Origin: Brevibacterium luteolum
GTDB taxonomy: Bacteria; Actinomycetota; Actinomycetes; Actinomycetales; Brevibacteriaceae
Length of the DNA: 64,000 bases
NCBI RefSeq assembly: GCF_013004595.1
Contig: NZ_JABEMC010000001.1
Coordinates: forward strand, 1 to 64,000
Direction: 5' to 3'
Made by a program: the position numbers and the translations under genes. Positions 1 through 64,000 of the stretch are shown here, piece after piece (position 1 is the first letter of the stretch; each line of letters begins with the position of its first letter). Under the pieces are notes generated by a model, which was not told the DNA's origin, made no database searches, and saw only the letters and a list, made by a program, of their open reading frames with translations.

Positions 1-127
1 TCCAGTGAAGCCGAGCGGGAAGCCGCCTACGAGACGTTCCTCCACGACTACAATCAGCATCGAGCCCACACCGCTATCGGAGGCCTCACCCCAGCCGACC
101 GCGTTCACAACCTCACGGGGAACTACA
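1..127 (+). mobile_element. Right end of an IS481-family insertion sequence
   Basis: The window opens inside an insertion sequence. Its terminal inverted repeat can be read on the minus strand as TGTAGTTCCCCGTGAGGTTG, which starts with TGT as IS481 ends do, and places the outer edge near position 127. The next six bases, gctagg at 128-133, fit the NCTAGN target that IS481 duplicates. The rest of the element and the second target copy are left of the window, so completeness cannot be judged. Confidence 0.75.
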
Positions 128-132
128 GCTAG
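1..132 (+). CDS. IS481-family transposase, C-terminal fragment
   Basis: This is the last 43 codons of a DDE transposase (rve integrase-core family), open at the left edge. The reading frame ends with YNQHRAHTAIGGLTPADRV, the usual C-terminal signature of IS481/IS3-type transposases, followed by HNLTGNYS and a TAG stop. The stop codon falls at 130-132, outside the inverted repeat, so it appears to be supplied by the target sequence. The catalytic DDE residues lie upstream of the window. Confidence 0.85.
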   Translation, partial: SSEAEREAAYETFLHDYNQHRAHTAIGGLTPADRVHNLTGNYS

Positions 133-831
133 GCCGAACGCGGCGACCATGCCGAGGAGGATCGGCACCACGGCTCCGGCGCGAGCGGTGGCAGACGGGA
201 CGAAGAACGCGAGCACGATCGAGATGACGATCGCACCGATGAGGATGCTGCTGGTCTTCTCGCCGGAGAACCGCAGCACCCACAGCGCCAGTCGTTTGTG
301 CAGGCCGGTCGCCTGCATCGCCGCAGCGAGCGCGAGCGCGGCTGCCACCAGCGCGACGGCCGGGGAGGCGAAGCCGGCCAGGCCGAGTTTCAGCGCCTCA
401 GTCGAGCCCATCGGCTCGGGGCCGGCGCCTTCTTCCAACGCAGGGGCGAAGCCGAGCAGGATCGCGGTCAGGCCGATGATGATGACGGAGGAGACCGGAT
501 AGGTCACGGCCTCGGAGACCCACAGGATGACGGCGAAGGCGAGGATCGCCAGCGCCCGCTGACCGGCCACGCCGAGCTCGGGATCGCCAGGCAGCAGCAG
601 GACGACGATGAGGGCGATCCAGGCGGCGGCGAACCAGATCGGCTTGAGCCCGAGGTGGGCGAAGAATCCGTCGTGATGCTTGGAGCTTGCAGTGCTCGAG
701 CCGCCATCGTGCTCGGCGACGGCGCGCTGATCTGCACGCGCTTCGGCCTGCTGCTTCGAGCGCTTCTCCGCTCGGGAGCGCAGGGCTGACCGGCGCTCTG
801 CGGTCTTGTCAGAAGTGGGGCGATCATTCAT
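128..831 (-). pseudogene. DASS-family anion transporter, truncated by the insertion sequence
   Basis: An open leftward frame starts at ATG 829-831 with a GAGGAG ribosome site just upstream, and runs without a stop to the insertion sequence. It encodes about 234 residues: a charged cytosolic N-terminus, then membrane segments, among them WVSEAVTYPVSSVIIIGLTA and a later ATARAGAVVPILLG stretch. These resemble the N-terminal half of divalent-anion:Na+ symporters (SLC13/DASS; dicarboxylates or citrate). Such proteins are usually 450-550 residues, so roughly half is cut off at position 128. The family call rests on motif style; loss of function is inferred from the truncation. Confidence 0.7.
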
Positions 832-1002
832 GGGAAATGCTGCTCCTCAGCTGCACGTCGGGGATGGGCGTCACCGCAGGCTCTGCCTCCAGAGTATCGG
901 CATCTGATCCTCAGGCGCGAGGATCGCGCCCGGTCACCTGGCGTGGAACACATCACCCCCGGTGGCCTGCGCCGCCGGGGGTGATGCGTTGTGATGACGG
1001 GC

Positions 1003-2352
1003 TCAGCTGCGGCGGCGGGTCAGCATGATGCCAGCCGTGCCGATCGCCAGCAGCGCCAGACCGGCGCCGGCAGCGGTGAACTCGGAGCCCGTGCGCGGCA
1101 GGCGGCTGCGATCATCGCGCTTGTCGTCGCCGTTCTTGCCGTTGTCATCCTTGCCCTTGTCGTCACCGCCGGACCCGTCATCGTCCGAGCCGTCGCCAGC
1201 GGTGACAGTGAAGGCACCGGTGAGGTCATCTCCACCGGGGCAGGCGACGACGACGTCATAGGCACCGATGTAAGACTCGGCGGCTTCGGGGTTGTCGCCG
1301 AAGACGGTGAAAGGGACCGTGCCGTCGGCATCGGCGGTCGCGGTGTCGACGTGAGTGCCGATGTTCTCGCTCTCCGGCGTGACGGTCAGCTCTGCGTCCT
1401 TGCCGGGCTCGCATCCGGTGGCGACGATCGTGACGGCGTCCGCCTTGACGAAGTCGGCCGCCGCGATCTTCTCGGGATCGACGATCAGTTCACGCTCGGC
1501 CGGGGTCGACGGGTCATCGGTCGGGTCAACCGTGGGATCGTCCGTCGGGTCGACCGTTGGATCGTCCGTCGGGTCCTCAGTGGGATCCTCGGTCGGCTCC
1601 TCGACGATGCGCACGGTGTGCCGGGTGACCGGCAGCGTGTCCGGCAGCCGGTTGGAGCCCTTGACCGTCTCTGCACTGACGGTGATCTCATCGCCGACAG
1701 CCACCGAATCCGGCGCGGTGACGGTGAACTCCTCTGCCGGTCCTACGCTCTCCGGTGCGACGTCTGTGATCGGCTCATCACCGAGTGCCGCGGCAGGGGA
1801 GTAGCTGTAGCCCTCTGCCGGGCCCTCCTGGACCGAGAATGCCAGGCCAGCCTGCGCCTCGGCGACGGTCGCCGTCTCCGGCCCAGCGATGTGTCCGGCA
1901 TCGTAGGTCACGACTGTCGTCTTCGAGGTGCTCTTGCTGGCGCTGCTCACCTGCACGACGACGGCCTCATTGGGCTGCAGTTCGCCGACCGTGGCATTGC
2001 GCTCCGGTTTGAACGAGGAGACGAACGCGTCATCAGCGGCGAGGGTGAACGAGTACTCACCCGACTCATCGGCTGCGCCGTTGAACCGGTCGACGTCTTC
2101 GATCGGCAGGGTGTAACCGCCGTTGAACATGGCGTTGACCGAGCGCACGTCGACCTCGGCGCCGGGATCAGTGGTGACGGTGACGGGGATGCCGTCGGCG
2201 AGCTCGGAGACCGGGATCGGGTAGGGCATGTCGACGGTGACGTCGGCCGCCTGGGCGGGAGCCGCCACGGCGACACCGGCACCGGCGGCGAGCAGGGCTG
2301 CCGCACCGGCGGCAAGACCGCGCAGCGACAGGGCAGAGAGCAGAGTCTTCAC
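1003..2352 (-). CDS. LPXTG-anchored surface protein
   Basis: A secreted 449-residue protein predicted to be anchored to the wall by sortase. I chose the GTG start at 2352 because GAGGTG lies just upstream and a signal peptide (KTLLSALSLRGLAAGAAALL, ending around APAQA) follows directly; the longer frame to 2415 adds implausible residues. After an N-terminal region of unknown fold comes a linker of repeated DPT(D/E/V) units (about residues 270-300), then a module of about 95 residues with two cysteines, then LPRTG near residue 418, a hydrophobic stretch and RRRS. The module is shared with the products at 2458-3285 and 7806-9758. The linker length is set by a repeated DNA unit (gtccgtcgggtc) and may vary between strains. 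The ligand or function is unknown. Confidence 0.85.
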   Translation of the reverse strand: MKTLLSALSLRGLAAGAAALLAAGAGVAVAAPAQAADVTVDMPYPIPVSELADGIPVTVTTDPGAEVDVRSVNAMFNGGYTLPIEDVDRFNGAADESGEYSFTLAADDAFVSSFKPERNATVGELQPNEAVVVQVSSASKSTSKTTVVTYDAGHIAGPETATVAEAQAGLAFSVQEGPAEGYSYSPAAALGDEPITDVAPESVGPAEEFTVTAPDSVAVGDEITVSAETVKGSNRLPDTLPVTRHTVRIVEEPTEDPTEDPTDDPTVDPTDDPTVDPTDDPSTPAERELIVDPEKIAAADFVKADAVTIVATGCEPGKDAELTVTPESENIGTHVDTATADADGTVPFTVFGDNPEAAESYIGAYDVVVACPGGDDLTGAFTVTAGDGSDDDGSGGDDKGKDDNGKNGDDKRDDRSRLPRTGSEFTAAGAGLALLAIGTAGIMLTRRRS

Positions 2353-2457
2353 AGGACACCTCGCAGAAGCAGGATCGATACACACCCAGCCAAGCGGATC
2401 GAAGCATCCGGGCACTGGCGGCCAGATGAATCCAGCGAGAACTCTGCGCCCGCAGCT

Positions 2458-3285
2458 TCAGCCGCGGCGGCGGGTGAAGACGACCGAGGCGGTGCCGACG
2501 GCCAGCAGGATCGCGCCTGCGGCTGCGGCCAGCAGGTCGCTGCCGGTGCGCGGCAGCCGGGCGCCGCGGCTGTCCTGCCCGCCGGGCTTGCCCTCCGGTT
2601 CGGCGCTCGGGGTCGGTGCGGCATCGGTGGTGACGGTGAAGCTGCCGGTGCGCTGGTCATCGCCGGCGCACGCGACCGTGACGGCGTACTCGCCGGCATA
2701 GGTCTGGGCCATCATGTCGTGCTGGCCGTGGACGCTGAACGCGACGACCCCATCGGCGTCGACGGTGGCGGTCTCGGAGTAGTTGCCGACGTTCATGCCC
2801 TGCGGGATGACGGTCATCGTCGCATCGGCGTCCGGCTGGCAGCCGGTGGCGGAGATGATGACGGCGTCCTCGCGCACGAAATCCGAGGCGCTCAGCTTGC
2901 CCGGCTCGATCGTGAGGGTCTTCTCCGCAGTCGCCTCTTCCGTGCCCGAGGTGCCGGTCGCGGTCTCGGTGGTGGGCGCCGGTTCCGTTGCGGTCGTGTC
3001 CCCGGTGGCGGCAGGCTGCGGGGTCTCCGCCTCGGGCGTCGCCGGTGACTGAGTGAAGCCGCCGGATTCGTCGGCTGAGTGCTCCTGCGTGCTGTCCGGT
3101 GCGGTCGCCGAAGTGTCGGGCACCGTCTGCTCCGGAGCTGGGCTCCGATCCTCAGCAGTGCTGCTGCCCGGACGCGGGCCGGTGGCCTGCATGGCGTCAT
3201 CGGCGGGCTGCGCGAGGGCTGGGGTGGCACCGGCGGACATGGTGAAGGCGATGAGGACTGCTGCGCAGGTGCGGGAGAGTCTCAT
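2458..3285 (-). CDS. LPXTG-anchored surface protein, short paralogue
   Basis: This 275-residue secreted protein starts with a clear signal peptide (MRLSRTCAAVLIAFTMSAGA, cleavage near ALAQP). A Ser/Thr/Pro/Glu-rich, probably extended region of about 110 residues follows, then the 95-residue two-cysteine module, then LPRTG near residue 244, a hydrophobic segment and RRRG. It lies 105 bp upstream of the gene at 1003-2352 on the same strand, so the two may be co-transcribed. It consists of little beyond a stalk plus the shared module, which suggests that the module itself is the functional unit or a wall-spacer. No enzymatic motif is visible. Confidence 0.85.
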   Translation of the reverse strand: MRLSRTCAAVLIAFTMSAGATPALAQPADDAMQATGPRPGSSTAEDRSPAPEQTVPDTSATAPDSTQEHSADESGGFTQSPATPEAETPQPAATGDTTATEPAPTTETATGTSGTEEATAEKTLTIEPGKLSASDFVREDAVIISATGCQPDADATMTVIPQGMNVGNYSETATVDADGVVAFSVHGQHDMMAQTYAGEYAVTVACAGDDQRTGSFTVTTDAAPTPSAEPEGKPGGQDSRGARLPRTGSDLLAAAAGAILLAVGTASVVFTRRRG

Positions 3286-3352
3286 GGCGTGCCTTTCAAG
3301 CCGGGCGACCAGATACTCAGGATATACCCAGGTTCAGCTGAGCGGAAGAGGC

Positions 3353-4516
3353 TCAGGCGACGGGCAGCGGCCACCCCTCCTGACGGATGAGGCGGGTCTG
3401 CTCCCGGGTCGGGGTGCGCACGATGAGACCATGGTGTTCGACCTGCATGGCCAGGTAGTCCGTCTCGCCGAGCGGGTCGCCGTCGATCTGCATGTCGATC
3501 TTCTCTTCGCATTCGATGACGACGGACTCGCCGCGCAGAATTTGCGTGTGCAGGCCCTTGCGCTTCTGGCGGGAGAACACCGAGGCGGCCACACCGATCC
3601 ATTGGAAGGCGTTCTTCGGGGCTACGACGAGGAGGTCGAGGATGCCGTCGGCGATGTCGGCCTCGGGCATGAGGACGATGCCGCCCTGGATCTTGCCGCA
3701 GTTGCCGCCCACCACCGAGCGGACTTTGGCCCGCACCGCCTGCACGCCGTCGACGGTGATCGTCACGCGGGTCGGGGAGCCGACGAGCTTGCGGGCACCG
3801 GCCTCGAAGTAGGCCAGCCAGCCGACCTTCGACTTGAGGTCGGAGTCGGTGTCGGCCATGACGGCGGCGTCGAAGCCGAGCCCGGCCATGACGAGGAAGG
3901 CGGAGTCCTCACCATCGGGGGCAGTCTGCGCGTGACCGATGTCGATCGGCTTGTCCTGGCCCCACAGGGCGATGCGCATCGCCCATTCCTGCCGGTCGAG
4001 CGGCAGGCCGATGTTGCGGGCCAGCAGATTGCCGGTGCCCATCGGGATGATGCCCATCGGGGTGTCGGTGCCGGCCAGCACCTCGGCGGCGGCGCGCACG
4101 GTGCCGTCACCGCCGGCGGCGACGACGAGGTCGACTCCGGCGTCAAGCGCCTTGCGGGCCATCGCCTCACCGGGATCGTCCTCGGTGGTCTCGATGATGA
4201 GCGGCGGCTGCCAGCCCTCCTGGCGGCACACCGCCGAGGCGACTGCGGCGAAGTCACCGGTCACATCCTTGATCGGGTTCATGATGACGGCCGCGCGCGG
4301 CTTCGGCGGGATATCGGCGCTCTGGCCCGACTGGCTGTCTGCGCTCGTGAGATCCTCAACATCGAGCTGCTGATCCCTGCCCGCAGCAGACTGCTGCGCT
4401 GCCCGGCGATCCGCGGCACGTGAGCGGGAACCGAGCCAGTAGCCTATGAACAGACCGACACATAGGATGACGACGGCGAGGGCCAGGAGGAAGAGCATTC
4501 CGGTTGAAGTTTCCAT
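3353..4516 (-). CDS. Diacylglycerol kinase-family lipid kinase
   Basis: A 387-residue protein with one N-terminal membrane anchor (about residues 8-28), a polar linker, and a diacylglycerol/sphingosine kinase catalytic domain from about residue 73. The nucleotide-binding signature GGDGTV is at 135-140, preceded by VIMNP and followed by PMGTGNLLARN. The family phosphorylates lipid alcohols using ATP; in actinobacteria this can feed phosphatidic acid or phosphatidylinositol-mannoside precursors, but the substrate cannot be read here. It ends shortly after the surface-protein pair and is divergent from serS, separated by about 110 bp. Confidence 0.88.
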   Translation of the reverse strand: METSTGMLFLLALAVVILCVGLFIGYWLGSRSRAADRRAAQQSAAGRDQQLDVEDLTSADSQSGQSADIPPKPRAAVIMNPIKDVTGDFAAVASAVCRQEGWQPPLIIETTEDDPGEAMARKALDAGVDLVVAAGGDGTVRAAAEVLAGTDTPMGIIPMGTGNLLARNIGLPLDRQEWAMRIALWGQDKPIDIGHAQTAPDGEDSAFLVMAGLGFDAAVMADTDSDLKSKVGWLAYFEAGARKLVGSPTRVTITVDGVQAVRAKVRSVVGGNCGKIQGGIVLMPEADIADGILDLLVVAPKNAFQWIGVAASVFSRQKRKGLHTQILRGESVVIECEEKIDMQIDGDPLGETDYLAMQVEHHGLIVRTPTREQTRLIRQEGWPLPVA

Positions 4517-4613
4517 GACACCAATCTACTCCGCGAACCGGTCCAGCTGACTCAGCCTGAGCGGGCGAAATTCCGGTGAACGGGTGCTGGGAGACGTCCT
4601 GTCCTCGCAGCGA

Positions 4614-4619
4614 TAGGCT
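4614..4619 (+). promoter_or_regulatory. -10 box of serS (leaderless transcript)
   Basis: TAGGCT ends six bases before the GTG start of serS, and no Shine-Dalgarno sequence precedes that start. This spacing predicts a transcript beginning at or next to the start codon. No convincing -35 box was found. Confidence 0.5.
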
Positions 4620-4625
4620 AGGTGT

Positions 4626-5915
<1,290 letters not shown>

Positions 5916-5923
5916 GGAGAAGA

Positions 5924-6733
5924 TTGAAGCCCCACATCATTGCCCTCGACGTCGACGGCACGATCGTCGACTACGACGACATGATGACCGATCGGGTGCG
6001 CTCCGCCATCCAGGCAGCTGAGGCTGCCGGCCACCATGTCGTCATTGCAACCGGCCGTTCAGTCGGCGGCGCGCTCGAGGTGGCCAACCGTCTCGGACAG
6101 CGCGACGGGTACCTCATCGCCTCCAACGGTTCGGTGATCGTGCGGATCACCCCGGAGGCTGAGAAGGGCTGGGAAGTCCACCACGTGGAGACCTTCGACC
6201 CGGCGCCGATGCTCGCGCGGATGCGCGAGCATCTGCCGATGGCACTGTTCATGGTCGAGGACGCCGAGCTCATGCGCTGGGCGTCTGGAGAGTTCCCGGT
6301 CGGTGAGCTGGCGTCGAATGAGCAGCTCAATCTCGTGAGCTTCGATGAGCTTATGGACAAGGAAGCCACTCGTATCGTCATGCGCGAGCTCAACGGCAGC
6401 AATGAGGAGTTCCTCGACGCCGTCGAGCGGATCGGGCTGCACGGTGTGACCTACTCCGTCGGCTGGTCGAACTGGCTCGATATCGCCCCTGACGGAGTGT
6501 CGAAGGCCAGCGGCGTCGAATACGTCTGCCAGCGGCTGGGCGTCGCACGATCGGAGACCGTGTGCGCCGGCGACGGCATGAACGACATGGAGATGATGCA
6601 GTGGGTCGCCCACGGCATCGCCATGGGCCAGGCGAAGGACGAACTCAAGGCACAGGCCGACGTCGTCACCGGAACGGTGGAGGAGGACGGCCTGGCGACC
6701 GCACTCGAAGACTACTTCGGCCTGGACAGCTGA
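5924..6733 (+). CDS. Cof-type HAD-superfamily phosphatase
   Basis: A 269-residue haloacid dehalogenase-type hydrolase. The catalytic motif ALDVDGTIVD is at the N-terminus (nucleophile Asp in DVDGT), motif II is ATGRS, and the Mg-binding motif near the C-terminus reads AGDGMNDMEMM. The large cap between them places it in the Cof/IIB group, which dephosphorylates sugar phosphates and other small metabolites; the substrate is unknown. It starts with TTG at 5924 behind AGGAGA, which overlaps the end of serS, indicating co-expression with serS. Confidence 0.9.
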   Translation: MKPHIIALDVDGTIVDYDDMMTDRVRSAIQAAEAAGHHVVIATGRSVGGALEVANRLGQRDGYLIASNGSVIVRITPEAEKGWEVHHVETFDPAPMLARMREHLPMALFMVEDAELMRWASGEFPVGELASNEQLNLVSFDELMDKEATRIVMRELNGSNEEFLDAVERIGLHGVTYSVGWSNWLDIAPDGVSKASGVEYVCQRLGVARSETVCAGDGMNDMEMMQWVAHGIAMGQAKDELKAQADVVTGTVEEDGLATALEDYFGLDS

Positions 6734-6792
6734 GGTAACTCAGCCGCCCAGGCCGTGTGGCGCTGGAAGAGCGGAGGGCTGCTGGGGAAGTC

Positions 6793-7284
6793 CTACTTCT
6801 CTCGGATGAGTGTGCCGATCTCCTTGCCGTCCTTGTCCTTGACGGTCATCTCATCGGCGTTCTCATTCGAATCTGTGATCTCGGCAGTGCTGGCACCGCT
6901 GAGCCAGGCGTCGATATCGGTGCAGCCTTTGGCGGTTGTCACCCATGGTTCGAAGTGAATCGTCGATCCCTCGATCGTGTAGGTGCTGTTGATGCCGTTG
7001 CACCCGTCGGTGCCGATGACCGTCTCATCGGTGTTGAATTCGAGGAATGGATCGCCCTTCTGGTCGGCGCCCCATTTGCCTTCAAGAGTTTCGGGTGTCA
7101 GATCGCCGGACGGGTCACCCGGATCTGCGGTGCTGGTTTCCTCGGAGGTCGCACCGGAGGTGTCTGTGGCGTTGGGGGATTCACTCGGGGAGACAGTGCC
7201 GTTGCCCTCGCCAGCTCCGCACGCGGAAAGCAGCAGCATCGAGATGCCGGCTGCGGCAAACGAGCCAGTTTTCAATGTTCTCAT
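6793..7284 (-). CDS. META-domain lipoprotein
   Basis: A 163-residue predicted lipoprotein: signal peptide with lipobox LSAC (Cys about residue 22), a Ser/Thr/Glu-rich linker to about residue 60, then a META/HslJ-type domain marked by LEGKW and GTDGCNGIN. META domains are small beta folds found in stress-related secreted proteins; no enzymatic role is known for most. The next gene on the same strand encodes a related domain without a signal peptide, so the two are likely paralogues that differ in location. Confidence 0.85.
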   Translation of the reverse strand: MRTLKTGSFAAAGISMLLLSACGAGEGNGTVSPSESPNATDTSGATSEETSTADPGDPSGDLTPETLEGKWGADQKGDPFLEFNTDETVIGTDGCNGINSTYTIEGSTIHFEPWVTTAKGCTDIDAWLSGASTAEITDSNENADEMTVKDKDGKEIGTLIREK

Positions 7285-7337
7285 GTGTTTCAGGATACTT
7301 CGAAGGCTGATGCCCAGACGCGCAGCGTCGCCGATTG

Positions 7338-7685
7338 TCAGGGCTTTGTGACCTCTTCGGCAGATCGGAACAGGGTTCCGATGGCGTCGTCATTCCGGTT
7401 GCGAACGGTCATGGTGTCACCGTGGATTTCAGCGAAGCGGGCCATGCGCAGCCAGTCGTTGACGCCCAGGCATGCGCGAGCGGTGGCGATCCACGGTTCG
7501 ATCGTGATCGTCGACCCGTCGAGCGTGTAGGAGGTGTTGATGCCGTTGCAGCCGTCGGTTCCCCATGCAGCGCCTTCGTCGTTGAATGTCAGGTACGGCT
7601 GACCGGGTTCGTCTGATCGCCAGGTGCCGGCCACGTCGTGCATCGTAAGCGAGTTGCCGTCATTTTCGCGGGGGTCGGAGTTCAT
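7338..7685 (-). CDS. META-domain protein without signal peptide
   Basis: A 115-residue protein with the same core as its neighbour (GTWRSDEPGQPYLTF, GTDGCNGINTSYTLDGSTI, IEPWIATARACLG) but with no signal peptide or lipobox, so probably cytosolic. The start codon at 7685 is six bases after a TAGCCT -10 box (7692-7697 on the minus strand) and has no Shine-Dalgarno sequence, so a leaderless mRNA is likely. The gene lies 53 bp upstream of the lipoprotein gene on the same strand. Confidence 0.75.
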   Translation of the reverse strand: MNSDPRENDGNSLTMHDVAGTWRSDEPGQPYLTFNDEGAAWGTDGCNGINTSYTLDGSTITIEPWIATARACLGVNDWLRMARFAEIHGDTMTVRNRNDDAIGTLFRSAEEVTKP

Positions 7686-7724
7686 GTTGTCAGGCTAGCC
7701 GTTCTGCTGCTGCCGTGTGAATGC

Positions 7725-7763
7725 GATTCGGGCTGTGAACCGTTGTGGTTCACAGCCCGAATC
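7725..7763. terminator. Strong hairpin terminator
   Basis: A perfect 17-bp stem (gattcgggctgtgaacc at 7725-7741, complement at 7747-7763) closes a 5-base loop. It sits after the stop codon of the protease gene (leftward) and before the promoter of the META gene, so it should insulate the two. No long T run follows, as is common in high-GC actinobacteria. Confidence 0.8.
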
Positions 7764-7805
7764 AGCTCGCGTTCCTGCTGTTAGGCAGTCACGGTGTCAG
7801 CGGCC

Positions 7806-9758
7806 TCAGTTCTTCCGGCGGCGAGCGAGGACGTAGAGTCCTGCACCACCGGCGATGAGGGCAGCTGCAGCTCCGAGGGAGCGGAGTGCCTCAGAACCGG
7901 TGCGCGGAAGGTCCTTGTTGTCATCCTTCTTGTCGTCGCCGCCCTTGCCGTCATCGTCCTTGCCACCGGCTTCGGTGACAGTGAAGGTGCCGGTCAGGTC
8001 GTCGCCGCCGTCGCAGGAGACGGTGACGTCGTAGTCGCCGATGTAGGCGTTCGGCATATCGGCGTTCTCTCCGTAGACGGAGAATCCGACATTGCCGTCT
8101 TCATCGACCGTGGCGGTGTCCGTGTGGCCGGTGACGTTCGAGCCGCGCGGCTTGACTTCGAGGTTGGCCTCGGTGCCCGGCGTGCAGCCGGAAGCTGCGA
8201 TCGTCACTGCGTCCTTCTTGACGAAGTCGGTCGCCTTGATATTCTCCGGGTCGATCGACAGAGCGCGCTCTGCCGGGTCATCCGACGGATCCTCGGTCGG
8301 CGTTGCGGTCGGCTCATCAGTCGTAGTCGGCGACGGAGTCGACGTCGGATCGTCAGTCGGAGTCGACGTCGGGTCATCAGTCGGGGTCGGCGACGGCGAC
8401 GTGCCGCCCTCAACGGTCACCTTGATAGTAGTGGGCTCGGACACGTTGAACTTACCCTTGCGAGCGATGAACGTGTACTCGTATTCGCCAGCTGCATTGG
8501 GAGCAGTGAACGAGAACTTTCCCGGCCCAGCCTTGAAGCCCTCCGGCTTATCCTTGCTCTCCTTAGCAACTTCGGCAGTAGCATTGGCCTCCGTCGTGCC
8601 CGATACGGTGGCGCCGGGTGCGACCGTAACGTTCTTAACCTCCGGGGCGTCAACGTGCAGACGAACTTCGGTTCCTGCTGGCATCTGCTTCAGACCGTGG
8701 TTGATGTCGGTGACAAACGACCAGTCTTCTTCTGAACAGTTTGTAACGTTAGGTGCGCAACTCTCAGCGCCGACAACGTAACCAGAGGAGATGCCGATAG
8801 CTTCACCCTTGTCGTTGTACCAAGCTCCACCGGAGTCACCGGGACGAAGGGTATTCGATGCGACGAAGCCAGTGGCGTAACGCACCTTGCTCGAGTCCAC
8901 CGTGTCGGTGAGAGCGTAGACCATGTGGCCTTTGACTGTACCCTCGGTGAGCCCTGTCGTGCGACCCGACTTCTTGATGGCGTCGCCCTCAGCCGCTTTG
9001 CCGACGGACGTGATGACCTGGGTGGAGGCTGACAGGTCGTCGCTGGACTTCGTAGTCCAGTCAGTGACCTCAGGCTTCATCTTCAGCTTGTCATTGGTCT
9101 TCTCAATGAGCGCGATATCGGTGACCGTCTTGAAATCCTCGGACGGTTCCTGGCCCTCTTCTGGCGGCTCGACGTAGGGATCTTCCTTGCCACCCCACTG
9201 AGAGAACGTAAACTCACCGAAATCGTCCATGTATGTAGAGGTGTATTTGTTCTCCGGCATCTTGTCTTTCTCGTCGCCGGTGAACTCGACATCGGTGCTT
9301 GGGAGCGAGCGGGAAACCTGGTCTCCGACCGAACCGCAGTGTCCTGCAGAGAGTGCAGCCTCGTCGCCCTCTGGGGTCCAGGCCGAGAAGGCGAAGGAGC
9401 AGAGGCTGGCTTCGTTGATCCGATAGCCAGAGCCGCCGACGACATCGGTCTGTGCGGCGGGCTGGATCGGTCCGTTGAGCTTCATGACCTCGACATTGCT
9501 GTGGTCCTCGGCCAGTGCGAGAACTTCCTCAGCGTCATCGGCCGTCACATCAACAGCCAGGAGAACGTCCTGACCGGCAGCGCCGACGCCAGCTGCGCCA
9601 GCAGTGAAGGCGTCGTTCTGGAACTTCTTGAATGCAGCGCCTGCCGTCGGCAGGGCTTCCGGGGCTGCGAAAGCCGGAGAAGCAGCGAGAGAGCCGCCTG
9701 CTCCGACGATGATCGCAGCGCTCAGGCCCAGGGCCCGCAGCGAATTGCGTTTCGTCAT
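7806..9758 (-). CDS. LPXTG-anchored trypsin-like (S1) serine protease
   Basis: A 650-residue secreted protease, probably displayed on the wall. Residues 1-31 are a signal peptide; a propeptide-like region follows to about 105. The S1 domain begins around VVGGSGYRI with catalytic His140 (SAGHC), probable Asp214 (TDIALI) and Ser309 (RPGDSGGAW), in streptogrisin/alpha-lytic style. An immunoglobulin-like stalk (about 365-455), a DPTSTP-rich linker and the shared two-cysteine module precede LPRTG near residue 617, a hydrophobic anchor and RRRKN. A candidate promoter (TTTCAC, 17 bp, TACTCT at 9848-9853 on the minus strand) would give a leader of about 80 nt. A second chymotrypsin-like fold is unlikely; the catalytic residues are all present, so activity is expected. 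Confidence 0.9.
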   Translation of the reverse strand: MTKRNSLRALGLSAAIIVGAGGSLAASPAFAAPEALPTAGAAFKKFQNDAFTAGAAGVGAAGQDVLLAVDVTADDAEEVLALAEDHSNVEVMKLNGPIQPAAQTDVVGGSGYRINEASLCSFAFSAWTPEGDEAALSAGHCGSVGDQVSRSLPSTDVEFTGDEKDKMPENKYTSTYMDDFGEFTFSQWGGKEDPYVEPPEEGQEPSEDFKTVTDIALIEKTNDKLKMKPEVTDWTTKSSDDLSASTQVITSVGKAAEGDAIKKSGRTTGLTEGTVKGHMVYALTDTVDSSKVRYATGFVASNTLRPGDSGGAWYNDKGEAIGISSGYVVGAESCAPNVTNCSEEDWSFVTDINHGLKQMPAGTEVRLHVDAPEVKNVTVAPGATVSGTTEANATAEVAKESKDKPEGFKAGPGKFSFTAPNAAGEYEYTFIARKGKFNVSEPTTIKVTVEGGTSPSPTPTDDPTSTPTDDPTSTPSPTTTDEPTATPTEDPSDDPAERALSIDPENIKATDFVKKDAVTIAASGCTPGTEANLEVKPRGSNVTGHTDTATVDEDGNVGFSVYGENADMPNAYIGDYDVTVSCDGGDDLTGTFTVTEAGGKDDDGKGGDDKKDDNKDLPRTGSEALRSLGAAAALIAGGAGLYVLARRRKN

Positions 9759-9960
9759 GTGTCAGTACTCCAAAGGTGTGTTCAGTGTCAATGCTGGCTG
9801 CGGGCTCGGCGGGAGGAAGTCGTTACCATTCCGCAACACACGAGTCTCAGAGTAGCCTGAGTGATCCTGAAGTGAAAGCTGGGGCAGGTGAGTTTATGGC
9901 GAATTCACCTTGCGAATGACTGTCTGCGCAGGTGAAATGACCCCAGGGGTACCGAAAGAA

Positions 9961-10845
9961 TTAGTCGGAGATTCGGACAATCCCGCCAGAACCCCCATCG
10001 GTGCGACGCTGTGCTGCCGCTGCGAAGGCCCGGATTGCTTCAGTGATCCCCCCATCATGCACTGCAGGAGCTACGGCGCGGGCGGCGGCGAGAGTGGTTG
10101 GGTGGCCGTCGGCCATCGCATACCCCCAGCCGGCCCAGGTCAGCATCTCAATGTCATTGGGCATATCGCCGAACGCGGCGACATCGTCGGCGTCGATCCC
10201 CCGGCGCTGACAGTACTCAGCCAGCGTATGCGCCTTCGTCACCCCGGCAGCAGCGAGCTCGATGAGCCCAGTGGTCGGATTCGAATGCGTGGCGTGCAGC
10301 GCATCGCCAATAAGCTCGCTGACGGCAGCGAGCATCGCATCGGAATCAGTCGAGGGCCCGCGCACCATGATCTTGGCGACTTCTCGGATGTCCCTGCTCT
10401 CAGCCGGGTCGATGATGACGGCCTCCTGCGGCCAGCGGGTGACGAAACCCGGCTCGATGCAGAAGGCATCGAGCGTTTCGAAGGCGAGCTTCGCCTCGGG
10501 CATGTGCGCCCGCACCCGGCTGATGAGCTCGTGCTGGACCTCGGTGCTGATGAGGTGGGCATGGACGACCTCGTCGCGCTGCAGGTTGTACACGATCGAG
10601 CCGTTGGCGCAGATGACATGACGCACGATCGGCAGGTCCCGCTGCAGGGGTGCGAGCCAGCGGACCGGCCGGCCGGTCACCGGCACGAAGTCGACACCGG
10701 CGGCCACGAGCGCATTGACCGCTTCGACGGTGGCTTGGGGGATCGGCTGGAAGCGCTGCAGCAGCGTGCCGTCGACATCGCTGGCCACGAGTCGGATGTT
10801 CTCCGGATGCTCATGCGGTGCCTGCGGTGTGCTCGTCTCGCTCAC
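9961..10845 (-). CDS. Cof-type HAD-superfamily phosphatase, second copy
   Basis: A 294-residue HAD hydrolase related in architecture to the one at 5924-6733. Motif I is ASDVDGTLL, motif II PVTGRP, and the C-terminal Mg site AFGDMPNDIEMLTWAG. The first 18 residues are polar and look disordered. It probably removes phosphate from a small metabolite; the substrate is unknown. It stands alone on the minus strand, with about 200 bp to the protease gene and 115 bp to the next gene, so it is probably transcribed separately. Confidence 0.88.
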   Translation of the reverse strand: MSETSTPQAPHEHPENIRLVASDVDGTLLQRFQPIPQATVEAVNALVAAGVDFVPVTGRPVRWLAPLQRDLPIVRHVICANGSIVYNLQRDEVVHAHLISTEVQHELISRVRAHMPEAKLAFETLDAFCIEPGFVTRWPQEAVIIDPAESRDIREVAKIMVRGPSTDSDAMLAAVSELIGDALHATHSNPTTGLIELAAAGVTKAHTLAEYCQRRGIDADDVAAFGDMPNDIEMLTWAGWGYAMADGHPTTLAAARAVAPAVHDGGITEAIRAFAAAAQRRTDGGSGGIVRISD

Positions 10846-10962
10846 TGCTGACCCCCGTCTCGCCGATACCTATTGAAAACGTATACCTATCCAATGCATG
10901 CACCCATTGAATTGGTGCTGTTGCCGGCACCCCACATGCGGGGCGGCCTACCTCTATATCTA

Positions 10963-11478
10963 TCAGCTCGCCGCGTCGAGGCGGGTGCACTCGTCGATGA
11001 GTGCGGTGACATCGCCGACGAACCGTGTCGCCGCCGCGGTCGGGGCGGCCGGGTCCTGACCCGTGCGCACGGCGATCCGGGCCATCGCAGCCGCCTGGCC
11101 CGCCTCGGCGGCTTTGGTCGCTGCTTGGGACAACCTCTCCGGCAGCGGCCCGCAGGCACTGCGCACACCGGCCGGGACGACAAGACCCTCGACCGGCCAG
11201 CGCGCATGCAGCCGGCGGGTGAGCTCCGTGACCTGCCCAGCAGCCTCATTCAGCGGTGCGGTGAGAGCCGCGATCTGCTCGCCGGCATCCTGGGCGGCTT
11301 CGGTGGAGTCCCCGGTCTCGCGGCCGAGTGCGACAGCGGTCTCGTAGAAGCGGTCGACGGCGCGCATGAACCGGTCGTGGTGCTGACGCCACACCCCGGT
11401 GCCGAACTCCCGGTCGGCTTCACGCGCGGCGTGCTCGGCCGGGGAGAACAGTCCCGTCAGCCGAGACAGGATGCCCAT
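10963..11478 (-). CDS. Uncharacterised helical protein next to bpa
   Basis: I do not recognise this 171-residue protein. The start chosen is ATG 11478 (MGILSRLTGLFSPAEHAARE), 7 bp after the bpa stop codon; a longer frame would run back into bpa. It is rich in Ala, Glu and Arg and looks all-helical, without membrane segments or catalytic motifs. The tight spacing to bpa on the same strand suggests translational coupling and possibly a shared role in protein turnover or stress; that is inference from position only. Confidence 0.7.
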   Translation of the reverse strand: MGILSRLTGLFSPAEHAAREADREFGTGVWRQHHDRFMRAVDRFYETAVALGRETGDSTEAAQDAGEQIAALTAPLNEAAGQVTELTRRLHARWPVEGLVVPAGVRSACGPLPERLSQAATKAAEAGQAAAMARIAVRTGQDPAAPTAAATRFVGDVTALIDECTRLDAAS

Positions 11479-11485
11479 GCCGGTC

Positions 11486-12190
11486 TCAGAGGTAGTTGCC
11501 GGGTCGCTGCTCGGCCTCAGAGTCGCTGTCCCCACCGCCGTCCTCCTGGCCCATCACGACCACCCCGCGCGGCAGTGCACCGGCCTCCTGACCGGCCTGC
11601 GACTGTGCGAGCGCCTGCTGGCTCATGAGCGCGGTCTGGATACCGTGGAAGAGACCTTCGAGCCAGCCGACGAGCTGGGCCTGCGCGATCCGCAGCTCAC
11701 CGATCGACGGGGTCTCCGACTCCCCGAAGGGCAGATCGAGGCGCTTGAGCTCGTCGATGAGCTCATCGGACATGCCAGCCGAGAGCTCTTCGATCGTGCG
11801 CCGGTGGATCTCGGCCAGCCGCCCGCGGCCGGCCTCATCGAGATCGGTCTTGCGGACCTCTTCGAGCAGCTGCTGGGCCATCGTGCCCACGCGCACGATC
11901 TTGCCGGGCTCGGAGATCTTCGCCGAGCGCTCCTGCCCACCCTGCTGGCGCGCCGACTGCTCGCCCGCCTCGGCGCCGGGGGCTCGCTGGCCACCACTGT
12001 CCCGCCTCGAGGTGTCCTGCCCCGAGGTGTCCCGGCGCTGCGCCGCCTGCTCACCCTGCTGGGTGGTCTCGTCAGCGCCCGAGGCGGGGTCCGCCTCGGG
12101 GCCGGGGGTGCTGTGCCCGCCGTTGAGGCGGGCGGCTGCCTGCGCGAGAGTCTCCAGGTGCGGGGCCTGCGGGGTGGTCTCGTCGGTCAT
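11486..12190 (-). CDS. bpa: Bacterial proteasome activator (Bpa/PafE family)
   Basis: A 234-residue member of the DUF2587 family. Known members form an ATP-independent ring that opens the 20S proteasome gate through a C-terminal GQYL-type tail. Here the C-terminus is PGNYL, matching that docking motif. The conserved helical core spans roughly residues 85-195 (KIVRVGTMAQQLLEEVRKTD and IGELRIAQAQLVGWLEGLFH); the N-terminal 80 residues are Gln/Gly/Ala-rich and probably disordered. The proteasome genes themselves are not in this window. It lies 27 bp downstream of the oxidoreductase gene on the same strand. Confidence 0.9.
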   Translation of the reverse strand: MTDETTPQAPHLETLAQAAARLNGGHSTPGPEADPASGADETTQQGEQAAQRRDTSGQDTSRRDSGGQRAPGAEAGEQSARQQGGQERSAKISEPGKIVRVGTMAQQLLEEVRKTDLDEAGRGRLAEIHRRTIEELSAGMSDELIDELKRLDLPFGESETPSIGELRIAQAQLVGWLEGLFHGIQTALMSQQALAQSQAGQEAGALPRGVVVMGQEDGGGDSDSEAEQRPGNYL

Positions 12191-12217
12191 ATCGTCCTCG
12201 TCTCCTTCGTGGGGCGG

Positions 12218-13255
12218 TCAGGCGGGCTGGGCGTCATCGCCGACGCGCAGCAGCACCTTGCCGATGCTATCGCCATCTTCGAGCATCGCGTGCCCGCGTC
12301 CGGCCTCGGCCAGCGGCAGCGTGTCGTGGATGATCGGGCGGATGGTGCCGTCGAGCACGAGCGGCCAGATGTGCTGGCGGACCGTGGCGACGATGAGCGC
12401 CTTCTGCGCAGCCGGGCGGGCGCGCAGGGTTGTGCCGAGTATGTGCTTGCGGCCGGTGAGCAGGCGGGCGAGGTTGATCTCGGTCTTGACCCCGCCCTGC
12501 ATGCCGATGATGACGAGCCGGCCGTCGTTCGCCAGCGCTTTGATGTTGCGCTCGAGGTATTTCGCGCCGATGAGGTCGAGGATGACGTTCGCGCCCGGGG
12601 TGCACGAGTCGCCGGCCGGGTCGGTGGCGGGATCGGATGCGGTGATCTCGCGGATCCGGTCGACGAAGTCCTCCTCGCGGTAGTTGATGACGGCATCAGC
12701 GCCGAGTTCGCGGCAGAACGCGGCTTTGCGCTCCGAGCCGACGGTGACGGCTACGCGGGCGCCGAGCGCCCGGGCGAGCTGAATGGCGCAGGTGCCGATG
12801 CCCGAGCCGCCGCCGTGGACGAGCAGCCACTGGTCAGCGCGCAGCCCGGCCTCCATGACGACATTCGAGTACACGGTGGAGACGACCTCCGGCAGGGCGG
12901 CTGCCGCGGTGAGGTCGACGTGATCGGGGACGGGCAGCAGCTGACCGGCCGGCACGTCGACGTACTCGGCATAGCCGCCGCCGGAGAGCAGGGCGGCGAC
13001 GCGGTCGCCGGTCTTCCAGCCGGTCACTTCGGCACCGACCTCGGCGATGGTGCCTGAGACCTCCAGGCCGGGGATCTCGGTGGCGCCCTCGGGTGGGTCG
13101 TAATGGCCCTGCCGCTGCAGGATATCCGCTCGGTTGATGCCGGCGGCATGGACCTTGACCAACACGGAGCCGGGTTCGATTGCGGGAGTCTCGACGTCGT
13201 CGGAGAGCACCAGGGCCTCTGGGCCGCCGGGCTGAGGAATCGTCATAGCTCGCAT
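12218..13255 (-). CDS. Zinc-independent quinone oxidoreductase (MDR family, PIG3-like)
   Basis: A 345-residue medium-chain dehydrogenase/reductase of the NADPH:quinone oxidoreductase branch. It shows the GroES-like N-terminal domain (GINRADILQRQGHYDPPEGA, which is typical of the PIG3 group) and a Rossmann domain with LLVHGGGSGIGTCAIQLARA for NADPH binding. The zinc-ligand pattern of alcohol dehydrogenases is absent. It likely reduces quinones or other reactive carbonyls. It is the first gene of a leftward run with bpa and the helical protein. Confidence 0.9.
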   Translation of the reverse strand: MRAMTIPQPGGPEALVLSDDVETPAIEPGSVLVKVHAAGINRADILQRQGHYDPPEGATEIPGLEVSGTIAEVGAEVTGWKTGDRVAALLSGGGYAEYVDVPAGQLLPVPDHVDLTAAAALPEVVSTVYSNVVMEAGLRADQWLLVHGGGSGIGTCAIQLARALGARVAVTVGSERKAAFCRELGADAVINYREEDFVDRIREITASDPATDPAGDSCTPGANVILDLIGAKYLERNIKALANDGRLVIIGMQGGVKTEINLARLLTGRKHILGTTLRARPAAQKALIVATVRQHIWPLVLDGTIRPIIHDTLPLAEAGRGHAMLEDGDSIGKVLLRVGDDAQPA

Positions 13256-13335
13256 GAGGCAAGCCTATCGCCCAGGGCTGGGTGTGCGGTCAGTATCGCC
13301 ACACGATCACGCGAGCACCGCCTCGGGCGCGGGGC

Positions 13336-14658
13336 TCAGACGAACATGCGGAACAGCGGCGAGTCGTGCGAGACCTTCTCGATCTCGAGCGGTGAGGCGT
13401 CCATCCGGGCGAGCAGACCCGGCAGGCTCTGCGCCTGGCCGAGGGTGATGCCGACGAACGCCGGGCCGGTCTCGCGGTCGGAGCGCTTCATGTACTCGAA
13501 CAGCGAGATGTCGTCATCTGGGCCGAGCACCTCGGACAGGAAGCGGCGCAGCGCACCGGGCTCCTGCGGGAAGTTGACGATGAAGTAGTGCTTGAGGTTC
13601 TCGTACACGAGCGAGCGCTCGATGACCTCCGAGTAGCGGGAGATGTCATTGTTGCCGCCGGAGACGATGCACACGACCGTCGAACCCGGCGGGATCGTGA
13701 TCGGGGCGCGCGAGTGCTTGCCGCCGATTGCCGCCGAGGCCAGCGCGCCGGCCGGTTCGGCGATGATGCCGTCGACCTGGTAGAGCTCGAGCATCTCCGA
13801 GGCCACCCGGCCCTCGGGCACCGGGTCGATGCGCAGACCGAGGTCGGCGATCATCCGGTAGGTCAGGTCGCCGGCCCGGCGCACGGCGGCGCCGTCGGCA
13901 AACGAGTCGATGTTCTCCAAGGCGACCGGGCGGCCGGCGGCCAGGGCTGCGATCATCGAGTCCGCCCCGGCGGGCTCGGCGCCGATGACCTGGGTGTCGG
14001 GCATGTGCTCGGCGGCGTAGGCGGCGATGCCGGCGAGCAGACCGCCGCCGCCGACGGGCACGATGATGAAGTCGGGATCCTCGGACAGCTGCTCGTGGAT
14101 CTCCGCGGCGATGGTGCCCTGCCCGGCGACGGTGCGCGGGTGGTCGAAGGCCGAGACGAGCAGCGCGCCGTGGGTCTCGGCGTAGTTCGCCGCCAGATCC
14201 GAGGCGTCGTCGTAGGTCGAGCCGTCGATGACGACGGTGACCTCATCGCCGCCGAAGTAGCGGATCCGGTCGATCTTCTGCCGCGGCGTCGTCTTCGGCA
14301 CGAAGATGCGGCCCTTGACGCCGAGCTCCTTGCACGCCTTCGCGAAGCCCTGCGCGTGGTTGCCGGCCGAGGCGCACACAACGCCGTGGGCGCGCTCGTC
14401 AGCGGTCAGCTGCAGGAGGAAGTTGAAGGCGCCGCGGATCTTGTACGAGCGCACGAGCTGGAGATCTTCGCGCTTGAGGTAGATCGTCGAGCCGATCGCA
14501 TCGGACAGGCGCTCGGAGATGTGCAGCGGAGAGGTGATGATGGAATCCGAAATGAGCGCAGCAGCGGCCTCGACGTCGCTGGCGGTCGGCAGGTTCCAGA
14601 TCTTCTGTTCATGAATGAGCACCTCCCCATTGTGTGCCCGCCGCTGTGGTCGTGTCAC
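13336..14658 (-). CDS. ilvA: Threonine ammonia-lyase (threonine deaminase)
   Basis: A PLP enzyme of up to 440 residues that converts threonine to 2-oxobutanoate, the first step of isoleucine synthesis. The PLP lysine is in SYKIRGAFNFL; the cofactor-phosphate loop is VGGGGLLAGIAAY. A single C-terminal ACT-like regulatory region (after about residue 340; HYFIVNFPQEPGALRRFLSE) is where isoleucine feedback would act. The start is uncertain: GTG 14658 gives the full frame but has no ribosome site, whereas an in-frame GTG near 14622 (VLIHEQKIWN) overlaps GGGGAGG. I kept the longer form. No other ilv gene is adjacent. Confidence 0.9.
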   Translation of the reverse strand: MTRPQRRAHNGEVLIHEQKIWNLPTASDVEAAAALISDSIITSPLHISERLSDAIGSTIYLKREDLQLVRSYKIRGAFNFLLQLTADERAHGVVCASAGNHAQGFAKACKELGVKGRIFVPKTTPRQKIDRIRYFGGDEVTVVIDGSTYDDASDLAANYAETHGALLVSAFDHPRTVAGQGTIAAEIHEQLSEDPDFIIVPVGGGGLLAGIAAYAAEHMPDTQVIGAEPAGADSMIAALAAGRPVALENIDSFADGAAVRRAGDLTYRMIADLGLRIDPVPEGRVASEMLELYQVDGIIAEPAGALASAAIGGKHSRAPITIPPGSTVVCIVSGGNNDISRYSEVIERSLVYENLKHYFIVNFPQEPGALRRFLSEVLGPDDDISLFEYMKRSDRETGPAFVGITLGQAQSLPGLLARMDASPLEIEKVSHDSPLFRMFV

Positions 14659-14889
14659 GTCATGAGTCAGTTCGTGCCATATGGTGAGCAGTTTCGTGTC
14701 AGTCGGTGACGAACGACGCTTCGGCGGGCCCCGCCTCGGGACCGGACGCCGGTGCGGCGGGCACCGCCTCGGCGCTGGTCAGGCCGGGTATGCCGGGCGT
14801 GCCCTCCCGGCCGCACTGCGCGGTTTCGGTAGAGTGTGCCCTAGCGCATGATGCGAGCCCGCGCCGACGCAACGCCAAGGGGGAACACG

Positions 14890-17004
14890 GTGGCCATCAG
14901 CAGTGAACTCGAAGGTCTGCTCTCTGCCTGGCTGCCCCGGCAGAGCTGGTTCCCCAAACTGGAGACCGAGCTCGGCGCCGACCCCGACATCACGCCGATG
15001 TCCGTCACCCGCCTGTTCGAATGGGACTCCGGCGAGGGCACCGTGCGCGGCACTCAGGCGATCATCTCCGTCGGCGACGGACGCACGCTGCGCCGCATCA
15101 ACGTCCCCTTAAGCTTCCGCACGAGCGAGAATTTCGCCCTGCGCGCCCACCTCATCGGCACCATCGATGACATCACGCTCGGCCCCTGCTGGGTATACGA
15201 CGGGTGTGCTGACCCGGTCTTCGTCATCAACTGCGCCCACGCCGCGGCCACCGCCCGCCGGTTCGAGGGCGGCCAGGTCGCAGCACACGCAGTGAGCAAC
15301 GCGATGACGAAGTTCCACCGCGTGCAGACCGAGCACCAGATGCTCGACTACGCCGCCTCGGTGCGCCTGGAGCTGCTGGAGGCCCGCGCACACGAGTCGA
15401 CCGTCGTCATCGAAGACCCCGAGAACCCCTGCGTGCTCACCTTCTTCCGCGTCGTCCAGCCGGGACTCAGCCAGGCGGTGCGGATTCCCGTCGCCCTGAC
15501 CGAGGCGGAGTCGCGCGCCGTGCCCGAGGTGATGGGGTGGGTGTCCGGCCGCTGGTTCGACGCCGAGGAGCTGGAGACCCGGTCGGCGCCGCTGGCGATG
15601 CTGTCGGTCCAGTATCCTGACTCGCAGCCGGCCTGGCGTGAGGCTGTCGACATCGCCTGTGCGGTGGACTCGGGGTCGATCGGCAGCTACAACAAGAAGG
15701 CCTCGGCGCTCGGCGCGCGGATCGGCGAGCTGCACCTGGATCTCGCTGCTGAGTTCGGTGTGGTGCGCGGGGCCGGGGAGCCGACCGAGGACTGGGTCGC
15801 CAAATGGCAGGAGCGCATCGACTGGGCGCTCGCCCGCGCGCCGCTGGCGCTCGGCGATCTGCAGGCCAAGCTCAAGGAGCACCGCACGAACCTCGGCCGC
15901 CTTGAGACAGTCGGTGCACTGCAGCGGATCCACGGCGAGCTGACGCTCAACCAGGTGCTCACCAGCCCGGTCGTCGGCTTCACCGTCGTCAACTTCTCTG
16001 CCGCCACCCAGGAGTTCCCGAAGCCTGCGGCGATCGACCTCGTCGCGCTGCTGCGCAGCATCGACTACGCCGCCGGCTATGCCCGGCTGCGCCGGACCGG
16101 CGCGCTCAAGTCCGATGCGCAGCCGACGTTCATCGGGCTGTCCGGGCTGTCGGACGGGCACGAATCGCTGCGCGAGGTTGTCGACTCGCCCGAGTACCTG
16201 TGGTCCTCACAGGCGCAGAACTCGCTGCTCACCGGCTACTCGCACGCCGTCGGCGCCTCGGTCGGACTGCACGACCCGGTGCTGCGGGCCGTGCTCATCG
16301 ACCGGCTGCTCGTCGAGGTCGTCACCGAACTGCGCAACCGCCCCACCTGGCTCATCGTGCCGCTGGCGACCCTGACCCTGCTGCTCGGCGGCCGGCTGGA
16401 GCACGACTCCCAGCGGGAGGACGATGCTGAGGGTGATGGGGCCGGCGGTGGTGCCAGTGCCCGCGGCGCCGGCGGCGCGGCTGATGCGGATGGCGCGCCT
16501 GGTGCGAGTGGCGCGGCCGGTGCGGCCACTGCGTGGAACGCCGAGGAGACCGTCAGCGCCGAGGAGTTCGCCCAGAGCGCGGTCGAGGAGATCGCCCAGC
16601 CGGCTGACCCTGTGCCCGATGCTTATGACGGCCTCGACACCGAGGTCGCCCGTGCCGAGAAGAACGGCGGGGCACCCGGAGCGGCGGATCAGACTGCGGC
16701 TGCAGAGGCACCGGCTCGACCGGCCACCCCGCCGGCAGCACCGGAACAGGCGCCCGACCCGGCACCTGCCCGGCCGGAATCCGCGGCCGACGAGCCCACC
16801 GCCTCGGGAACGGACCAGGGCAGCGAGACCGCCTCGGGAACGGGCGCGGCAAGGGAGGGCGCCACCTCGGGCACGGACGCGAACGCCGACCCCGATGACG
16901 CGGTCATCGACGAGGACGCCGACGCCGAGGCGGCCGCAGCCACCCAGTTCCCGCCGATTCCAGCCCGCCCGACGACCCTGCCGCGGTTCCCCAACCGCGA
17001 CTGA
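14890..17004 (+). CDS. Maltokinase-like protein with degraded active site
   Basis: A 704-residue protein. The first 470 or so residues follow the actinobacterial maltokinase (Mak/Pep2) layout: N-terminal cap with LLSAWLPRQSWFPK, then kinase-like lobes with LGARIGELHLDLA and AAIDLVALLRSIDYAAGYAR. Maltokinases carry an HGD catalytic motif and a DFE metal-binding motif; at the matching places this protein has HGEL (Glu350) and NFSA (Asn368). The catalytic Asp and the metal-binding Asp both look lost, so a pseudokinase is likely. Residues 510-700 are Ala/Glu/Asp/Pro-rich and disordered. I chose GTG 14890 because AAGGGGG precedes it; a TAGAGT -10 box at 14830-14835 would start the mRNA near 14842. 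No trehalose synthase or glucan genes are adjacent. Confidence 0.75.
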   Translation: MAISSELEGLLSAWLPRQSWFPKLETELGADPDITPMSVTRLFEWDSGEGTVRGTQAIISVGDGRTLRRINVPLSFRTSENFALRAHLIGTIDDITLGPCWVYDGCADPVFVINCAHAAATARRFEGGQVAAHAVSNAMTKFHRVQTEHQMLDYAASVRLELLEARAHESTVVIEDPENPCVLTFFRVVQPGLSQAVRIPVALTEAESRAVPEVMGWVSGRWFDAEELETRSAPLAMLSVQYPDSQPAWREAVDIACAVDSGSIGSYNKKASALGARIGELHLDLAAEFGVVRGAGEPTEDWVAKWQERIDWALARAPLALGDLQAKLKEHRTNLGRLETVGALQRIHGELTLNQVLTSPVVGFTVVNFSAATQEFPKPAAIDLVALLRSIDYAAGYARLRRTGALKSDAQPTFIGLSGLSDGHESLREVVDSPEYLWSSQAQNSLLTGYSHAVGASVGLHDPVLRAVLIDRLLVEVVTELRNRPTWLIVPLATLTLLLGGRLEHDSQREDDAEGDGAGGGASARGAGGAADADGAPGASGAAGAATAWNAEETVSAEEFAQSAVEEIAQPADPVPDAYDGLDTEVARAEKNGGAPGAADQTAAAEAPARPATPPAAPEQAPDPAPARPESAADEPTASGTDQGSETASGTGAAREGATSGTDANADPDDAVIDEDADAEAAAATQFPPIPARPTTLPRFPNRD

Positions 17005-17078
17005 AGTGGTTTAAACCCTCACCGGAAGTGGTCTATGCTGTGATGTGGACTTTGCGCGGTTGAGCCGCGGAAATCCAA

Positions 17079-17166
17079 GGTGAGTTGACTGAGCGGCCGA
17101 AAGTGACGGTCTTGAAAACCGTTGAAGGGCAACCCCCTTCCGTGGGTTCGAATCCCACACTCACCG
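17079..17166 (+). tRNA. tRNA-Ser(UGA)
   Basis: The sequence folds as a class II tRNA: acceptor GGTGAGT pairs with ACTCACC at 17159-17165, the anticodon loop reads cttgaaa (anticodon TGA), there is a long variable arm, and the T arm contains GGTTCGAATCC. CCA is not encoded. A TATGCT box at 17034-17039 is a plausible -10. Confidence 0.95.
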
Positions 17167-17233
17167 CCGAATCACTCGGCTTTGCGTCACTGCGTGTCAT
17201 GGTGGGCACCGCAGGCGAATCGAGCACCGTCTT

Positions 17234-17602
17234 TCAGCTTAGGCGCGCCTGCAGGATGCCGAGGAACTCATCGGCGCGCTCGACCTGCCGAGCCAGCTTC
17301 TCCCGTCGCGCCTGCGCGTCGTCGAGCAGCTCCAGCAGCTGGGCGCGTGCCGCTGAACGCTCATCGTTCGTCGCGTCGCTCTCGACGATGTCGAGCAGCC
17401 TGAGCAACTGAGCCATCTCTGCGGTCGAGTAGCTCAGCGCCTTCATCCGCCGGATCGTCATGAGCCGCCGGAAGTCCTCGTCGGTGTAGACGCGGAAACC
17501 GCCCTCAGTGCGGCCGGTCGCCGGGATGAGTCCGATCTCCTCGTAATGACGGAGGGTGCGTGAGGAGAGCCCTGACTTCTCCGCCATCTCGCCGATGTGC
17601 AT
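17234..17602 (-). CDS. MerR-family transcriptional regulator
   Basis: A 122-residue regulator. The MerR winged-helix domain starts at the very N-terminus (MHIGEMAEKSGLSSRTLRHY, EEIGLI, GGFRVYTDEDFRRL), followed by a coiled-coil dimer helix (about residues 75-120). There is no large effector domain and no cysteine cluster, so the inducer cannot be guessed. I chose ATG 17602, which has GAGGGAG at the correct distance; the longer upstream frame is spurious. It is divergent from the SulP transporter gene, with a palindromic operator between them, so it probably controls that gene and itself. Confidence 0.88.
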   Translation of the reverse strand: MHIGEMAEKSGLSSRTLRHYEEIGLIPATGRTEGGFRVYTDEDFRRLMTIRRMKALSYSTAEMAQLLRLLDIVESDATNDERSAARAQLLELLDDAQARREKLARQVERADEFLGILQARLS

Positions 17603-17664
17603 GATCATCTCCCTCAGAGCAGGCCCGGCGTCCGGCGGCCACTGACGATCGGCCGCTTGCCCAT

Positions 17665-17685
17665 ACTTTAACGCAGCGTTAAGGT
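17665..17685. promoter_or_regulatory. Probable MerR operator
   Basis: A palindrome, TTAACGC-A-GCGTTAA (17668-17682), extends outward by two of the next three base pairs. It lies 63 bp before the MerR start and 70 bp before the SulP start, in their divergent intergenic region, where MerR-family operators usually sit. Binding is inferred, not shown. Confidence 0.6.
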
Positions 17686-17754
17686 TGATGCCGAACTCTG
17701 ACGTGCCGTGAAGGTTTGCGGCAAGGGCCCTTTCATCGCTTCGAGGAGACCGCT

Positions 17755-19299
17755 GTGTCTGCACCGTCGTCTGCATCGCCGCAGCCTGCTGCCGCGACTG
17801 CTGATAATCCCACTCCCGAGGAGCGCCAGAGCGTGCGTCGGACGCTGCGCCGCCCGGGTTGGCTGAAAACCGAGGTGCTCGGCGGTCTTGTCGTCGCACT
17901 CGCGCTCATCCCTGAGGCGATCGCGTTTTCGATCATCGCCGGTGTCGACCCGCGCGTCGGTCTCTTCGCCTCCTTCACGATGGCGGTGACGACCGCGATC
18001 CTCGGCGGACGCCCGGCTATGATCTCCGCTGCCACCGGTGCGGTTGCGCTCGTCGTCGCGCCCTTAGTCGGGTCGCATGGTCTCGACTACCTCATTGCCG
18101 CCGTCATCCTCGCGGGAGCCTTCCAAGTGGTGCTGGCCCTGCTTGGTGCAGCGCGCCTCATGCGCTTCATTCCGCGCCAGGTGATGGTCGGCTTCGTCAA
18201 TGCGCTGGCGATCCTGATCTTCGTATCGCAGGTGCCCGAGCTCATCGGCGTGCCGTGGCTGGTCTACCCGCTGTGCCTGCTCGCTCTCGCCATCGTCTTC
18301 GCGCTGCCGCGGCTGACGGCCGCGGTGCCCGCACCCCTGGTCGCGATCGTCGTGCTCACGCTGCTCGTCGTCGTCTTCGGCTGGGACGTTCCCGCCGTCG
18401 GCGACAAGGGCGAACTGCCTGAGGCGCTGCCGGCCATCTTCATCCCCGAGGTGCCGCTGAGCCTGGAGACGCTTCAGGTCATCGCCCCGTACTCGTTGGC
18501 GATGGCCGTTGTCGGGCTGCTCGAATCCCTTATGACGGCGAAGCTCGTCGACGATGTCACCGACACCCGGTCGAACAAGACCCGCGAATCCTGGGCGCAG
18601 GGTGCGGCCAACATCGTCTCCGGACTCTTCGGCGGCATGGGCGGCTGCGCGATGATCGGGCAGACGATGATCAATGTCAAGGCCGCCGCTGCCCGCACCC
18701 GGATCTCGACGTTCTGCGCCGGAGTGTTCCTCCTCATCCTTATCGTCGCCCTCGGGGACGTCGTCGCTCAGATCCCGATGGCCGCACTCGTCGCCGTCAT
18801 GATCTTCGTCTCCTGGGCGACCTTCGACTGGCATTCCATCCGCCCGCACACACTGGCGCGGATGCCGAAGTCGGAGACAACCGTCATGCTCGTCACCGTC
18901 GTGGCGACTGTCTGGACCCACAATCTGGCGATCGGAGTGGTGCTCGGGGTGCTCGTGGCGATGGTCGCCTTCGCCAACCGGGTGGCGCACTTCGTGCGCG
19001 TCGACCGTGAACTGCGTGACGACGCCGGACTTTCGACCGCCTACTACACAGTCGAAGGCGAACTGTTCTTCGCCTCATCGAATGATCTGTACACGATGTT
19101 CGACTATGCCGGGGACCCCGAGCACGTCGTCATCGACATGCACCGCTCCCACCTGTGGGATGCCTCCACAGTGGCAGCGCTCGATTCGGTGACCGACAAA
19201 TACGCGACCTACGGCAAATCCGTCGACATCGTCGGACTCAACACCGCCAGCAGGCGCATGCGCGTGCGCTTGGCGGGAATGAAGCGCTCCAGCGGCTGA
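17755..19299 (+). CDS. SulP-family anion transporter with short STAS domain
   Basis: A membrane transporter of 514 residues, similar to sulfate permeases and bicarbonate carriers. The signature [20 protein letters not shown] is in the first membrane region, and [18 protein letters not shown] matches the conserved central region. A cytosolic STAS domain follows from about residue 430 ([20 protein letters not shown]). The substrate cannot be decided from sequence. GTG 17755 has GAGGAG upstream; the longer frame from 17716 would overlap the operator region. It is divergent from a MerR regulator and convergent with arsC. Confidence 0.9.
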
Positions 19300-19316
19300 G
19301 CCGTGGGGTGCCGCGC

Positions 19317-19772
19317 TCAGCCGGGCAGCAGTTCGGCGATGAGGGCGCGCACCCGCTGCTTGATCTCATCGCGGATCGGGCGCACCGCGTCGACTCCCAG
19401 CCCGGCTGGGTCGGCAAGCTGCCAGTCCTCGTACCGCTTGCCCGGGAAGATCGGGCACGTGTCCCCGCAGCCCATCGTGACGACGACATCGGAAGCCTCC
19501 ACCGCCTTGGCCGTGAGGATCCGCGGCGACGCTGCGGTGATGTCGACGCCGTCCTCGGCCATCGCCTCGACGGCGGCCGGATTCAGCTGCGCAGCAGGCT
19601 CCGAACCGGCCGAGCGCACCTCGATGCGCCCGTCGCTCAGCGTCGCGAGATATCCGGCGGCCATCTGTGAGCGCCCGGCATTGTGCACGCATACGAACAG
19701 CACACTCGGCCTCTCGGGAGCGGACGGACAGGTGTCCGCGCTGGGAGCCGGGTTCTGGTCTGAGATGCTCAT
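19317..19772 (-). CDS. arsC: Arsenate reductase (LMW-phosphatase type)
   Basis: A 151-residue enzyme of the low-molecular-weight phosphatase fold. The P-loop CVHNAGRSQMAAG (C-X5-R) is present and NPAAVEAMAEDGVDI follows, as in thiol-linked arsenate reductases. A later cysteine pair (MGCGDTCPIFPG) probably completes the redox relay; in actinobacteria either thioredoxin or mycothiol is the partner. It reduces arsenate to arsenite, which the adjacent Acr3 pump exports. It lies 13 bp downstream of acr3 and is surely co-transcribed with it. Confidence 0.93.
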   Translation of the reverse strand: MSISDQNPAPSADTCPSAPERPSVLFVCVHNAGRSQMAAGYLATLSDGRIEVRSAGSEPAAQLNPAAVEAMAEDGVDITAASPRILTAKAVEASDVVVTMGCGDTCPIFPGKRYEDWQLADPAGLGVDAVRPIRDEIKQRVRALIAELLPG

Positions 19773-19785
19773 GAGTCTGCTCCTG

Positions 19786-20985
19786 TCACGACGCGCCCGC
19801 TGTGCCGGTCCGGCTCGCTGCGGCAGCCGCGCCCGAGGTGCCGGTCTGACCGGGGACGGTAGGGTCGCCTGGGAACATGCGCCGGCCGGCCCACAGGGCG
19901 ACGTAGACGAGTGCGACGAGCACCGGCACCTCGATGAGCGGGCCGACGACGCCGGCCAGCGCCTGTCCGGAGGTGATGCCGAAGGTGCCGATCGCCACTG
20001 CGATGGCGAGCTCGAAGTTGTTGCCGGCGGCGGTGAAGGCGACCGTCGTCGACTGTGCGTAATTCAGCCCCGCCGAACGCGAGGCGAACAGACCGATGCC
20101 GAACATGACGACGAAGTACGCCAGCAGCGGCACTGCGATCCGCAGGACGTCGAGCGGCTGGGCGATGATCGCTTCGCCCTGGAGGGCGAAGAGCAGCACG
20201 ATGGTGAACAGCAGGCCGTACAGCGCCCACGGGCCGATGCGCGGCAGGAATCTCTGCTCGTACCACTCGCGGCCCTTCGCCCGCTCGCCGACGACCCGCG
20301 AGAGGAACCCGGCGAGCAGCGGGATGCCGAGGAACACGAGGACTGAGGTGACGATGGTCATGAGGGAGAAGTCGGCAGCTGTCGTCGGCAGGCCGAGCCA
20401 ACCGGGCAGCACCTGCAGGTAGAACCAGCCGAGCGCACCGAAGGCGAGCACCTGGAAGACGGAGTTGATGGCGACGAGGACGGCAGCGGCCTCACGATCG
20501 CCGCAGGCGAGGTCGTTCCAGATGAAGACCATCGCGATGCAGCGGGCGAGACCGACGATGATGAGGCCGGTGCGGTACTCCGGCAGATCGGGCAATAGCA
20601 GCCAGGCCAGTGCGAACATGAGCGCTGGGCCGACGAGCCAGTTGAGGATGAGCGACAGCAGCAGGAGCCGCCGATTGGCGGTGACGCGGCGGGTCTCGTC
20701 ATACCGGACCTTCGCGAGCACCGGGTACATCATGACGAGCAGGCCGATGGCGATCGGCACCGAAACCTGCCCGATCGTCACCGCGTCGAGCGCCTCGTTG
20801 AGCCCAGGGACCAGAGCGCCGAGCAGCAGGCCTGCCCCCATCGCGAGCAGGATCCATGCTGGCAGCCAGCGGTCGAGGAAAGACATTTCCTCTAACACCG
20901 CGCCCGAGGTGGTGGCTGGGGCCGGTGCCGAGGTGGGGGTGTGGGGCGTTGTTTCGGGCACGTTCCTCCTCGCAGGCGACGTCAT
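19786..20985 (-). CDS. acr3: Arsenite efflux transporter Acr3
   Basis: A 399-residue, roughly ten-helix transporter of the ACR3 branch of the BART superfamily. Recognisable blocks are LDRWLPAWILLAMGAGLLLG near the N-terminus, GLARCIAMVFIWNDLACGD with the conserved Cys used for arsenite, and VAFTAAGNNFELAIAVAIGT. It exports arsenite using the proton gradient. A promoter with TTGACA (21021-21026, minus strand), 18 bp and TACTCT (20997-21002) drives it and overlaps the arsR control region. The last 30 residues are Ala/Gly/Thr-rich and probably cytosolic. Confidence 0.95.
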   Translation of the reverse strand: MTSPARRNVPETTPHTPTSAPAPATTSGAVLEEMSFLDRWLPAWILLAMGAGLLLGALVPGLNEALDAVTIGQVSVPIAIGLLVMMYPVLAKVRYDETRRVTANRRLLLLSLILNWLVGPALMFALAWLLLPDLPEYRTGLIIVGLARCIAMVFIWNDLACGDREAAAVLVAINSVFQVLAFGALGWFYLQVLPGWLGLPTTAADFSLMTIVTSVLVFLGIPLLAGFLSRVVGERAKGREWYEQRFLPRIGPWALYGLLFTIVLLFALQGEAIIAQPLDVLRIAVPLLAYFVVMFGIGLFASRSAGLNYAQSTTVAFTAAGNNFELAIAVAIGTFGITSGQALAGVVGPLIEVPVLVALVYVALWAGRRMFPGDPTVPGQTGTSGAAAAASRTGTAGAS

Positions 20986-20996
20986 GTCTCAAGGGG

Positions 20997-21034
20997 AGAG
21001 TACGACCTCATATCGATGAATGTCAATGTATGAT
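20997..21034. promoter_or_regulatory. Divergent ars promoter region
   Basis: Leftward, TTGACA (21021-21026) and TACTCT (20997-21002), 18 bp apart, form the acr3-arsC promoter. Rightward, TATGAT (21029-21034) ends six bases before the arsR ATG, predicting a leaderless arsR mRNA. The elements are interleaved, so one bound ArsR dimer could block both directions. An imperfect CATA-N18-TATG inverted repeat (21009-21032) is a possible operator. Confidence 0.6.
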
Positions 21035-21040
21035 GGCGTC

Positions 21041-21394
21041 ATGGATGACCGTCGGAATGCCGGCCCTGCCCGTCAGGCCGCAGCCGAGTGCTGCCCGCTC
21101 GCCCTCGGCCCGCTGGCTGATGCGGACGCTGACCGGATGGCGCACCGGCTCAAGGCGCTGGCAGATCCGACGCGGCTCCGGATCGTGTCCCTCATCGCCG
21201 CGCGCGGCTGCGAATCCGTGTGCGCCTGCGAACTGCTCGACGCCCTCGACGTGACCCAGCCGACGGTCAGCCACCATCTGAAGAAGCTCGTCGAGGCTGG
21301 GCTGCTGCAGCGTGAGCAGCGCGGCAAATGGGCTCACTACACCGTCGAGCGCAGTGCCTTCGCCGAACTCCAGGCCTTTCTCGCACTCGGGTGA
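21041..21394 (+). CDS. arsR: ArsR-family arsenic-responsive repressor
   Basis: A 117-residue winged-helix repressor. The DNA-binding core is LKALADPTRLRIVSLIA followed by DVTQPTVSHHLKKLVEAGLL and a beta-wing (EQRGKWAHYTV). Candidate metalloid-binding cysteines are in ECCPLA at the N-terminus and CESVCACELL before the recognition helix; the latter resembles the ELCVCDL site of ArsR. It likely represses acr3-arsC and itself until arsenite binds. I chose ATG 21041 over 21020 because a -10 box ends six bases upstream. Confidence 0.9.
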   Translation: MDDRRNAGPARQAAAECCPLALGPLADADADRMAHRLKALADPTRLRIVSLIAARGCESVCACELLDALDVTQPTVSHHLKKLVEAGLLQREQRGKWAHYTVERSAFAELQAFLALG

Positions 21395-21513
21395 GCATCG
21401 ACGGCAGGCAGCCCACGCCTCGGGGCGGCCGAGACAGTATGCACGCCCGCGCCCAGGGGCTTCCCAGGAATGCCCCGCGGGGACTCTCAGGCGCGTCGCG
21501 TCGAGGCGCGGAT

Positions 21514-21930
21514 TCACGGCCACTGCGGCGACCGCGGCGGCTCGCCGTTCTCACCGAGAAGCGGGTCGCCGGCCGGCAGTGCCCGCCAGATGCCGAATGC
21601 CAGCAGAATGCCGAGGCAGTCGGCGATCCAGTCGCCGAACTCGCCGGACCGGCCGGGCACCGCGAACGCTTGGATGAACTCGCTGATGGCTGCGTAGGCC
21701 GACATCGCCAGCATCGTCGCCAGCGGCCGGAACCCGAGCAGCAACAGGGGAGACGTGAGTGCGGTGAAGCCCACGGCGTGCATGAGCTTGTCGAACCCGG
21801 CGAACGGCGAGGCCACACCGAAGCTGGGGGAGTAGAGGAGGAAGAGGTGCACAAAGAACACGGCCGCGAAAGTGAACCAGGTCCACTTCCGCGCCCGTGT
21901 CGAAAGGATCAGGTGCGCGACAAATCGCAT
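21514..21930 (-). CDS. VanZ-like membrane protein
   Basis: A 138-residue membrane protein with about four hydrophobic helices and the VanZ-family pattern: FDKLMHAVGFTALT, then SEFIQAFAVPGRSGEFGDWIAD near the C-terminus. VanZ confers low-level teicoplanin resistance in enterococci, but most family members have unknown roles. It lies 20 bp downstream of the CsbD-like gene on the same strand. No vancomycin-type resistance genes are nearby, so a resistance role should not be assumed. Confidence 0.8.
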   Translation of the reverse strand: MRFVAHLILSTRARKWTWFTFAAVFFVHLFLLYSPSFGVASPFAGFDKLMHAVGFTALTSPLLLLGFRPLATMLAMSAYAAISEFIQAFAVPGRSGEFGDWIADCLGILLAFGIWRALPAGDPLLGENGEPPRSPQWP

Positions 21931-21950
21931 CTGACTGAGAAGAGACGCTC

Positions 21951-22124
21951 TTACTTCTTGAACGCGTCCTTGACCTTCTCTCCGGCCTGCTTGAGGTTCG
22001 CACCGGACTGCTGAGACTTGCCTTCGGCTTCCATGCTCTTGTCGTCGGTGGCCCTGCCGATGCCGGACTTGGCCTTGCCGAGCATTTCGTCAGCCTTGTT
22101 TCCGAACTTGTCATCTGCGCTCAT
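21951..22124 (-). CDS. CsbD-like stress protein
   Basis: A 57-residue, highly charged protein (MSADDKFGNKADEMLGKAKS) of the CsbD type. These small, probably disordered proteins are induced by general stress; their molecular function is unknown. GAGGAGG lies 9 bp before the ATG. A TAAGAT at 22175-22180 (minus strand) could be the -10 box. It is likely co-transcribed with the VanZ-like gene downstream. Confidence 0.85.
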   Translation of the reverse strand: MSADDKFGNKADEMLGKAKSGIGRATDDKSMEAEGKSQQSGANLKQAGEKVKDAFKK

Positions 22125-22507
22125 AGGAGCCTCCTCGGGTTGGGTATCGCCTCGGGTGGAGGCGACGCACTTCCATCTTAGTGACAAGCATCCTTCCTGG
22201 AAAGAGTGTTCTGCGGCGTTGTCGCAGATCAGTGGCGCGAGCGCGGCCCGTGCCTCAGGCCGTGCCCGAGGTGGTGCTTGGGGTGGGGCGCGCACCGTGT
22301 GTGTGCTGTGGTTGCCGTTCCCGAGGTGGGGGTGCGTTTGCGGGGGTGGGTTGTCCGTGGCTGCTGGCAGACTGAAACCAGAACCACGGCAGGCACATGT
22401 TTATGTGAGTTACATGTGAACACAGTCGAAACTGTTGTGACGGCATATCGAACACACATAGACTTGAAACCAGAACGATCGCGGTAGATCACAAGGAGGT
22501 GACCGCG
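22125..22507. other. Intergenic region without a gene (383 bp)
   Basis: I see no gene here. The left part should hold the csbD promoter. Two copies of the chromosome-wide CCCGAGGTGG motif lie at about 22264 and 22320. The right part should hold the promoter of the DUF222 gene: TTGTGA near 22434 with CATAGA about 16 bp later is a weak candidate. Short repeats of ACATGTG/ATGTGAG occur at 22395-22425. Confidence 0.5.
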
Positions 22508-24127
22508 GTGCTCGTCGAAGACCAGGTCATCACACCCCGCCGCAACGACACGGTGGCCGATACGTCGGATTTCGCTGACTGTCTCTACCGGCTGGAATCT
22601 GCCAACCGGGACATCGATGAGCGCCGTATGACTGGGCTGGGGTTCCTCTTCGATGCCTTCCTTGCCCGTACGAGCGCTGATTCGCCTGAGGATGTCTGCC
22701 TGCAGGTGGAAGCGGTGCGTGAACTGGCAGCCGATCCCCGTGCGCTGGGCCACCCGGACCGTGACGGCACGGATTACCGGAACGAAGCCCAGCAGCGCCG
22801 GGATGCGTATGCCTGGCTGATCGAACGGACAGCATCGACGTCACTGATGCACATGGCAGACGCCCTCGACACCACCGTCAAACAGGTCCGGTCACGTGTA
22901 CAGGCTGCTGCGGCAGGGCTTGTCGGGTTGCCGGCCTTCACGTCACAAGCCCGGGCCGGGGTGGTCGGCTATGACAGGTATCTTCACGGCGCGACACGTG
23001 CCACGACCCTGGAGCCTGAGCATTTGGCGGACTTCGATGCCGGGCTGGCACGGATCCGGGTATCGGATATGACCGCGTTCAAGCGCGCTGTCAGCCAACT
23101 GATTTCCACTCTTGTCACGCGTGAACAACGAACCAGGCAGGTCCGGGATCGTCGCACCGTGGAGACCTACTACGAACCCCACGGACTCGGGATCCTCATC
23201 GCTCGCGGACCATCTCATCAGATCGCTCTCTTAGAAGCCCGCCTGACCGGCATGGCACGGTCGGTGATCAAAGGACTCGGGCAGCCGCTCGGAGTACCTG
23301 AGAATCATGAGATCGTCGACCAGCGTGGGATGGGTGAGCTGATGTTCGACTTCCTCACCGGCAGCCAACCCGCAGGCACACTGACCACCAAGCCTGTCGA
23401 CGGTGACTCCACCCCAGGCCGGGTCGGTGACTCCACCCCAGGCTGGCTCGATGGATGCATTGTAGAAGCGGCGAACCCCGCAGGCATCGATATCGATGCC
23501 ACCGCTGAGAAGATCGCCGATACGCTTGCCGAAACAGGTGTGCAGTGCCCCGTCGATGGCCAGTGGCTCAAACGCCAAGCCCGCATCACCATCACCGTCC
23601 CAGCACTCACCCTCCTCGATGAGAACACCGGCGAAGACGATGACGCTCGTGTGCCGGGGATGGTCAACGGCCACCCCATCGCACCTGAGACCGCCCGGCA
23701 GCTCACCGGCACGGGCCATTCGACGCTCTACCGGATCCTGACCGACCCGACCGACGGCACCGTCCTCGATCACGCAGCTGAGACGTACACGATCCCGGAG
23801 AAGATGCGGATCGCACTCGTGGAGAAATGGCAGTACTGCACACTGCCTGGCTGTGACCGGTCAGCTGTCAAAGCAGAACTGGACCATATTGAGCCGTTCA
23901 ACCACGAAAACCCCGGACGAGGCGGACCCACCAGCATGGGGAATCTTCACCCGCTGTGCCGGGAACACCACCAGATGAAAACCGACAACAGACTCAGAGT
24001 CACCCGCCACCCAGAGACCGGGATGCTGACCTGGATGCTGCCCGGCGGCCACCAACTGACAGCCAGACCACCTTCGAATCCCATCGGGCAGGCGCACGCC
24101 GAACAGCTGCTCAACCTCACGACCTAG
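22508..24127 (+). CDS. DUF222 / HNH endonuclease-domain protein
   Basis: A 539-residue protein of the DUF222 (13E12-repeat) group, which is multicopy in many actinobacteria. Residues 1-300 are the helical DUF222 region. The C-terminal HNH nuclease motif has a Cys pair and catalytic His: CTLPGCDRSAVKAELDHIEP, then NLHPLCREHHQMK. A short tandem DSTPGR/DSTPGW (DNA repeat at 23403-23445) sits in the linker. I chose GTG 22508, 8 bp after AAGGAGG, over GTG 22499, which overlaps that site. Biological role unknown; mobile or phage-defence roles have been speculated for the family. Confidence 0.85.
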   Translation: MLVEDQVITPRRNDTVADTSDFADCLYRLESANRDIDERRMTGLGFLFDAFLARTSADSPEDVCLQVEAVRELAADPRALGHPDRDGTDYRNEAQQRRDAYAWLIERTASTSLMHMADALDTTVKQVRSRVQAAAAGLVGLPAFTSQARAGVVGYDRYLHGATRATTLEPEHLADFDAGLARIRVSDMTAFKRAVSQLISTLVTREQRTRQVRDRRTVETYYEPHGLGILIARGPSHQIALLEARLTGMARSVIKGLGQPLGVPENHEIVDQRGMGELMFDFLTGSQPAGTLTTKPVDGDSTPGRVGDSTPGWLDGCIVEAANPAGIDIDATAEKIADTLAETGVQCPVDGQWLKRQARITITVPALTLLDENTGEDDDARVPGMVNGHPIAPETARQLTGTGHSTLYRILTDPTDGTVLDHAAETYTIPEKMRIALVEKWQYCTLPGCDRSAVKAELDHIEPFNHENPGRGGPTSMGNLHPLCREHHQMKTDNRLRVTRHPETGMLTWMLPGGHQLTARPPSNPIGQAHAEQLLNLTT

Positions 24128-24398
24128 ACCGCACCGCCACCGACGACCTAACCGAAACAGACGACCTGCCCGAAGCGACTTCTCGTCGTTTCTCTACCAG
24201 CGCTGCCTGCAGCACCACCGCAGTGACAGAACGATGTTTGATAACCACATAGTGCCCGGGCCCTGCTTGCCAGAACCTCGGCTGCAGAAAGGTCGTTCAG
24301 AACAGTCATTCTGCGGACGCACCTGCATCGGCATCACTGTGCCCGATAGGCTTCGAGAAGGAGATACACTCCGGACAGGCGAAGGAGGCTGAGGGCGC

Positions 24399-25271
24399 AT
24401 GGATGGACCGATCGACGTCTCGCGCCTGCGCGAGTGGGTCGGCCGCAGCCAGACCCTCGACGACATCGCCACTGAAGCGAAGTCGCGCACCCTGGCCGCT
24501 GCACTCGACTACGACGCAGACCCCTGGGGTGGCCAGCTCTTCCCGCTTGCGCACTGGGCCCACTTCAACCCAACCGAACCGCAGCACGCCCTCGACATCG
24601 GCGGGCACCCGCACCTCGGCGGCTTCCTGCCACCGGTGCCCCTGCCGCGACGCATGTGGGCCGGATCAGAACTGACCTTCCACCGGCCGATCGCCGTCGG
24701 CCAGGAGCTGCAGGACGTCCAGACCGTCACCGACGTCAGCGTCCGCACCGGCCGAACAGGTCAGCTCGTCTTCGTCACGGTCACCCATGAGATCTCGGCA
24801 GACGGCAGCCACGCCATCACCGACCGGCACACCATCGTCTACCGCGAAGCCGCCGCACCGCAGCAGTCCACAGCACAAACGCCAGCCGAACGCGCGGCAC
24901 GAAAGCCAGCCGACACCTCGGCGTGGGACTACGGCAGGATCACCCGGCCTGACGAGACGCTGCTCTTCCGGTACTCCGCGCTGACCTTCAACGCCCACCG
25001 CATCCACTACGATCGCGACTTCTGCATCAACGAAGAGGGCTACCCCGGCCTTGTCGTCCATGGTCCGCTGCTCGCCACGCTCATGCTCGACGCTTTCCTG
25101 CGCCACCGCCCAGGTGAGCAGATCGACTCCTTCTCCTTCACCGCCCGCCGACCTCTCTTCGACGCGACCCCCGTCGCTGCCGTGGGCCGCCAGATCACCG
25201 CCTCGGCCACGGAAGTCGCCATCCTCGACCCCGCAGGACACGCCTGTCTGACCGGAACCATCGACCACTGA
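24399..25271 (+). CDS. MaoC/FAS1-type acyl-CoA hydratase (mesaconyl-C4-CoA hydratase-like)
   Basis: A 290-residue double-hotdog protein. The N-terminal half has LGGFLPPVPLPRRMWAGSEL, typical of the mesaconyl-C4-CoA/itaconyl-CoA hydratase group; the C-terminal half carries the hydratase motif RYSALTFNAHRIHYDRDF followed by PGLVVHGPLLATLMLD. It likely adds water to a CoA-linked unsaturated dicarboxylate or related acyl group. The amidase gene starts 43 bp downstream, so the two may be one unit; no CoA ligase or lyase is adjacent, which leaves the pathway open. Confidence 0.85.
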   Translation: MDGPIDVSRLREWVGRSQTLDDIATEAKSRTLAAALDYDADPWGGQLFPLAHWAHFNPTEPQHALDIGGHPHLGGFLPPVPLPRRMWAGSELTFHRPIAVGQELQDVQTVTDVSVRTGRTGQLVFVTVTHEISADGSHAITDRHTIVYREAAAPQQSTAQTPAERAARKPADTSAWDYGRITRPDETLLFRYSALTFNAHRIHYDRDFCINEEGYPGLVVHGPLLATLMLDAFLRHRPGEQIDSFSFTARRPLFDATPVAAVGRQITASATEVAILDPAGHACLTGTIDH

Positions 25272-25314
25272 ATCACCGGCGGGCACCGTCGCCCGCTGCC
25301 GAAAGGAGCCCCAC

Positions 25315-26748
25315 ATGTCTGAGCTGACCTGGCTGTCCACCCGCGAACTCGCCGCCGAGATCGCCGCCGGACGGATCTCCGCCCGCGAGGCCCTTGCCGA
25401 CCACCTCGCCCGGATCGACGAAGTCAACCCCGCCATCAACGCCATCGTCACCCTCGACACCGAGGCCGCCGAAGCCTCCGCAGCAGCAGCCGACGACGCA
25501 CACGCCCGCGGGGAGAGCCTCGGCCTGCTCCACGGGGTGCCGATGACGCACAAGGACACCCACGACACCGCCGGCATGCGCTCGACGCACGGCAGCCCGC
25601 TGTGGGCCGACCGCGTGCCGGCAGCCGACTCCGTCATCATCGCCCGGCTCAAAGCCGCCGGCGTTATCACCACCGGCAAGTCCAACGTCCCGGAGTTCGC
25701 TGCCGGCTCTCACACCTTCAACCCGGTATTCGGCACCACCGTCAATCCCTACGACACGACGAAATCCGCTTCCGGCTCCTCCGGTGGCGTCGGTGCGGCA
25801 CTGGCCGCCGGCATACAGGCCTCCGGCGACGGCTCCGACATGGGCGGATCCCTGCGCACGCCGGGATCCTTCAACAACGTCGTCGGCTTCCGACCCTCCC
25901 ACGGCCGGATTCCCAAGCTCGCCCCGGACAACCCACACGCCTGGCTCAGCCAGTCCGGTTTCATGGCCCGCACCGTCAGCGACATCGCCCTGCTTATGCA
26001 GGCCGGCTGCGGGCCGGCCACCGGAGCCCCCTGGGAGATCGGCGAACCCGGCTCGGTCTTCGACCTGCCCGAATTCCGCCTCGGTACCGTCTACCAGCCG
26101 GAGCTCTCCGGCATCCGCGTGGGCTTCAGCCCCGACTTCGGCGGCCAGATCCCAGTCGAAGCAGAGGTGGCAGAGATCGTCGCAGCCGCCGCCGACGTGT
26201 TCGCCGGCCTGGGTGCCGAGGTCACCGAGGACGTGCCGAACCTCGAGGACGCCGACGAGGTGTTCCGCACCCAGCGGGCCTACGACTTCGCGATGGTGTT
26301 CGAGGAGATGGTCGAAGCCGGCGGCCGGGCGCAGATGAAGAAGTCCCTGGTCGACAACATCGACGCCGGGCTCGCGCTCACCGCCGCTGATGTGCGCTCC
26401 AAGGATGCCGCCCGCGTGCGGCTCGGCGCCGAGCTGTGGAAGTACTTCGAGACCTGCGACGTGTTCGTCACCACGACCTCACAGGTCCTGCCCTTCGACG
26501 CGGAACTCGAGTATCCGACGGAGATCAACGGCGAGCCGATGGCCGACTACCTGTCATGGATGCGTGCGGCCACGCTCATCTCGGCCACCGGGTGCCCGGC
26601 AGTCTCCGTGCCAGCCGGGTTCTCGGAGTCAGGCCTGCCGGTGGGCATCCAGATCGTGGCGGCCCCTGGCCGTGACGTCGAGCTCATGCGCATCGCCCAC
26701 GCTTTCGAAGCCGTCACTGAACACCATCTGCGCCACCCGCAGCTCTGA
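25315..26748 (+). CDS. Amidase (amidase-signature family)
   Basis: A 477-residue cytosolic hydrolase. The Ser-cisSer-Lys triad is visible: Lys in MTHKDTHDTAG, Ser in the Gly/Ser block SGSSGGVGAALAAG, and the nucleophile Ser in GSDMGGSLRTPGSFN. Family members hydrolyse amides, acyl-glutamines or carbamates; the substrate cannot be read from sequence. AAAGGAG precedes the ATG. It sits directly after the MaoC-type hydratase and is convergent with the TetR gene, only 5 bp away. Confidence 0.92.
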   Translation: MSELTWLSTRELAAEIAAGRISAREALADHLARIDEVNPAINAIVTLDTEAAEASAAAADDAHARGESLGLLHGVPMTHKDTHDTAGMRSTHGSPLWADRVPAADSVIIARLKAAGVITTGKSNVPEFAAGSHTFNPVFGTTVNPYDTTKSASGSSGGVGAALAAGIQASGDGSDMGGSLRTPGSFNNVVGFRPSHGRIPKLAPDNPHAWLSQSGFMARTVSDIALLMQAGCGPATGAPWEIGEPGSVFDLPEFRLGTVYQPELSGIRVGFSPDFGGQIPVEAEVAEIVAAAADVFAGLGAEVTEDVPNLEDADEVFRTQRAYDFAMVFEEMVEAGGRAQMKKSLVDNIDAGLALTAADVRSKDAARVRLGAELWKYFETCDVFVTTTSQVLPFDAELEYPTEINGEPMADYLSWMRAATLISATGCPAVSVPAGFSESGLPVGIQIVAAPGRDVELMRIAHAFEAVTEHHLRHPQL

Positions 26749-26753
26749 ACCGC

Positions 26754-27428
26754 TCAGCTGAAGTCGATGAGCCCGAGAATCACCTGAACAATCGGCTCGG
26801 GATCGACCGCCAGCGGTTCGTCATCAGGTACGACCTCATCGCCGGTGCATCCGCGGAAGCGCTCGGCGACGGCCTTGTTGCCGGCCGCCAGCGAGACCGC
26901 TGCGAGGATGTCGACGAATTGCGTCAGCGGCAGCGTCAGTCGACCGCCGGCGCGCTCGATCGCCACACCGATGACCGTGCTCATGTTCTCGAAGTGAGCG
27001 GCGATGAGTTCGTCATAGCGGTAGCGCAGCTCCGGGTTGCGCAGGGTGTAGAGCTCGATCTCGCGCCCAGCGAGGATCCATGCCGAAGTATTGTCGTGAA
27101 GCGCATGGAACTGCGTGACGATCGCGCGGATGAGGTCTTCCTGCTCGTCAAGTGACTTCGCCGCCGTGTGCTGCAGATCCGCGTCCCGGTTCTCCACCAG
27201 CTCGGTGACGCTGCGCTGCGCGGTGTCGATCTCACGCTCCATGATCGCGAGCACGATCTCATCCCGGGAGGCGAAGTTCGAATAGAAGGCGCCGCGGGTG
27301 AAACCGCTCGCCTCGCAGATCTCCTCGATTGACGACGCCGCGACCCCGCGTGCGGCGAAGACCCGGCGGGCCCCATCGATGAGTGCCTCCCGGGTCTGTT
27401 TCCGGCGCCTGCTGACTGCCTCGCTCAC
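26754..27428 (-). CDS. TetR-family regulator of the MMPL exporter
   Basis: A 224-residue repressor. The HTH is IDGARRVFAARGVAASSIEE through EICEASGFTRGAFYSNFASRDEI; the rest is the ligand-binding helical domain. GTG 27428 has AAGGAG 8 bp upstream, so the longer frame was rejected. It is divergent from the MMPL gene, and two palindromic operators lie in the 193-bp space between. It very likely represses the exporter operon and itself; the ligand, perhaps a lipid or hydrophobic drug, is unknown. Confidence 0.9.
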   Translation of the reverse strand: MSEAVSRRRKQTREALIDGARRVFAARGVAASSIEEICEASGFTRGAFYSNFASRDEIVLAIMEREIDTAQRSVTELVENRDADLQHTAAKSLDEQEDLIRAIVTQFHALHDNTSAWILAGREIELYTLRNPELRYRYDELIAAHFENMSTVIGVAIERAGGRLTLPLTQFVDILAAVSLAAGNKAVAERFRGCTGDEVVPDDEPLAVDPEPIVQVILGLIDFS

Positions 27429-27495
27429 AGGTTGAACTCCTTCTCTCACGCGCCACGGGTCTGCCGACTTGTACGAGCGCAGACTATACCACTAC

Positions 27496-27528
27496 GATAC
27501 ACTTCCGTATCCGATACACTTGTGTATC
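27496..27528. promoter_or_regulatory. Tandem TetR operators and MMPL promoter
   Basis: Two 16-bp palindromes sit 17 bp apart centre to centre: GATACACTTCCGTATC (27496-27511) and GATACACTTGTGTATC (27513-27528). The second is perfect. A TATCCT at 27525-27530 overlaps the second site and is a good -10 box for the rightward MMPL gene. The arrangement suggests that two dimers bind side by side over the promoter. Confidence 0.75.
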
Positions 27529-27621
27529 CTAGACAGGTCGCGGTGCGCACGGCGTAGCATGGGCGCAGGGCCACCGATTGACTCTCTGATCCGCTCATCT
27601 TTCATCTGTGAAGGGTTGCCT

Positions 27622-30408
27622 GTGTCGTCCTTTCTCTACGAGCTCGGCCGCACCGCGTTCCGCCGCCGCAAGACAGTGGTCGCCGTCTGGCTGGCGATCC
27701 TTGCCGTCCTCGGTGGTTTCGTCGCCGCATTCGGCGACTCCTTCAATGACGAGTTCCGTCTGCCCGGCAGTGAATCGCAGGACGCTCTCGATGCGCTTGA
27801 ACTGACCTTCCCCGAGGTGGCTGGCGGCTCGGCGACGATGCTCGTCGTCAGCGCAGACGGCCAGCCGGTGGATGCCGATCCGTATCGGGCTCAGATCGAG
27901 GACGCGGTCGAGAAGATCGACGACCTGCCCCACGTCGACGGCGCGACCTCCCCCTTCGACGAGATGATCGACGGCGTCATCAACGACGATGGCGACGCCG
28001 CTATCGTCAACGTCCAGTACGACCAGGCCTCGGACCTGCTGCCGGACTCGGCGAAGGACGATCTGCAGGCGGTCGCAGACGAGCTCCAGGCCGAGCTGCC
28101 CGATGGCAGCATCGTCAGCCCCGGTGGTGACCTCTACACGGTCACGAGCGTGCACATCTCGATCATCGAGGCGATCGGCGTCGTCATCGCCTTCATCGTC
28201 CTCATCTTCACCCTCGGCACGGCATGGGCGGCCGGTATGCCGCTTGTCACCGCGATCATCGGCGTGGGCATCGGTATGCTGCTCATCCTCGGCAGCACTG
28301 CGTTCGCCACCGTCAACTCGACGACCCCGATGCTCGCCCTCATGCTCGGCCTGGCCGTCGGCATCGACTACGCACTGTTCATCGTCTCCCGTGCCCGGCA
28401 GACGATGTTCGACGGCTATGACCCGGAGGAATCCGCCGCCCGCGCCGTCGCGACCGCCGGCTCGGCCGTCGTCTTCGCCGGCGTCACCGTCATCATCGCG
28501 CTCATCGGCCTGTCGGTGGCCGGCATTCCGTTCCTCACGGTCATGGGCATCGCCGCCGCCGCCACCGTCGCGATCGCCGTGGCAGTCGCGCTCACCATGA
28601 CGCCGGCACTGCTCGGATTCCTCGGTTACCGGCTCGTGCCCAAGAAGCACCGGCCCGGCGGCAGCCGCCACGCGTCCACCGCCTCGGGCGCGGAAGGCGA
28701 GGAGACCGAGAGCCGTCCGCGCAAGCCAGGGTTCGTCACCCGTTTCTACGACGCCTGGGTGGCGGCAGCGACGAAGGTACCGCTGCTGACCGTCATCATC
28801 GTCATCGCCGGTCTGGGCGCACTCGCCCTGCCGGCCAAGAACCTGCAGCTCGCCCTGCCCGACAACGGCGGAGCCGAAGAGGGCACCGCCCCGCGCATCT
28901 CGTACGACCTCATCTCCGAGCACTTCGGCGAGGGCTTCAACTCCCCGCTGGTCGTCACAGCGAACATCATCAGTTCGACCGACCCGCTCGGCGACGTGGA
29001 CGACATGAAGGCCGACATCGAGAAGATCGACGGGGTGCACAAGGTCATCATGGCCGTGCCCAACCCCTCCGCCGACACCGGCCTCATTCAGATCATCCCC
29101 GAATACGGGCCCAGCGATGAGCGCACGACCGAAGTCGTGAAGAAGCTGCGCGACCTCAAGCCGCACTTCCAGGACGAATACGGTTTCGACACCTCGGTCA
29201 CCGGCTCGAACGCCGTCGCCATCGACGTCTCCGACCAGCTCGGCGGGGCGCTGCTGCCCTTCGGCATCTTCGTCGTCGGACTCTCCCTCATCCTGCTCAT
29301 GATGGTGTTCCGATCCATCGCCGTGCCCATCAAAGCGACTCTGGGCTTCCTGCTCTCGGTCGGGGCGGCGTTCGGACTCGTCACCCTCGTGTTCGTACAG
29401 GGCCACGGAGCCGACATCTTCGGAGTCGAGAAGGTCGGCCCGGTCATCAGCTTCCTGCCGATCATCCTCATGGGCATCCTCTTCGGCCTGGCCATGGACT
29501 ACGAGGTGTTCCTCGTCTCCGGCATGCGCGAGGCCTTCGCCCACGGCGCCTCGGCGAAGGACGCGATCCACCGCGGATTCCAGTCCTCAGCCCGCGTCGT
29601 CGTCGCAGCAGCGATCATCATGTTCGCCGTCTTCGCAGCCTTCGTCCCTGCCGGTGACGCGATCATCAAATCGATCGCCTTCGGCTTGGCCGTCGGCATC
29701 TTCATCGACGCGTTCGTCGTGCGCATGACCTTCGTGCCGGCTGTCATGGCGCTGCTGGGCGACAAGGCCTGGTGGCTGCCGCGCTGGCTGGAGCGGGCGC
29801 TGCCGCACTTCGACGTCGAAGGCGAAGGGCTGTACCACCAGGTGCAGTACAAGGACTGGCCCGGCGACGGCAAGGACTACGCCGTCTACGGCGAAGGCCT
29901 GGGACTTGACGGATCCGGCCAGCCGGTCTTCGACAAGGTCGACCTGGCCGTGCAGCCCGGCGAGGTTCTCGCCGTGTCCGGACAGGGTGCCACCGCGCTG
30001 CTGCTGACGATCGCAGGACGTGCAACCCCCGACCGCGGCGAACTCAAGGTGCTGAACCGGGTGCTGCCCGAAGAAGCGCCGAAGGTGCGCAGCGCTATCC
30101 CGTACATGGTGCTCAACTCGGCTGAAGACGCCCTCATCACGAGTCCCGGCTACCTGCGCCGCACACGGAAGCAGATGCCGGACATCGTCCTCATCGACCG
30201 GGCCGACCAGGCCCGCGACCGCGACACCGCAGAGGCGGCCCAGGAGCTCATCTCCGCCGCCATCGCCGCCGGGTCGAGCGTGCTGCTCGGTCTCGGCAAC
30301 CGGGACGCAGACTGGATGCTCCCGCCACAGACCCATTACCGACTGCTAGATCTCGATACCCACAATCGGGGGAAGGACACGGCTCATGACCTGGTTCGAA
30401 CGAGCTGA
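27622..30408 (+). CDS. MMPL-family exporter fused to a degenerate ABC-ATPase domain
   Basis: A 928-residue RND-type exporter. Two MMPL halves, each with a periplasmic domain and about six membrane helices, occupy residues 1-745; LALMLGLAVGIDYALFIVSR and ILFGLAMDYEVFLVSGMREA are the paired helix-4 signatures with the proton-relay Asp. From about 753 a cytosolic domain resembles an ABC nucleotide-binding domain (VFDKVDLAVQPGEVLAVSGQ, then AGRATPDRGELKV and DIVLIDRADQ). Its Walker A position reads GQGATALLL rather than GxGKST, and no clear ABC signature (LSGGQ) is present, so ATP hydrolysis is unlikely. GTG 27622 has AAGGG upstream. It overlaps the YhgE/Pip gene by 23 bp. Confidence 0.88.
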   Translation: MSSFLYELGRTAFRRRKTVVAVWLAILAVLGGFVAAFGDSFNDEFRLPGSESQDALDALELTFPEVAGGSATMLVVSADGQPVDADPYRAQIEDAVEKIDDLPHVDGATSPFDEMIDGVINDDGDAAIVNVQYDQASDLLPDSAKDDLQAVADELQAELPDGSIVSPGGDLYTVTSVHISIIEAIGVVIAFIVLIFTLGTAWAAGMPLVTAIIGVGIGMLLILGSTAFATVNSTTPMLALMLGLAVGIDYALFIVSRARQTMFDGYDPEESAARAVATAGSAVVFAGVTVIIALIGLSVAGIPFLTVMGIAAAATVAIAVAVALTMTPALLGFLGYRLVPKKHRPGGSRHASTASGAEGEETESRPRKPGFVTRFYDAWVAAATKVPLLTVIIVIAGLGALALPAKNLQLALPDNGGAEEGTAPRISYDLISEHFGEGFNSPLVVTANIISSTDPLGDVDDMKADIEKIDGVHKVIMAVPNPSADTGLIQIIPEYGPSDERTTEVVKKLRDLKPHFQDEYGFDTSVTGSNAVAIDVSDQLGGALLPFGIFVVGLSLILLMMVFRSIAVPIKATLGFLLSVGAAFGLVTLVFVQGHGADIFGVEKVGPVISFLPIILMGILFGLAMDYEVFLVSGMREAFAHGASAKDAIHRGFQSSARVVVAAAIIMFAVFAAFVPAGDAIIKSIAFGLAVGIFIDAFVVRMTFVPAVMALLGDKAWWLPRWLERALPHFDVEGEGLYHQVQYKDWPGDGKDYAVYGEGLGLDGSGQPVFDKVDLAVQPGEVLAVSGQGATALLLTIAGRATPDRGELKVLNRVLPEEAPKVRSAIPYMVLNSAEDALITSPGYLRRTRKQMPDIVLIDRADQARDRDTAEAAQELISAAIAAGSSVLLGLGNRDADWMLPPQTHYRLLDLDTHNRGKDTAHDLVRTS

Positions 30409-32836
30409 TACCGGACGTACGGCAAAGTGGTACTCCGTCCTCGGGCTCATCCTCGTGCCGATCGTCATCGCCGCCGGATTCGTCTTTGCGATCTGGAAGG
30501 CCACCGACCGGCTCGACAATGTCCAGGCCGCCATCGTCAACCTTGACGAGGGCGCAGAAATCGACGGTCAGACGGTACCGCTGGGCCGCCAGCTGGCGGC
30601 CGGGCTCGTCGACAGCGACGACGAGAACTTCGACTGGGTGCTCTCGGACGAAGAGGACTCGGATGACGGCTTGCGCAACGGCACGTACGCCGCTGTCATC
30701 ACCATCCCCAAGGGCTTCTCCGAAGCGGTCACTTCGTCGAGCGACGATGACCCGATGATGGCCCGGCAGGCCACGATCAGCGTCAAGACCTCCCACGTCA
30801 CCCCGCTGGCCGACTCCGCGATCGGACAGTCGATCGCCGAGGCCGCCCGGGCGAGCTTCAACTCCGAGTTCGCCAAGAAGTACCTCGACGGCATCTACCT
30901 CGGCTTCAACGACATCAGCAAGCAGTTCAAGACGGTGTCCGATGCTGCCAACGAGATCAACGACGGCGCCGGACAGCTCGCCGACGGCACCGGCGACGCA
31001 GCCGATGGCGCCGGCAAGCTCTCCGACGGGCTCGGCGAGCTGTCGGCCAACAGCGGCCAGCTGCGCAGCGGTGCCGGCGACCTCGCCAGCGGCGCGCGTG
31101 ACCTGTCAACAGGCGCCGGCGACCTCTCTGATGGTGCCGGGGAACTGGCCGACGGACTCGGCACGATGCGCGAGCAGACGAAGGACCTGCCCGACCAGAC
31201 TCGGAAGCTCGCCGACGGTGCCGGCGACCTCTCCGACGGCGTTGACGAGTACACCCGCGGTGTCGACGACATGATCATCGGCCTGAGCGATTTCGCCGAC
31301 GGGCTCGGTGACGGCAAAGACCTCGACTTCGAGGACAAGCTCGACGGGCTCGGGGAGGGTGCTCAAGACCTCAACGACGGCATCAACCGCATCAACGACG
31401 GTGTCGGCGACTATCAGGACAAGCTCAAGCAGCAGTCCGATGACCTGAAGAAGCTGCAGCAGACGAAGTCACTGACGCTGCAGGATCTGGTCAAGGCCGG
31501 GCTCATGGACGACGGCGAGGCGGATCAGCTCAAGCAGGTGCTGTGCCCCGACGGTGACGATGACCAGTGCAAACGCACCCAGGACGCCTACGCACGCGGA
31601 GTGCTCAAGGCCGCTCAGTCCGCTTTGGACCAGGCTGCCGAGGGACTCGATCAGAAGGACGAGAACGGCCGCTCGATCACCGGTGGGCTCCAGGATCTCA
31701 CCGACGGGGCCGATGAGCTCAACGACGGCATCCAGGACATGGTGAAGAACCTCGGTGATAAGCTGCCGAAGCTGCTCGACGACCTCAAAGGACTCGGAGG
31801 CAAAGCCGACGAGCTGCTCGACGCCTCGAAGGAGCTGCGCAACGGCGCTGGCCAGGTGGCCGACGGCACTGACAAGCTCGCTGACGGCATGGGACCCCTT
31901 GCCGACGGCGTCAAGCAGTCCGCCGACGGAGCCAACCAGCTCTCCGACGGAGCCAACCAGCTCTCCGACGGCGCCGGCACCCTGGCCGACGGCGCAGACG
32001 AGTACTCAGCCGGTGTGAACAAGTACACCGAGGGCGTCGACCAGTCGGCCACGGGAGCCAGCACGCTCTCCGACGGCCTCACCGACCTCGACGACGGGGC
32101 CGAACAGCTCGCCGACGGCACCGGAGAACTCGCCGAAGGCCTCGACGAGGGCAAGGACAAGATCCCGTCCTACACCGCACCCGAACGCGACAAGCTCTCC
32201 AACACGGTCGTCGCACCGGTGGCCGAGAGTGGCAGCCTGCTCAACGACATCCCGCAGGCATCATCGATCGCGCTGCTGCTCATGATGGCGCTGTGGGTCG
32301 GGGCACTCGTGACCTACACGGTCGTGCGGGCCGTCTCGGCAACCGCCCTGACATCGCGCCGGTCATCCTTCTCAGTCATGCTCAAGGGAATGCTGCCCGG
32401 CCTCGTCATCGCCGTGATCCAGGCCGTGGTGCTGGCGATCATCGCGAACATCGTGTTGGAGCTCAACCTGTTCGACTTCGCTTCCGTGCTGCTGCTCGTG
32501 CTCTTCGCGGGGCTCGTGTTCATGACGCTGAACTATGCGCTCGTCGCGTGGTTCGGCGGCACCGGCCGGTTCATCTCAGTGGTGCTCATCGTGCTGGCCG
32601 TCGCCGGCAGAGCGATCGGGGCGGTGCCGGAGTTCTTCCATACGATCACCCCGTTCCTGCCGATGACCCCGGCGATGGACGGCATCACCGCCGCAGCAAC
32701 CGGCATGCCCGGACTGGGAGGGGCATGGGCCGCCCTGTTCGGCTGGCTGGTCATCGGGGTGGCCGGCAGCTTCGCCGCGGTCGTGCGCAAGCGCACACTC
32801 GGGGCCGGCCAGGTCGCCCGGCTCGCCCACATCTGA
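30386..32836 (+). CDS. YhgE/Pip-family membrane protein
   Basis: An 816-residue protein of the YhgE/Pip group (ABC-2 membrane fold). One N-terminal membrane helix (about 19-41) is followed by a large extracellular region whose middle (about 190-600) consists of x-x-x-L-x-x-G heptads such as GAGDLSDGAGELADG, then about six C-terminal helices (620-805). Relatives include a phage-infection protein and type VII secretion component EsaA. Its start lies inside the end of the MMPL gene, so the two are translationally coupled and probably form one export complex with the ABC-like tail of the MMPL protein. Confidence 0.9.
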   Translation: MTWFERADTGRTAKWYSVLGLILVPIVIAAGFVFAIWKATDRLDNVQAAIVNLDEGAEIDGQTVPLGRQLAAGLVDSDDENFDWVLSDEEDSDDGLRNGTYAAVITIPKGFSEAVTSSSDDDPMMARQATISVKTSHVTPLADSAIGQSIAEAARASFNSEFAKKYLDGIYLGFNDISKQFKTVSDAANEINDGAGQLADGTGDAADGAGKLSDGLGELSANSGQLRSGAGDLASGARDLSTGAGDLSDGAGELADGLGTMREQTKDLPDQTRKLADGAGDLSDGVDEYTRGVDDMIIGLSDFADGLGDGKDLDFEDKLDGLGEGAQDLNDGINRINDGVGDYQDKLKQQSDDLKKLQQTKSLTLQDLVKAGLMDDGEADQLKQVLCPDGDDDQCKRTQDAYARGVLKAAQSALDQAAEGLDQKDENGRSITGGLQDLTDGADELNDGIQDMVKNLGDKLPKLLDDLKGLGGKADELLDASKELRNGAGQVADGTDKLADGMGPLADGVKQSADGANQLSDGANQLSDGAGTLADGADEYSAGVNKYTEGVDQSATGASTLSDGLTDLDDGAEQLADGTGELAEGLDEGKDKIPSYTAPERDKLSNTVVAPVAESGSLLNDIPQASSIALLLMMALWVGALVTYTVVRAVSATALTSRRSSFSVMLKGMLPGLVIAVIQAVVLAIIANIVLELNLFDFASVLLLVLFAGLVFMTLNYALVAWFGGTGRFISVVLIVLAVAGRAIGAVPEFFHTITPFLPMTPAMDGITAAATGMPGLGGAWAALFGWLVIGVAGSFAAVVRKRTLGAGQVARLAHI

Positions 32837-32853
32837 GCGGGCGAACCGGCGCC

Positions 32854-34857
32854 CTAGCCGCCGAGGATCTGCTCGGCGATACGGTGAGCGTCGCGCAGAG
32901 TGCGCGCCGACTTGTGCGGATTGGCCGCGATCGCCAGCCCGAACTGCACAGCCGAGAGCTGGATCGACAGGCAGTACCGGTGCGGGTGGTCATAGCCGCG
33001 TGCATCGCGGGTGCGCAGCGTGTCCGGATCGACATCGAGACCGGACAGCGGCTGCGCAACACCCTCGCTGAGCGTGAGCTCAGCGACGGCGAGCTGTCCG
33101 CGGTCGAGCATCCCGGCCACCATCTCGTCCGCGGCATGCCGCACCTGGTTGGCAGGCGAGGCGGCGTCGACGAGTGCGCCAGCCTCGACAGGGTCGGGCA
33201 CGGCGGGGGAGGAGGCGCGGAAGCAGGAGCGCTCACCAGCACGCGAGGTGGTGATGCGCACCTCGGGCCCGACGAACTCGACGAGCCCCGCCTCAGCCAG
33301 GGCGATGAGTTCGGCGAAGCGCTGCGGCGGCGGGCCGTCGCAGATGCCGGAGACGAAGCCCTCGAACCAGCCGCGCACCTCGGTGTGGAAGCTGATGTCA
33401 TTGACCCGACCGTCAGCGATGAGCTCCTTGAGAAATGCCCGCGCCGCCCACAGCACCGCAAACAACGCCTTCTCCGGCGCACGCTCAGGCCCGCGATAAG
33501 CGGCGTCGAGGTCACGGCGCAGGAAGTCGAGCATCCACGCATTCAGCTCCGCCCGCGAGGCGAAGGTCCGGTCCTCCAGCGGCCGCAGCAGCGTATGGAG
33601 GTCGAGGATCCGCTCCGGGTTGCCGATGACACTCGTCTCGACATCGGACCACGCGCTGGACTCCTGCGTCTGGCGGCCCGGGCGGCCAGCGACCTCGCGG
33701 GTCTCGGCAGCCGCGCGGCGCGAGACATGCCGGTCCACCGCCTCGGCGAGGGCTTCGGTGAGCGCTGCCGGGTCGCTGACGAACGCCTCGGGTTCGGAAG
33801 CGTAGAGCGCCGCATACCAGGCATGGCGCAGGTCGGCGAGGATGAGCGGCCACAGCTGATCGTTGAACCGCAGGTCACCGCCGTCGGCCTCGGTGGCCAG
33901 CCGCTCCAGGGTGGCGGGGGTGAAGTAGCGCAGCGGGTAGTCCGACAGCGGATGGGAGGCAGTGATCGGCTTGCACCGATACGGCACGCCGCGCCGTGAC
34001 GACGGAGCGAGCACCGGCTCCTGCCCGCTGGGCCGGTAGGCGAGCACCGGCGCCCCGGCATCCGTCGTGCCGGTCTGCGTGAACGCGCCCCCGCGGCCAG
34101 TGCTCAGCAGCGCCTGATGGTCGAAGTAGTTGAGGCCGAAACCGCGGAACACCACCGTCTCACCGGCTTGCAGCACATCGACATCGGCCTCAGCGGGCAG
34201 TCCCGGAGGCAGGTAGGTCAGGTGCGCCCCGGCGGCGAAGCGCTGCCAGGCCACCCGCTCCTCATTCAGCCGCGCGGGGATGTGCCCGACGCACAGCACG
34301 ACGTCGTCGACCTCCAGGGTCGGGCCATCAGCTAAGCGGATGAGCTGGGCGACCCGCTGCCCGGCCGGGCTGTCGGCGGCACCGCGCGGCTCGATGACGG
34401 CCGTGGCGACCGTCGGGTGGTGGCGGATCGACACGCCTGCCGGGGCCGTAGCGCAGATGTGGTCATAGGCATCCCGCAGATACTGGCCGTAGAGCGCACG
34501 GGGGGCGAAGGTCGAGAGCACCTCGGCATCACTTGCCGCGTGCTCACGCCGGTACCAGGTCGCCATGTCCGGGCCGGTGGAGTGCGGCCTGATGCCGCAG
34601 CTGAGATCGGGGAAGATCGTCTGCTCGCCGATCGTCGTGTTCATGAGCAGATCCGGGTGCTGGTCCGTACGCCACACGATCCCGGCCCCGGGTGGGAACG
34701 GATCGATGAGATGGGCCTCGATCGACGCGTCACCGGCGAGGGCGCACAGCCGCTCGAGAACACTGAGACCACGCGGGCCAGCCCCGATGATCCCCACCCG
34801 GCGCGGCACTGCGGTGCCCAGCGCACCACTGTCCGATCCGTCTCGGCGGCGGCTCAA
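32854..34857 (-). CDS. FAD/NAD(P)-binding protein (NAD_binding_9 family)
   Basis: A 667-residue protein with an N-terminal dinucleotide fold (RVGIIGAGPRGLSVLERL, residues about 20-38) and the family blocks LIDPFPPGAGIVWRTDQHP, NTTIGEQTIFPD and VVLCVGHIP. This family resembles hydroxyacylglutathione-reductase-like and ornithine-monooxygenase-like flavoproteins, but no biochemical role is settled. Its ATG overlaps the stop codon of the LCP gene by 4 bp, so it is co-translated with a cell-wall enzyme; why is unclear. Confidence 0.8.
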   Translation of the reverse strand: MSRRRDGSDSGALGTAVPRRVGIIGAGPRGLSVLERLCALAGDASIEAHLIDPFPPGAGIVWRTDQHPDLLMNTTIGEQTIFPDLSCGIRPHSTGPDMATWYRREHAASDAEVLSTFAPRALYGQYLRDAYDHICATAPAGVSIRHHPTVATAVIEPRGAADSPAGQRVAQLIRLADGPTLEVDDVVLCVGHIPARLNEERVAWQRFAAGAHLTYLPPGLPAEADVDVLQAGETVVFRGFGLNYFDHQALLSTGRGGAFTQTGTTDAGAPVLAYRPSGQEPVLAPSSRRGVPYRCKPITASHPLSDYPLRYFTPATLERLATEADGGDLRFNDQLWPLILADLRHAWYAALYASEPEAFVSDPAALTEALAEAVDRHVSRRAAAETREVAGRPGRQTQESSAWSDVETSVIGNPERILDLHTLLRPLEDRTFASRAELNAWMLDFLRRDLDAAYRGPERAPEKALFAVLWAARAFLKELIADGRVNDISFHTEVRGWFEGFVSGICDGPPPQRFAELIALAEAGLVEFVGPEVRITTSRAGERSCFRASSPAVPDPVEAGALVDAASPANQVRHAADEMVAGMLDRGQLAVAELTLSEGVAQPLSGLDVDPDTLRTRDARGYDHPHRYCLSIQLSAVQFGLAIAANPHKSARTLRDAHRIAEQILGG

Positions 34858-36923
34858 TTCTGCTCTCCGTCGCCCTCAGGTCCGGGGTAGCCGGGCCAGC
34901 CGGAGCCCGGCTCGTAGTCTTTCGGGTAGCACTTGCCCTCGGTGTCCTCGATCCCCTCGGCGGGGGCACCCGTCTCCTCCGGCGGCGGTTCCTCGGTCTC
35001 GGCCGTGTCGGTGCCGGTCGCCTCTTCCTGCTGGCTCTTGGCCTTCGGGTTGATCTGTTCGTCGACCCAGGTGCGCAGCGCCTCATAGTCGGGGTTGAAT
35101 GTGCTGGTGACATCGTTGTTGATCTGCGCGGACTTCACCTCGGTTCCCTGCATGAGCGCGGCGAGCTCGACGAAGGCGTTGAGCTCGCGCTGCGGGATGT
35201 CAGTGGCGACGTTGCGCTCAGCCGAGCCGGCGAGCTTCGGGTAGGCCAGCGCGATCTCGCGCGGATTCACCTGGTCGAGGGTGGTCTTGAGCATCCGCTG
35301 CTGGCGGCACATGCGATCGTAGTTGTCGGCACCCTCACGGGAGCGGACATACCACAGCGCTTTCTTGCCCGTCAGCACCTGCTCACCAGGGTCGATCCAG
35401 CCGAACACCCGGTTCTTCACACCGGTGTTCATGTTCGTGCCCCCGCCCATCGGGATCGGCCGCTCGACGTCGATCTTCACGCCGCCGATCGCGTCGACGA
35501 CATCTTCGAAGCCCTGCATGTCGACCGAGGCCCAGTTGTCCATCTTGAGCCCGAGTGATCCCTCGACCGCCTGCATGGTGGCGTACATGCCGAGCTCCAT
35601 GTCGCCGGGATCGCCGACCGCCTCGGGCTCGGATTCGGCCCACGTCCACACGGCGTTGATGAGGCTCTCCTCGGAGCCGAAGGCGTTGAAGCCCTGCGGG
35701 AACCGCTCGGCGAGCTTCGAGCCTTCCGGGAACTGCGGGAACGCGAGGTTGCGGGGCACCGAGATGAGTGTCGTCTTGCCCGACCTCGTGTCGATTGAGG
35801 CGACGAGCATGGTGTCCGGGCGGGTGCCCTCGCGGCCGTCGCCGTTGTCGCGGCCGATGAGGAAGACGTTGATGCGCGGCTTGTCCTTCCACAGCTCAGC
35901 GGAGTCGAGGACGGGCCCGCCGCCCTCGCCGAAGACCTTGCGCACCGTCTCGCCCTGCACGCGGGAGTAGGCCGCGCCGACGCCCAGCGGCACACCGGTG
36001 AGCACGATGAGGCTCATGACGAGCACCGAGCCGAGCGCGCGCTGCGAGCGTCGCAGACGGGTGCCGCTGCGCAGCATGACATAGGAGCGGATGATGACGA
36101 ACGCCCAGATGAGCGCGCCGATGATAAGGAGGATCGCGATGACGTTGAGGATCGTCGGGCTGGAGACGACGCGCGCGCCGGCCTTGACCGGGCCGCGGTA
36201 GAGGACCCAGATGCCGATCGCGGCCAGGCCTGCCAGGAAGCCGAGCGTGAGGAACCAGCCGAGCCGCGAATTGCGACTCTTGATCATGCCGAGACCGGGG
36301 ATGAGCGTGCCGAGACTCGTCCAGCCGACGATGCGGGGAAAGACGTCGTTGCGGCGCGAGTGCCGGGTCGCCTCCGGGATATCGTCGGTCTCAGCGGTGG
36401 CTGTATTCGTGCCCGAGGTGGTGGCCACGGGCTGGCGGCGGAGCCGGCGTCGGCGGGAGCGCTCTTCGGCTGCGCGGGCTTCCTGACGGGTGAGTGGCGC
36501 GTCTTCCGGAGTCGGGTCCGGGGCGGGCTCAGTGGCGGGTGTGAAGGTGCGGGGCTGTTCGCGCCGCGGTTGCTCGCGGCGCCTGGCGGCTGCGGCACCG
36601 GCGACAGCGCCGGCCCCGGCGGCTACTGCACCGGAGGCGGCACGCAGCCCGGTGAACCGGGGGCCGGTGGAAGCCCGGGCCTGCCGGCTGGCATGACGCG
36701 GGGTCGAGTTCTCGAATCCCTCGGGGGCCGGGGCAAGTGTGCCTGGGCGGGACGATGCGGTCGAACCGGAGCGCGGTGCCTGAGCCTGGCTGCTGTCGCC
36801 GGGGGCTGCCGGGCGGGAGCTGCGCAGGCGGGGGCGGCTGGAGGCCTTGAACGAGGAGTCGTGCGGGGATGAGCCGTTCGGTCCACGGCGTGGTGTGGGG
36901 GCACCATTGTCATCGTGGGACAC
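34854..36923 (-). CDS. LytR-CpsA-Psr (LCP) family cell-wall ligase
   Basis: A 689-residue membrane enzyme of the family that transfers polymers such as teichoic acids or arabinogalactan onto peptidoglycan. Residues 1-170 are Arg/Ser/Pro/Ala-rich and probably cytosolic. About four membrane helices follow (180-320), more than the single anchor of most LCP proteins. The LCP domain (about 340-560) shows RINVFLIGRDNGDGREGTRP, DTMLVASI and LISVPRNL with catalytic Asp/Arg residues, and YVRSREGADNYDRMCRQQRM. The C-terminal 60 residues are Glu/Gly/Pro-rich. AAGGAG precedes the ATG. Confidence 0.9.
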   Translation of the reverse strand: MSHDDNGAPTPRRGPNGSSPHDSSFKASSRPRLRSSRPAAPGDSSQAQAPRSGSTASSRPGTLAPAPEGFENSTPRHASRQARASTGPRFTGLRAASGAVAAGAGAVAGAAAARRREQPRREQPRTFTPATEPAPDPTPEDAPLTRQEARAAEERSRRRRLRRQPVATTSGTNTATAETDDIPEATRHSRRNDVFPRIVGWTSLGTLIPGLGMIKSRNSRLGWFLTLGFLAGLAAIGIWVLYRGPVKAGARVVSSPTILNVIAILLIIGALIWAFVIIRSYVMLRSGTRLRRSQRALGSVLVMSLIVLTGVPLGVGAAYSRVQGETVRKVFGEGGGPVLDSAELWKDKPRINVFLIGRDNGDGREGTRPDTMLVASIDTRSGKTTLISVPRNLAFPQFPEGSKLAERFPQGFNAFGSEESLINAVWTWAESEPEAVGDPGDMELGMYATMQAVEGSLGLKMDNWASVDMQGFEDVVDAIGGVKIDVERPIPMGGGTNMNTGVKNRVFGWIDPGEQVLTGKKALWYVRSREGADNYDRMCRQQRMLKTTLDQVNPREIALAYPKLAGSAERNVATDIPQRELNAFVELAALMQGTEVKSAQINNDVTSTFNPDYEALRTWVDEQINPKAKSQQEEATGTDTAETEEPPPEETGAPAEGIEDTEGKCYPKDYEPGSGWPGYPGPEGDGEQN

Positions 36924-37165
36924 TGCTCACTCCTTGGAAAACGGCACGATCGAGGGACAGGTGATAATCACAAGCTCTTAGTGTACGAGTTCAACCTCCG
37001 AGATTCGTGAGCTACGCGTTGGTGCCAGCTTCGCAACGCGCATCTGCGCGCCGGATTCCGGCTCGCGGCTCGGCTTTGCTCGGGTGCTGGCAGTTCGTTA
37101 TCATTGGTGAGGTTACGCGCGCCTGCACACCGGGAGACCAGCCCGCTGCGGCGCGCATCGCACCA

Positions 37166-37254
37166 GGAGTCGTGGCTGAGCGGCCGAAAGCACCACCCTG
37201 CTAAGGTGGAGTCCCTTGAATTGGGGACCGTGGGTTCAAATCCCACCGGCTCCG
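37166..37254 (+). tRNA. tRNA-Ser(GCU)
   Basis: Class II tRNA: acceptor GGAGTCG pairs with CGGCTCC (37247-37253, one G-U), the anticodon loop is ctgctaa (anticodon GCT), a long variable arm is present, and the T arm contains GGTTCAAATCC. CCA is not encoded. A TATCAT at 37099-37104 may be part of its promoter. Confidence 0.95.
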
Positions 37255-37267
37255 CGTTTTTCCTCGC

Positions 37268-37304
37268 AGCCCCGTCTGCCCGTCATCACCGGGCAGGCGG
37301 GGCT
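37268..37304. terminator. Hairpin terminator after tRNA-Ser
   Basis: A 15-bp stem (from agccccgtctgcccg at 37268-37282, one G-U pair) closes a 7-base loop. It starts 13 bp after the tRNA, so it probably ends that transcript before the leaderless polysaccharide-modifying gene begins at 37381. Confidence 0.7.
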
Positions 37305-37380
37305 TCGGCATTGCCGGATTCACCAGCTGTTCACCTCGCCGTCTCCCGCCACGGCCCGGCATTCCGTACAGTCGCAGGCC

Positions 37381-38853
37381 ATGACTCGCATACGGCTCTT
37401 CCACTTCGATATTCCCACCTGGGGCAACTACGGCGACAAGGCCCTGTTCCCGGTGGTACGCGATCTCTTCACCGGTTTCGCCGGCGGACAGGCATTCGAG
37501 TTCATCGGTGCCGCGCCGCTGCGCCGCGAAGTCAGCGTCGAGCTCATCGAGCGGATCAACGTCAGTGCCGATGCCGTCGTCGTCGGCGGTGGGGGACTGT
37601 TCCTGCAGGACACGAACCCGAACGCGAACTCCGGCTGGCAGTGGAACATCTCCCGCGCCGCACTCGACCGGCTGGAGGTGCCGATCATCGTCTTCGCCGT
37701 GGGTGACAACCGGTTCCCCGGACAGCCGGCCTTCTCCGACCTCTTCGTCGACCACGTCAGCGCGGTGGCGGACAAAAGCGTGTTCTTCGGACTGCGCAAC
37801 CACGGATCGATGGAGTCGATGGCCGACACTCTGCCAGACTCTGCGGCAGCGAAGATCGAATTCCAGCCCTGCCCGACCGCCCTCGGCAGGCTCATCTATT
37901 CCGGCAGTGCGACGCCTTCTAACGAGCGGCGGCTGGCGGTGCAGATGCTCGTCCAGCACCGGCAGCGGGCGGCCGGTTATGACGCCGAGGCGATCCACCG
38001 GGAGGTCATCACCGCTGTCAGGCAGCTCGCGGCTGACGGCTGGCAGATCGTCAGCACTCCCTTCCATCCCGACGACCGGGTGTTCGCGCAGGCGCTGGCA
38101 GAAGCCGTTCCCGAGGTGGCCGAGCACCGCCTGCACGGACCCGACGTCGACTACCGCGCGGGCTACGAGCTCTTCGCCGGCACTCCGGTCGTCCTCGGCG
38201 GGCGCGGTCACGCCCAGCTCATTCCCTTCGGCGCCGGATCGATCCCGATCTCCCTCGACCTGCACAACAAGCTGCGCTACTTCGCCGCAGATGTCGGCCA
38301 CCCTGAGTTCACGCTTGCAGCTGAGCCGGAGCGTCTGGGGGAGCGGATCGTCGAATCGGTCGCGGCGGCGTGGGAGCAGCGAGATCAGCTGCAGGGGGAC
38401 CTGGCGGCCGTGCAGCAGGAGTGGATGGAGATCTCGCAGCAGAACTTGGCGGGGATCTACGAAGCGGTGGCGGGCCGGTCGGTGCCGCAGGAGCCCTTCG
38501 CGCCCATCAGTGAGCAGGCCGCGCAGCGGGAGAGCTTTCATATCGCAGCGGCAGCCGAACTGGAGGAGCCGCGAATTCTCAGCGACCGTGCGCACAAGCG
38601 AACCCGGGAGGAGCTGCAGGAGACGGCCGCGGAGCTCCAGGAGACGCGGGAGCGGCTGGAGGAAGCAGAGAAGAAGTTGAGTGAGAGGGAGGCGGAGGCG
38701 CAGCGGCTGGGCGGTGAGCTGACGGACCTCCGCGCGGAGCTGGAGGCGCTGCGCTCGAGGTCATTTGCCGACGAGGCCGGGGCAGTCGCGCGGCGCGGGA
38801 TCCACGGTGTGAGGTGGCGGGTCAGGCGGCTGGTGCGCCGGGTCCGGCGCTGA
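37381..38853 (+). CDS. Polysaccharide pyruvyl transferase-family protein
   Basis: A 490-residue protein. The first 320 or so residues follow the PS_pyruv_trans family (GT-B-like): GNYGDKALFP near the start, VVVGGGGLFLQDTNPN, and FAGTPVVLGGRGHAQLIPFG. These enzymes add pyruvyl ketal groups to wall or capsular sugars using PEP. The last 110 residues form a Glu/Arg-rich coiled coil ending in a basic tail (RWRVRRLVRRVRR) that may bind the membrane. ATG 37381 follows a TACAGT box by eight bases, suggesting a leaderless mRNA. Its end overlaps the convergent gene by 32 bp. Confidence 0.8.
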   Translation: MTRIRLFHFDIPTWGNYGDKALFPVVRDLFTGFAGGQAFEFIGAAPLRREVSVELIERINVSADAVVVGGGGLFLQDTNPNANSGWQWNISRAALDRLEVPIIVFAVGDNRFPGQPAFSDLFVDHVSAVADKSVFFGLRNHGSMESMADTLPDSAAAKIEFQPCPTALGRLIYSGSATPSNERRLAVQMLVQHRQRAAGYDAEAIHREVITAVRQLAADGWQIVSTPFHPDDRVFAQALAEAVPEVAEHRLHGPDVDYRAGYELFAGTPVVLGGRGHAQLIPFGAGSIPISLDLHNKLRYFAADVGHPEFTLAAEPERLGERIVESVAAAWEQRDQLQGDLAAVQQEWMEISQQNLAGIYEAVAGRSVPQEPFAPISEQAAQRESFHIAAAAELEEPRILSDRAHKRTREELQETAAELQETRERLEEAEKKLSEREAEAQRLGGELTDLRAELEALRSRSFADEAGAVARRGIHGVRWRVRRLVRRVRR

Positions 38854-39265
38854 GCGCCGCCTCAAGGTCGGCGGCGAAGTCCTCGCGCACGGAGAAGACA
38901 AGGTCCGTGCCCGAGGAAGTCGTCGCCTGCAGGTACGGCCCGCCGACGAGGAACGAGGTCGTCGAGCCAGCCCGCTTGTAGCCGAGACCCACGAGCGCTC
39001 TCTCGACGCGGGCGACCTCGGTGATATTGGCGATGTCGACCTCGACGAGGTAGAACCAGTAGCGCAGTGCCAGCACCCCGTCGCTGACGGTGATGCGCAG
39101 GGCAGACGCTGAGAGCACGTAGCTGAGAATCGCCAGCACAACGGCGCAGGTGAGGATGATCCAGCTGAACCCGGTGAGCATGAGCAGCACGAGGAAGATC
39201 GGCAGCGCCCACAGCAGCGCCACGACGTAGAGGCGCGGGTAGACCCGCCAGCTCAGCTCAGACAT
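38822..39265 (-). CDS. Small membrane protein with PH-like domain
   Basis: A 147-residue protein with two close N-terminal membrane helices (about residues 12-50), followed by a soluble domain that resembles bacterial PH-like domains (LRITVSDGVLALRYWFYLVE, then LVGGPYLQATTSSG). Such proteins are widespread in actinobacteria and uncharacterised. It is convergent with the pyruvyl transferase gene and the two coding ends overlap, so antisense effects between the transcripts are possible. Confidence 0.65.
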   Translation of the reverse strand: MSELSWRVYPRLYVVALLWALPIFLVLLMLTGFSWIILTCAVVLAILSYVLSASALRITVSDGVLALRYWFYLVEVDIANITEVARVERALVGLGYKRAGSTTSFLVGGPYLQATTSSGTDLVFSVREDFAADLEAALSAGPGAPAA

Positions 39266-39416
39266 CGTTCCATCCTACGGTCGGGCGACCACCGCCTCGG
39301 GTCCGGTGTGCGGGCGTGAAGATGACGGGCGGATGAACGCAGGGCGACTTTGCGGTTACACTCAGCATGGGTCGCGAAGACCGCTCCTCAGATCTCCTCA
39401 CCCTGTTAGGTAGCGC

Positions 39417-40613
39417 GTGGAACTCCTCATTCTCGTCGTGCTCGTCATCGCACTGGCACTGTTCTTCGACTTCACCAACGGGTTCCACGACACCGCGAAC
39501 GCGATGGCCACCCCGATCGCCACCGGTGCGATCAAGCCGAAGACCGCCGTCGCACTGGCTGCCGTGCTCAACCTCATCGGTGCGTTCCTCTCCACGGAGG
39601 TCGCCAAGACGATCTCCGGCGGTCTCATCAACGAAGGCGACGGCGGCGTCCACATCACGCCCCAGCTGATCCTGGCGGGACTCATCGGCGCGATCGTGTG
39701 GAATATGATCACCTGGATCTACGGGTTGCCGTCCTCATCATCACATGCGCTGTTCGGCGGACTCATCGGCGCGGCCGTCGTCGGTGCGGGACTGCACGCG
39801 GTGAACTTCTCCGTCGTGCTCTCCAAAGTCATCATCCCCGCCATCGCCGCCCCGCTCATCGCCGGGACTAGCGCCTACGTGTGCACCCGGCTGGCCTATT
39901 CGATCACCCGCCGGTACGCGAATGCCAACCGGCGCGGGGCCTTCAAATACGGGCAGATCTTCTCCTCCTCGCTCGTCGCACTCGCCCATGGCACCAACGA
40001 CGCGCAGAAGACGATGGGCGTCATCACTCTGCTGCTCATCTCCGCGCAGATGCAGGAGCCCGGCACCGGCCCGCACTTCTGGGTCATCGCCACCTGCGCC
40101 TTCGCCATCGCCTTCGGCACCTACCTCGGCGGCTGGCGGATCATCGACACGCTCGGCACGAAGCTCACCGAGGTCCGGCCCGCCCAGGGGCTGTCGGCCG
40201 AGACCTCGACGGCTGCGGCGATCCTGGCCTCCTCGCACCTGGGCTTCGCGCTGTCGACAACGCAGGTGGCCTCCGGGTCCGTGCTCGGCTCCGGACTCGG
40301 CCGCAAGGGTGCTGACGTCAAGTGGTCGACTGCCGGCAAGATTGCCTCCGGCTGGCTGTTAACGCTGCCGGCCGCCGGTGCCGTCGGGGCGCTGGCGGCG
40401 ATCGTGGCCAACCTCGGATTCTGGGGTGCGATGGCTGACGTCATTGTGGCGACGATCGTCGTGCTGTGGATCTACCTGCACTCACGCAAGACCGCCCACC
40501 TGGTCCAGCTCTCGAAGCTCGACACCGTCGGTGACGCCGTGGGCATCCGCGGCCGGCGCGCCAAGCGCAAGGCGAAGAAGCAGGCCAAGCAGATGAAAGG
40601 CGGGAACCGCTGA
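39417..40613 (+). CDS. pit: PiT-family low-affinity phosphate transporter
   Basis: A 398-residue membrane carrier. Both halves carry the duplicated Pit signature: FDFTNGFHDTANAMATPIAT near the N-terminus and LAHGTNDAQKTMGVITLLLI in the middle; GLPSSSSHALFGGLIGA is also typical. It imports metal-phosphate complexes with protons. The start is GTG 39417, with a TTAGGT box five bases upstream; leaderless translation is plausible. The C-terminal 20 residues are Lys/Arg-rich and cytosolic. The next gene overlaps its stop codon. Confidence 0.95.
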   Translation: MELLILVVLVIALALFFDFTNGFHDTANAMATPIATGAIKPKTAVALAAVLNLIGAFLSTEVAKTISGGLINEGDGGVHITPQLILAGLIGAIVWNMITWIYGLPSSSSHALFGGLIGAAVVGAGLHAVNFSVVLSKVIIPAIAAPLIAGTSAYVCTRLAYSITRRYANANRRGAFKYGQIFSSSLVALAHGTNDAQKTMGVITLLLISAQMQEPGTGPHFWVIATCAFAIAFGTYLGGWRIIDTLGTKLTEVRPAQGLSAETSTAAAILASSHLGFALSTTQVASGSVLGSGLGRKGADVKWSTAGKIASGWLLTLPAAGAVGALAAIVANLGFWGAMADVIVATIVVLWIYLHSRKTAHLVQLSKLDTVGDAVGIRGRRAKRKAKKQAKQMKGGNR

Positions 40614-40843
40614 TGATCGACTGGATGTCCCTTGTCATCGTCGCCGTCGCGACCCTGACGGCAGCGACCGTGACGATCACGCTGTTCTCGGTGGCTGTGC
40701 GACTGCGCGCCTACGCCATCGACCTGCGCTCAGCGGGGCGCAGCAATGCGCTCGTCTCGCTGGCCAGCCATGCGGTGTTCGGCGTCTGCGGAATTGTCGT
40801 GCTCATCGGCGTCTATCTCATCGTCCCCGCCCTGCACGGCTAG
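40613..40843 (+). CDS. Small membrane protein coupled to the phosphate transporter
   Basis: A 76-residue protein with two hydrophobic helices (about residues 5-28 and 48-72) separated by a short basic loop. Its ATG overlaps the stop codon of the Pit gene (TGATG), a strong sign of co-translation. I do not recognise a named family. It could be an accessory subunit or regulator of the carrier; this is inferred from position. Confidence 0.75.
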   Translation: MIDWMSLVIVAVATLTAATVTITLFSVAVRLRAYAIDLRSAGRSNALVSLASHAVFGVCGIVVLIGVYLIVPALHG

Positions 40844-40849
40844 ACCGGT

Positions 40850-41626
40850 TCAGCGCGGCCGGACGGTCAGCGACTGCACGAGCGAACCGAGCGGCCCGGC
40901 GGCGTCGTGGAGCACCGAGTGGGTCAGGCCCAGGCCAGTCTCACCGAAGGTCACGCGGGTGTCGAAGCCCAGCCAGTCGCCGGCGAGCTCCGAGCGCAGG
41001 AAATGCGCGGTGAGATCGACGTTGGGGAACATCACCTCAGCCGGATCCCGGCGCACCGTCATCCCGTTGGCGGCATCGAGGTGCGTGCATGCCTGGGCGA
41101 AGTCCGAGACCTCCTCGTCGTCGAGCAGCCGCTCGTCCGAACGCAGCCAGTACATTGCCCGACCCGGTGAGAACTGGCTGCGGCGGCCCTGCAGGGAGGC
41201 GATGTAGCCACCAGGCCACACGCTGCGCGGGTCGAACGGCGCCAGCTCTTCCGGCGGCGGGATCGGCTCGAAGGCGGTGCCGGCCACCGCCGAGGTGTCG
41301 GTGTCCGTCAGCAGCCAGGCGCGGGCTAACACGATGGTCCGCTCGCCGTAGGTCACCTCGGCTTCGAGTAGCTCGATGGTGCGGCCGGCCCGGCGCACGG
41401 AGACGGTGAGATCGAACTCGTCGATCGGGATGACGCCGTAGATGTCGGCCGACAGGCGCGCCATCTGCAGCGGCGCACCCTCGCGGCGGGCGGCGTGGTC
41501 GCGTTCGAAGCTGTGGATGAGCAGCCCGATGATCGGGGAGATGTGCTGCTCCGCTTCATTCCATGCACCCGCCGTCGCGGCGGTCGCGCGCAGGCGCGTG
41601 TCCGAGAGTGGTTCGAAATATGCCAT
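40850..41626 (-). CDS. Acyl-CoA thioesterase-like double-hotdog protein
   Basis: A 258-residue cytosolic protein. Each half looks like a hotdog fold of the thioesterase-like superfamily: SPIIGLLIHSFERDHA with PLQMARLSADIYGVIPIDEF in the first, and PNVDLTAHFLRSELAGDWLG with TVTFGETGLGL-like residues in the second. Related proteins hydrolyse acyl-CoA. The catalytic residues are not obvious from sequence, and the substrate is unknown. It is convergent with the phosphate-transport pair, 6 bp away. Confidence 0.8.
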   Translation of the reverse strand: MAYFEPLSDTRLRATAATAGAWNEAEQHISPIIGLLIHSFERDHAARREGAPLQMARLSADIYGVIPIDEFDLTVSVRRAGRTIELLEAEVTYGERTIVLARAWLLTDTDTSAVAGTAFEPIPPPEELAPFDPRSVWPGGYIASLQGRRSQFSPGRAMYWLRSDERLLDDEEVSDFAQACTHLDAANGMTVRRDPAEVMFPNVDLTAHFLRSELAGDWLGFDTRVTFGETGLGLTHSVLHDAAGPLGSLVQSLTVRPR

Positions 41627-41733
41627 GGCAACAGACTAGCGGCAGGTGCCCACCGCCTCGGGAGCGGGGATGAATGCGAACCGGGCCGCACCCTGGCTCA
41701 TGGGTGCGGCCCGACTCAGTCAGGGGTGCGGCG

Positions 41734-43566
41734 TCACTGCACGCCGAGGCGCTGGCGGAGGTTGTCGACCTCGGCCTTGAGCTCGGCCGGGACGTGATCG
41801 CCGAGCGAGTCGTACCATTCCTCGATCGAGGCGAGCTCCTCAGCCCACTCCTCGGGCTTGATGGCAAGCGCCTTGCGCAGCTGCTCCTCGGTCACGTCGA
41901 GGCCGTCGATGTCGAGCGAGCCCTCGGCCGGGGTGTGGCCCAGCGGGGTTTCTACGGCCTCAGCGGTGCCGGCCACGCGCTCGAATACCCACTTGAGGAC
42001 GCGGGAGTTCTCCGAGAAGCCCGGCCACAGGAACGAGCCGTCCTCGTCGCGGCGGAACCAGTTGACGTAGAAGATCTTCGGCAGCTTCGCACCCTCGGTG
42101 CGGCCGATCTCCAGCCAGTGGCGGAAGTAGTCGCCGACGTTGTAGCCGATGAACGGGCGCATCGCCATCGGATCGCGGCGCACGACACCGACCTGGCCCT
42201 TGGCCGCAGCGGTCGTCTCCGAGGACAGGGTGGATCCCATGAACACGCCGTGGGTCCAGTCCCTGGTCTCGGTCACCAGCGGCATCGTCGTCTTGCGGCG
42301 GCCGCCGAAGAGGATCGCCGAGATCGGCACGCCGTTGGGGTTTTCGTACTCATCGGCAAGCGTCGGGGTGTTGGTGATCGGGGTGCAGAAGCGCGAGTTC
42401 GGGTGCGCGGCCGGGGTGCCTGACTCCGGAGTCCAGTCGTTGCCCTTCCAGTCGGTCAGGTGCGCCGGGGTCTCCTCGGTCATGCCCTCCCACCAGACGT
42501 CGCCGTCATCGGTGAGCGCGACATTGGTGAAGACGTTGCCGCCGGCCTCGATCGCGCGCATCGCGGTCGGGTTGGTGGTGTAGCCGGTGCCAGGTGCCAC
42601 GCCGAAGAGGCCGAACTCCGGGTTGACGGCGTAGAGCTGGCCGTCGGCGCCGAAGCGCATCCAGGCGATGTCGTCGCCGAGCGTTTCGGCCTTCCAGCCC
42701 TCGAGGGTCGGTTCGATCATCGCGAGGTTGGTCTTGCCGCAGGCGCTCGGGAAGGCCGCAGCGACGTACTTGACCTCGCCTTCCGGGCTGGTGAGCTTGA
42801 GGATGAGCATGTGCTCGGCCAGCCAGCCCTCTTCGCGGGCGATCGCCGAGGCGATGCGCAGCGAGTAGCACTTCTTGCCCAGCAGCGCGTTGCCGCCGTA
42901 GCCGGACCCAAACGACCAGATGGCGCGCTCTTCGGGGAAGTGGGTGATGTACTTCGTCGTGTTGCACGGCCACGCGACGTCCTCCTGGCCGGGCTCCAGC
43001 GGTGCGCCGACGGAGTGGACGCATTCGACGAACTCGCCGCCGTGTTCCTCGATGGCCTTGAGTTCGGCGGTGCCGCAGCGGGCCATGATCTGCATGGACA
43101 GGACGACGTAGGCGGAGTCGGTGACCTCGATGCCGAACATCGGCTGATCGGCATCCGCACGTCCCATGACGAACGGGATGACGTACATCGTCCGGCCCTT
43201 CATTGAGCCGTCGAAGAGGTCGTGGAGGATGGACTTCATCTCATCGGGAGCCATCCAGTTGTTCAGCGGGCCGGCGTCGGCCTCATCGCGCGAGCAGATG
43301 TAGGTGCGCTCTTCGACGCGGGCGACATCGTCCGGGTCGGAGGCGGCGTAGAACGAGTCCTTCTGCTTGGGCAGCGGCTTGAGGGTGCCGGCTTCGATAA
43401 GCTGGTTCTGCAGTGCACGCTTCTGATCGTCGTCTCCGGTGATCCACTCGATGCGGTCGGGAGTGGTGCGCTCGGCGATCGAGCGGACGAAGCTGAGGAT
43501 CTTCTCGTTGCTGGTCGGTGCACCAGCAAGCAGGTCTTCGACTGAGCCACGGTCGAGGACGGTCAT
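41734..43566 (-). CDS. pckG: Phosphoenolpyruvate carboxykinase (GTP)
   Basis: A 610-residue enzyme, the usual size for GTP-dependent PEPCK. It converts oxaloacetate and GTP to PEP, CO2 and GDP, feeding gluconeogenesis. The P-loop [12 protein letters not shown], the reactive-cysteine block, the metal-site region and [11 protein letters not shown] are all present. ATG 43566 has AGGAGATCC just upstream; the longer frame to 43905 is spurious. The upstream 330 bp hold a candidate operator (43695-43712). It is the last host gene before the tRNA-Arg that carries the prophage. Confidence 0.97.
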
Positions 43567-43898
43567 GAGGATCTCCTGATCTGTCGGGGTTTCGGAGTTC
43601 TGCTTGTGCGGACGTCGCCGCCAAGCGATGTCTCCACCGTACGAACCGTTCTTCGCAGGCACCGGGGATTCGCGGGCCTCGCGCCTGTGCATTGAGTCAC
43701 AAGCTGGTGACTTATGGTCAATAGACGTCAGATGAGAGACGGATATTCCCAAGGAAATGACGACTTTTGTCAAAGGCTGGATTCGGCTGCAGATCGCTGC
43801 CCCCGTGGCGGTGGTTGGCGGATGTGGCAAAGAGCGCAGAGCGTGGATTTTGGCTCGCGGGCGATCGTGTGTATAGTTGTTCTGGTCATTGCGACAGT
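43567..43898. other. pckG upstream region and tRNA-Arg promoter
   Basis: No gene is visible in these 332 bp. The inverted repeat AGTCAC-N6-GTGACT at 43695-43712 lies upstream of pckG and may be a carbon-source operator; TTGACC at 43716-43721 (minus strand) is a possible -35 box. On the plus strand, TTGGCT (43850-43855), 16 bp and TATAGT (43872-43877) form a good promoter for tRNA-Arg. Confidence 0.55.
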
Positions 43899-43971
43899 GC
43901 GCCACTAGCTCAACGGATAGAGCATCTGACTACGGATCAGAAGGTTGGGGGTTCGAATCCCTCGTGGCGCG
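43899..43971 (+). tRNA. tRNA-Arg(ACG), prophage integration site
   Basis: A standard 73-nt cloverleaf: acceptor GCGCCAC pairs with GTGGCGC (43964-43970), the anticodon loop ctacgga contains ACG (read as inosine-CG), and the T arm contains GGTTCGAATCC. CCA is not encoded. Phage-type genes start immediately at its 3' side, so its 3' half is probably the attachment core, restored by phage DNA on integration. Confidence 0.95.
43930..43971. other. Probable prophage attachment site (left end)
   Basis: The 42 bp from the tRNA-Arg anticodon loop to its 3' end are shared by the tRNA and the phage repressor frame. tRNA-integrating phages usually cross over within this half. The exact core cannot be set without the other prophage end, where a second copy of part of this sequence is expected. 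Confidence 0.6.
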
Positions 43972-44259
43972 CGAATCTCCACTAGAGCCGCCGTCCGGTC
44001 CATCCGGGCGGCGGTTTTTCAATTCACCGGTTTCGATCCACTCCAGCGGAACCTGCGTCCGCATCGCCCAGAGGATGAGCTCGGCGCGCCGCGGACTGGT
44101 CCGGTCGTTGAGCCAGTTCGAGATCGTGTTGCGCGACACGCCGAGGTGCTGCGCCATCTCCTGAGATGAAAGACCTGCAGCCGACAGCGACTTCGCCAGC
44201 CGGTCGCCGCGCGTGAACTGCAGCCGTGCCATCAGGGTCGATTCGGGGTTCTCAGACAT
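43930..44259 (-). CDS. Phage immunity repressor whose tail is encoded antisense to tRNA-Arg
   Basis: A 109-residue DNA-binding protein. The HTH lies at residues 28-52 (AGLSSQEMAQHLGVSRNTIS), followed by LILWAMRTQVPLEWIETGE, a pattern common in actinophage repressors. Residues 97-109 (RATRDSNPQPSDP) and the TAG stop are read from the strand opposite the tRNA-Arg 3' half, with the stop in its anticodon loop. ATG 44259 is six bases after a CATAAT -10 box, so the mRNA is probably leaderless; the longer frame to 44328 was rejected. The C-terminus would change at excision if the crossover lies 3' of the stop; see findings. Confidence 0.85.
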   Translation of the reverse strand: MSENPESTLMARLQFTRGDRLAKSLSAAGLSSQEMAQHLGVSRNTISNWLNDRTSPRRAELILWAMRTQVPLEWIETGELKNRRPDGPDGGSSGDSRATRDSNPQPSDP

Positions 44260-44277
44260 ACCTCTATTATGCCTAAG

Positions 44278-44366
44278 CTTGTGCAGATTCGCAAGGTAAT
44301 GCAAAAACTCTGCGACTGGTAGTTGCACAAGATTGGGAAGTGGTGCAACCTTGTGACATGCACAAG
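44278..44366. promoter_or_regulatory. Operator-like half sites in the phage switch region
   Basis: The sequence CTTGTGCA or its complement TGCACAAG occurs at 44278-44285, 44324-44331 and 44359-44366. A related CTTGTG at 44350-44355 pairs with the last copy to form CTTGTGACATGCACAAG (44350-44366), which covers the start codon of the rightward gene. Repeated symmetric sites between divergent repressor and Cro-like genes are what a phage switch needs. Confidence 0.6.
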
Positions 44367-44576
44367 TCGCAAGAACTCATCCGCAGCGCCGACGCAGCCG
44401 CAATGCTCGCGATCGACCGCTCCACCCTCTCCCGATGGGTAAAAGCCGGAAAGCTCACCCCAGCCGTCGAAGGCTCCGGCATCCGCGGCGAACGGTTCTT
44501 TGCCCGCGAAGACGTCGAAGCGCTCGCCGCGAAGCCCGCAGCGCTCGCCCAAGAGTCGAAGCCGGTGGCGTCATGA
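44358..44576 (+). CDS. Cro- or excisionase-like HTH protein
   Basis: A 72-residue protein with a MerR-type excisionase HTH: LIRSADAAAMLAIDRSTLSR followed by WVKAGKLTPAV and RFFAREDVEALA. It is divergent from the repressor, the position of cro or xis in lambda-like switches, and may do either job. ATG 44358 was chosen; an in-frame GTG at 44340 is the alternative, and neither has a clear ribosome site. The next gene overlaps its stop. Confidence 0.75.
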   Translation: MHKSQELIRSADAAAMLAIDRSTLSRWVKAGKLTPAVEGSGIRGERFFAREDVEALAAKPAALAQESKPVAS

Positions 44577-44683
44577 CCGGACACATTAACTGGGCCGCCG
44601 CGCGGTCGCCCAAGAGGTGTGTGTACGTGAGCTGTGAGCGCTGCCTGGAGATCCGCCTGGATGACGAACTGGTGAAGCTGTGA
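44573..44683 (+). CDS. Tiny phage protein with a CxxC motif
   Basis: A 36-residue reading frame whose ATG overlaps the preceding stop codon (ATGA). It contains CERC, which could bind a metal. I do not recognise it; the overlap is the main support. Confidence 0.5.
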   Translation: MTGHINWAAARSPKRCVYVSCERCLEIRLDDELVKL

Positions 44684-44688
44684 GCCGG

Positions 44689-45273
44689 TCAAGATTCGGG
44701 GAGCAGCTGCTCCATCAGAACGCTTTCGCCGATCGCTACCGTAATAACGTTGCCGTCCACCCCGGTGACAACAGCGGTGTACGGCTCGCCTCTGTCGAGT
44801 CGCGGGGAAAGGCGTCGTGCGAAGCCACGGTTCACGTAACCCCAAGCTGCGGTGCCGACGGGCCCGCAGAGCGCGATCGCCTTGGGGTCGTGCTCGTTGT
44901 TGGGCTCTCTCTTGAGCATGATGATGCTGCCAATCTCGATCTCAGCGGATTGAAGAGCGGCACTGTAGTGCCTGGTTCCTCGGGCACGGAGGTAGAAGAC
45001 GCCGGCGCGAGCGAGGGCGAGGTTGCCCGGCGCGGCTTGCAAACCACTGCTCTTGCTGACGAACCGCAGCTCGTCGCGCCAGATCAACTCGAAGGTCGGA
45101 CGTCCATTGACGATGACGAGCTCACTGTCCGACTCGGCCTTGCTCAGCCAACGCCGCTCGGGCGCCGGTCTGCGCTCCACTTCCTGCGCCTCTCGATCGT
45201 GTGGTGCCTGCGTCTCCGCTTGGCTGCCGCTGAACAGCGTGCGGAAGAACTCTTGAGCTGCTCGAAAAACCAT
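44689..45273 (-). CDS. HIRAN-domain protein in the immunity region
   Basis: A 194-residue protein on the opposite strand to the lytic genes. Residues 90-185 resemble a HIRAN domain, a DNA-end-recognising fold known from HLTF/Rad5 helicases: FYLRARGTRHYSAALQ, then IIMLKREPNNEHDPKAIALC and WGYVNRGFARRL. No helicase domain is attached. ATG 45273 has AAGGAG 7 bp upstream. Leftward genes near a repressor are often expressed in the lysogen, so this could be a superinfection-exclusion or host-fitness gene. That role is inference. Confidence 0.7.
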   Translation of the reverse strand: MVFRAAQEFFRTLFSGSQAETQAPHDREAQEVERRPAPERRWLSKAESDSELVIVNGRPTFELIWRDELRFVSKSSGLQAAPGNLALARAGVFYLRARGTRHYSAALQSAEIEIGSIIMLKREPNNEHDPKAIALCGPVGTAAWGYVNRGFARRLSPRLDRGEPYTAVVTGVDGNVITVAIGESVLMEQLLPES

Positions 45274-45491
45274 AGACCGTCTCCTTCGGCGAGTAGGCGT
45301 CGTCACAGGCGTCAGCTTACCGACGGAGACTGCACGGACATCGCTCCCGTCGAGTCAGCGGTTGAGCGTCCGTGCGGGTCGCCGGAGTCGACACGGGGAT
45401 GCGACTCGGGCGGCTGAAGGGTGGGGCCGGGCGCGGGTGTAAGGGGAAACCCGCGTCCGGTCTCACCACAGGAAGTAGGCAAAAAGGAAAC

Positions 45492-45517
45492 GCCCTCGGC
45501 GGTGGAGCGCCGAGGGC
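45492..45517 (+). terminator. Hairpin before the antirepressor gene
   Basis: A perfect 10-bp GC-rich stem (gccctcggcg, 45492-45501, with its complement at 45508-45517) closes a 6-base loop, 23 bp before the antirepressor start and ahead of its ribosome site. It could act as an early terminator or attenuator. There is no T run. A second, looser inverted repeat (GCACGGAC at 45332 with GTCCGTGC at 45368) precedes it. Confidence 0.5.
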
Positions 45518-45540
45518 CACGGTCCAAGAAAGGACACGAG

Positions 45541-46347
45541 ATGAAGAATCTCAGGATCTTCGACTACCAGGATACACCGGTGCGCACGGTCGAGTTGGAT
45601 GGTGAGCCGTGGTTCGTGCTCGCCGACCTCTGCCGAGTGCTCGGACTGACCCGCGGTGCCGCACAGGTCTCCGAGCGTCTCGACGATGGGGTACGCCAGC
45701 CGTACCCCATCCAGGACAGCATGGGTCGCACGCAGCAGGCGACGATCGTTTCGGAGGCGGGCATGTACGAGGTCGTCATCCGATCGGACAAGCCGGAGGC
45801 GGTTGAGTTCCGCAGGTGGATCACCGCAGAGGTGTTGCCGGCGATCCGTAAGACGGGCCGGTACCAGGCGGATCAGCTGGCAGCTCCCGAGCTGGTCTCC
45901 CGCGCTGACCTTGCCCGCATGGTGCTAGAAGCCGAGGAGGAGAAGAAGGTGTTGGAGGCCGCGATCGAATCGCAGGCCCCGATCGTTGCCTATCACGAAC
46001 GGTTCGTCGCTGAGTCCGATGACATCGTCACCGTCGACAACTTCGCCGGCCAGTACAACACGACCGGGCCACGAGTTCGTGAGCTCCTCCACGAGAAGCG
46101 CATCGCGGTCCGCCGCTGTATTGGCCGCCGTTGGTCGAAGACGAAGCAGCGGATGGTCGACGACTTCGAGTGGCGGCCCCGCGCCGGCGTGCCCTCCGCC
46201 GAGTGGTTCGAGCTGCGCCCGCAGCATAACGCGCCTCGCCTCCACAACGGTCAGGTGCGACAGACCATGTACGTCCGCCAGTTCTACGCCGCTGACCTCG
46301 CAGCACGGATCGGCCTGCAGCAGCCCACCTTGGAGGCGCAGTCATGA
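45541..46347 (+). CDS. Phage antirepressor (Bro-N plus KilA-C type)
   Basis: A 268-residue protein. The N-terminal Bro domain (LRIFDYQDTPVRTVELDGEP, then VLADLCRVLGLTRGA and RRWITAEVLPAIRKTG) is the standard antirepressor form. A linker helix and an ANT/KilA-C-like DNA-binding domain follow (about residues 165-260; GPRVRELLHEKRIAVRRCIG). Antirepressors inactivate the phage repressor during induction or early infection. AAAGGA lies 8 bp before the ATG. It opens the long rightward run of early genes; the next start overlaps its stop. Confidence 0.9.
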   Translation: MKNLRIFDYQDTPVRTVELDGEPWFVLADLCRVLGLTRGAAQVSERLDDGVRQPYPIQDSMGRTQQATIVSEAGMYEVVIRSDKPEAVEFRRWITAEVLPAIRKTGRYQADQLAAPELVSRADLARMVLEAEEEKKVLEAAIESQAPIVAYHERFVAESDDIVTVDNFAGQYNTTGPRVRELLHEKRIAVRRCIGRRWSKTKQRMVDDFEWRPRAGVPSAEWFELRPQHNAPRLHNGQVRQTMYVRQFYAADLAARIGLQQPTLEAQS

Positions 46348-46736
46348 CCACACCACAGAGGTCATTCCCGACAAACCTCGGACAGGAGAGGCTACTGCTT
46401 GCCGGCGTGCACGAAGGCATCGAGTGGGCCCTTTACGCGGCTCCGCTGTGGAACGCCGCCAATGGCTATGTTCGCCTGCCAGATAGCCACCCATGGCTGG
46501 CTGAGCCCTTGCTGTCGGGATACAACGTCATCGACATATCTGGCGGCATCACCTACGGCCCCGACAGCGAGGGATGGATCGGCTTCGACACCCTCCACGC
46601 CTGCGACTACTGGCCAGACTCCCCATTCGAGCCGCGCCCATACGACCGGCAGTGGACTCGCGCAGCCGTCCGCGAGGAGACCATCCGCCTCGCATCGCAA
46701 GCAGCTGTCGCGCTGAGAGCAGGTGACCGGTCATGA
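46344..46736 (+). CDS. Phage protein of unknown function
   Basis: A 130-residue protein of a type often seen in actinophage early regions, rich in aromatic residues (NAANGYVRLPDSHPWL, GGITYGPDSEGWIGFDTLHA). Function unknown. Its ATG overlaps the antirepressor stop, and its own stop overlaps the next start, so it belongs to a coupled early operon. Confidence 0.75.
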   Translation: MTTPQRSFPTNLGQERLLLAGVHEGIEWALYAAPLWNAANGYVRLPDSHPWLAEPLLSGYNVIDISGGITYGPDSEGWIGFDTLHACDYWPDSPFEPRPYDRQWTRAAVREETIRLASQAAVALRAGDRS

Positions 46737-46933
46737 CTCCGCGTGTCGTCTACCAGCGCCGCCGAGCCGCATGGCTGTGGCTGCCACTCATCGCGATCGG
46801 AGGCGTGGTCAACGCCTGGTCCTACACCCTCACCCTCACCCTCAACGGTGCGAGCCTCGCCGGCATGGCCCTCATCGCCGCCGGCACGCTTGCTCTCGCT
46901 CTGGATTTTGATCGGGGTGATGGTCGTGTCTGA
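46733..46933 (+). CDS. Small two-helix membrane protein
   Basis: A 66-residue protein with a basic start and two hydrophobic helices (about residues 13-33 and 38-56). It is linked to its neighbours by overlapping starts and stops. A membrane-acting phage protein is possible; no specific role can be read. Confidence 0.65.
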   Translation: MTPRVVYQRRRAAWLWLPLIAIGGVVNAWSYTLTLTLNGASLAGMALIAAGTLALALDFDRGDGRV

Positions 46934-47195
46934 TCAGCGTCGTAGGGAGCTCGGAAATCTTGAGCGTAAGGGCGAGTTCATCATCGCTGATCTGGCGAAG
47001 CGGTGGCAGGAGGGCTCCCCGATTGATGGGCGCCTGGCTGAGCTGCAGAAGGTCAATGCCGACGCGCGTCGTCTCCGCGACGAGGTGACGGTCGCCTACA
47101 TGCGGTCAAAGCAAGCGACGCAGACTCGGCCGGCGGGGCTGCGTGGCCGTCGTACCGCGGTCGTCCGCCCGTTGCCTGGAGGTGTGAAGCCATGA
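46920..47195 (+). CDS. Small coiled-coil phage protein
   Basis: A 91-residue, highly charged helical protein (RRRELGNLERKGEFIIADLA). ATG 46920 lies inside the end of the previous gene; GTG 46926 is an alternative start. No family recognised. Confidence 0.65.
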   Translation: MVVSDQRRRELGNLERKGEFIIADLAKRWQEGSPIDGRLAELQKVNADARRLRDEVTVAYMRSKQATQTRPAGLRGRRTAVVRPLPGGVKP

Positions 47196-47338
47196 AGCGT
47201 GTCCGTCATCTATGGGTCCGGTTCGTGACGTGGATGGTGCGCCGGGAGCTTGCCCGTCAGCAGCGTCTGCGTGAGCGGCGCACGAACCTGCGCGCCGGCG
47301 TTGAAACGTCGTCGCCTCGGCCGAGGTGGGTGCGATGA
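47192..47338 (+). CDS. Tiny basic phage protein
   Basis: A 48-residue, Arg-rich frame (MKRVRHLWVRFVTWMVRREL) fitted exactly between two coupled neighbours: its ATG overlaps the previous stop and its TGA overlaps the next ATG. This exact fit is the main support. It may be amphipathic or nucleic-acid-binding. Confidence 0.6.
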   Translation: MKRVRHLWVRFVTWMVRRELARQQRLRERRTNLRAGVETSSPRPRWVR

Positions 47339-47676
47339 GGCTCTCAGCGATCCCGATCATGGCTGAACCGCAGGTGCGGAAGCTCCCGCGAGCGTTTCAG
47401 GAGCGCGAGGCACTGCTCGTCCGCCTCAAGCGTGAAGCGACCCGGCAGGAACAGGCCAGGAAGCGTGCTGCAGTGCGTGCCGAGCAGCTGGCTGAGGTCC
47501 TCGACGCCGAGCGTGCTCGTGCCCGGCGTGAAGCCCGACGGCTTCGTAGGGAGGAGTGGCGCGAACGCTTGGCGACTCCTGACCCGGAGGGCTCTGCTCG
47601 GTTGCAGTCGCTCGTCGACGAGGAGCTGGAGTACATCAAGCGCAAGTCCCGCAGCACGAAGGAGGTCACGGCATGA
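47335..47676 (+). CDS. Arg/Glu-rich coiled-coil phage protein
   Basis: A 113-residue protein, nearly all of it a charged helix (LKREATRQEQARKRAAVRAE, ARREARRLRREEWRERLA). GAGGTGGG precedes ATG 47335. No family recognised; scaffold-like or nucleic-acid-binding behaviour would fit the composition. Confidence 0.7.
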   Translation: MRLSAIPIMAEPQVRKLPRAFQEREALLVRLKREATRQEQARKRAAVRAEQLAEVLDAERARARREARRLRREEWRERLATPDPEGSARLQSLVDEELEYIKRKSRSTKEVTA

Positions 47677-47894
47677 CGAAGAGGCTCCGGATCTATTCCC
47701 GGTTGGTGCCGGCGTTGCCGGTGGAGCAGCCGTGGCTTTACGGCATCGCGTTTCCACGACTCAACATCAAGTTCAAGCGCTGCTGGCTAGTCCAGGGTGA
47801 CAACGGCACCTGTGCGCATGGCACGCATGCTGCGGCGATCGACTGCGCGTCGAGGCGGGCGTTCGCCGCGGCGATGGAAGAGGCGACATGCTGA
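47673..47894 (+). CDS. Small phage protein with conserved cysteines
   Basis: A 73-residue protein with four cysteines and two histidines (KRCWLVQGDNGTCAHGTHAA), possibly a small metal-binding fold. Start and stop overlap the neighbouring genes. Function unknown. Confidence 0.65.
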   Translation: MTKRLRIYSRLVPALPVEQPWLYGIAFPRLNIKFKRCWLVQGDNGTCAHGTHAAAIDCASRRAFAAAMEEATC

Positions 47895-48460
47895 CCGCTG
47901 AGCCCGTCCAAGGCGATCTGCTCGACTACCTCGACCAGCTCGACAGCACCCGTCAGCTCGACACCACGCCCGGCTGGCAGTGCCCGCACTGCAGCGGACG
48001 GTTCGAGCGCAGCGAAGCTGAGGTCGCTCCGCGGCACCGGGAGCCGTGGCCGCCGTCACCGATCCCAGGCGCGTGTGCGTCACAAAAGATCAGCCTGGAG
48101 CTGCTCCTCATCCGCCTATCACCGGCGCACAAGACGGTCGCCTGGACGAAGCATCAGGACGCTCTGGCGATGATCCTCGCCGCGAAACAGGACGGCGTGT
48201 CCGACGCCCTGCTGGGTCGCGTCCTCGCAGACGAACAGCTGCAGGATTGGGTGCTCCTGCGCCAACTGCTGATGGGCGCACCAGGCGCCGGCGACATCCG
48301 AGACCCAGCGACACAGCGACAGCACGCCGAACGACGACTCGGCGGCATCCGAGACGGCGTGTCCTACCAATGCACCAAGACCGGCGTCGAGATCCGCATC
48401 AGAGACTCCATGCGGCTGATCCGCTGGCGTGACCTGCCTGCACCGGGAGGGACGACATGA
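47888..48460 (+). CDS. Phage protein with zinc-ribbon half and helical body
   Basis: A 190-residue protein. CPHCSGRF near residue 32 is a zinc-knuckle half, and the rest is helical (SLELLLIRLSPAHKTVAWTK). The name cannot be given; similar proteins sit in actinophage early regions. The start overlaps the previous gene by 7 bp and the stop overlaps the next start. Confidence 0.7.
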   Translation: MLTAEPVQGDLLDYLDQLDSTRQLDTTPGWQCPHCSGRFERSEAEVAPRHREPWPPSPIPGACASQKISLELLLIRLSPAHKTVAWTKHQDALAMILAAKQDGVSDALLGRVLADEQLQDWVLLRQLLMGAPGAGDIRDPATQRQHAERRLGGIRDGVSYQCTKTGVEIRIRDSMRLIRWRDLPAPGGTT

Positions 48461-48999
48461 CCGCGATCATCGACGGGCAGCTTGATCTGCTCGACCTCAT
48501 CGAGGCCGACAACGGTCTCACCGCCGTCGAGCAGCGCTACTACGACGCTCTGACATGCCTCCGAGACGCAGTCCCGGAAGCACTTGAAGTCGTCATCCGT
48601 CTCTGCGACTGGCAGTCCACCGACAAACGCGGATCCGGGGCGTCAGGGCGCTGGTGCTACACCGTCGCCAACCGAGGCGTCTACTTCGACACCAGAGACC
48701 GCTGGAATCCCGAAGCGCGCCCTGAACATCTCGTCACCTGGAACGAGCTCACCGACCTACTTGCCGACCATCCTCTGCGCCCCGGCGTCATCGCCTGGGC
48801 AGAAGCTCTGGCCGAGCTCGACTCGTGGAAGGACCGTTTCCGTCCCTACGAGCTATGGCCCGACCCTCACCGCTGGCACCCCTCCTACATCGAAAGTGAC
48901 CGCAGCCGCCCAGGCTACGAAGCACGGATGCAGGCATGGGCCGACTGCTACCAGATCCTCACCGACACCCAGAACCACCTCACAGGAGACTCGTCATGA
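48457..48999 (+). CDS. Phage protein of unknown function
   Basis: A 180-residue acidic protein rich in Trp and Asp, with no recognisable motif (LTAVEQRYYDALTCLRDAVP at the N-terminus). Both ends overlap neighbouring genes by 4 bp, a strong sign that it is a real translated gene. Confidence 0.7.
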   Translation: MTAIIDGQLDLLDLIEADNGLTAVEQRYYDALTCLRDAVPEALEVVIRLCDWQSTDKRGSGASGRWCYTVANRGVYFDTRDRWNPEARPEHLVTWNELTDLLADHPLRPGVIAWAEALAELDSWKDRFRPYELWPDPHRWHPSYIESDRSRPGYEARMQAWADCYQILTDTQNHLTGDSS

Positions 49000-49706
49000 C
49001 TCTCGTCTACGGAGCGGACTTCATCCGCGCGATCCAGGCGCTGCTACCCATGGCCGGGAAGCGCTCGACAGCGGAGGTACACGTCGCTGTCGCGGTCACA
49101 CACGTCACGGTCTCTGCCGCCTCGGCCGGTCTCGGCGGCGTCTGCGCCCTCGGCACCAAGCACACCGCAGATACGGACGGGGAGGTCCACGACCTTGTCC
49201 TCACCGCCGACCAGGTCGCCCTGCTCGCCCGCGCATTCCCGGCCAAAGACCTCGACGAATCCGGCGAGTGGCTGCGCATCACCCGCCTCGATGACCGGCA
49301 CGCCGAGGTCGCCCTCGCCGAGGCCAAGCTCGGCGACCGCATTGAGCTCTACCTCACCGACAGCCTGCGCTCACCAGGAGACCTCGCCACGGTCGTGCTC
49401 GACGACTACCGCAAGCAGGCCGAAGCCACCAATCCGACCGACCGGCTCTCATGCCTGCAGCTCGATCCCGACCGGGCCCGCGTCTTCCTCTCAGCCACGA
49501 AACACCTCCCCGGCGACGTCGACTTCCGCCAAGCCGAGGACGGCGCACCGATCATCGGCACCATCGGCACCCATCTAGCCGGCTACATGATGCCCGCCGG
49601 CTGGTTCCCCGACAAGACCGACGAAGACGAGCTCAACACCGGCGCCGGCATCGCCTCAATCTCGATCGGACAGACCACCATCTACGACCACCTGGAGACA
49701 CCATGA
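48996..49706 (+). CDS. Phage protein, possibly sliding-clamp-like
   Basis: A 236-residue protein. The N-terminal GADFIRAIQALLPMAGKRST and a later block LTADQVALLARAFPAK are spaced as in beta-clamp-type folds, and a second domain starts near residue 150 (LSCLQLDPDRARVFLSATKH). The similarity is weak, and a replication role would need a structure prediction. ATG 48996 overlaps the previous stop. Confidence 0.55.
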   Translation: MTLVYGADFIRAIQALLPMAGKRSTAEVHVAVAVTHVTVSAASAGLGGVCALGTKHTADTDGEVHDLVLTADQVALLARAFPAKDLDESGEWLRITRLDDRHAEVALAEAKLGDRIELYLTDSLRSPGDLATVVLDDYRKQAEATNPTDRLSCLQLDPDRARVFLSATKHLPGDVDFRQAEDGAPIIGTIGTHLAGYMMPAGWFPDKTDEDELNTGAGIASISIGQTTIYDHLETP

Positions 49707-50077
49707 CCACCACCCCCACCACCCACACCCCGACTGCACTCGCCCGCCAGGCCGCCGAAGCTAAGCTACCGACCGCGTGGCGGCGCGTCCCGTGCTGCGG
49801 CGTCTGCGGCGACGAGCTCACCGACGAGACAGGCGAAGCGCTCGCCGGGGTCTGCGAACCGTGCGGCCTCCGCTTCACCCCCCAAGGGCACGCCTTCTAC
49901 CTAGACCCGACTGCCGAACCCTGCGGTGCCGCCTGCGACTCCAAGTGGCACGCCCCGAACCGCATCTTGCCTGGCATCGCCTATGCCTGCGGCACCTGCA
50001 TCCTCCCTGCCGGCCACCCCAGCACGTTCCACGAGCAGGCATGCCAGCAAGTCCCGAACCAAGAGAGCGCCCGATGA
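49703..50077 (+). CDS. Zinc-ribbon phage protein
   Basis: A 124-residue protein with several cysteine pairs (CCGVCGDEL, CEPCGLRF, CGAACDSKWH, CGTCILPAGH), enough for two zinc sites. Such proteins often bind nucleic acid. Coupled by 4-bp overlaps to both neighbours. Confidence 0.65.
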   Translation: MTTTPTTHTPTALARQAAEAKLPTAWRRVPCCGVCGDELTDETGEALAGVCEPCGLRFTPQGHAFYLDPTAEPCGAACDSKWHAPNRILPGIAYACGTCILPAGHPSTFHEQACQQVPNQESAR

Positions 50078-50334
50078 ACCACACCCCGACATGGACTCTC
50101 ACCGACATGGACAACCGCGACGAGACCGGCGCCCCGCACCAAATCACCGGCCCGCCAGATCACCTCATCCCATACCTCGACGGACCAGTCCGCAACGACC
50201 TCAGAACAGCCCAAGCCGCCACGCGCCTCGACCAGCTCATCACCGCCTACCGCAACCACGACATCGACTGCGCTCGCCACCTCGGACCGGTGCTCGCGAT
50301 CTACACGGAGGTGATACGCGATGAGAACGCCTAA
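50074..50334 (+). CDS. Small phage protein of unknown function
   Basis: An 86-residue protein with a helical C-terminal half (RLDQLITAYRNHDIDCARHL). ATG 50074 overlaps the preceding stop. No family recognised. Confidence 0.6.
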   Translation: MNHTPTWTLTDMDNRDETGAPHQITGPPDHLIPYLDGPVRNDLRTAQAATRLDQLITAYRNHDIDCARHLGPVLAIYTEVIRDENA

Positions 50335-50503
50335 GTATGTCGGCAATCGGGACCGCGACCGCTGGCAGCGCTGCCACCACTGCAACACCAGCAGCATCTC
50401 CTGCCGCACCAACATCCGCGACCGCGCTCGCCCGTGCTGCGACTTCTGCTCACCGACCGCGCACGACCAGGAACTCAACGAGACGAAGGAGGAGCGACCA
50501 TGA
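50321..50503 (+). CDS. Small CxxC zinc-finger-like phage protein
   Basis: A 60-residue basic protein with CHHC at the centre and CCDFC near the C-terminus, matching a single zinc finger. It begins inside the end of the previous gene and its stop overlaps the ATG at 50500. Confidence 0.6.
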   Translation: MRTPKYVGNRDRDRWQRCHHCNTSSISCRTNIRDRARPCCDFCSPTAHDQELNETKEERP

Positions 50504-50534
50504 GCGAGTTCACGACCGGCGACACGACCGCCGT

Positions 50535-50729
50535 ATGCGCTGTGAGGCACGCCGCCGTATGCGCCGTGAAGCGCACCGCCGTCGGCTGCGGGAGATCCAT
50601 AAGTACGGATTTTCGGCGGGTGACCTTGGCGGCTGGGTGGGGTCAGAGGCGACCCCGACACACCCAGGTGCCGCTTGGGTGCTTGATGACGCGCAGGTGC
50701 CCGGCAGTTGCGAGCAGGGGAGGGAGTGA
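50535..50729 (+). CDS. Small phage protein with unclear start (possible frameshift)
   Basis: This 64-residue frame ends in YGFSAGDLGGWVGSEATPTH and AAWVLDDAQVPG, which resembles a phage family with DLGGWV and AWV-DDA-V blocks. However, the good ribosome site AAGGAGGAG leads to ATG 50500, which is in a different frame (MSEFTTGDTTAV...) that runs to 50778 and has lower protein-like character. Either the gene begins weakly at 50535, or a frameshift or indel separates start and domain. Confidence 0.45.
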   Translation: MRCEARRRMRREAHRRRLREIHKYGFSAGDLGGWVGSEATPTHPGAAWVLDDAQVPGSCEQGRE

Positions 50730-50732
50730 ACC

Positions 50733-50975
50733 ATGCCGGTGTTTGATGCATACCGGGACTTTACGCACGCCGTTTTAGCTGCTCTTGGCCTTGACCCGTC
50801 CTGCGTGATCGCCCACTCCGTCGATGTGGAAGGGAGTGTGGTGAGCGTGGAGGAGGTGCAGCGTGACGGTAAAGGCTGCGTCGTCCTTGATTGGGACGGT
50901 GAGGCCGTGAAGCGCCGCCGCTACTACCGCCTCACTGCTGAAGAACTGCACAGCCCACGAAAGGAAACACCATGA
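50733..50975 (+). CDS. Small phage protein of unknown function
   Basis: An 80-residue protein behind a strong GGGAGGGAG site. It has a helical start (YRDFTHAVLAALGLDPSCVI) and a beta-rich middle. No family recognised. The stop overlaps the next ATG. Confidence 0.65.
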   Translation: MPVFDAYRDFTHAVLAALGLDPSCVIAHSVDVEGSVVSVEEVQRDGKGCVVLDWDGEAVKRRRYYRLTAEELHSPRKETP

Positions 50976-51430
50976 CTGAGTTCAAGAAGGGCGACATTGT
51001 GCGCCTGACCAGAGGCGAGCCGGACATGCCGGGATACGGGTGCCAGGTGCGCGAGGTGACGTATGGCCGTGTCGCACGGGGGATGATCGAGCCGCACATC
51101 CTGCCCGTCTACGAGGAGAGGGGCTGGAAGATCGAGCTGATCGAGCGCCCGCTGCCGACGAAGCCGAACACTCTCGGCTGGGCGACCGTGGACGGCCGCA
51201 GGTACCTCGCCCGGCTGTCATACGACCAGTGGGAGCTGTACAACACGGACGGCGTGCTCGGGGCTACACCGCACCCGAGCGCTATCGAGGACTTCGCTGA
51301 GGCCGCACTCATCCCGAAGGAACTGGCCGACAAGGTCATGGAATGGGCTGGCGACGAGGGCGGGAAGTGGCGCGCGGGCGGTATCTTGCAGCAGATCGCA
51401 GACCACCTGAAAGGACAAGACGATGAGTGA
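50972..51430 (+). CDS. Phage protein with SH3-like N-terminus
   Basis: A 152-residue protein. The first 60 residues (FKKGDIVRLTRGEPDMPGYG) look like a small beta-barrel of the type seen in many actinophage early proteins; the rest is helical. Function unknown. It overlaps the preceding gene by 4 bp and the next by 8 bp. Confidence 0.65.
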   Translation: MTEFKKGDIVRLTRGEPDMPGYGCQVREVTYGRVARGMIEPHILPVYEERGWKIELIERPLPTKPNTLGWATVDGRRYLARLSYDQWELYNTDGVLGATPHPSAIEDFAEAALIPKELADKVMEWAGDEGGKWRAGGILQQIADHLKGQDDE

Positions 51431-51731
51431 CCGACTGACCAACGCGGTTGAGGCCCTGACGTTCTGGTACGACAGCGAGCACTGGTTCCCCTTCGTGGAG
51501 TCAGAGACTGCCGACGTCACGGGGCCGGGTCATCAGGACAAGGCCGCTTTCGCTGAGATGGTGAACGCATACGACCAGCTGTGTGTCGGAGCGGACGACG
51601 TTGGCTGGGCGACCGGCGATGACGTGCAGTGGCGGTGGGCAGTGCTCGACGTGGAGGCGGAGAGGTTCGAGCTGGTAGCCGAGGGCGCGCCCGGCGCGGT
51701 GCCGGTGACCTGCATGTGGGGTGTTCGTTGA
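51423..51731 (+). CDS. Acidic phage protein of unknown function
   Basis: A 102-residue, Trp- and Asp-rich acidic protein (ALTFWYDSEHWFPFVESETA). Small acidic phage proteins can mimic DNA or inhibit host enzymes, but nothing here proves that. Its stop overlaps the next start. Confidence 0.6.
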   Translation: MSDRLTNAVEALTFWYDSEHWFPFVESETADVTGPGHQDKAAFAEMVNAYDQLCVGADDVGWATGDDVQWRWAVLDVEAERFELVAEGAPGAVPVTCMWGVR

Positions 51732-51919
51732 GGTGGCTTCCGTTGCGCATCCACGTTGGCCTGAACGTCGAGATCGCCGGCCCGGAACCGCCGCATTACG
51801 ACTCTGAAACGTCGTCGGTCGCGGACCCCGCGGCTGAGACAACCTCGCCGGAGTTGCATATCGGGTTCCGGCCGAACCAGGAAGATCACGACGACGGCAT
51901 GTTGGGAGACCGGAAATGA
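51728..51919 (+). CDS. Small phage protein with TTG start
   Basis: A 63-residue frame starting at TTG 51728, overlapping the previous stop (TTGA). It encodes RWLPLRIHVGLNVEIAGPEP and an acidic C-terminus. The overlap pattern at both ends supports it despite the rare start codon. Confidence 0.5.
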   Translation: MRWLPLRIHVGLNVEIAGPEPPHYDSETSSVADPAAETTSPELHIGFRPNQEDHDDGMLGDRK

Positions 51920-52125
51920 GCACCATGCAGCCAGGGCACGAGAGCTGCAGTTTCGCCACCATCGAGGAGCGCAGCCTCACGACCGGTGAGACCAGCGTCC
52001 AGGCCATCGTCTGCCGACACGACCACCGCGAAAAGCTCCACGCAGTCAACGCCCTCGGTGATCAGTCATTCGTCGGCTGGCGCTGCCACTGCTGTAACCG
52101 CATCATCCGACCTCAGGACATCTAA
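51916..52125 (+). CDS. Small Cys/His-rich phage protein
   Basis: A 69-residue protein with a likely zinc site (CRHDHREKLH, CHCCNRII). Start and stop overlap both neighbours. No family name can be given. Confidence 0.6.
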   Translation: MSTMQPGHESCSFATIEERSLTTGETSVQAIVCRHDHREKLHAVNALGDQSFVGWRCHCCNRIIRPQDI

Positions 52126-52319
52126 TGACCATCCATACCACTGCCGGTGCTCTCGACCGTGAGGACCTCGACTCCACGGTCACAGTCGAGCTGCCAGGCA
52201 ACAGCCGGTGGACCGGCAGGCTCACCGGCCTACACCACGGCCCGGACAACATGGTCCGCGTCGTCGTCGACCGCCGCCACCTCATCATCAACCGCTCAAC
52301 CGACGTCACGATCCACTAG
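52125..52319 (+). CDS. Small beta-rich phage protein
   Basis: A 64-residue protein (LDSTVTVELPGNSRWTGRLT) with an alternating pattern that suggests a small beta barrel. ATG shares one base with the preceding stop. Confidence 0.6.
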   Translation: MTIHTTAGALDREDLDSTVTVELPGNSRWTGRLTGLHHGPDNMVRVVVDRRHLIINRSTDVTIH

Positions 52320-52327
52320 GAGGAATC

Positions 52328-52477
52328 ATGCCCACCCCACCCGCGTCCCTGCCTGTCTTCGGCCCACACGCCCAGATCGTCACCCTCGACGAGGACGGCG
52401 ACCTGTTCATCTGGGAAGTCGAGACCGACGGCAACCTCACCGCCCGCTCGATCCCGAACGTCCCCGTCGAGGAGTGA
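52328..52477 (+). CDS. Tiny phage protein
   Basis: A 49-residue protein with an excellent ribosome site (TAGGAGGA, 3-8 bp before ATG 52328). It is acidic and beta-rich (FGPHAQIVTLDEDGDLFIWE). Function unknown. Confidence 0.6.
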   Translation: MPTPPASLPVFGPHAQIVTLDEDGDLFIWEVETDGNLTARSIPNVPVEE

Positions 52478-52480
52478 CAC

Positions 52481-52855
52481 ATGGACGACGTGCTCTTCGT
52501 GATCATCACCGCTGTCACCTGGGCCGTGGCGGGCTGGACGCTGAACACGGCGATCCATGCTCGCCGCCGCCGGCGGCTCATCGCCCAGCAGGCAGCAGCC
52601 GAAGCGACCAGCACCATCATCGCCGCAATCGCCGCCCTGGAAGCCCGGCTCGGCGTGCGGATCGCAATGGCCAAATACGCCGCCATCAGCCCGGACGAGA
52701 TCCGCAACGGCGACCGCATCCACTGGACCTCCAACGACGGCGAAGACGCCATCGATTACACCGCCGGCTACCACGGCGATACCGGCAACCAGACCGGCGG
52801 CCGCTTCTACCGCACCGAATGGGAGCGCGACGACCACGACTCCGACGACCGCTAA
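52481..52855 (+). CDS. Phage membrane-anchored protein
   Basis: A 124-residue protein: an N-terminal membrane helix (about residues 5-24), a basic helix, then a soluble C-terminal part (ISPDEIRNGDRIHWTSNDGE). It starts 3 bp after the previous stop. Function unknown. Confidence 0.65.
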   Translation: MDDVLFVIITAVTWAVAGWTLNTAIHARRRRRLIAQQAAAEATSTIIAAIAALEARLGVRIAMAKYAAISPDEIRNGDRIHWTSNDGEDAIDYTAGYHGDTGNQTGGRFYRTEWERDDHDSDDR

Positions 52856-52904
52856 CCCCTACATCACCTGACCACCCGATGACACCACGAGAGGCACACA
52901 CCGC

Positions 52905-54263
52905 ATGGCATGGCTCCGAGGCGGAGACACCGCACCCACACACCCGGTCGCGCTCGCCATTCTGGGACACCCAGACGCAGACGATCGGCTGCTCAATGAG
53001 CTGTTCGGGTTCGTCATGCGCTGCGCGATGGCCTCGACGGCGCACAACATCGAGTACCGGATCACGAGGGGCACAGCCGTGCTGATGGCAGGAGGGCATG
53101 CCCGGGCGGAGAAGCTCCTTGAGTATGCGGTGTGGGCTGGCTACCTCACGGAGGTCGACGGGTCGGCCGGCACGGAGTTCGAGCTCATCCGGGATGACGA
53201 GTTCATTCACCTCATCCCGTGGGATCAGCGCGAGTGGGCGAAACAGCAGAAACGCGACCGCAACAACTGGTCGATCGTCATCCCGGTCCGCCTGCGGGAT
53301 GGCGACGGCTGCCGTTACTGCGGTCGCGTCGTGCAGTGGGAGAACAACAAGGCTGCCCTCGCTGGCACGTATGACCACTTGCACCCTGGCCAGACGGCCA
53401 CGATCGACACCTACGTCGTCGCCTGCCGCGGCTGCAACACCCGGTACGGCGACATGCCCTACAGCGAGAAGAAGGACGATCTGCTGCCACCGCCGATCGA
53501 CCCGTACTTCTCGGAGTTCACGGTCACGTGGATGCAAGGGAACAGGTGGGTCCGCGACAACGATGTCACGATCCCGAAGCCCTCCCGCCGCCGCTTGAGC
53601 CCAGGAGCGCTCGCGATGGCGAAGAAGAAGACTTCGGTCGGCAGCCAGCCGGCCAAGGCAGACGGTCCGCGGGGACACTCGACAGAGCACACCCCCGCGT
53701 CTGCGTCGGATGCTGGTCCGCTGGGTAGCGGCGAGGATAGGCCGTCCTCGTCTGACCCCGCAGCATCCGACACCCCACAGCCCGGTCCGAGGGACACTAC
53801 CGACCGCCAGTCGGAGCAGGACCCCGCGGGCACCACGGCTCGGCCCGAGGGACTATCCGGCATCCAGCCGGAGCGAGACCCCGCGAGCCCTACCAGTTCG
53901 GGTCCGAGGGACACTACTGACCGCCAGTCGGAGCAGGACCCCGCCGAACACCGCCCCAGTGACCGTCCGCAAAGTGCAGATCCTGCACCGCTTGCGAGGC
54001 CGTCACCAGGGGAAACACCGTTTGGAGCAGATAACGAGCAGAAATCGAGCAGAAACTGCCCGTCTCTGCCCAAAACTGCTCCAAACGTCAACCACGTCGT
54101 TGGGCAGACTCGGGACGGGTCGGGACGGGACGGGCCTGGGTTGGGCCAGGGTCGTGCTGGGTCGGGTCGTGTCGAGTCTGGCCGGGCGTGGGCTGGGACT
54201 GGACGGGAGCGCGCCTCGTCCAGCCCTGATGCCAACGTGCCGAGAAAGAGAAGGCGGAGATGA
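52905..54263 (+). CDS. HNH-like zinc protein with long disordered tail
   Basis: A 452-residue protein. Residues 1-120 are helical; 120-185 carry an HNH-type site (CRYCGRVVQWENNKAALAGT, YDHLHPG, then CRGCNTRYGD). The last 240 residues are disordered and contain the repeat RDTTDRQSEQDPA twice. The G-rich DNA at 54102-54166 encodes the Gly-rich end. Actinophage proteins of this kind often sit in the replication region, so it may be a replication or recombination nuclease. Confidence 0.7.
   Translation: MAWLRGGDTAPTHPVALAILGHPDADDRLLNELFGFVMRCAMASTAHNIEYRITRGTAVLMAGGHARAEKLLEYAVWAGYLTEVDGSAGTEFELIRDDEFIHLIPWDQREWAKQQKRDRNNWSIVIPVRLRDGDGCRYCGRVVQWENNKAALAGTYDHLHPGQTATIDTYVVACRGCNTRYGDMPYSEKKDDLLPPPIDPYFSEFTVTWMQGNRWVRDNDVTIPKPSRRRLSPGALAMAKKKTSVGSQPAKADGPRGHSTEHTPASASDAGPLGSGEDRPSSSDPAASDTPQPGPRDTTDRQSEQDPAGTTARPEGLSGIQPERDPASPTSSGPRDTTDRQSEQDPAEHRPSDRPQSADPAPLARPSPGETPFGADNEQKSSRNCPSLPKTAPNVNHVVGQTRDGSGRDGPGLGQGRAGSGRVESGRAWAGTGRERASSSPDANVPRKRRRR
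53784..53944. repeat. 44-bp direct repeat inside the HNH gene
   Basis: The block at 53784-53827, starting ggtccgagggacactac, recurs at 53901-53944 with one mismatch. The copies are 117 bp apart (a multiple of three), so the reading frame is kept and the protein repeat RDTTDRQSEQDPA results. Confidence 0.85.
54102..54166 (+). other. G-tract array (possible G-quadruplex)
   Basis: Eleven runs of GGG are packed into 65 bp on the plus strand, separated by 2-7 bases. Four closely spaced runs are enough for a quadruplex. It lies at the 3' end of the HNH-like gene, just before the VRR-NUC gene. Confidence 0.7.
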
Positions 54264-54583
54264 AAGCCAAGGAATACCGCCAGCAGATCGGCGAGTCGAT
54301 GTCTGAGAAGCAGCTGCAGGAGCACGTCGTTGCTCTGGCTCTTCGGCTCGGATGGCTGGTGTATCACACGTTTGATTCGCGGCGGTCGGCGCCGGGGTTC
54401 CCGGATCTGGTGCTCGCCCGTGGGGCCGTGCTCTACCGGGAGCTCAAGGCCGCCAACGGTGTGCTGTCGCCTGCGCAGAAGACGTGGTTGCAGGGGCTGC
54501 GTGTGGCGGGTGCTGATGCTGGCGTGTGGCGGCCGGCGCATCTGTTGGACGGGACGATCGAGAGGGAGTTGAGGGGACGATGA
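54260..54583 (+). CDS. VRR-NUC domain nuclease
   Basis: A 107-residue protein consisting only of a VRR-NUC fold (PD-(D/E)XK type). The core residues are visible: SEKQLQEHVVALA at the start, then GFPDLVLARGAVLYRELKAA (catalytic Asp and E-x-K) and LSPAQKTWLQGL with the family Gln. Stand-alone VRR-NUC proteins in phages are thought to act as Holliday-junction or structure-specific nucleases. The start overlaps the previous stop and the stop overlaps the next start. Confidence 0.9.
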   Translation: MKAKEYRQQIGESMSEKQLQEHVVALALRLGWLVYHTFDSRRSAPGFPDLVLARGAVLYRELKAANGVLSPAQKTWLQGLRVAGADAGVWRPAHLLDGTIERELRGR

Positions 54584-55356
54584 TGGACGTCGATGCGGGT
54601 GCACGGGTGGACGAGTGGCGGGCGCTGCTGTCTCGGTTGCCGGCGCTGTGGCAGGAGCTGCATGTGACGAAGTGCCGGCAGGACGTGATAGCGAACCGCT
54701 CGGCATCGGCGGTGTCGTCGTCGCCGCTGGTGTTCCGTGTGGATGCCTCAGAGGTGCAGTGGCGGATCCGGGATCTGCTGCAGACGATCGCTTCGCGGTA
54801 CGACATGCAGGCAGGGCAGGTGATTCGGTACCGGCAGCCCGGTGAGCTGATGGTGCTGCTGGCCCGGCATGTCACGTGGGTGGCCAAGCATGCTGATGCC
54901 GAGGTGTGGATGGATGAGCTCTCAGCCCTGGATCGTCAGGGCTGGCAGGTCGTCAACCGTCCACCGGACCTCATCCGCCTCGGCGTCTGCGGTGCCGCAC
55001 TTGATGACGGCTTCACCTGTCAGGCTGAGCTGTGGCATGAGCCAGGACAGACCGCAGTCGAATGCCCGATGTGCTCGACGGTCACCGATGTAGCCCACCG
55101 CAAGGACCAGGACCTGGCGCGTGCCGCCCGGTACAGGGCGCCCCTGTCGGTGGTGGTGGAGGCACTGGCCGCCACCGGTGTGCCTGTCCGCCTGGAGCAG
55201 GCGCGCAAGTGGACGCAGCGCCGCGACCGTCACGGCCGCGCGCTGCTTGAGCCGGCGACAACGCGAGCTGATGGAACGAAGCTCTACGAAGTTGGTGAAG
55301 TTCTTCGCGTTGCCACTTCGAGACGTGCGAAACGCGCAGGAACGAGCGAACGTTGA
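54580..55356 (+). CDS. Phage protein with zinc ribbon and C-terminal HTH-like region
   Basis: A 258-residue protein. A helical N-terminal half is followed by a zinc-ribbon-like block (CGAALDDGFTCQAEL, then CPMCSTVTDV) and a C-terminal region with helix-turn-helix character (SVVVEALAATGVPVRLEQAR). It is a common late-early gene just upstream of the packaging genes in actinophages. Function unknown, DNA binding likely. ATG 54580 overlaps the preceding stop. Confidence 0.7.
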   Translation: MMDVDAGARVDEWRALLSRLPALWQELHVTKCRQDVIANRSASAVSSSPLVFRVDASEVQWRIRDLLQTIASRYDMQAGQVIRYRQPGELMVLLARHVTWVAKHADAEVWMDELSALDRQGWQVVNRPPDLIRLGVCGAALDDGFTCQAELWHEPGQTAVECPMCSTVTDVAHRKDQDLARAARYRAPLSVVVEALAATGVPVRLEQARKWTQRRDRHGRALLEPATTRADGTKLYEVGEVLRVATSRRAKRAGTSER

Positions 55357-55456
55357 CCATTCCGACTTCTGTCCCATATCATCGAGGTAACGTCGCCAGA
55401 GTTGGCGCGAGACCTCGAAGCACACGCTTCGGGGTCGTTGTCATTCAGGAGCCGTC

Positions 55457-55813
55457 ATGGTCATGAAACCGTGCAACGCTCCGGGTTGCCCCACGCTCGT
55501 CGCCGTCGGCACCGGCAGATGCCAAGCCCATCAAGCCGAAGCCGAGCAGCGCCGTGGGTCATCGACGGCCCGAGGCTATGGCCGAGCACACCGCCGCCGC
55601 TTCCGCCCCGCAGTCCTCGCCCGCAACCCGATATGCGTCATCTGCTTCCGCAGGCCCTCGACCGAAGCCGACCACTTCCCGCTCTCACGTGCCGAGCTCA
55701 TCGACCGAGGCCTCGACCCGAACGATCCACAGCACGGCCGCGGCTTATGCAAGCCGTGCCACTCGGCCGAGACGGCCACCCATCAGCCGGGCGGATTCCA
55801 CCGCGAACCCTGA
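55457..55813 (+). CDS. Phage HNH endonuclease (packaging-associated)
   Basis: A 118-residue HNH nuclease. An N-terminal Cys pair (CNAPGCPTL) is followed by RRRFRPAVLARNPICVICFR, the catalytic EADHFPLSR and CKPCHSAETA. In many siphoviruses an HNH gene next to the terminase assists genome cutting. Here it is directly upstream of the terminase genes, which supports that role. GGAG precedes the ATG. Confidence 0.9.
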   Translation: MVMKPCNAPGCPTLVAVGTGRCQAHQAEAEQRRGSSTARGYGRAHRRRFRPAVLARNPICVICFRRPSTEADHFPLSRAELIDRGLDPNDPQHGRGLCKPCHSAETATHQPGGFHREP

Positions 55814-56047
55814 CCCCGGCCCGCCGCATCGACCACGACCCCGCCGCCCGCCGGCACCTCGCGACCACCCCGCACAGGGGTGGGGGTAGACCCCCGAACA
55901 GGGGCAAAGCCCGACCGCCGGTGAGGGGAAAAAAGTCCGCGACGGGTTCAAAAAAATCGGGTATCCGCCCTGGTCAGAACCACAATCGAGGCGCGCAACG
56001 CGCCCCGATTCGCAGTGCCGCAACGGCACGACTCGAAGGGAACGATC
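55814..56047. other. Non-coding gap before the terminase genes
   Basis: I see no convincing gene in these 234 bp. A short perfect palindrome, GGGGGTAGACCCCC (55882-55895), and A-tracts (gggaaaaaagtcc, caaaaaaatcgg near 55925-55960) lie here. This is where a packaging site (cos or pac) could be, but the sequence alone cannot prove it. Confidence 0.5.
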
Positions 56048-56542
56048 ATGCCATCAGGAGGTGCACGAAACCGCTCCGGCCCGGCCGCAGACATCAACTC
56101 CTACCGCCAGCGCCGCGACGCCGACGGTTGGGTGAAGCTGCCGCCGCGTGTCGACCGCCGCCGCTCACCGAACTGGCCACTCCGTCCAGCCATGAACGAC
56201 CGCGAACGCGAACTCTGGCGCCGCTTCTGGCGCATGGGCCAGTCCATCGTCTGGGAATCCCAGCACCAGCAGCTCGCGCTCGCCGTCTACGTCCGTCAGT
56301 TCGTGGCCGTGGAGGAGCTGAACTTTGATGTGCCGACGTCGAGGCTGAACTCCCTGCGCATCCAGGCTGATGATCTGGGGATCACGATGCCAGGCCTGAA
56401 CCGGTACCGGTGGCGGTATACGACGACGGAGGAGCTGCAGAAGCAGGCCGACGACGTGGTGTCGAGGAAGGATCGCCGCCGGCGTTCGACGGCTGAGCAG
56501 ATCGCTGAGCTGCTGCCGATGGTGGCGGACGATGAGCGATGA
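56048..56542 (+). CDS. Terminase small subunit (probable)
   Basis: A 164-residue protein directly upstream of the large subunit, with which it overlaps by 11 bp. It has a basic N-terminus, a middle helical region (RRFWRMGQSIVWESQHQQLA) and a Lys/Arg-rich C-terminus. Small terminases are poorly conserved, so the call rests mainly on position and size. AAGGGA lies upstream of ATG 56048. Confidence 0.75.
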   Translation: MPSGGARNRSGPAADINSYRQRRDADGWVKLPPRVDRRRSPNWPLRPAMNDRERELWRRFWRMGQSIVWESQHQQLALAVYVRQFVAVEELNFDVPTSRLNSLRIQADDLGITMPGLNRYRWRYTTTEELQKQADDVVSRKDRRRRSTAEQIAELLPMVADDER

Positions 56543-58220
56543 GCGTCCACCGCTGCCGAAGTACCACGTACCGCACCCGACCAAGACGCTCGGCTACTTC
56601 CTATCGGACTGGCTGGCACATCACGCGGTTGTACCCGAGGGTGACCTCGCCGGTGACCCGTTCGAGCCGACGATCGATCACAAGATCTTCCTCGCCAACC
56701 ACTACCGCGTCCGCCCGGACGCCCTGCCCACACAGCGGGCGGCGGCGTTCGTCCACCGCCGTTCAGCGTGGATCGCCGCGCAGAAGGTCGGCAAGAGCCC
56801 CGGGATTGCCGGGCACGCACTGATCGAGTTCGTCGGGCCAGCGCTGTTCGCCGGCTGGGCGACCGGCAGTGAGACTCACCGGTGTGCCGAGTACGGCTGC
56901 CCGTGCGGGTGGGAGTACGACTACATGCCAGGTGAACCGATGGGCCGGCCATGGGCGACGCCGCGCATCCAGCTCGCCGCCGTCGTCGAGGACCAGGTGG
57001 AGAACACCTGGGGTGCACTCGTCCCGATGATCGACGACGGGCCGCTGGCCAATGTCATCCCGAAGACAGGTGAAGAGTTCATCCGCCACCCGAACGGGAA
57101 CCGTGACTCGCTCATCGAGGTCGTGACCTCGAAGGCTGACTCGAAGCTCGGTGCTCGCATCTCGGCGGCGTTCCCGGACGAGACTGGCCTTTACACCGAC
57201 TCGAACAAGATGAAGAAGTTCAACCGCACGCTCATGCGCGGCCTCGGAGGCATGGGCGGGCGGATGGTCGAGTCGTCCAACCCCTACGACCCGGCGGAGA
57301 GTTCCTGGTTGCAGGACACCGTCGAGGGCAACTATCCAGACGTCTACGTGCACTACTTCCCGCCGCCGAAGCACCTTAAGTTCGAGGACAAGGACGACAG
57401 ACGCAAGATCTTCGCGTTCAACTACCAGTTCTCGCCGTGGGTGGACCTCCGCGACATCGAGTCGACCAGCGCCGAGCTGATGAAGCTCAGTCCTGCCGAG
57501 GCAGAGCGCTTCTACGGTAACCGGATCCGTGCCGGCAGTAGTGCGTGGCTCCGCCGTGAAGCGTGGGACCTCCGCGCAGCGGACCCGCCCATCGTGGTAA
57601 GGCCACGCACCCGCATCTGTCTGGGCTTTGACGGCTCGGACACCAACGACTGGACGGGATTCCGCGCCGAGACCCTCGACCAGCACCAGTTCACGCCGCG
57701 CTACCACGACGGGCAGCGCGAAACGATCTGGAACCCCCGCGATTGGGGAGGCTCCGTCCCCCGTCTCGAAGTCGATGCGGCGCTCGCCTGGATCATGAGC
57801 GAGTACGAGGTTGTTCGAGCCTACTTCGACGTCTCCGGTTGGAAGACCGAGATCGCGATGTGGGCGGCGAAGTACGGCGAGAAGAAGATCATCGAGTTCC
57901 GCACCGAGCGTCTGAACATCATGTGGGAGGAGCTCAAGCGGTTCAAGAACGACGTCCTCAATCCTGATTCCGAGCTCACCCATGACGGCTGTGAGACCAC
58001 CGCGGTCCACATCAGGAACGCTGTAGAGCGGGCCATCGGACATCAGGGCAAGTACTACATCGTCAAGGCTTCAGAAGATCAGAAGATCGACCTCGGCATG
58101 TCCTCGGTGCTCGCTCACGCGGCGACCTCGGACGCGATCGCCGCCGGCGCCGCCCGCAAGGCTGATTCGACGATCTACACCGGCACCTCGACCGCTCGCG
58201 CATCCTATGGAAGGTGGTGA
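56532..58220 (+). CDS. Terminase large subunit
   Basis: A 562-residue packaging motor. The N-terminal ATPase has a Walker A of the form AAQKVGKS and a Walker B region ISAAFPDETG. The C-terminal RNase-H-like nuclease has its acidic residues in LGFDGSDTNDWTG, AYFDVSGWK and HAATSDAI. It cuts concatemeric DNA and pumps it into the prohead. It is the best marker that this region is a phage. It begins inside the small-subunit gene and is followed after 6 bp by the portal gene. Confidence 0.95.
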   Translation: MSDERPPLPKYHVPHPTKTLGYFLSDWLAHHAVVPEGDLAGDPFEPTIDHKIFLANHYRVRPDALPTQRAAAFVHRRSAWIAAQKVGKSPGIAGHALIEFVGPALFAGWATGSETHRCAEYGCPCGWEYDYMPGEPMGRPWATPRIQLAAVVEDQVENTWGALVPMIDDGPLANVIPKTGEEFIRHPNGNRDSLIEVVTSKADSKLGARISAAFPDETGLYTDSNKMKKFNRTLMRGLGGMGGRMVESSNPYDPAESSWLQDTVEGNYPDVYVHYFPPPKHLKFEDKDDRRKIFAFNYQFSPWVDLRDIESTSAELMKLSPAEAERFYGNRIRAGSSAWLRREAWDLRAADPPIVVRPRTRICLGFDGSDTNDWTGFRAETLDQHQFTPRYHDGQRETIWNPRDWGGSVPRLEVDAALAWIMSEYEVVRAYFDVSGWKTEIAMWAAKYGEKKIIEFRTERLNIMWEELKRFKNDVLNPDSELTHDGCETTAVHIRNAVERAIGHQGKYYIVKASEDQKIDLGMSSVLAHAATSDAIAAGAARKADSTIYTGTSTARASYGRW

Positions 58221-58226
58221 CTGCGC

Positions 58227-59681
58227 ATGCCCATGACACTCGAACAGGCGCAGAAGACCACCGCCCGGCTCTCAGACGCGCTGCTCGCTCGCCGCCCTCG
58301 CACTGCTAAGGAGCTGTCCTACTACCGCGGCGACCAGGGCGAGCTGCGCTTCGCCTCCCCGAAATTCTCCGAGAACTTCCGTAAGCAGTTCGAGGGCTTC
58401 TCCGACAACTGGTGTGCCCCGGTCGCTGACGCCTCACCGGAGCGGATGGTGCTGCTGGGCATCCGCCCGTATGGCACCATCCAGGCCGACAAGGAGACCA
58501 ACCGCGCATGGGAAGCCGCCGACGCCGCTGCCGGCATGCAGACAGCCCTGCAGGTGCGCGCCGCAGCACGGCGGGCGTTCGCTCTCATCGCACCGGGCAA
58601 ACGTCCTGATCGGCCTCGGATCACGTTCGAGAATCCTGAGCAGGTCTACGTCGACTCCGACCCGGCGACACGGGAGCGCCGCTCAGCTCTCGTCACCTGG
58701 GCAGACGACAAGAAGGAGTACGCAACCCTCTACCTGCCTGACGAAATCTGGAAGTTCGAGCGGGAAACCTCCGAGGAGCGCTGGCAGCGTCAAGGCCGGC
58801 CTGCCGACCTGTTCCAGGGCTGGGAGCCACGAGCCGGCGACACCCACTTCTGGGGCTCGAACCCGTTCGGCGAGGTGCCAGTCGTGGAGCTGCGCAATCG
58901 TGACCTCCTCGACGACGAGCCGATCTCAGACATCGCCGGGGTCATGGCGATGCAAGACGCGATCAACCTGATCTGGGCCTACCTCATCAACGCCCTCGAT
59001 GCCGCATCGCTGCCACAGCGGATCGTCACCGGTGCCGAGCCGCCGAAGATCCCGATCCTCGACCAGCACGGCCAGCAGATCGGCGCTCGCCCGGTCGAGC
59101 TCGACAAGCTCCTCGGCGAGAAAGTCCTGTTCGTACCGGGGGAGAACGTCGGTGTCGCTGAGTGGTCGCGCTCGCAGCTCGGGCCGTTCTCCGAGGTCAT
59201 CAACCAGGCGATCGAGCACATCGCCGCCCAGACCCGCACGCCACCGCACTATCTGATGACGAAGATGGTCAACACGGCCGCCGAGGCGCTGACCATCTCC
59301 GAGGCCGGCCTGGTCTCCAAGACCCGCCAGTCCGTCATGCACGTCAACTCCGCAGTCCGCGAGATCTACAAGCTCATGGCCATCGCCATGGACCGGCCCT
59401 CCGCCGAGGTCGACGCGCTCGCCGCCGGCCGGCCCATGTGGGCCGATATCCAGTATCGGTCGGAGGCGCAGCGTGCGGATGCGCTGGTGAAGAAGCGCCA
59501 GATGGGCTACCCGTTGCGCTGGATCTTCGAGCAGGATGGTGCCAGCCCGGAGGAGATCGAGCGCATCATGGAGATGATCCGCGAAGAGCGCGCACAGGAT
59601 GCGCTGGCCGCTGACCACTTCGCCACCACCACGGCCATGAATCCAGCGCTCGACGCACCGTCCTCCCAGCTGATGGAGTGA
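58227..59681 (+). CDS. Portal protein (SPP1 gp6-like)
   Basis: A 484-residue protein of the SPP1-type portal family, which forms the ring through which DNA enters the head. The N-terminus (AKELSYYRGDQGELRFASPK), DNWCAPVADASPERM and the C-terminal EALTISEAGLVSKTRQSVMH region match the family. Position after the large terminase is as expected. The next gene starts 4 bp downstream. Confidence 0.9.
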   Translation: MPMTLEQAQKTTARLSDALLARRPRTAKELSYYRGDQGELRFASPKFSENFRKQFEGFSDNWCAPVADASPERMVLLGIRPYGTIQADKETNRAWEAADAAAGMQTALQVRAAARRAFALIAPGKRPDRPRITFENPEQVYVDSDPATRERRSALVTWADDKKEYATLYLPDEIWKFERETSEERWQRQGRPADLFQGWEPRAGDTHFWGSNPFGEVPVVELRNRDLLDDEPISDIAGVMAMQDAINLIWAYLINALDAASLPQRIVTGAEPPKIPILDQHGQQIGARPVELDKLLGEKVLFVPGENVGVAEWSRSQLGPFSEVINQAIEHIAAQTRTPPHYLMTKMVNTAAEALTISEAGLVSKTRQSVMHVNSAVREIYKLMAIAMDRPSAEVDALAAGRPMWADIQYRSEAQRADALVKKRQMGYPLRWIFEQDGASPEEIERIMEMIREERAQDALAADHFATTTAMNPALDAPSSQLME

Positions 59682-59685
59682 CCTC

Positions 59686-60825
59686 GTGTCCCGCCCGCTG
59701 ACCATCGCCCGGAAGCACCGTCAGGTCACCACCGACCTGACCTCCGACACCTACAAGCGGCTGCTCGCGCAGTGGAACAGCGTCGACGAGAACGCGATCC
59801 TCGACTCCTGGAACGAACAGCTCCCGCACGCGGCAGCCACTGTCGGTCAAGCGCAGACGCTGGCCGCGATCGACTCGACAGCCTACGCCGAGACCGTGCT
59901 CGACGCCCAAGACCTCGACATCGACGGACCGACCATCGAAGCCCGCGCATTCGCCGGCACCATGCAGGCATCCGGCGCTCGCGTCGAGGCAGCGCTCGCC
60001 GGCGTCGCCTACCACTCCCTCGACCGGATCGGTGAGGGTATGCCTCCGGCGCAGGCCCTGACCGCCGGCCGCAGGGACCTGTCCCGCCTCATCCAGACGT
60101 CGATCATCCAGGTCGCCACAGCAGCCACCGGAGCGTTCGCGCTCACTCGCACGAAACCGACGACCGGCTACGTCCGTGTCGTTCATGCCAGCGGCTGTGA
60201 CCGCTGCGCGATCCTCGCCGGCCGCTTCTACCGATGGAACGCCGGCTTCAACCGGCACCCGCACTGCCGGTGCGAGCACCTACCGACCACGCGGCCACGA
60301 AGCGACGAATTCACGACCGACCCCTACGACCACTTCAACAACCTCTCCGAGGACGACCAGGACCGCATCTACACGAAAGCGGGCGCGCAGGCGATCCGAG
60401 ACGGCGCCGACATTTACCAGGTCGTCAATGCCCGCCGTCAAGGAGCTCTCACACCCTCGGGCAGGTTCACCCGCGAGGGCATGGGCAAACGCGGCTACTA
60501 CCGCACCCACACCGGGTACGGACAGGCCGGACGCCGCAGGCTCTCCGTCGACGAGATCTACCGCCGAGCCAACGGCTCACCGGACAGGGCACGCAAACTG
60601 CTGGCCGACTACGGCTACCTCACCGACCAAGGCCAGATAGCCGGTGGCGTCATCAGAGGAAACGTCGAGGGCTACGGCCAGTTCGGCCGCGGCGGCACCC
60701 GCGTCGGTGCCACAGCCGAAGTGCTCCGCGCGCGCCGCACCGGCGTCCGCAACCCGAACTCGCAGTACACCATGACCGCTGCTGAGCTGCGCGAGCACCG
60801 CCGCAAGATCTACGCAGCAGCCTGA
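59686..60825 (+). CDS. MuF-like head morphogenesis protein
   Basis: A 379-residue minor head protein. It contains the MuF/VG15-type signature with Cys and His ligands: HASGCDRCAILAGRFYRWNA then NRHPHCRCEHLP. Such proteins enter the prohead and sometimes act as capsid-maturation proteases. The long C-terminal extension (about 130 residues) has no recognised toxin domain. Start GTG 59686. Confidence 0.85.
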   Translation: MSRPLTIARKHRQVTTDLTSDTYKRLLAQWNSVDENAILDSWNEQLPHAAATVGQAQTLAAIDSTAYAETVLDAQDLDIDGPTIEARAFAGTMQASGARVEAALAGVAYHSLDRIGEGMPPAQALTAGRRDLSRLIQTSIIQVATAATGAFALTRTKPTTGYVRVVHASGCDRCAILAGRFYRWNAGFNRHPHCRCEHLPTTRPRSDEFTTDPYDHFNNLSEDDQDRIYTKAGAQAIRDGADIYQVVNARRQGALTPSGRFTREGMGKRGYYRTHTGYGQAGRRRLSVDEIYRRANGSPDRARKLLADYGYLTDQGQIAGGVIRGNVEGYGQFGRGGTRVGATAEVLRARRTGVRNPNSQYTMTAAELREHRRKIYAAA

Positions 60826-60897
60826 CCCCACCCACAGTTCCAGCTCGCCGTGGCAATCGCGGCGGGCCCTCACCCATGCGCAACGCAGGAGGAAACC

Positions 60898-61575
60898 ATG
60901 GCAGACACCACCGTGACCGTCACCGAGGACACTGACGAGCAGCAGCACGGCCCAGACGAGTCCCAGCAGCCAGACGATCAGCACGGCCCCGCGGGCGACG
61001 AGCAGAACCACGACGACAGCGAATCCGGCGGTGACGACGACGCTGACCCGGAGGGCGCCGACCAGCTCGGCGACCCCGGCAAGAAGGCGCTCGCCTCGAT
61101 GAAGGCCGAACGAAACGCCGCGAAGAAGCAGGCCAAGGAGCTGCAGAAGCAGCTCGATCAGATCCGCGCCGAGCAGGAACGGGCGAACAAGTCACCAGAC
61201 GAGCAGGCGATCGACGCCGCGAAGGCCGAGGCCCGGGCAGAAGCGCTCGAAAAGGCCAACGCCCGCATCCTGCGCTCCGAGCTCAAGGCCGCCGCCACCG
61301 GCAAGCTGCGCGACCCCTCCGACGCGCTGGCCTTCCTCGATCTGTCCGAGTTCGAGGTCGACGACGACGGCAATGTCGACGCCGACGAGCTCGCTGACGC
61401 CCTGGATGACCTCCTGACCCGAAAACCACACCTCGCCGCGCAAGGCGGCACTGCGAGCTTCGACTCTGCACGGGGCAAGCCCAAGCCCAGGAAGAAGCTC
61501 TCGAAAGCCGACCTCGAAAAGATGACGCCCGCGGAAGTGACGAAGGCGTATCGCGAAGGTCGCGTGGACACCTGA
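60898..61575 (+). CDS. Scaffold protein
   Basis: A 225-residue protein with an extremely acidic, Gln/Asp-rich N-terminus, a central Lys/Ala/Glu coiled coil (MKAERNAAKKQAKELQKQLD) and a basic C-terminus (KPKPRKKLSKADLEK), the usual layout of phage scaffolds that guide prohead assembly and then leave. AGGAGG lies before ATG 60898. It directly precedes the coat gene. Confidence 0.88.
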   Translation: MADTTVTVTEDTDEQQHGPDESQQPDDQHGPAGDEQNHDDSESGGDDDADPEGADQLGDPGKKALASMKAERNAAKKQAKELQKQLDQIRAEQERANKSPDEQAIDAAKAEARAEALEKANARILRSELKAAATGKLRDPSDALAFLDLSEFEVDDDGNVDADELADALDDLLTRKPHLAAQGGTASFDSARGKPKPRKKLSKADLEKMTPAEVTKAYREGRVDT

Positions 61576-61620
61576 CACCGACCCTGACCGGGGCCGGTCT
61601 ACATCACGAAAGGAAACATC

Positions 61621-62439
61621 ATGTCCATCGAGAAGTTCATTCCGAAGCTGTGGGCATCAGCGATGCTCACCGACTTCCGCAACCAGGCGGTCTGGGCTGG
61701 CCTCACGAACCGGGAGTACGAACGCGAGTTCACCTCCGGCGACCAGATCACGATCAACACCCCAGTGCCGATCGCGATCAAGGACTACAAGGCCAACTCG
61801 CGGACCACCGAGCCCGACGCAATCTCGACCACCGCGATCGAACTGGTCATCGACCAGGAGAAGAACTTCGACTTCTACGTCGACGACATCGACCGCGCAC
61901 AGGCTGCCGGCGACCTCAACGTGTTCTCGCAGTCCGCCGCCGAGGGCCTCGTCGAGGACGCCGACAAGCACCTGGCCACCATGGCCGCAACGAACGCCAC
62001 CCCGGTCACCCCGGGCGCACCTGCCACCGACGCAAAGTCGGCCTGGAACGTCGTCCGAGACCTGCGCAAGGCCCTCGACAAGGCCGCCGTGCCGAAGCAG
62101 GGCCGAGTGTTCGTCGCCAACGCCGAGTTCTCCTCCCTGTTCTTCGAACACGACTCGAAGATCACCAACGCCGACCAGCTCGGCGACACCCAGGGACTGC
62201 GCGAGGCATCCATGGGACGCATCCTCGGCTTCGACGGCTACGAGTCCGAGAACGGCCCAACGGTAGACAAGCCGCAGGTCATCGCCTTCCACCGCTCCGC
62301 GCTCGCCTTCGTCTCGCAGATCCAGAAGACCGAGGCTATGCGGGCGGAGAAGAAGTTCGCTGACCGTCTGCGCGGACTGCACGTGTACGGCTCGAAGGTC
62401 GTCCGCCCGAAGGCCATCGTCTCCTACACGGCAGAGTGA
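61621..62439 (+). CDS. Major capsid protein
   Basis: A 272-residue coat protein of the kind distantly related to P22 gp5/HK97 fold in actinophages (KLWASAMLTDFRNQAVWAGL; SGDQITINTPVPIAIKDYKA; GRILGFDGYESENGP). Position between scaffold and connector genes supports the call. AAAGGA lies before the ATG. It will be the most abundant virion protein. Confidence 0.9.
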   Translation: MSIEKFIPKLWASAMLTDFRNQAVWAGLTNREYEREFTSGDQITINTPVPIAIKDYKANSRTTEPDAISTTAIELVIDQEKNFDFYVDDIDRAQAAGDLNVFSQSAAEGLVEDADKHLATMAATNATPVTPGAPATDAKSAWNVVRDLRKALDKAAVPKQGRVFVANAEFSSLFFEHDSKITNADQLGDTQGLREASMGRILGFDGYESENGPTVDKPQVIAFHRSALAFVSQIQKTEAMRAEKKFADRLRGLHVYGSKVVRPKAIVSYTAE

Positions 62440-62453
62440 GGACGGGCAGAACC

Positions 62454-62903
62454 ATGACCTACGTCAAGGGACCCAACGGGACCGTCTTTGACGTGGCTGA
62501 GCACGTGGCCTCCGGCCTCATCAACGGAGGCCACGTGAAGCCAGCCACGAAGGACGAGTTCCTGAACGCGAATCCCGGCGCCGAGCCCGCCAAAGACGGT
62601 CACCCGACCGACGCCTCGAAGGCTGTCCCGCCGCTGGGCCAGGTCGCCGGCGATCTGCCAAGCGACACGATCGACATCTGGCCACCGGACAAGCGGCGCA
62701 CTGCCGCAGACCTGGATGCAGAGCGAGAAGCCGACACCGAGACCGACACCGGCGAAACCGACACCGGTGACACCGAGACGCCGGCCGGCAACGCCTCAAA
62801 GGACACCTGGCGCGAGCACGCGCTCACGCTCGGGTTCGCCGAGGAGCAGCTGGACGGTCTCGGCCGAGACGACATCAAGAAGCTCGTCTCCGGAGACGAC
62901 TGA
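62454..62903 (+). CDS. Small head-region protein of unknown function
   Basis: A 149-residue acidic protein. The N-terminus (YVKGPNGTVFDVAEHVASGL) resembles head-fibre or capsid-associated proteins of actinophages; the middle has Glu/Thr/Asp repeats (ETDTGETDTGDTE); the end is helical. ATG 62454 was preferred to GTG 62436, which overlaps the coat gene. Confidence 0.65.
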   Translation: MTYVKGPNGTVFDVAEHVASGLINGGHVKPATKDEFLNANPGAEPAKDGHPTDASKAVPPLGQVAGDLPSDTIDIWPPDKRRTAADLDAEREADTETDTGETDTGDTETPAGNASKDTWREHALTLGFAEEQLDGLGRDDIKKLVSGDD

Positions 62904-62918
62904 GAGAGGTGGCATCCG

Positions 62919-63512
62919 ATGCTCATCACGATCGACGACGTGAAGGCCTGGGGCAACGACATCGATGACGACGAGCTCACGATGATCGAAACGCTCATCG
63001 CCGCCGCATCGGATGCCATCACCTCAGCTGCCGGCTGCCCAATCGCCTACCGAGAGTCCACCGTCCGTGTCATAGGCCTACCCGACCGGCTCCTGGAGCT
63101 GCCCGGCCTGCCGATCGACACCGTCCACGAAGTCCACGTCAACGACACCCTGCTCGACGCCCGCGCCTACGCGGTCGTCTCACAGGGCATCTACCGTAAC
63201 GACGGCTGGTCATGCGGCCACCACCTGCCAGAAATCCACGTCCGCTACTCCCATGGCCTCAAACAAGTCCCAGCAGACGTCAAGGCGCTCGCCGTCGGCA
63301 TGGTGACGGCTGGCCTGCATGAGGTGCGTGAGGGGTCATGGTCGATCCGCAACGGCGGCCTGTCGTCGGTGAGCATTGACGACTACCGGGAGTCCTACGC
63401 CACGACTGGTGAGTCCACGGAGATGGTCACACCGATGAGCCTGCCGTCCCGAACTCGTGCCTGGCTGCGTGCCCGGTTCGGAGGCGGGGCGACGGTCGTG
63501 GGGATGCTGTGA
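62919..63512 (+). CDS. Head-tail connector protein (gp6-like)
   Basis: A 197-residue protein with the connector pattern: helical start (LTMIETLIAAASDAITSAAG) and then PDRLLELPGLPIDTVHEVHV with a second block DVKALAVGMVTAGLHEV. It sits at the usual place after the coat gene. The next start overlaps its stop. Confidence 0.8.
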   Translation: MLITIDDVKAWGNDIDDDELTMIETLIAAASDAITSAAGCPIAYRESTVRVIGLPDRLLELPGLPIDTVHEVHVNDTLLDARAYAVVSQGIYRNDGWSCGHHLPEIHVRYSHGLKQVPADVKALAVGMVTAGLHEVREGSWSIRNGGLSSVSIDDYRESYATTGESTEMVTPMSLPSRTRAWLRARFGGGATVVGML

Positions 63513-63934
63513 GCGCCCGTCGTGCGGCTGCAGCACTTATGCGCGGCCGGCGCGCTGCTAAGGCGCTGATGGTCGACCGCTGCACCATCTCCCGCGTCAC
63601 CGGTGAGACCACCGACCGCACCACTGGCAAGGTCGTGCCGCTCACCGAGCAGATCTACCCGAACGAGGACTACCCGGTGGGCTGCTGCAAGCTCACCTCC
63701 TACGAGGGCTACGAGGCCGAGCAGGAGTCTGCTGGCGCAGATATGACCGAGCAGCGCATGTCCATCCACCTGCCGGTCGGATCGGTGCGCGTCAACGTCG
63801 GCGACATCGTCGAGATCACCTACGCCGACCTCGATCCGCTGCTCGTCGGCCGCACGTACCGCATCAGCCAGGAAGCGCCGTTCCGCACGTACAGCACCGC
63901 CTACCGCATCTTCGTCGACTACATCGCTGATTGA
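63509..63934 (+). CDS. Head closure protein (DUF6093-like)
   Basis: A 141-residue protein with a beta-rich core (DRCTISRVTGETTDRTTGKV; VGDIVEITYADLDPLLVGRT) typical of actinophage head-tail stopper proteins that follow the connector. GTG 63509 overlaps the connector stop. Confidence 0.75.
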   Translation: MSARRAAAALMRGRRAAKALMVDRCTISRVTGETTDRTTGKVVPLTEQIYPNEDYPVGCCKLTSYEGYEAEQESAGADMTEQRMSIHLPVGSVRVNVGDIVEITYADLDPLLVGRTYRISQEAPFRTYSTAYRIFVDYIAD

Positions 63935-63952
63935 GAGAAGAGGGGACGCCTC

Positions 63953-64000
63953 ATGGGTCTGCGCATCGACACCAGTGAAGTGGATCGCCTCGCCAGCGAC
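63953..64000 (+). CDS. Start of next morphogenesis gene (partial)
   Basis: The first 16 codons (MGLRIDTSEVDRLASD) of a gene cut by the window edge. GAGGGG-type purines precede the ATG. Position suggests an HK97 gp10-like tail-completion protein, but only the start is visible. Confidence 0.55.
   Translation, partial: MGLRIDTSEVDRLASD

Follow-up and report, generated by a model that had tools for sequence, protein, structure and literature searches.

A Brevibacterium prophage whose repressor gene runs into tRNA-Arg very probably carries an integration-dependent immunity switch

It is known that the repressor gene of mycobacteriophage BPs (gp33) gives products of 136 and 103 amino acids, the longer of which is degraded and has no activity, and that the integrase of this phage is gp32 (PMC4557955). 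BPs integrates at a tRNA-Arg gene, where the host base adjoining the attachment core converts a Cys codon into a stop codon (PMC9262239). The features by which such integration-dependent immunity is recognised (Broussard et al. 2013) were taken for this study from PMC9934374, PMC9262239, and PMC4557955. The literature found on integration-dependent immunity and the prophages concerned deals with Mycobacterium, Gordonia, Bifidobacterium, and Arthrobacter, and no report of integration-dependent immunity in Brevibacterium was found in the literature searched. Here I describe a prophage of Brevibacterium luteolum (genome G000). The window, that is, the whole stretch of DNA analysed, comprises 64,000 nucleotides of contig C1; the contig extends past the window, and the sequence at the attachment site recurs on it at 84404. 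The coordinates of the features are collected in Table 1.

Table 1. Features of the prophage locus in B. luteolum (window coordinates unless a contig or locus is named) and contig overlaps in a relative
Feature	Position	Strand	Basis or remark
tRNA-Arg(ACG), restored at attL	43899..43972	+	ARAGORN; host DNA up to the shared core, which forms the 3′ part from 43933
attL common core, 40 bp, CGGATCAGAAGGTTGGGGGTTCGAATCCCTCGTGGCGCGC	43933..43972	+	Identical attR copy at G000:C1 84407-84446, outside the window
Repressor, prophage form 109 aa (130 aa in attP form), HTH_3/Phage_CI_repr	43930..44259	-	ATG 44257-44259; Pfam; PHROG 2328
TAG stop codon from host DNA, ending the integrated repressor	43930..43932	-	tRNA positions 32-34 (C32-U33-A34); attL/attR sequence and attP translation
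Candidate repressor promoter TTGCGA-17-CATAAT, sigma-70-like	44266..44294	-	Consensus scan only; ends 7 bases before the ATG
Candidate operator CTTGTGACATGCACAAG, CTTGTG-ACATG-CACAAG, perfect 6-bp inverted repeat	44350..44366	.	
Divergent excisionase/MerR-like HTH_17 protein, 72 aa, in xis/cro position	44358..44576	+	Pfam HTH_17 1.4e-9
Anti-repressor Ant (Bro-N and ANT domains), 268 aa	45541..46347	+	PHROG 130 6.9e-57; Pfam Bro-N 4.2e-21
Tyrosine integrase	C1 83218-84003	leftward	Pfam Phage_integrase 7.4e-24; adjoins attR
98-aa ORF between repressor and integrase	C1 84048-84344 (L005 6048-6344)	-	Just inside attR
G026 overlaps of 127 bp	L213 1-127, L214 7565-7691, L216 1-127		attL, attR, and attP contigs in one assembly

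The prophage is 40.4 kb long, with attL and attR as its ends. An exact comparison of both ends revealed that they share an identical core of 40 bp, which is the 3′ half of tRNA-Arg(ACG). The tRNA gene is complete at attL, while the attR copy lacks the 5′ half and no tRNA was called there. In other words, attB and a host tRNA gene overlap, and integration leaves the tRNA complete. An empty site was found in the genome of a sister species (G010), in which a PEPCK gene (96.9% identical), the tRNA gene (74 of 74 residues), and a symporter gene (98.7%) lie next to one another. Immediately after the tRNA comes CAACTGAAACCGCCGCCCGG, which is also the sequence to the right of attR. I conclude that chance does not explain an identical 40-bp repeat that coincides with both boundaries of a 40-kb phage region when a sister species has the site empty. 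A tRNA piece on contig C15 with 83% identity was considered as another att copy and ruled out, as it is an ordinary tRNA-Arg(CCG). The host gene beyond attR resembles, judged from its sequence alone, a sodium/acetate symporter gene.

The repressor (Pfam Phage_CI_repr 2.7e-10 and HTH_3 9e-10; PHROG 2328, transcriptional repressor, 1e-28) is read leftward into this tRNA. Just as the original prediction had it, the last 13 sense codons and the stop codon are antisense to the 3′ half of tRNA-Arg, exactly so over positions 43930-43971, and the stop codon lies within the anticodon loop. The core begins one base past the stop codon, which thus lies outside the core. Immediately to the left of the core, the host DNA reads CTA (antisense TAG) while the phage DNA reads CTT (antisense AAG, Lys). 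A host origin of the TAG is supported by G010, whose empty site contains the intact tRNA with this triplet. The attP sequence of this prophage was rebuilt from attL and attR, not read directly. In the rebuilt sequence, which includes CAACCTTCGGATCAG, the leftward frame that ends with SDP-TAG in the integrated form continues as SDP-AAG-GTT, and the repressor is 130 instead of 109 amino acids long. The 21 added residues constitute the tail KVAVLSAIRHLSPALPHPSAA. Thus, the 40-bp core, and with it attP, lies inside the coding frame of the 130-aa repressor, and the prophage form is shorter owing to a stop codon from host DNA at attL. The predicted lengthening of the frame in attP, with an ssrA-like end, was therefore found, although the tail terminates in HPSAA with two terminal alanines, unlike the canonical LAA. 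Since up to about 6% of ORFs in such DNA end in -AA by chance, the SAA end is weak evidence on its own. It had also been supposed that the change of the tail would depend on where the crossover takes place. Here, the deciding base is outside the core, so that a crossover anywhere in the core gives one and the same result.

At the left edge of the core in the rebuilt attP (L002 1497-1518), there is an inverted repeat, CAACCTTC-GGATCA-GAAGGTTG, of which 7 of 8 bases are retained in the related prophage of G045 described below. This repeat may be the pair of sites that the integrase binds in the core, in which case strands would be exchanged within the anticodon loop and the AAG/TAG codon would fall in the one half-site in which attP and attB differ. 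No direct or inverted repeats of 11 bases or more were found in the 630 bp around the rebuilt attP, where degenerate arm sites could still exist. Arm-type repeats near attP are likewise absent in known integration-dependent immunity systems (PMC9262239, PMC9635641).

A tyrosine integrase gene lies at the far prophage end beside the second core copy, where it had been expected. Its catalytic residues R129, H210, R213, H236, and Y245 are invariant in an alignment of ten members, with K153 present in at least 90%; in a second alignment, all of these residues including K153 are invariant. The integrase also ends in an ssrA-like sequence (ESQMRSAIDSLAA, AIDSLAA). An -AA end was found in 39 of 80 integrase relatives. 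When the ORFs of the same loci were counted, 19 of 45 integrases ended in -AA, versus 28 of 485 other ORFs (odds ratio 11.9); this background of 5.8% is an upper estimate, with repressors and spurious frames left in. The excess is to be taken as support and not as a probability, related sequences being non-independent. At these loci, a search of upstream ORFs for antisense-tRNA motifs was noisy, and only the integrase ends were used.

Between the repressor and the integrase is an ORF of 98 codons with no family match in Pfam or PHROGs. Its start codon overlaps the stop codon of the long repressor (ATGA), and an alternative start codon is present seven codons on, behind a good ribosome site. 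In the attP form, the repressor, the 98-aa ORF, and the integrase are all leftward in that order, and their cotranscription is predicted. Two more leftward ORFs, on the minus strand beyond the integrase (L005 4641-5165, corresponding to C1 82641-83165, and L005 3802-4659), have no Pfam match. The former starts with MRQTITALTVAALIALTGCSS, which resembles a lipoprotein signal, and it may encode a surface protein expressed from the prophage.

It is very likely that the immunity of this Brevibacterium prophage depends on integration, through a switch like that of BPs and Brujita. On the phage chromosome, the repressor gene containing attP would produce the 130-aa repressor ending in SAA. This form would be removed by ClpXP, the host protease that reads ssrA-type tags, so that the infection would stay lytic, and the downstream integrase ending in SLAA would likewise be short-lived. 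Once enough integrase survives, attP would be recombined with the 3′ half of tRNA-Arg(ACG), and the host base adjoining the core would turn the Lys codon AAG into TAG. The resulting tagless 109-aa repressor would shut the early promoter and provide immunity. Integration would also part the integrase gene from the repressor promoter. Within this scheme, the att sites, both reading frames, the position and end of the integrase, the empty site, and the homology are shown by the sequence, and I infer the proteolysis of the long repressor and of the integrase, as well as the difference in activity by which only the short form represses; the candidate operator and promoter are presumed to be in use, and integrase expression is presumed to be lost in the lysogen. 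The -LAA and -AA ends of ssrA tagging are established as a degradation signal. The tmRNA tag of the host itself is AKSNDRTEFALAA, ending in ALAA. Thus, the -LAA and -AA ends are probably the local form of this signal.

The defining sequence features in the list of PMC9934374 are present in the prophage. The proposal of integration-dependent immunity in the original prediction is supported, and none of the three findings named in advance as speaking against it was made: the integrase is not elsewhere, the core does not cover the stop codon, and the attP form does not lack a tail. The prophage is a well-supported new case of an already known type of switch. This would extend to Brevibacterium prophages a simple switch in which integration itself decides lysogeny.

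Does the arrangement recur in Brevibacterium? A repressor running into tRNA-Arg(ACG) was found in three of 57 Brevibacterium genomes (G000, G026, and G045). Weak repressor matches elsewhere in the genus (E about 1e-4) were rejected, being attributed to general HTH proteins or to frames that happen to run over tRNAs. An integrase-like match in G036 (44% identical) was set aside; it ends in LRLN and has no tRNA beside it. The G026 repressor is 70% identical to that of G000. In G026, attP was read, not rebuilt, and the repressor is lengthened from 106 to 136 amino acids with a PLVA end. The G026 integrase is of a different type, without a match to the G000 integrase at E 1e-20, and ends in DRLAA. 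It was revealed that the contigs with attL (C11), attR (C18), and attP (C32) meet at the core with exact overlaps of 127 bp. Exact overlaps of this kind are expected where the assembly of short reads meets a genuine branch. Thus, excised or circular phage DNA, arising by spontaneous excision, was probably present in the sequenced sample of G026. A prophage in tandem copies would produce such overlaps as well.

The G026 attP also bears on whether the studied prophage might be decayed or domesticated, with the arrangement as a relic that has no present function. The G000 assembly displays only the integrated form, as such a relic would. I regard this explanation as improbable, because attP itself occurs in the assembly of the relative, the att cores of the G000 prophage are identical, the catalytic residues of its integrase are present, and its repressor, xis, and Ant frames are open. 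The frames for terminase, portal, capsid, tape measure, minor tail, and endolysin proteins are open as well and match phage families.

The third genome, G045 (Brevibacterium sp. CCUG 69071), has a repressor with 40% identity and an integrase with 62% identity to those of G000, the latter ending in SLAA. Its rebuilt tail, KVLIFPSKPNLLEAG, ends in NLLEAG without a terminal AA, while the arrangement is otherwise as in G000 (L060, L062, and L073). Thus, a terminal -AA is not universal among close relatives. The EAG end possibly represents another tail type, decay, or a sequencing error. With closely related repressors joined to unrelated integrases and tails at one tRNA-Arg in G000 and G026, and a tail lacking AA in G045, the Brevibacterium switch might be modular, a notion I put forward tentatively and hold to be rather doubtful. 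If it is true, the separation of the tail would be selected as such, and the degron would be replaceable by another inactivating tail. In any event, SAA, LVA, and EAG tails and two integrase types at one attachment site provide natural variation for studying the requirements for the tail.

How closely does the locus resemble BPs? As in BPs, attP lies within the repressor gene, the host site is a tRNA-Arg gene, and a stop codon comes from the host base beside the core; the short repressor is specified only when integrated, the repressor and integrase have ssrA-like ends, and a small DNA-binding gene is divergent (PMC4557955, PMC9262239). The differences are in detail. The base that changes occupies the first position of a Lys codon here (AAG to TAG) and the third position of a Cys codon in BPs, the tail has 21 residues here and 33 in BPs, and the core is 40 bp here and 35 bp in BPs. 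Moreover, the SAA end, the additional ORF between the repressor and the integrase, and the Brevibacterium host distinguish the present case, in which the switch is predicted from the sequence, from BPs. BPs also informs the question of what the tail does. It might act otherwise than by degradation, for example through oligomerisation or by contacting RNA polymerase and thereby activating the repressor promoter. A stabilised long form of BPs did modestly raise Prep activity (PMC4557955), and the G045 tail ends in EAG, both of which fit such an effect. However, DNA is bound alike by both BPs forms (PMC4557955), and most members carry a terminal -AA, -LVA, or -LAA on the repressor and the integrase. 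A tail effect of this other sort is thus unlikely, and degradation remains the preferred explanation.

The kinship with the published switch could be confirmed, as both the repressor and the integrase are homologous to those of integration-dependent immunity phages. By tblastn, repressor matches were found in 213 phage records, all from Mycobacterium, Gordonia, Arthrobacter, and Curtobacterium, and integrase matches in 519 phage records, with Brujita and cluster P among the best. The integrase is 43-46% identical to those of the cluster I1/P mycobacteriophages Brujita, Malithi, and Purky. The immunity repressor of cluster P is homologous mainly in the HTH part (53.6% identity over 68 residues for Malithi), while the repressor of Brujita itself is less similar, with an aligned identity of 25%. 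The order of rep-int, xis, and Ant, the last being downstream of xis, is common to Brujita, Malithi, BigNuz, Purky, and the G000 prophage. The attB of cluster P is predicted at tRNA-Thr (PMC9635641), in contrast to tRNA-Arg here. In the Gordonia phages Wizard, Hibiscus, GRU3, and SallySpecial, as well as GMA5, the repressor match covers up to 95% of the length, and the repressor includes a peptide antisense to a tRNA and has an -AA end, as in this prophage. The attB of Wizard is likewise a tRNA-Arg gene, and GMA5 also has an extra ORF between the integrase and the repressor (PMC5559632). The integrases of these Gordonia phages are only about 29-32% identical, and the host genus is another. In the Bifidobacterium prophages Bb423phi2 and 689b-1, the rebuilt attP lengthens the repressor by 18 residues with an ssrA-like tag (PMC6109161). 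These prophages are small, lie at tRNA-Met, and are related to small Gordonia phages, whereas the present one is a 40-kb prophage at tRNA-Arg.

Since the core must hold the 3′ half of the tRNA and integration gives a new end to any gene that stops there, the overlap could be incidental, as in a lambda-like phage: a normal repressor gene would simply have attP at its 3′ end, the two forms would work equally well, and the tail would have no role. The rebuilt G045 tail without a terminal AA agrees with this. Nevertheless, the arrangement recurs in Brevibacterium with unrelated tails and two integrase types, and the published relatives keep it, most of them with -AA or -VA ends (11 of 14 records examined for the phage-encoded repressor). 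In addition, the integrase and the repressor of the studied prophage both end in -AA, and the long form of BPs is demonstrably degraded and inactive (PMC4557955). An incidental overlap is therefore highly improbable. For annotation, this means that where the frame of a repressor enters a tRNA gene on the opposite strand, its end can be genuine and functional instead of a mistake.

In IMG/VR, prophage contigs L028, L030, L031, L032, L036, L037, and L040 have repressor-like frames ending in antisense-tRNA peptides (RDSNPQPSDP, EGFEPPTF, and similar), most of them by tRNA-Arg(ACG) and in at least two reading frames. The repressor-into-tRNA arrangement may be common and unannotated.

On the other side of the repressor, the predicted gene order of tRNA, leftward repressor, and divergent cro/xis-like gene was found, the last being the excisionase-like HTH_17 gene, whose product also matches PHROG 66, excisionase and transcriptional regulator (9e-8). 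The position of the candidate repressor promoter suggests that the repressor transcript is possibly leaderless. The candidate operator is the sole exact copy in the window, with half-sites also at 44278-44283 and 44326-44331; further sites with the exact pattern were not found in the window, and near matches were at chance level. A block of 20 bp at the operator, AACCTTGTGACATGCACAAG, is unchanged in G026, while the remaining intergenic region has diverged. Since part of this block is coding (MHK), regulation is not the sole reason for its conservation. A leftward ORF of 205 codons with a HIRAN domain (5.9e-11; window 44689-45306, minus strand) separates the excisionase-like gene from Ant. Lying opposite to the lytic genes, it is a candidate for a gene expressed in the lysogen.
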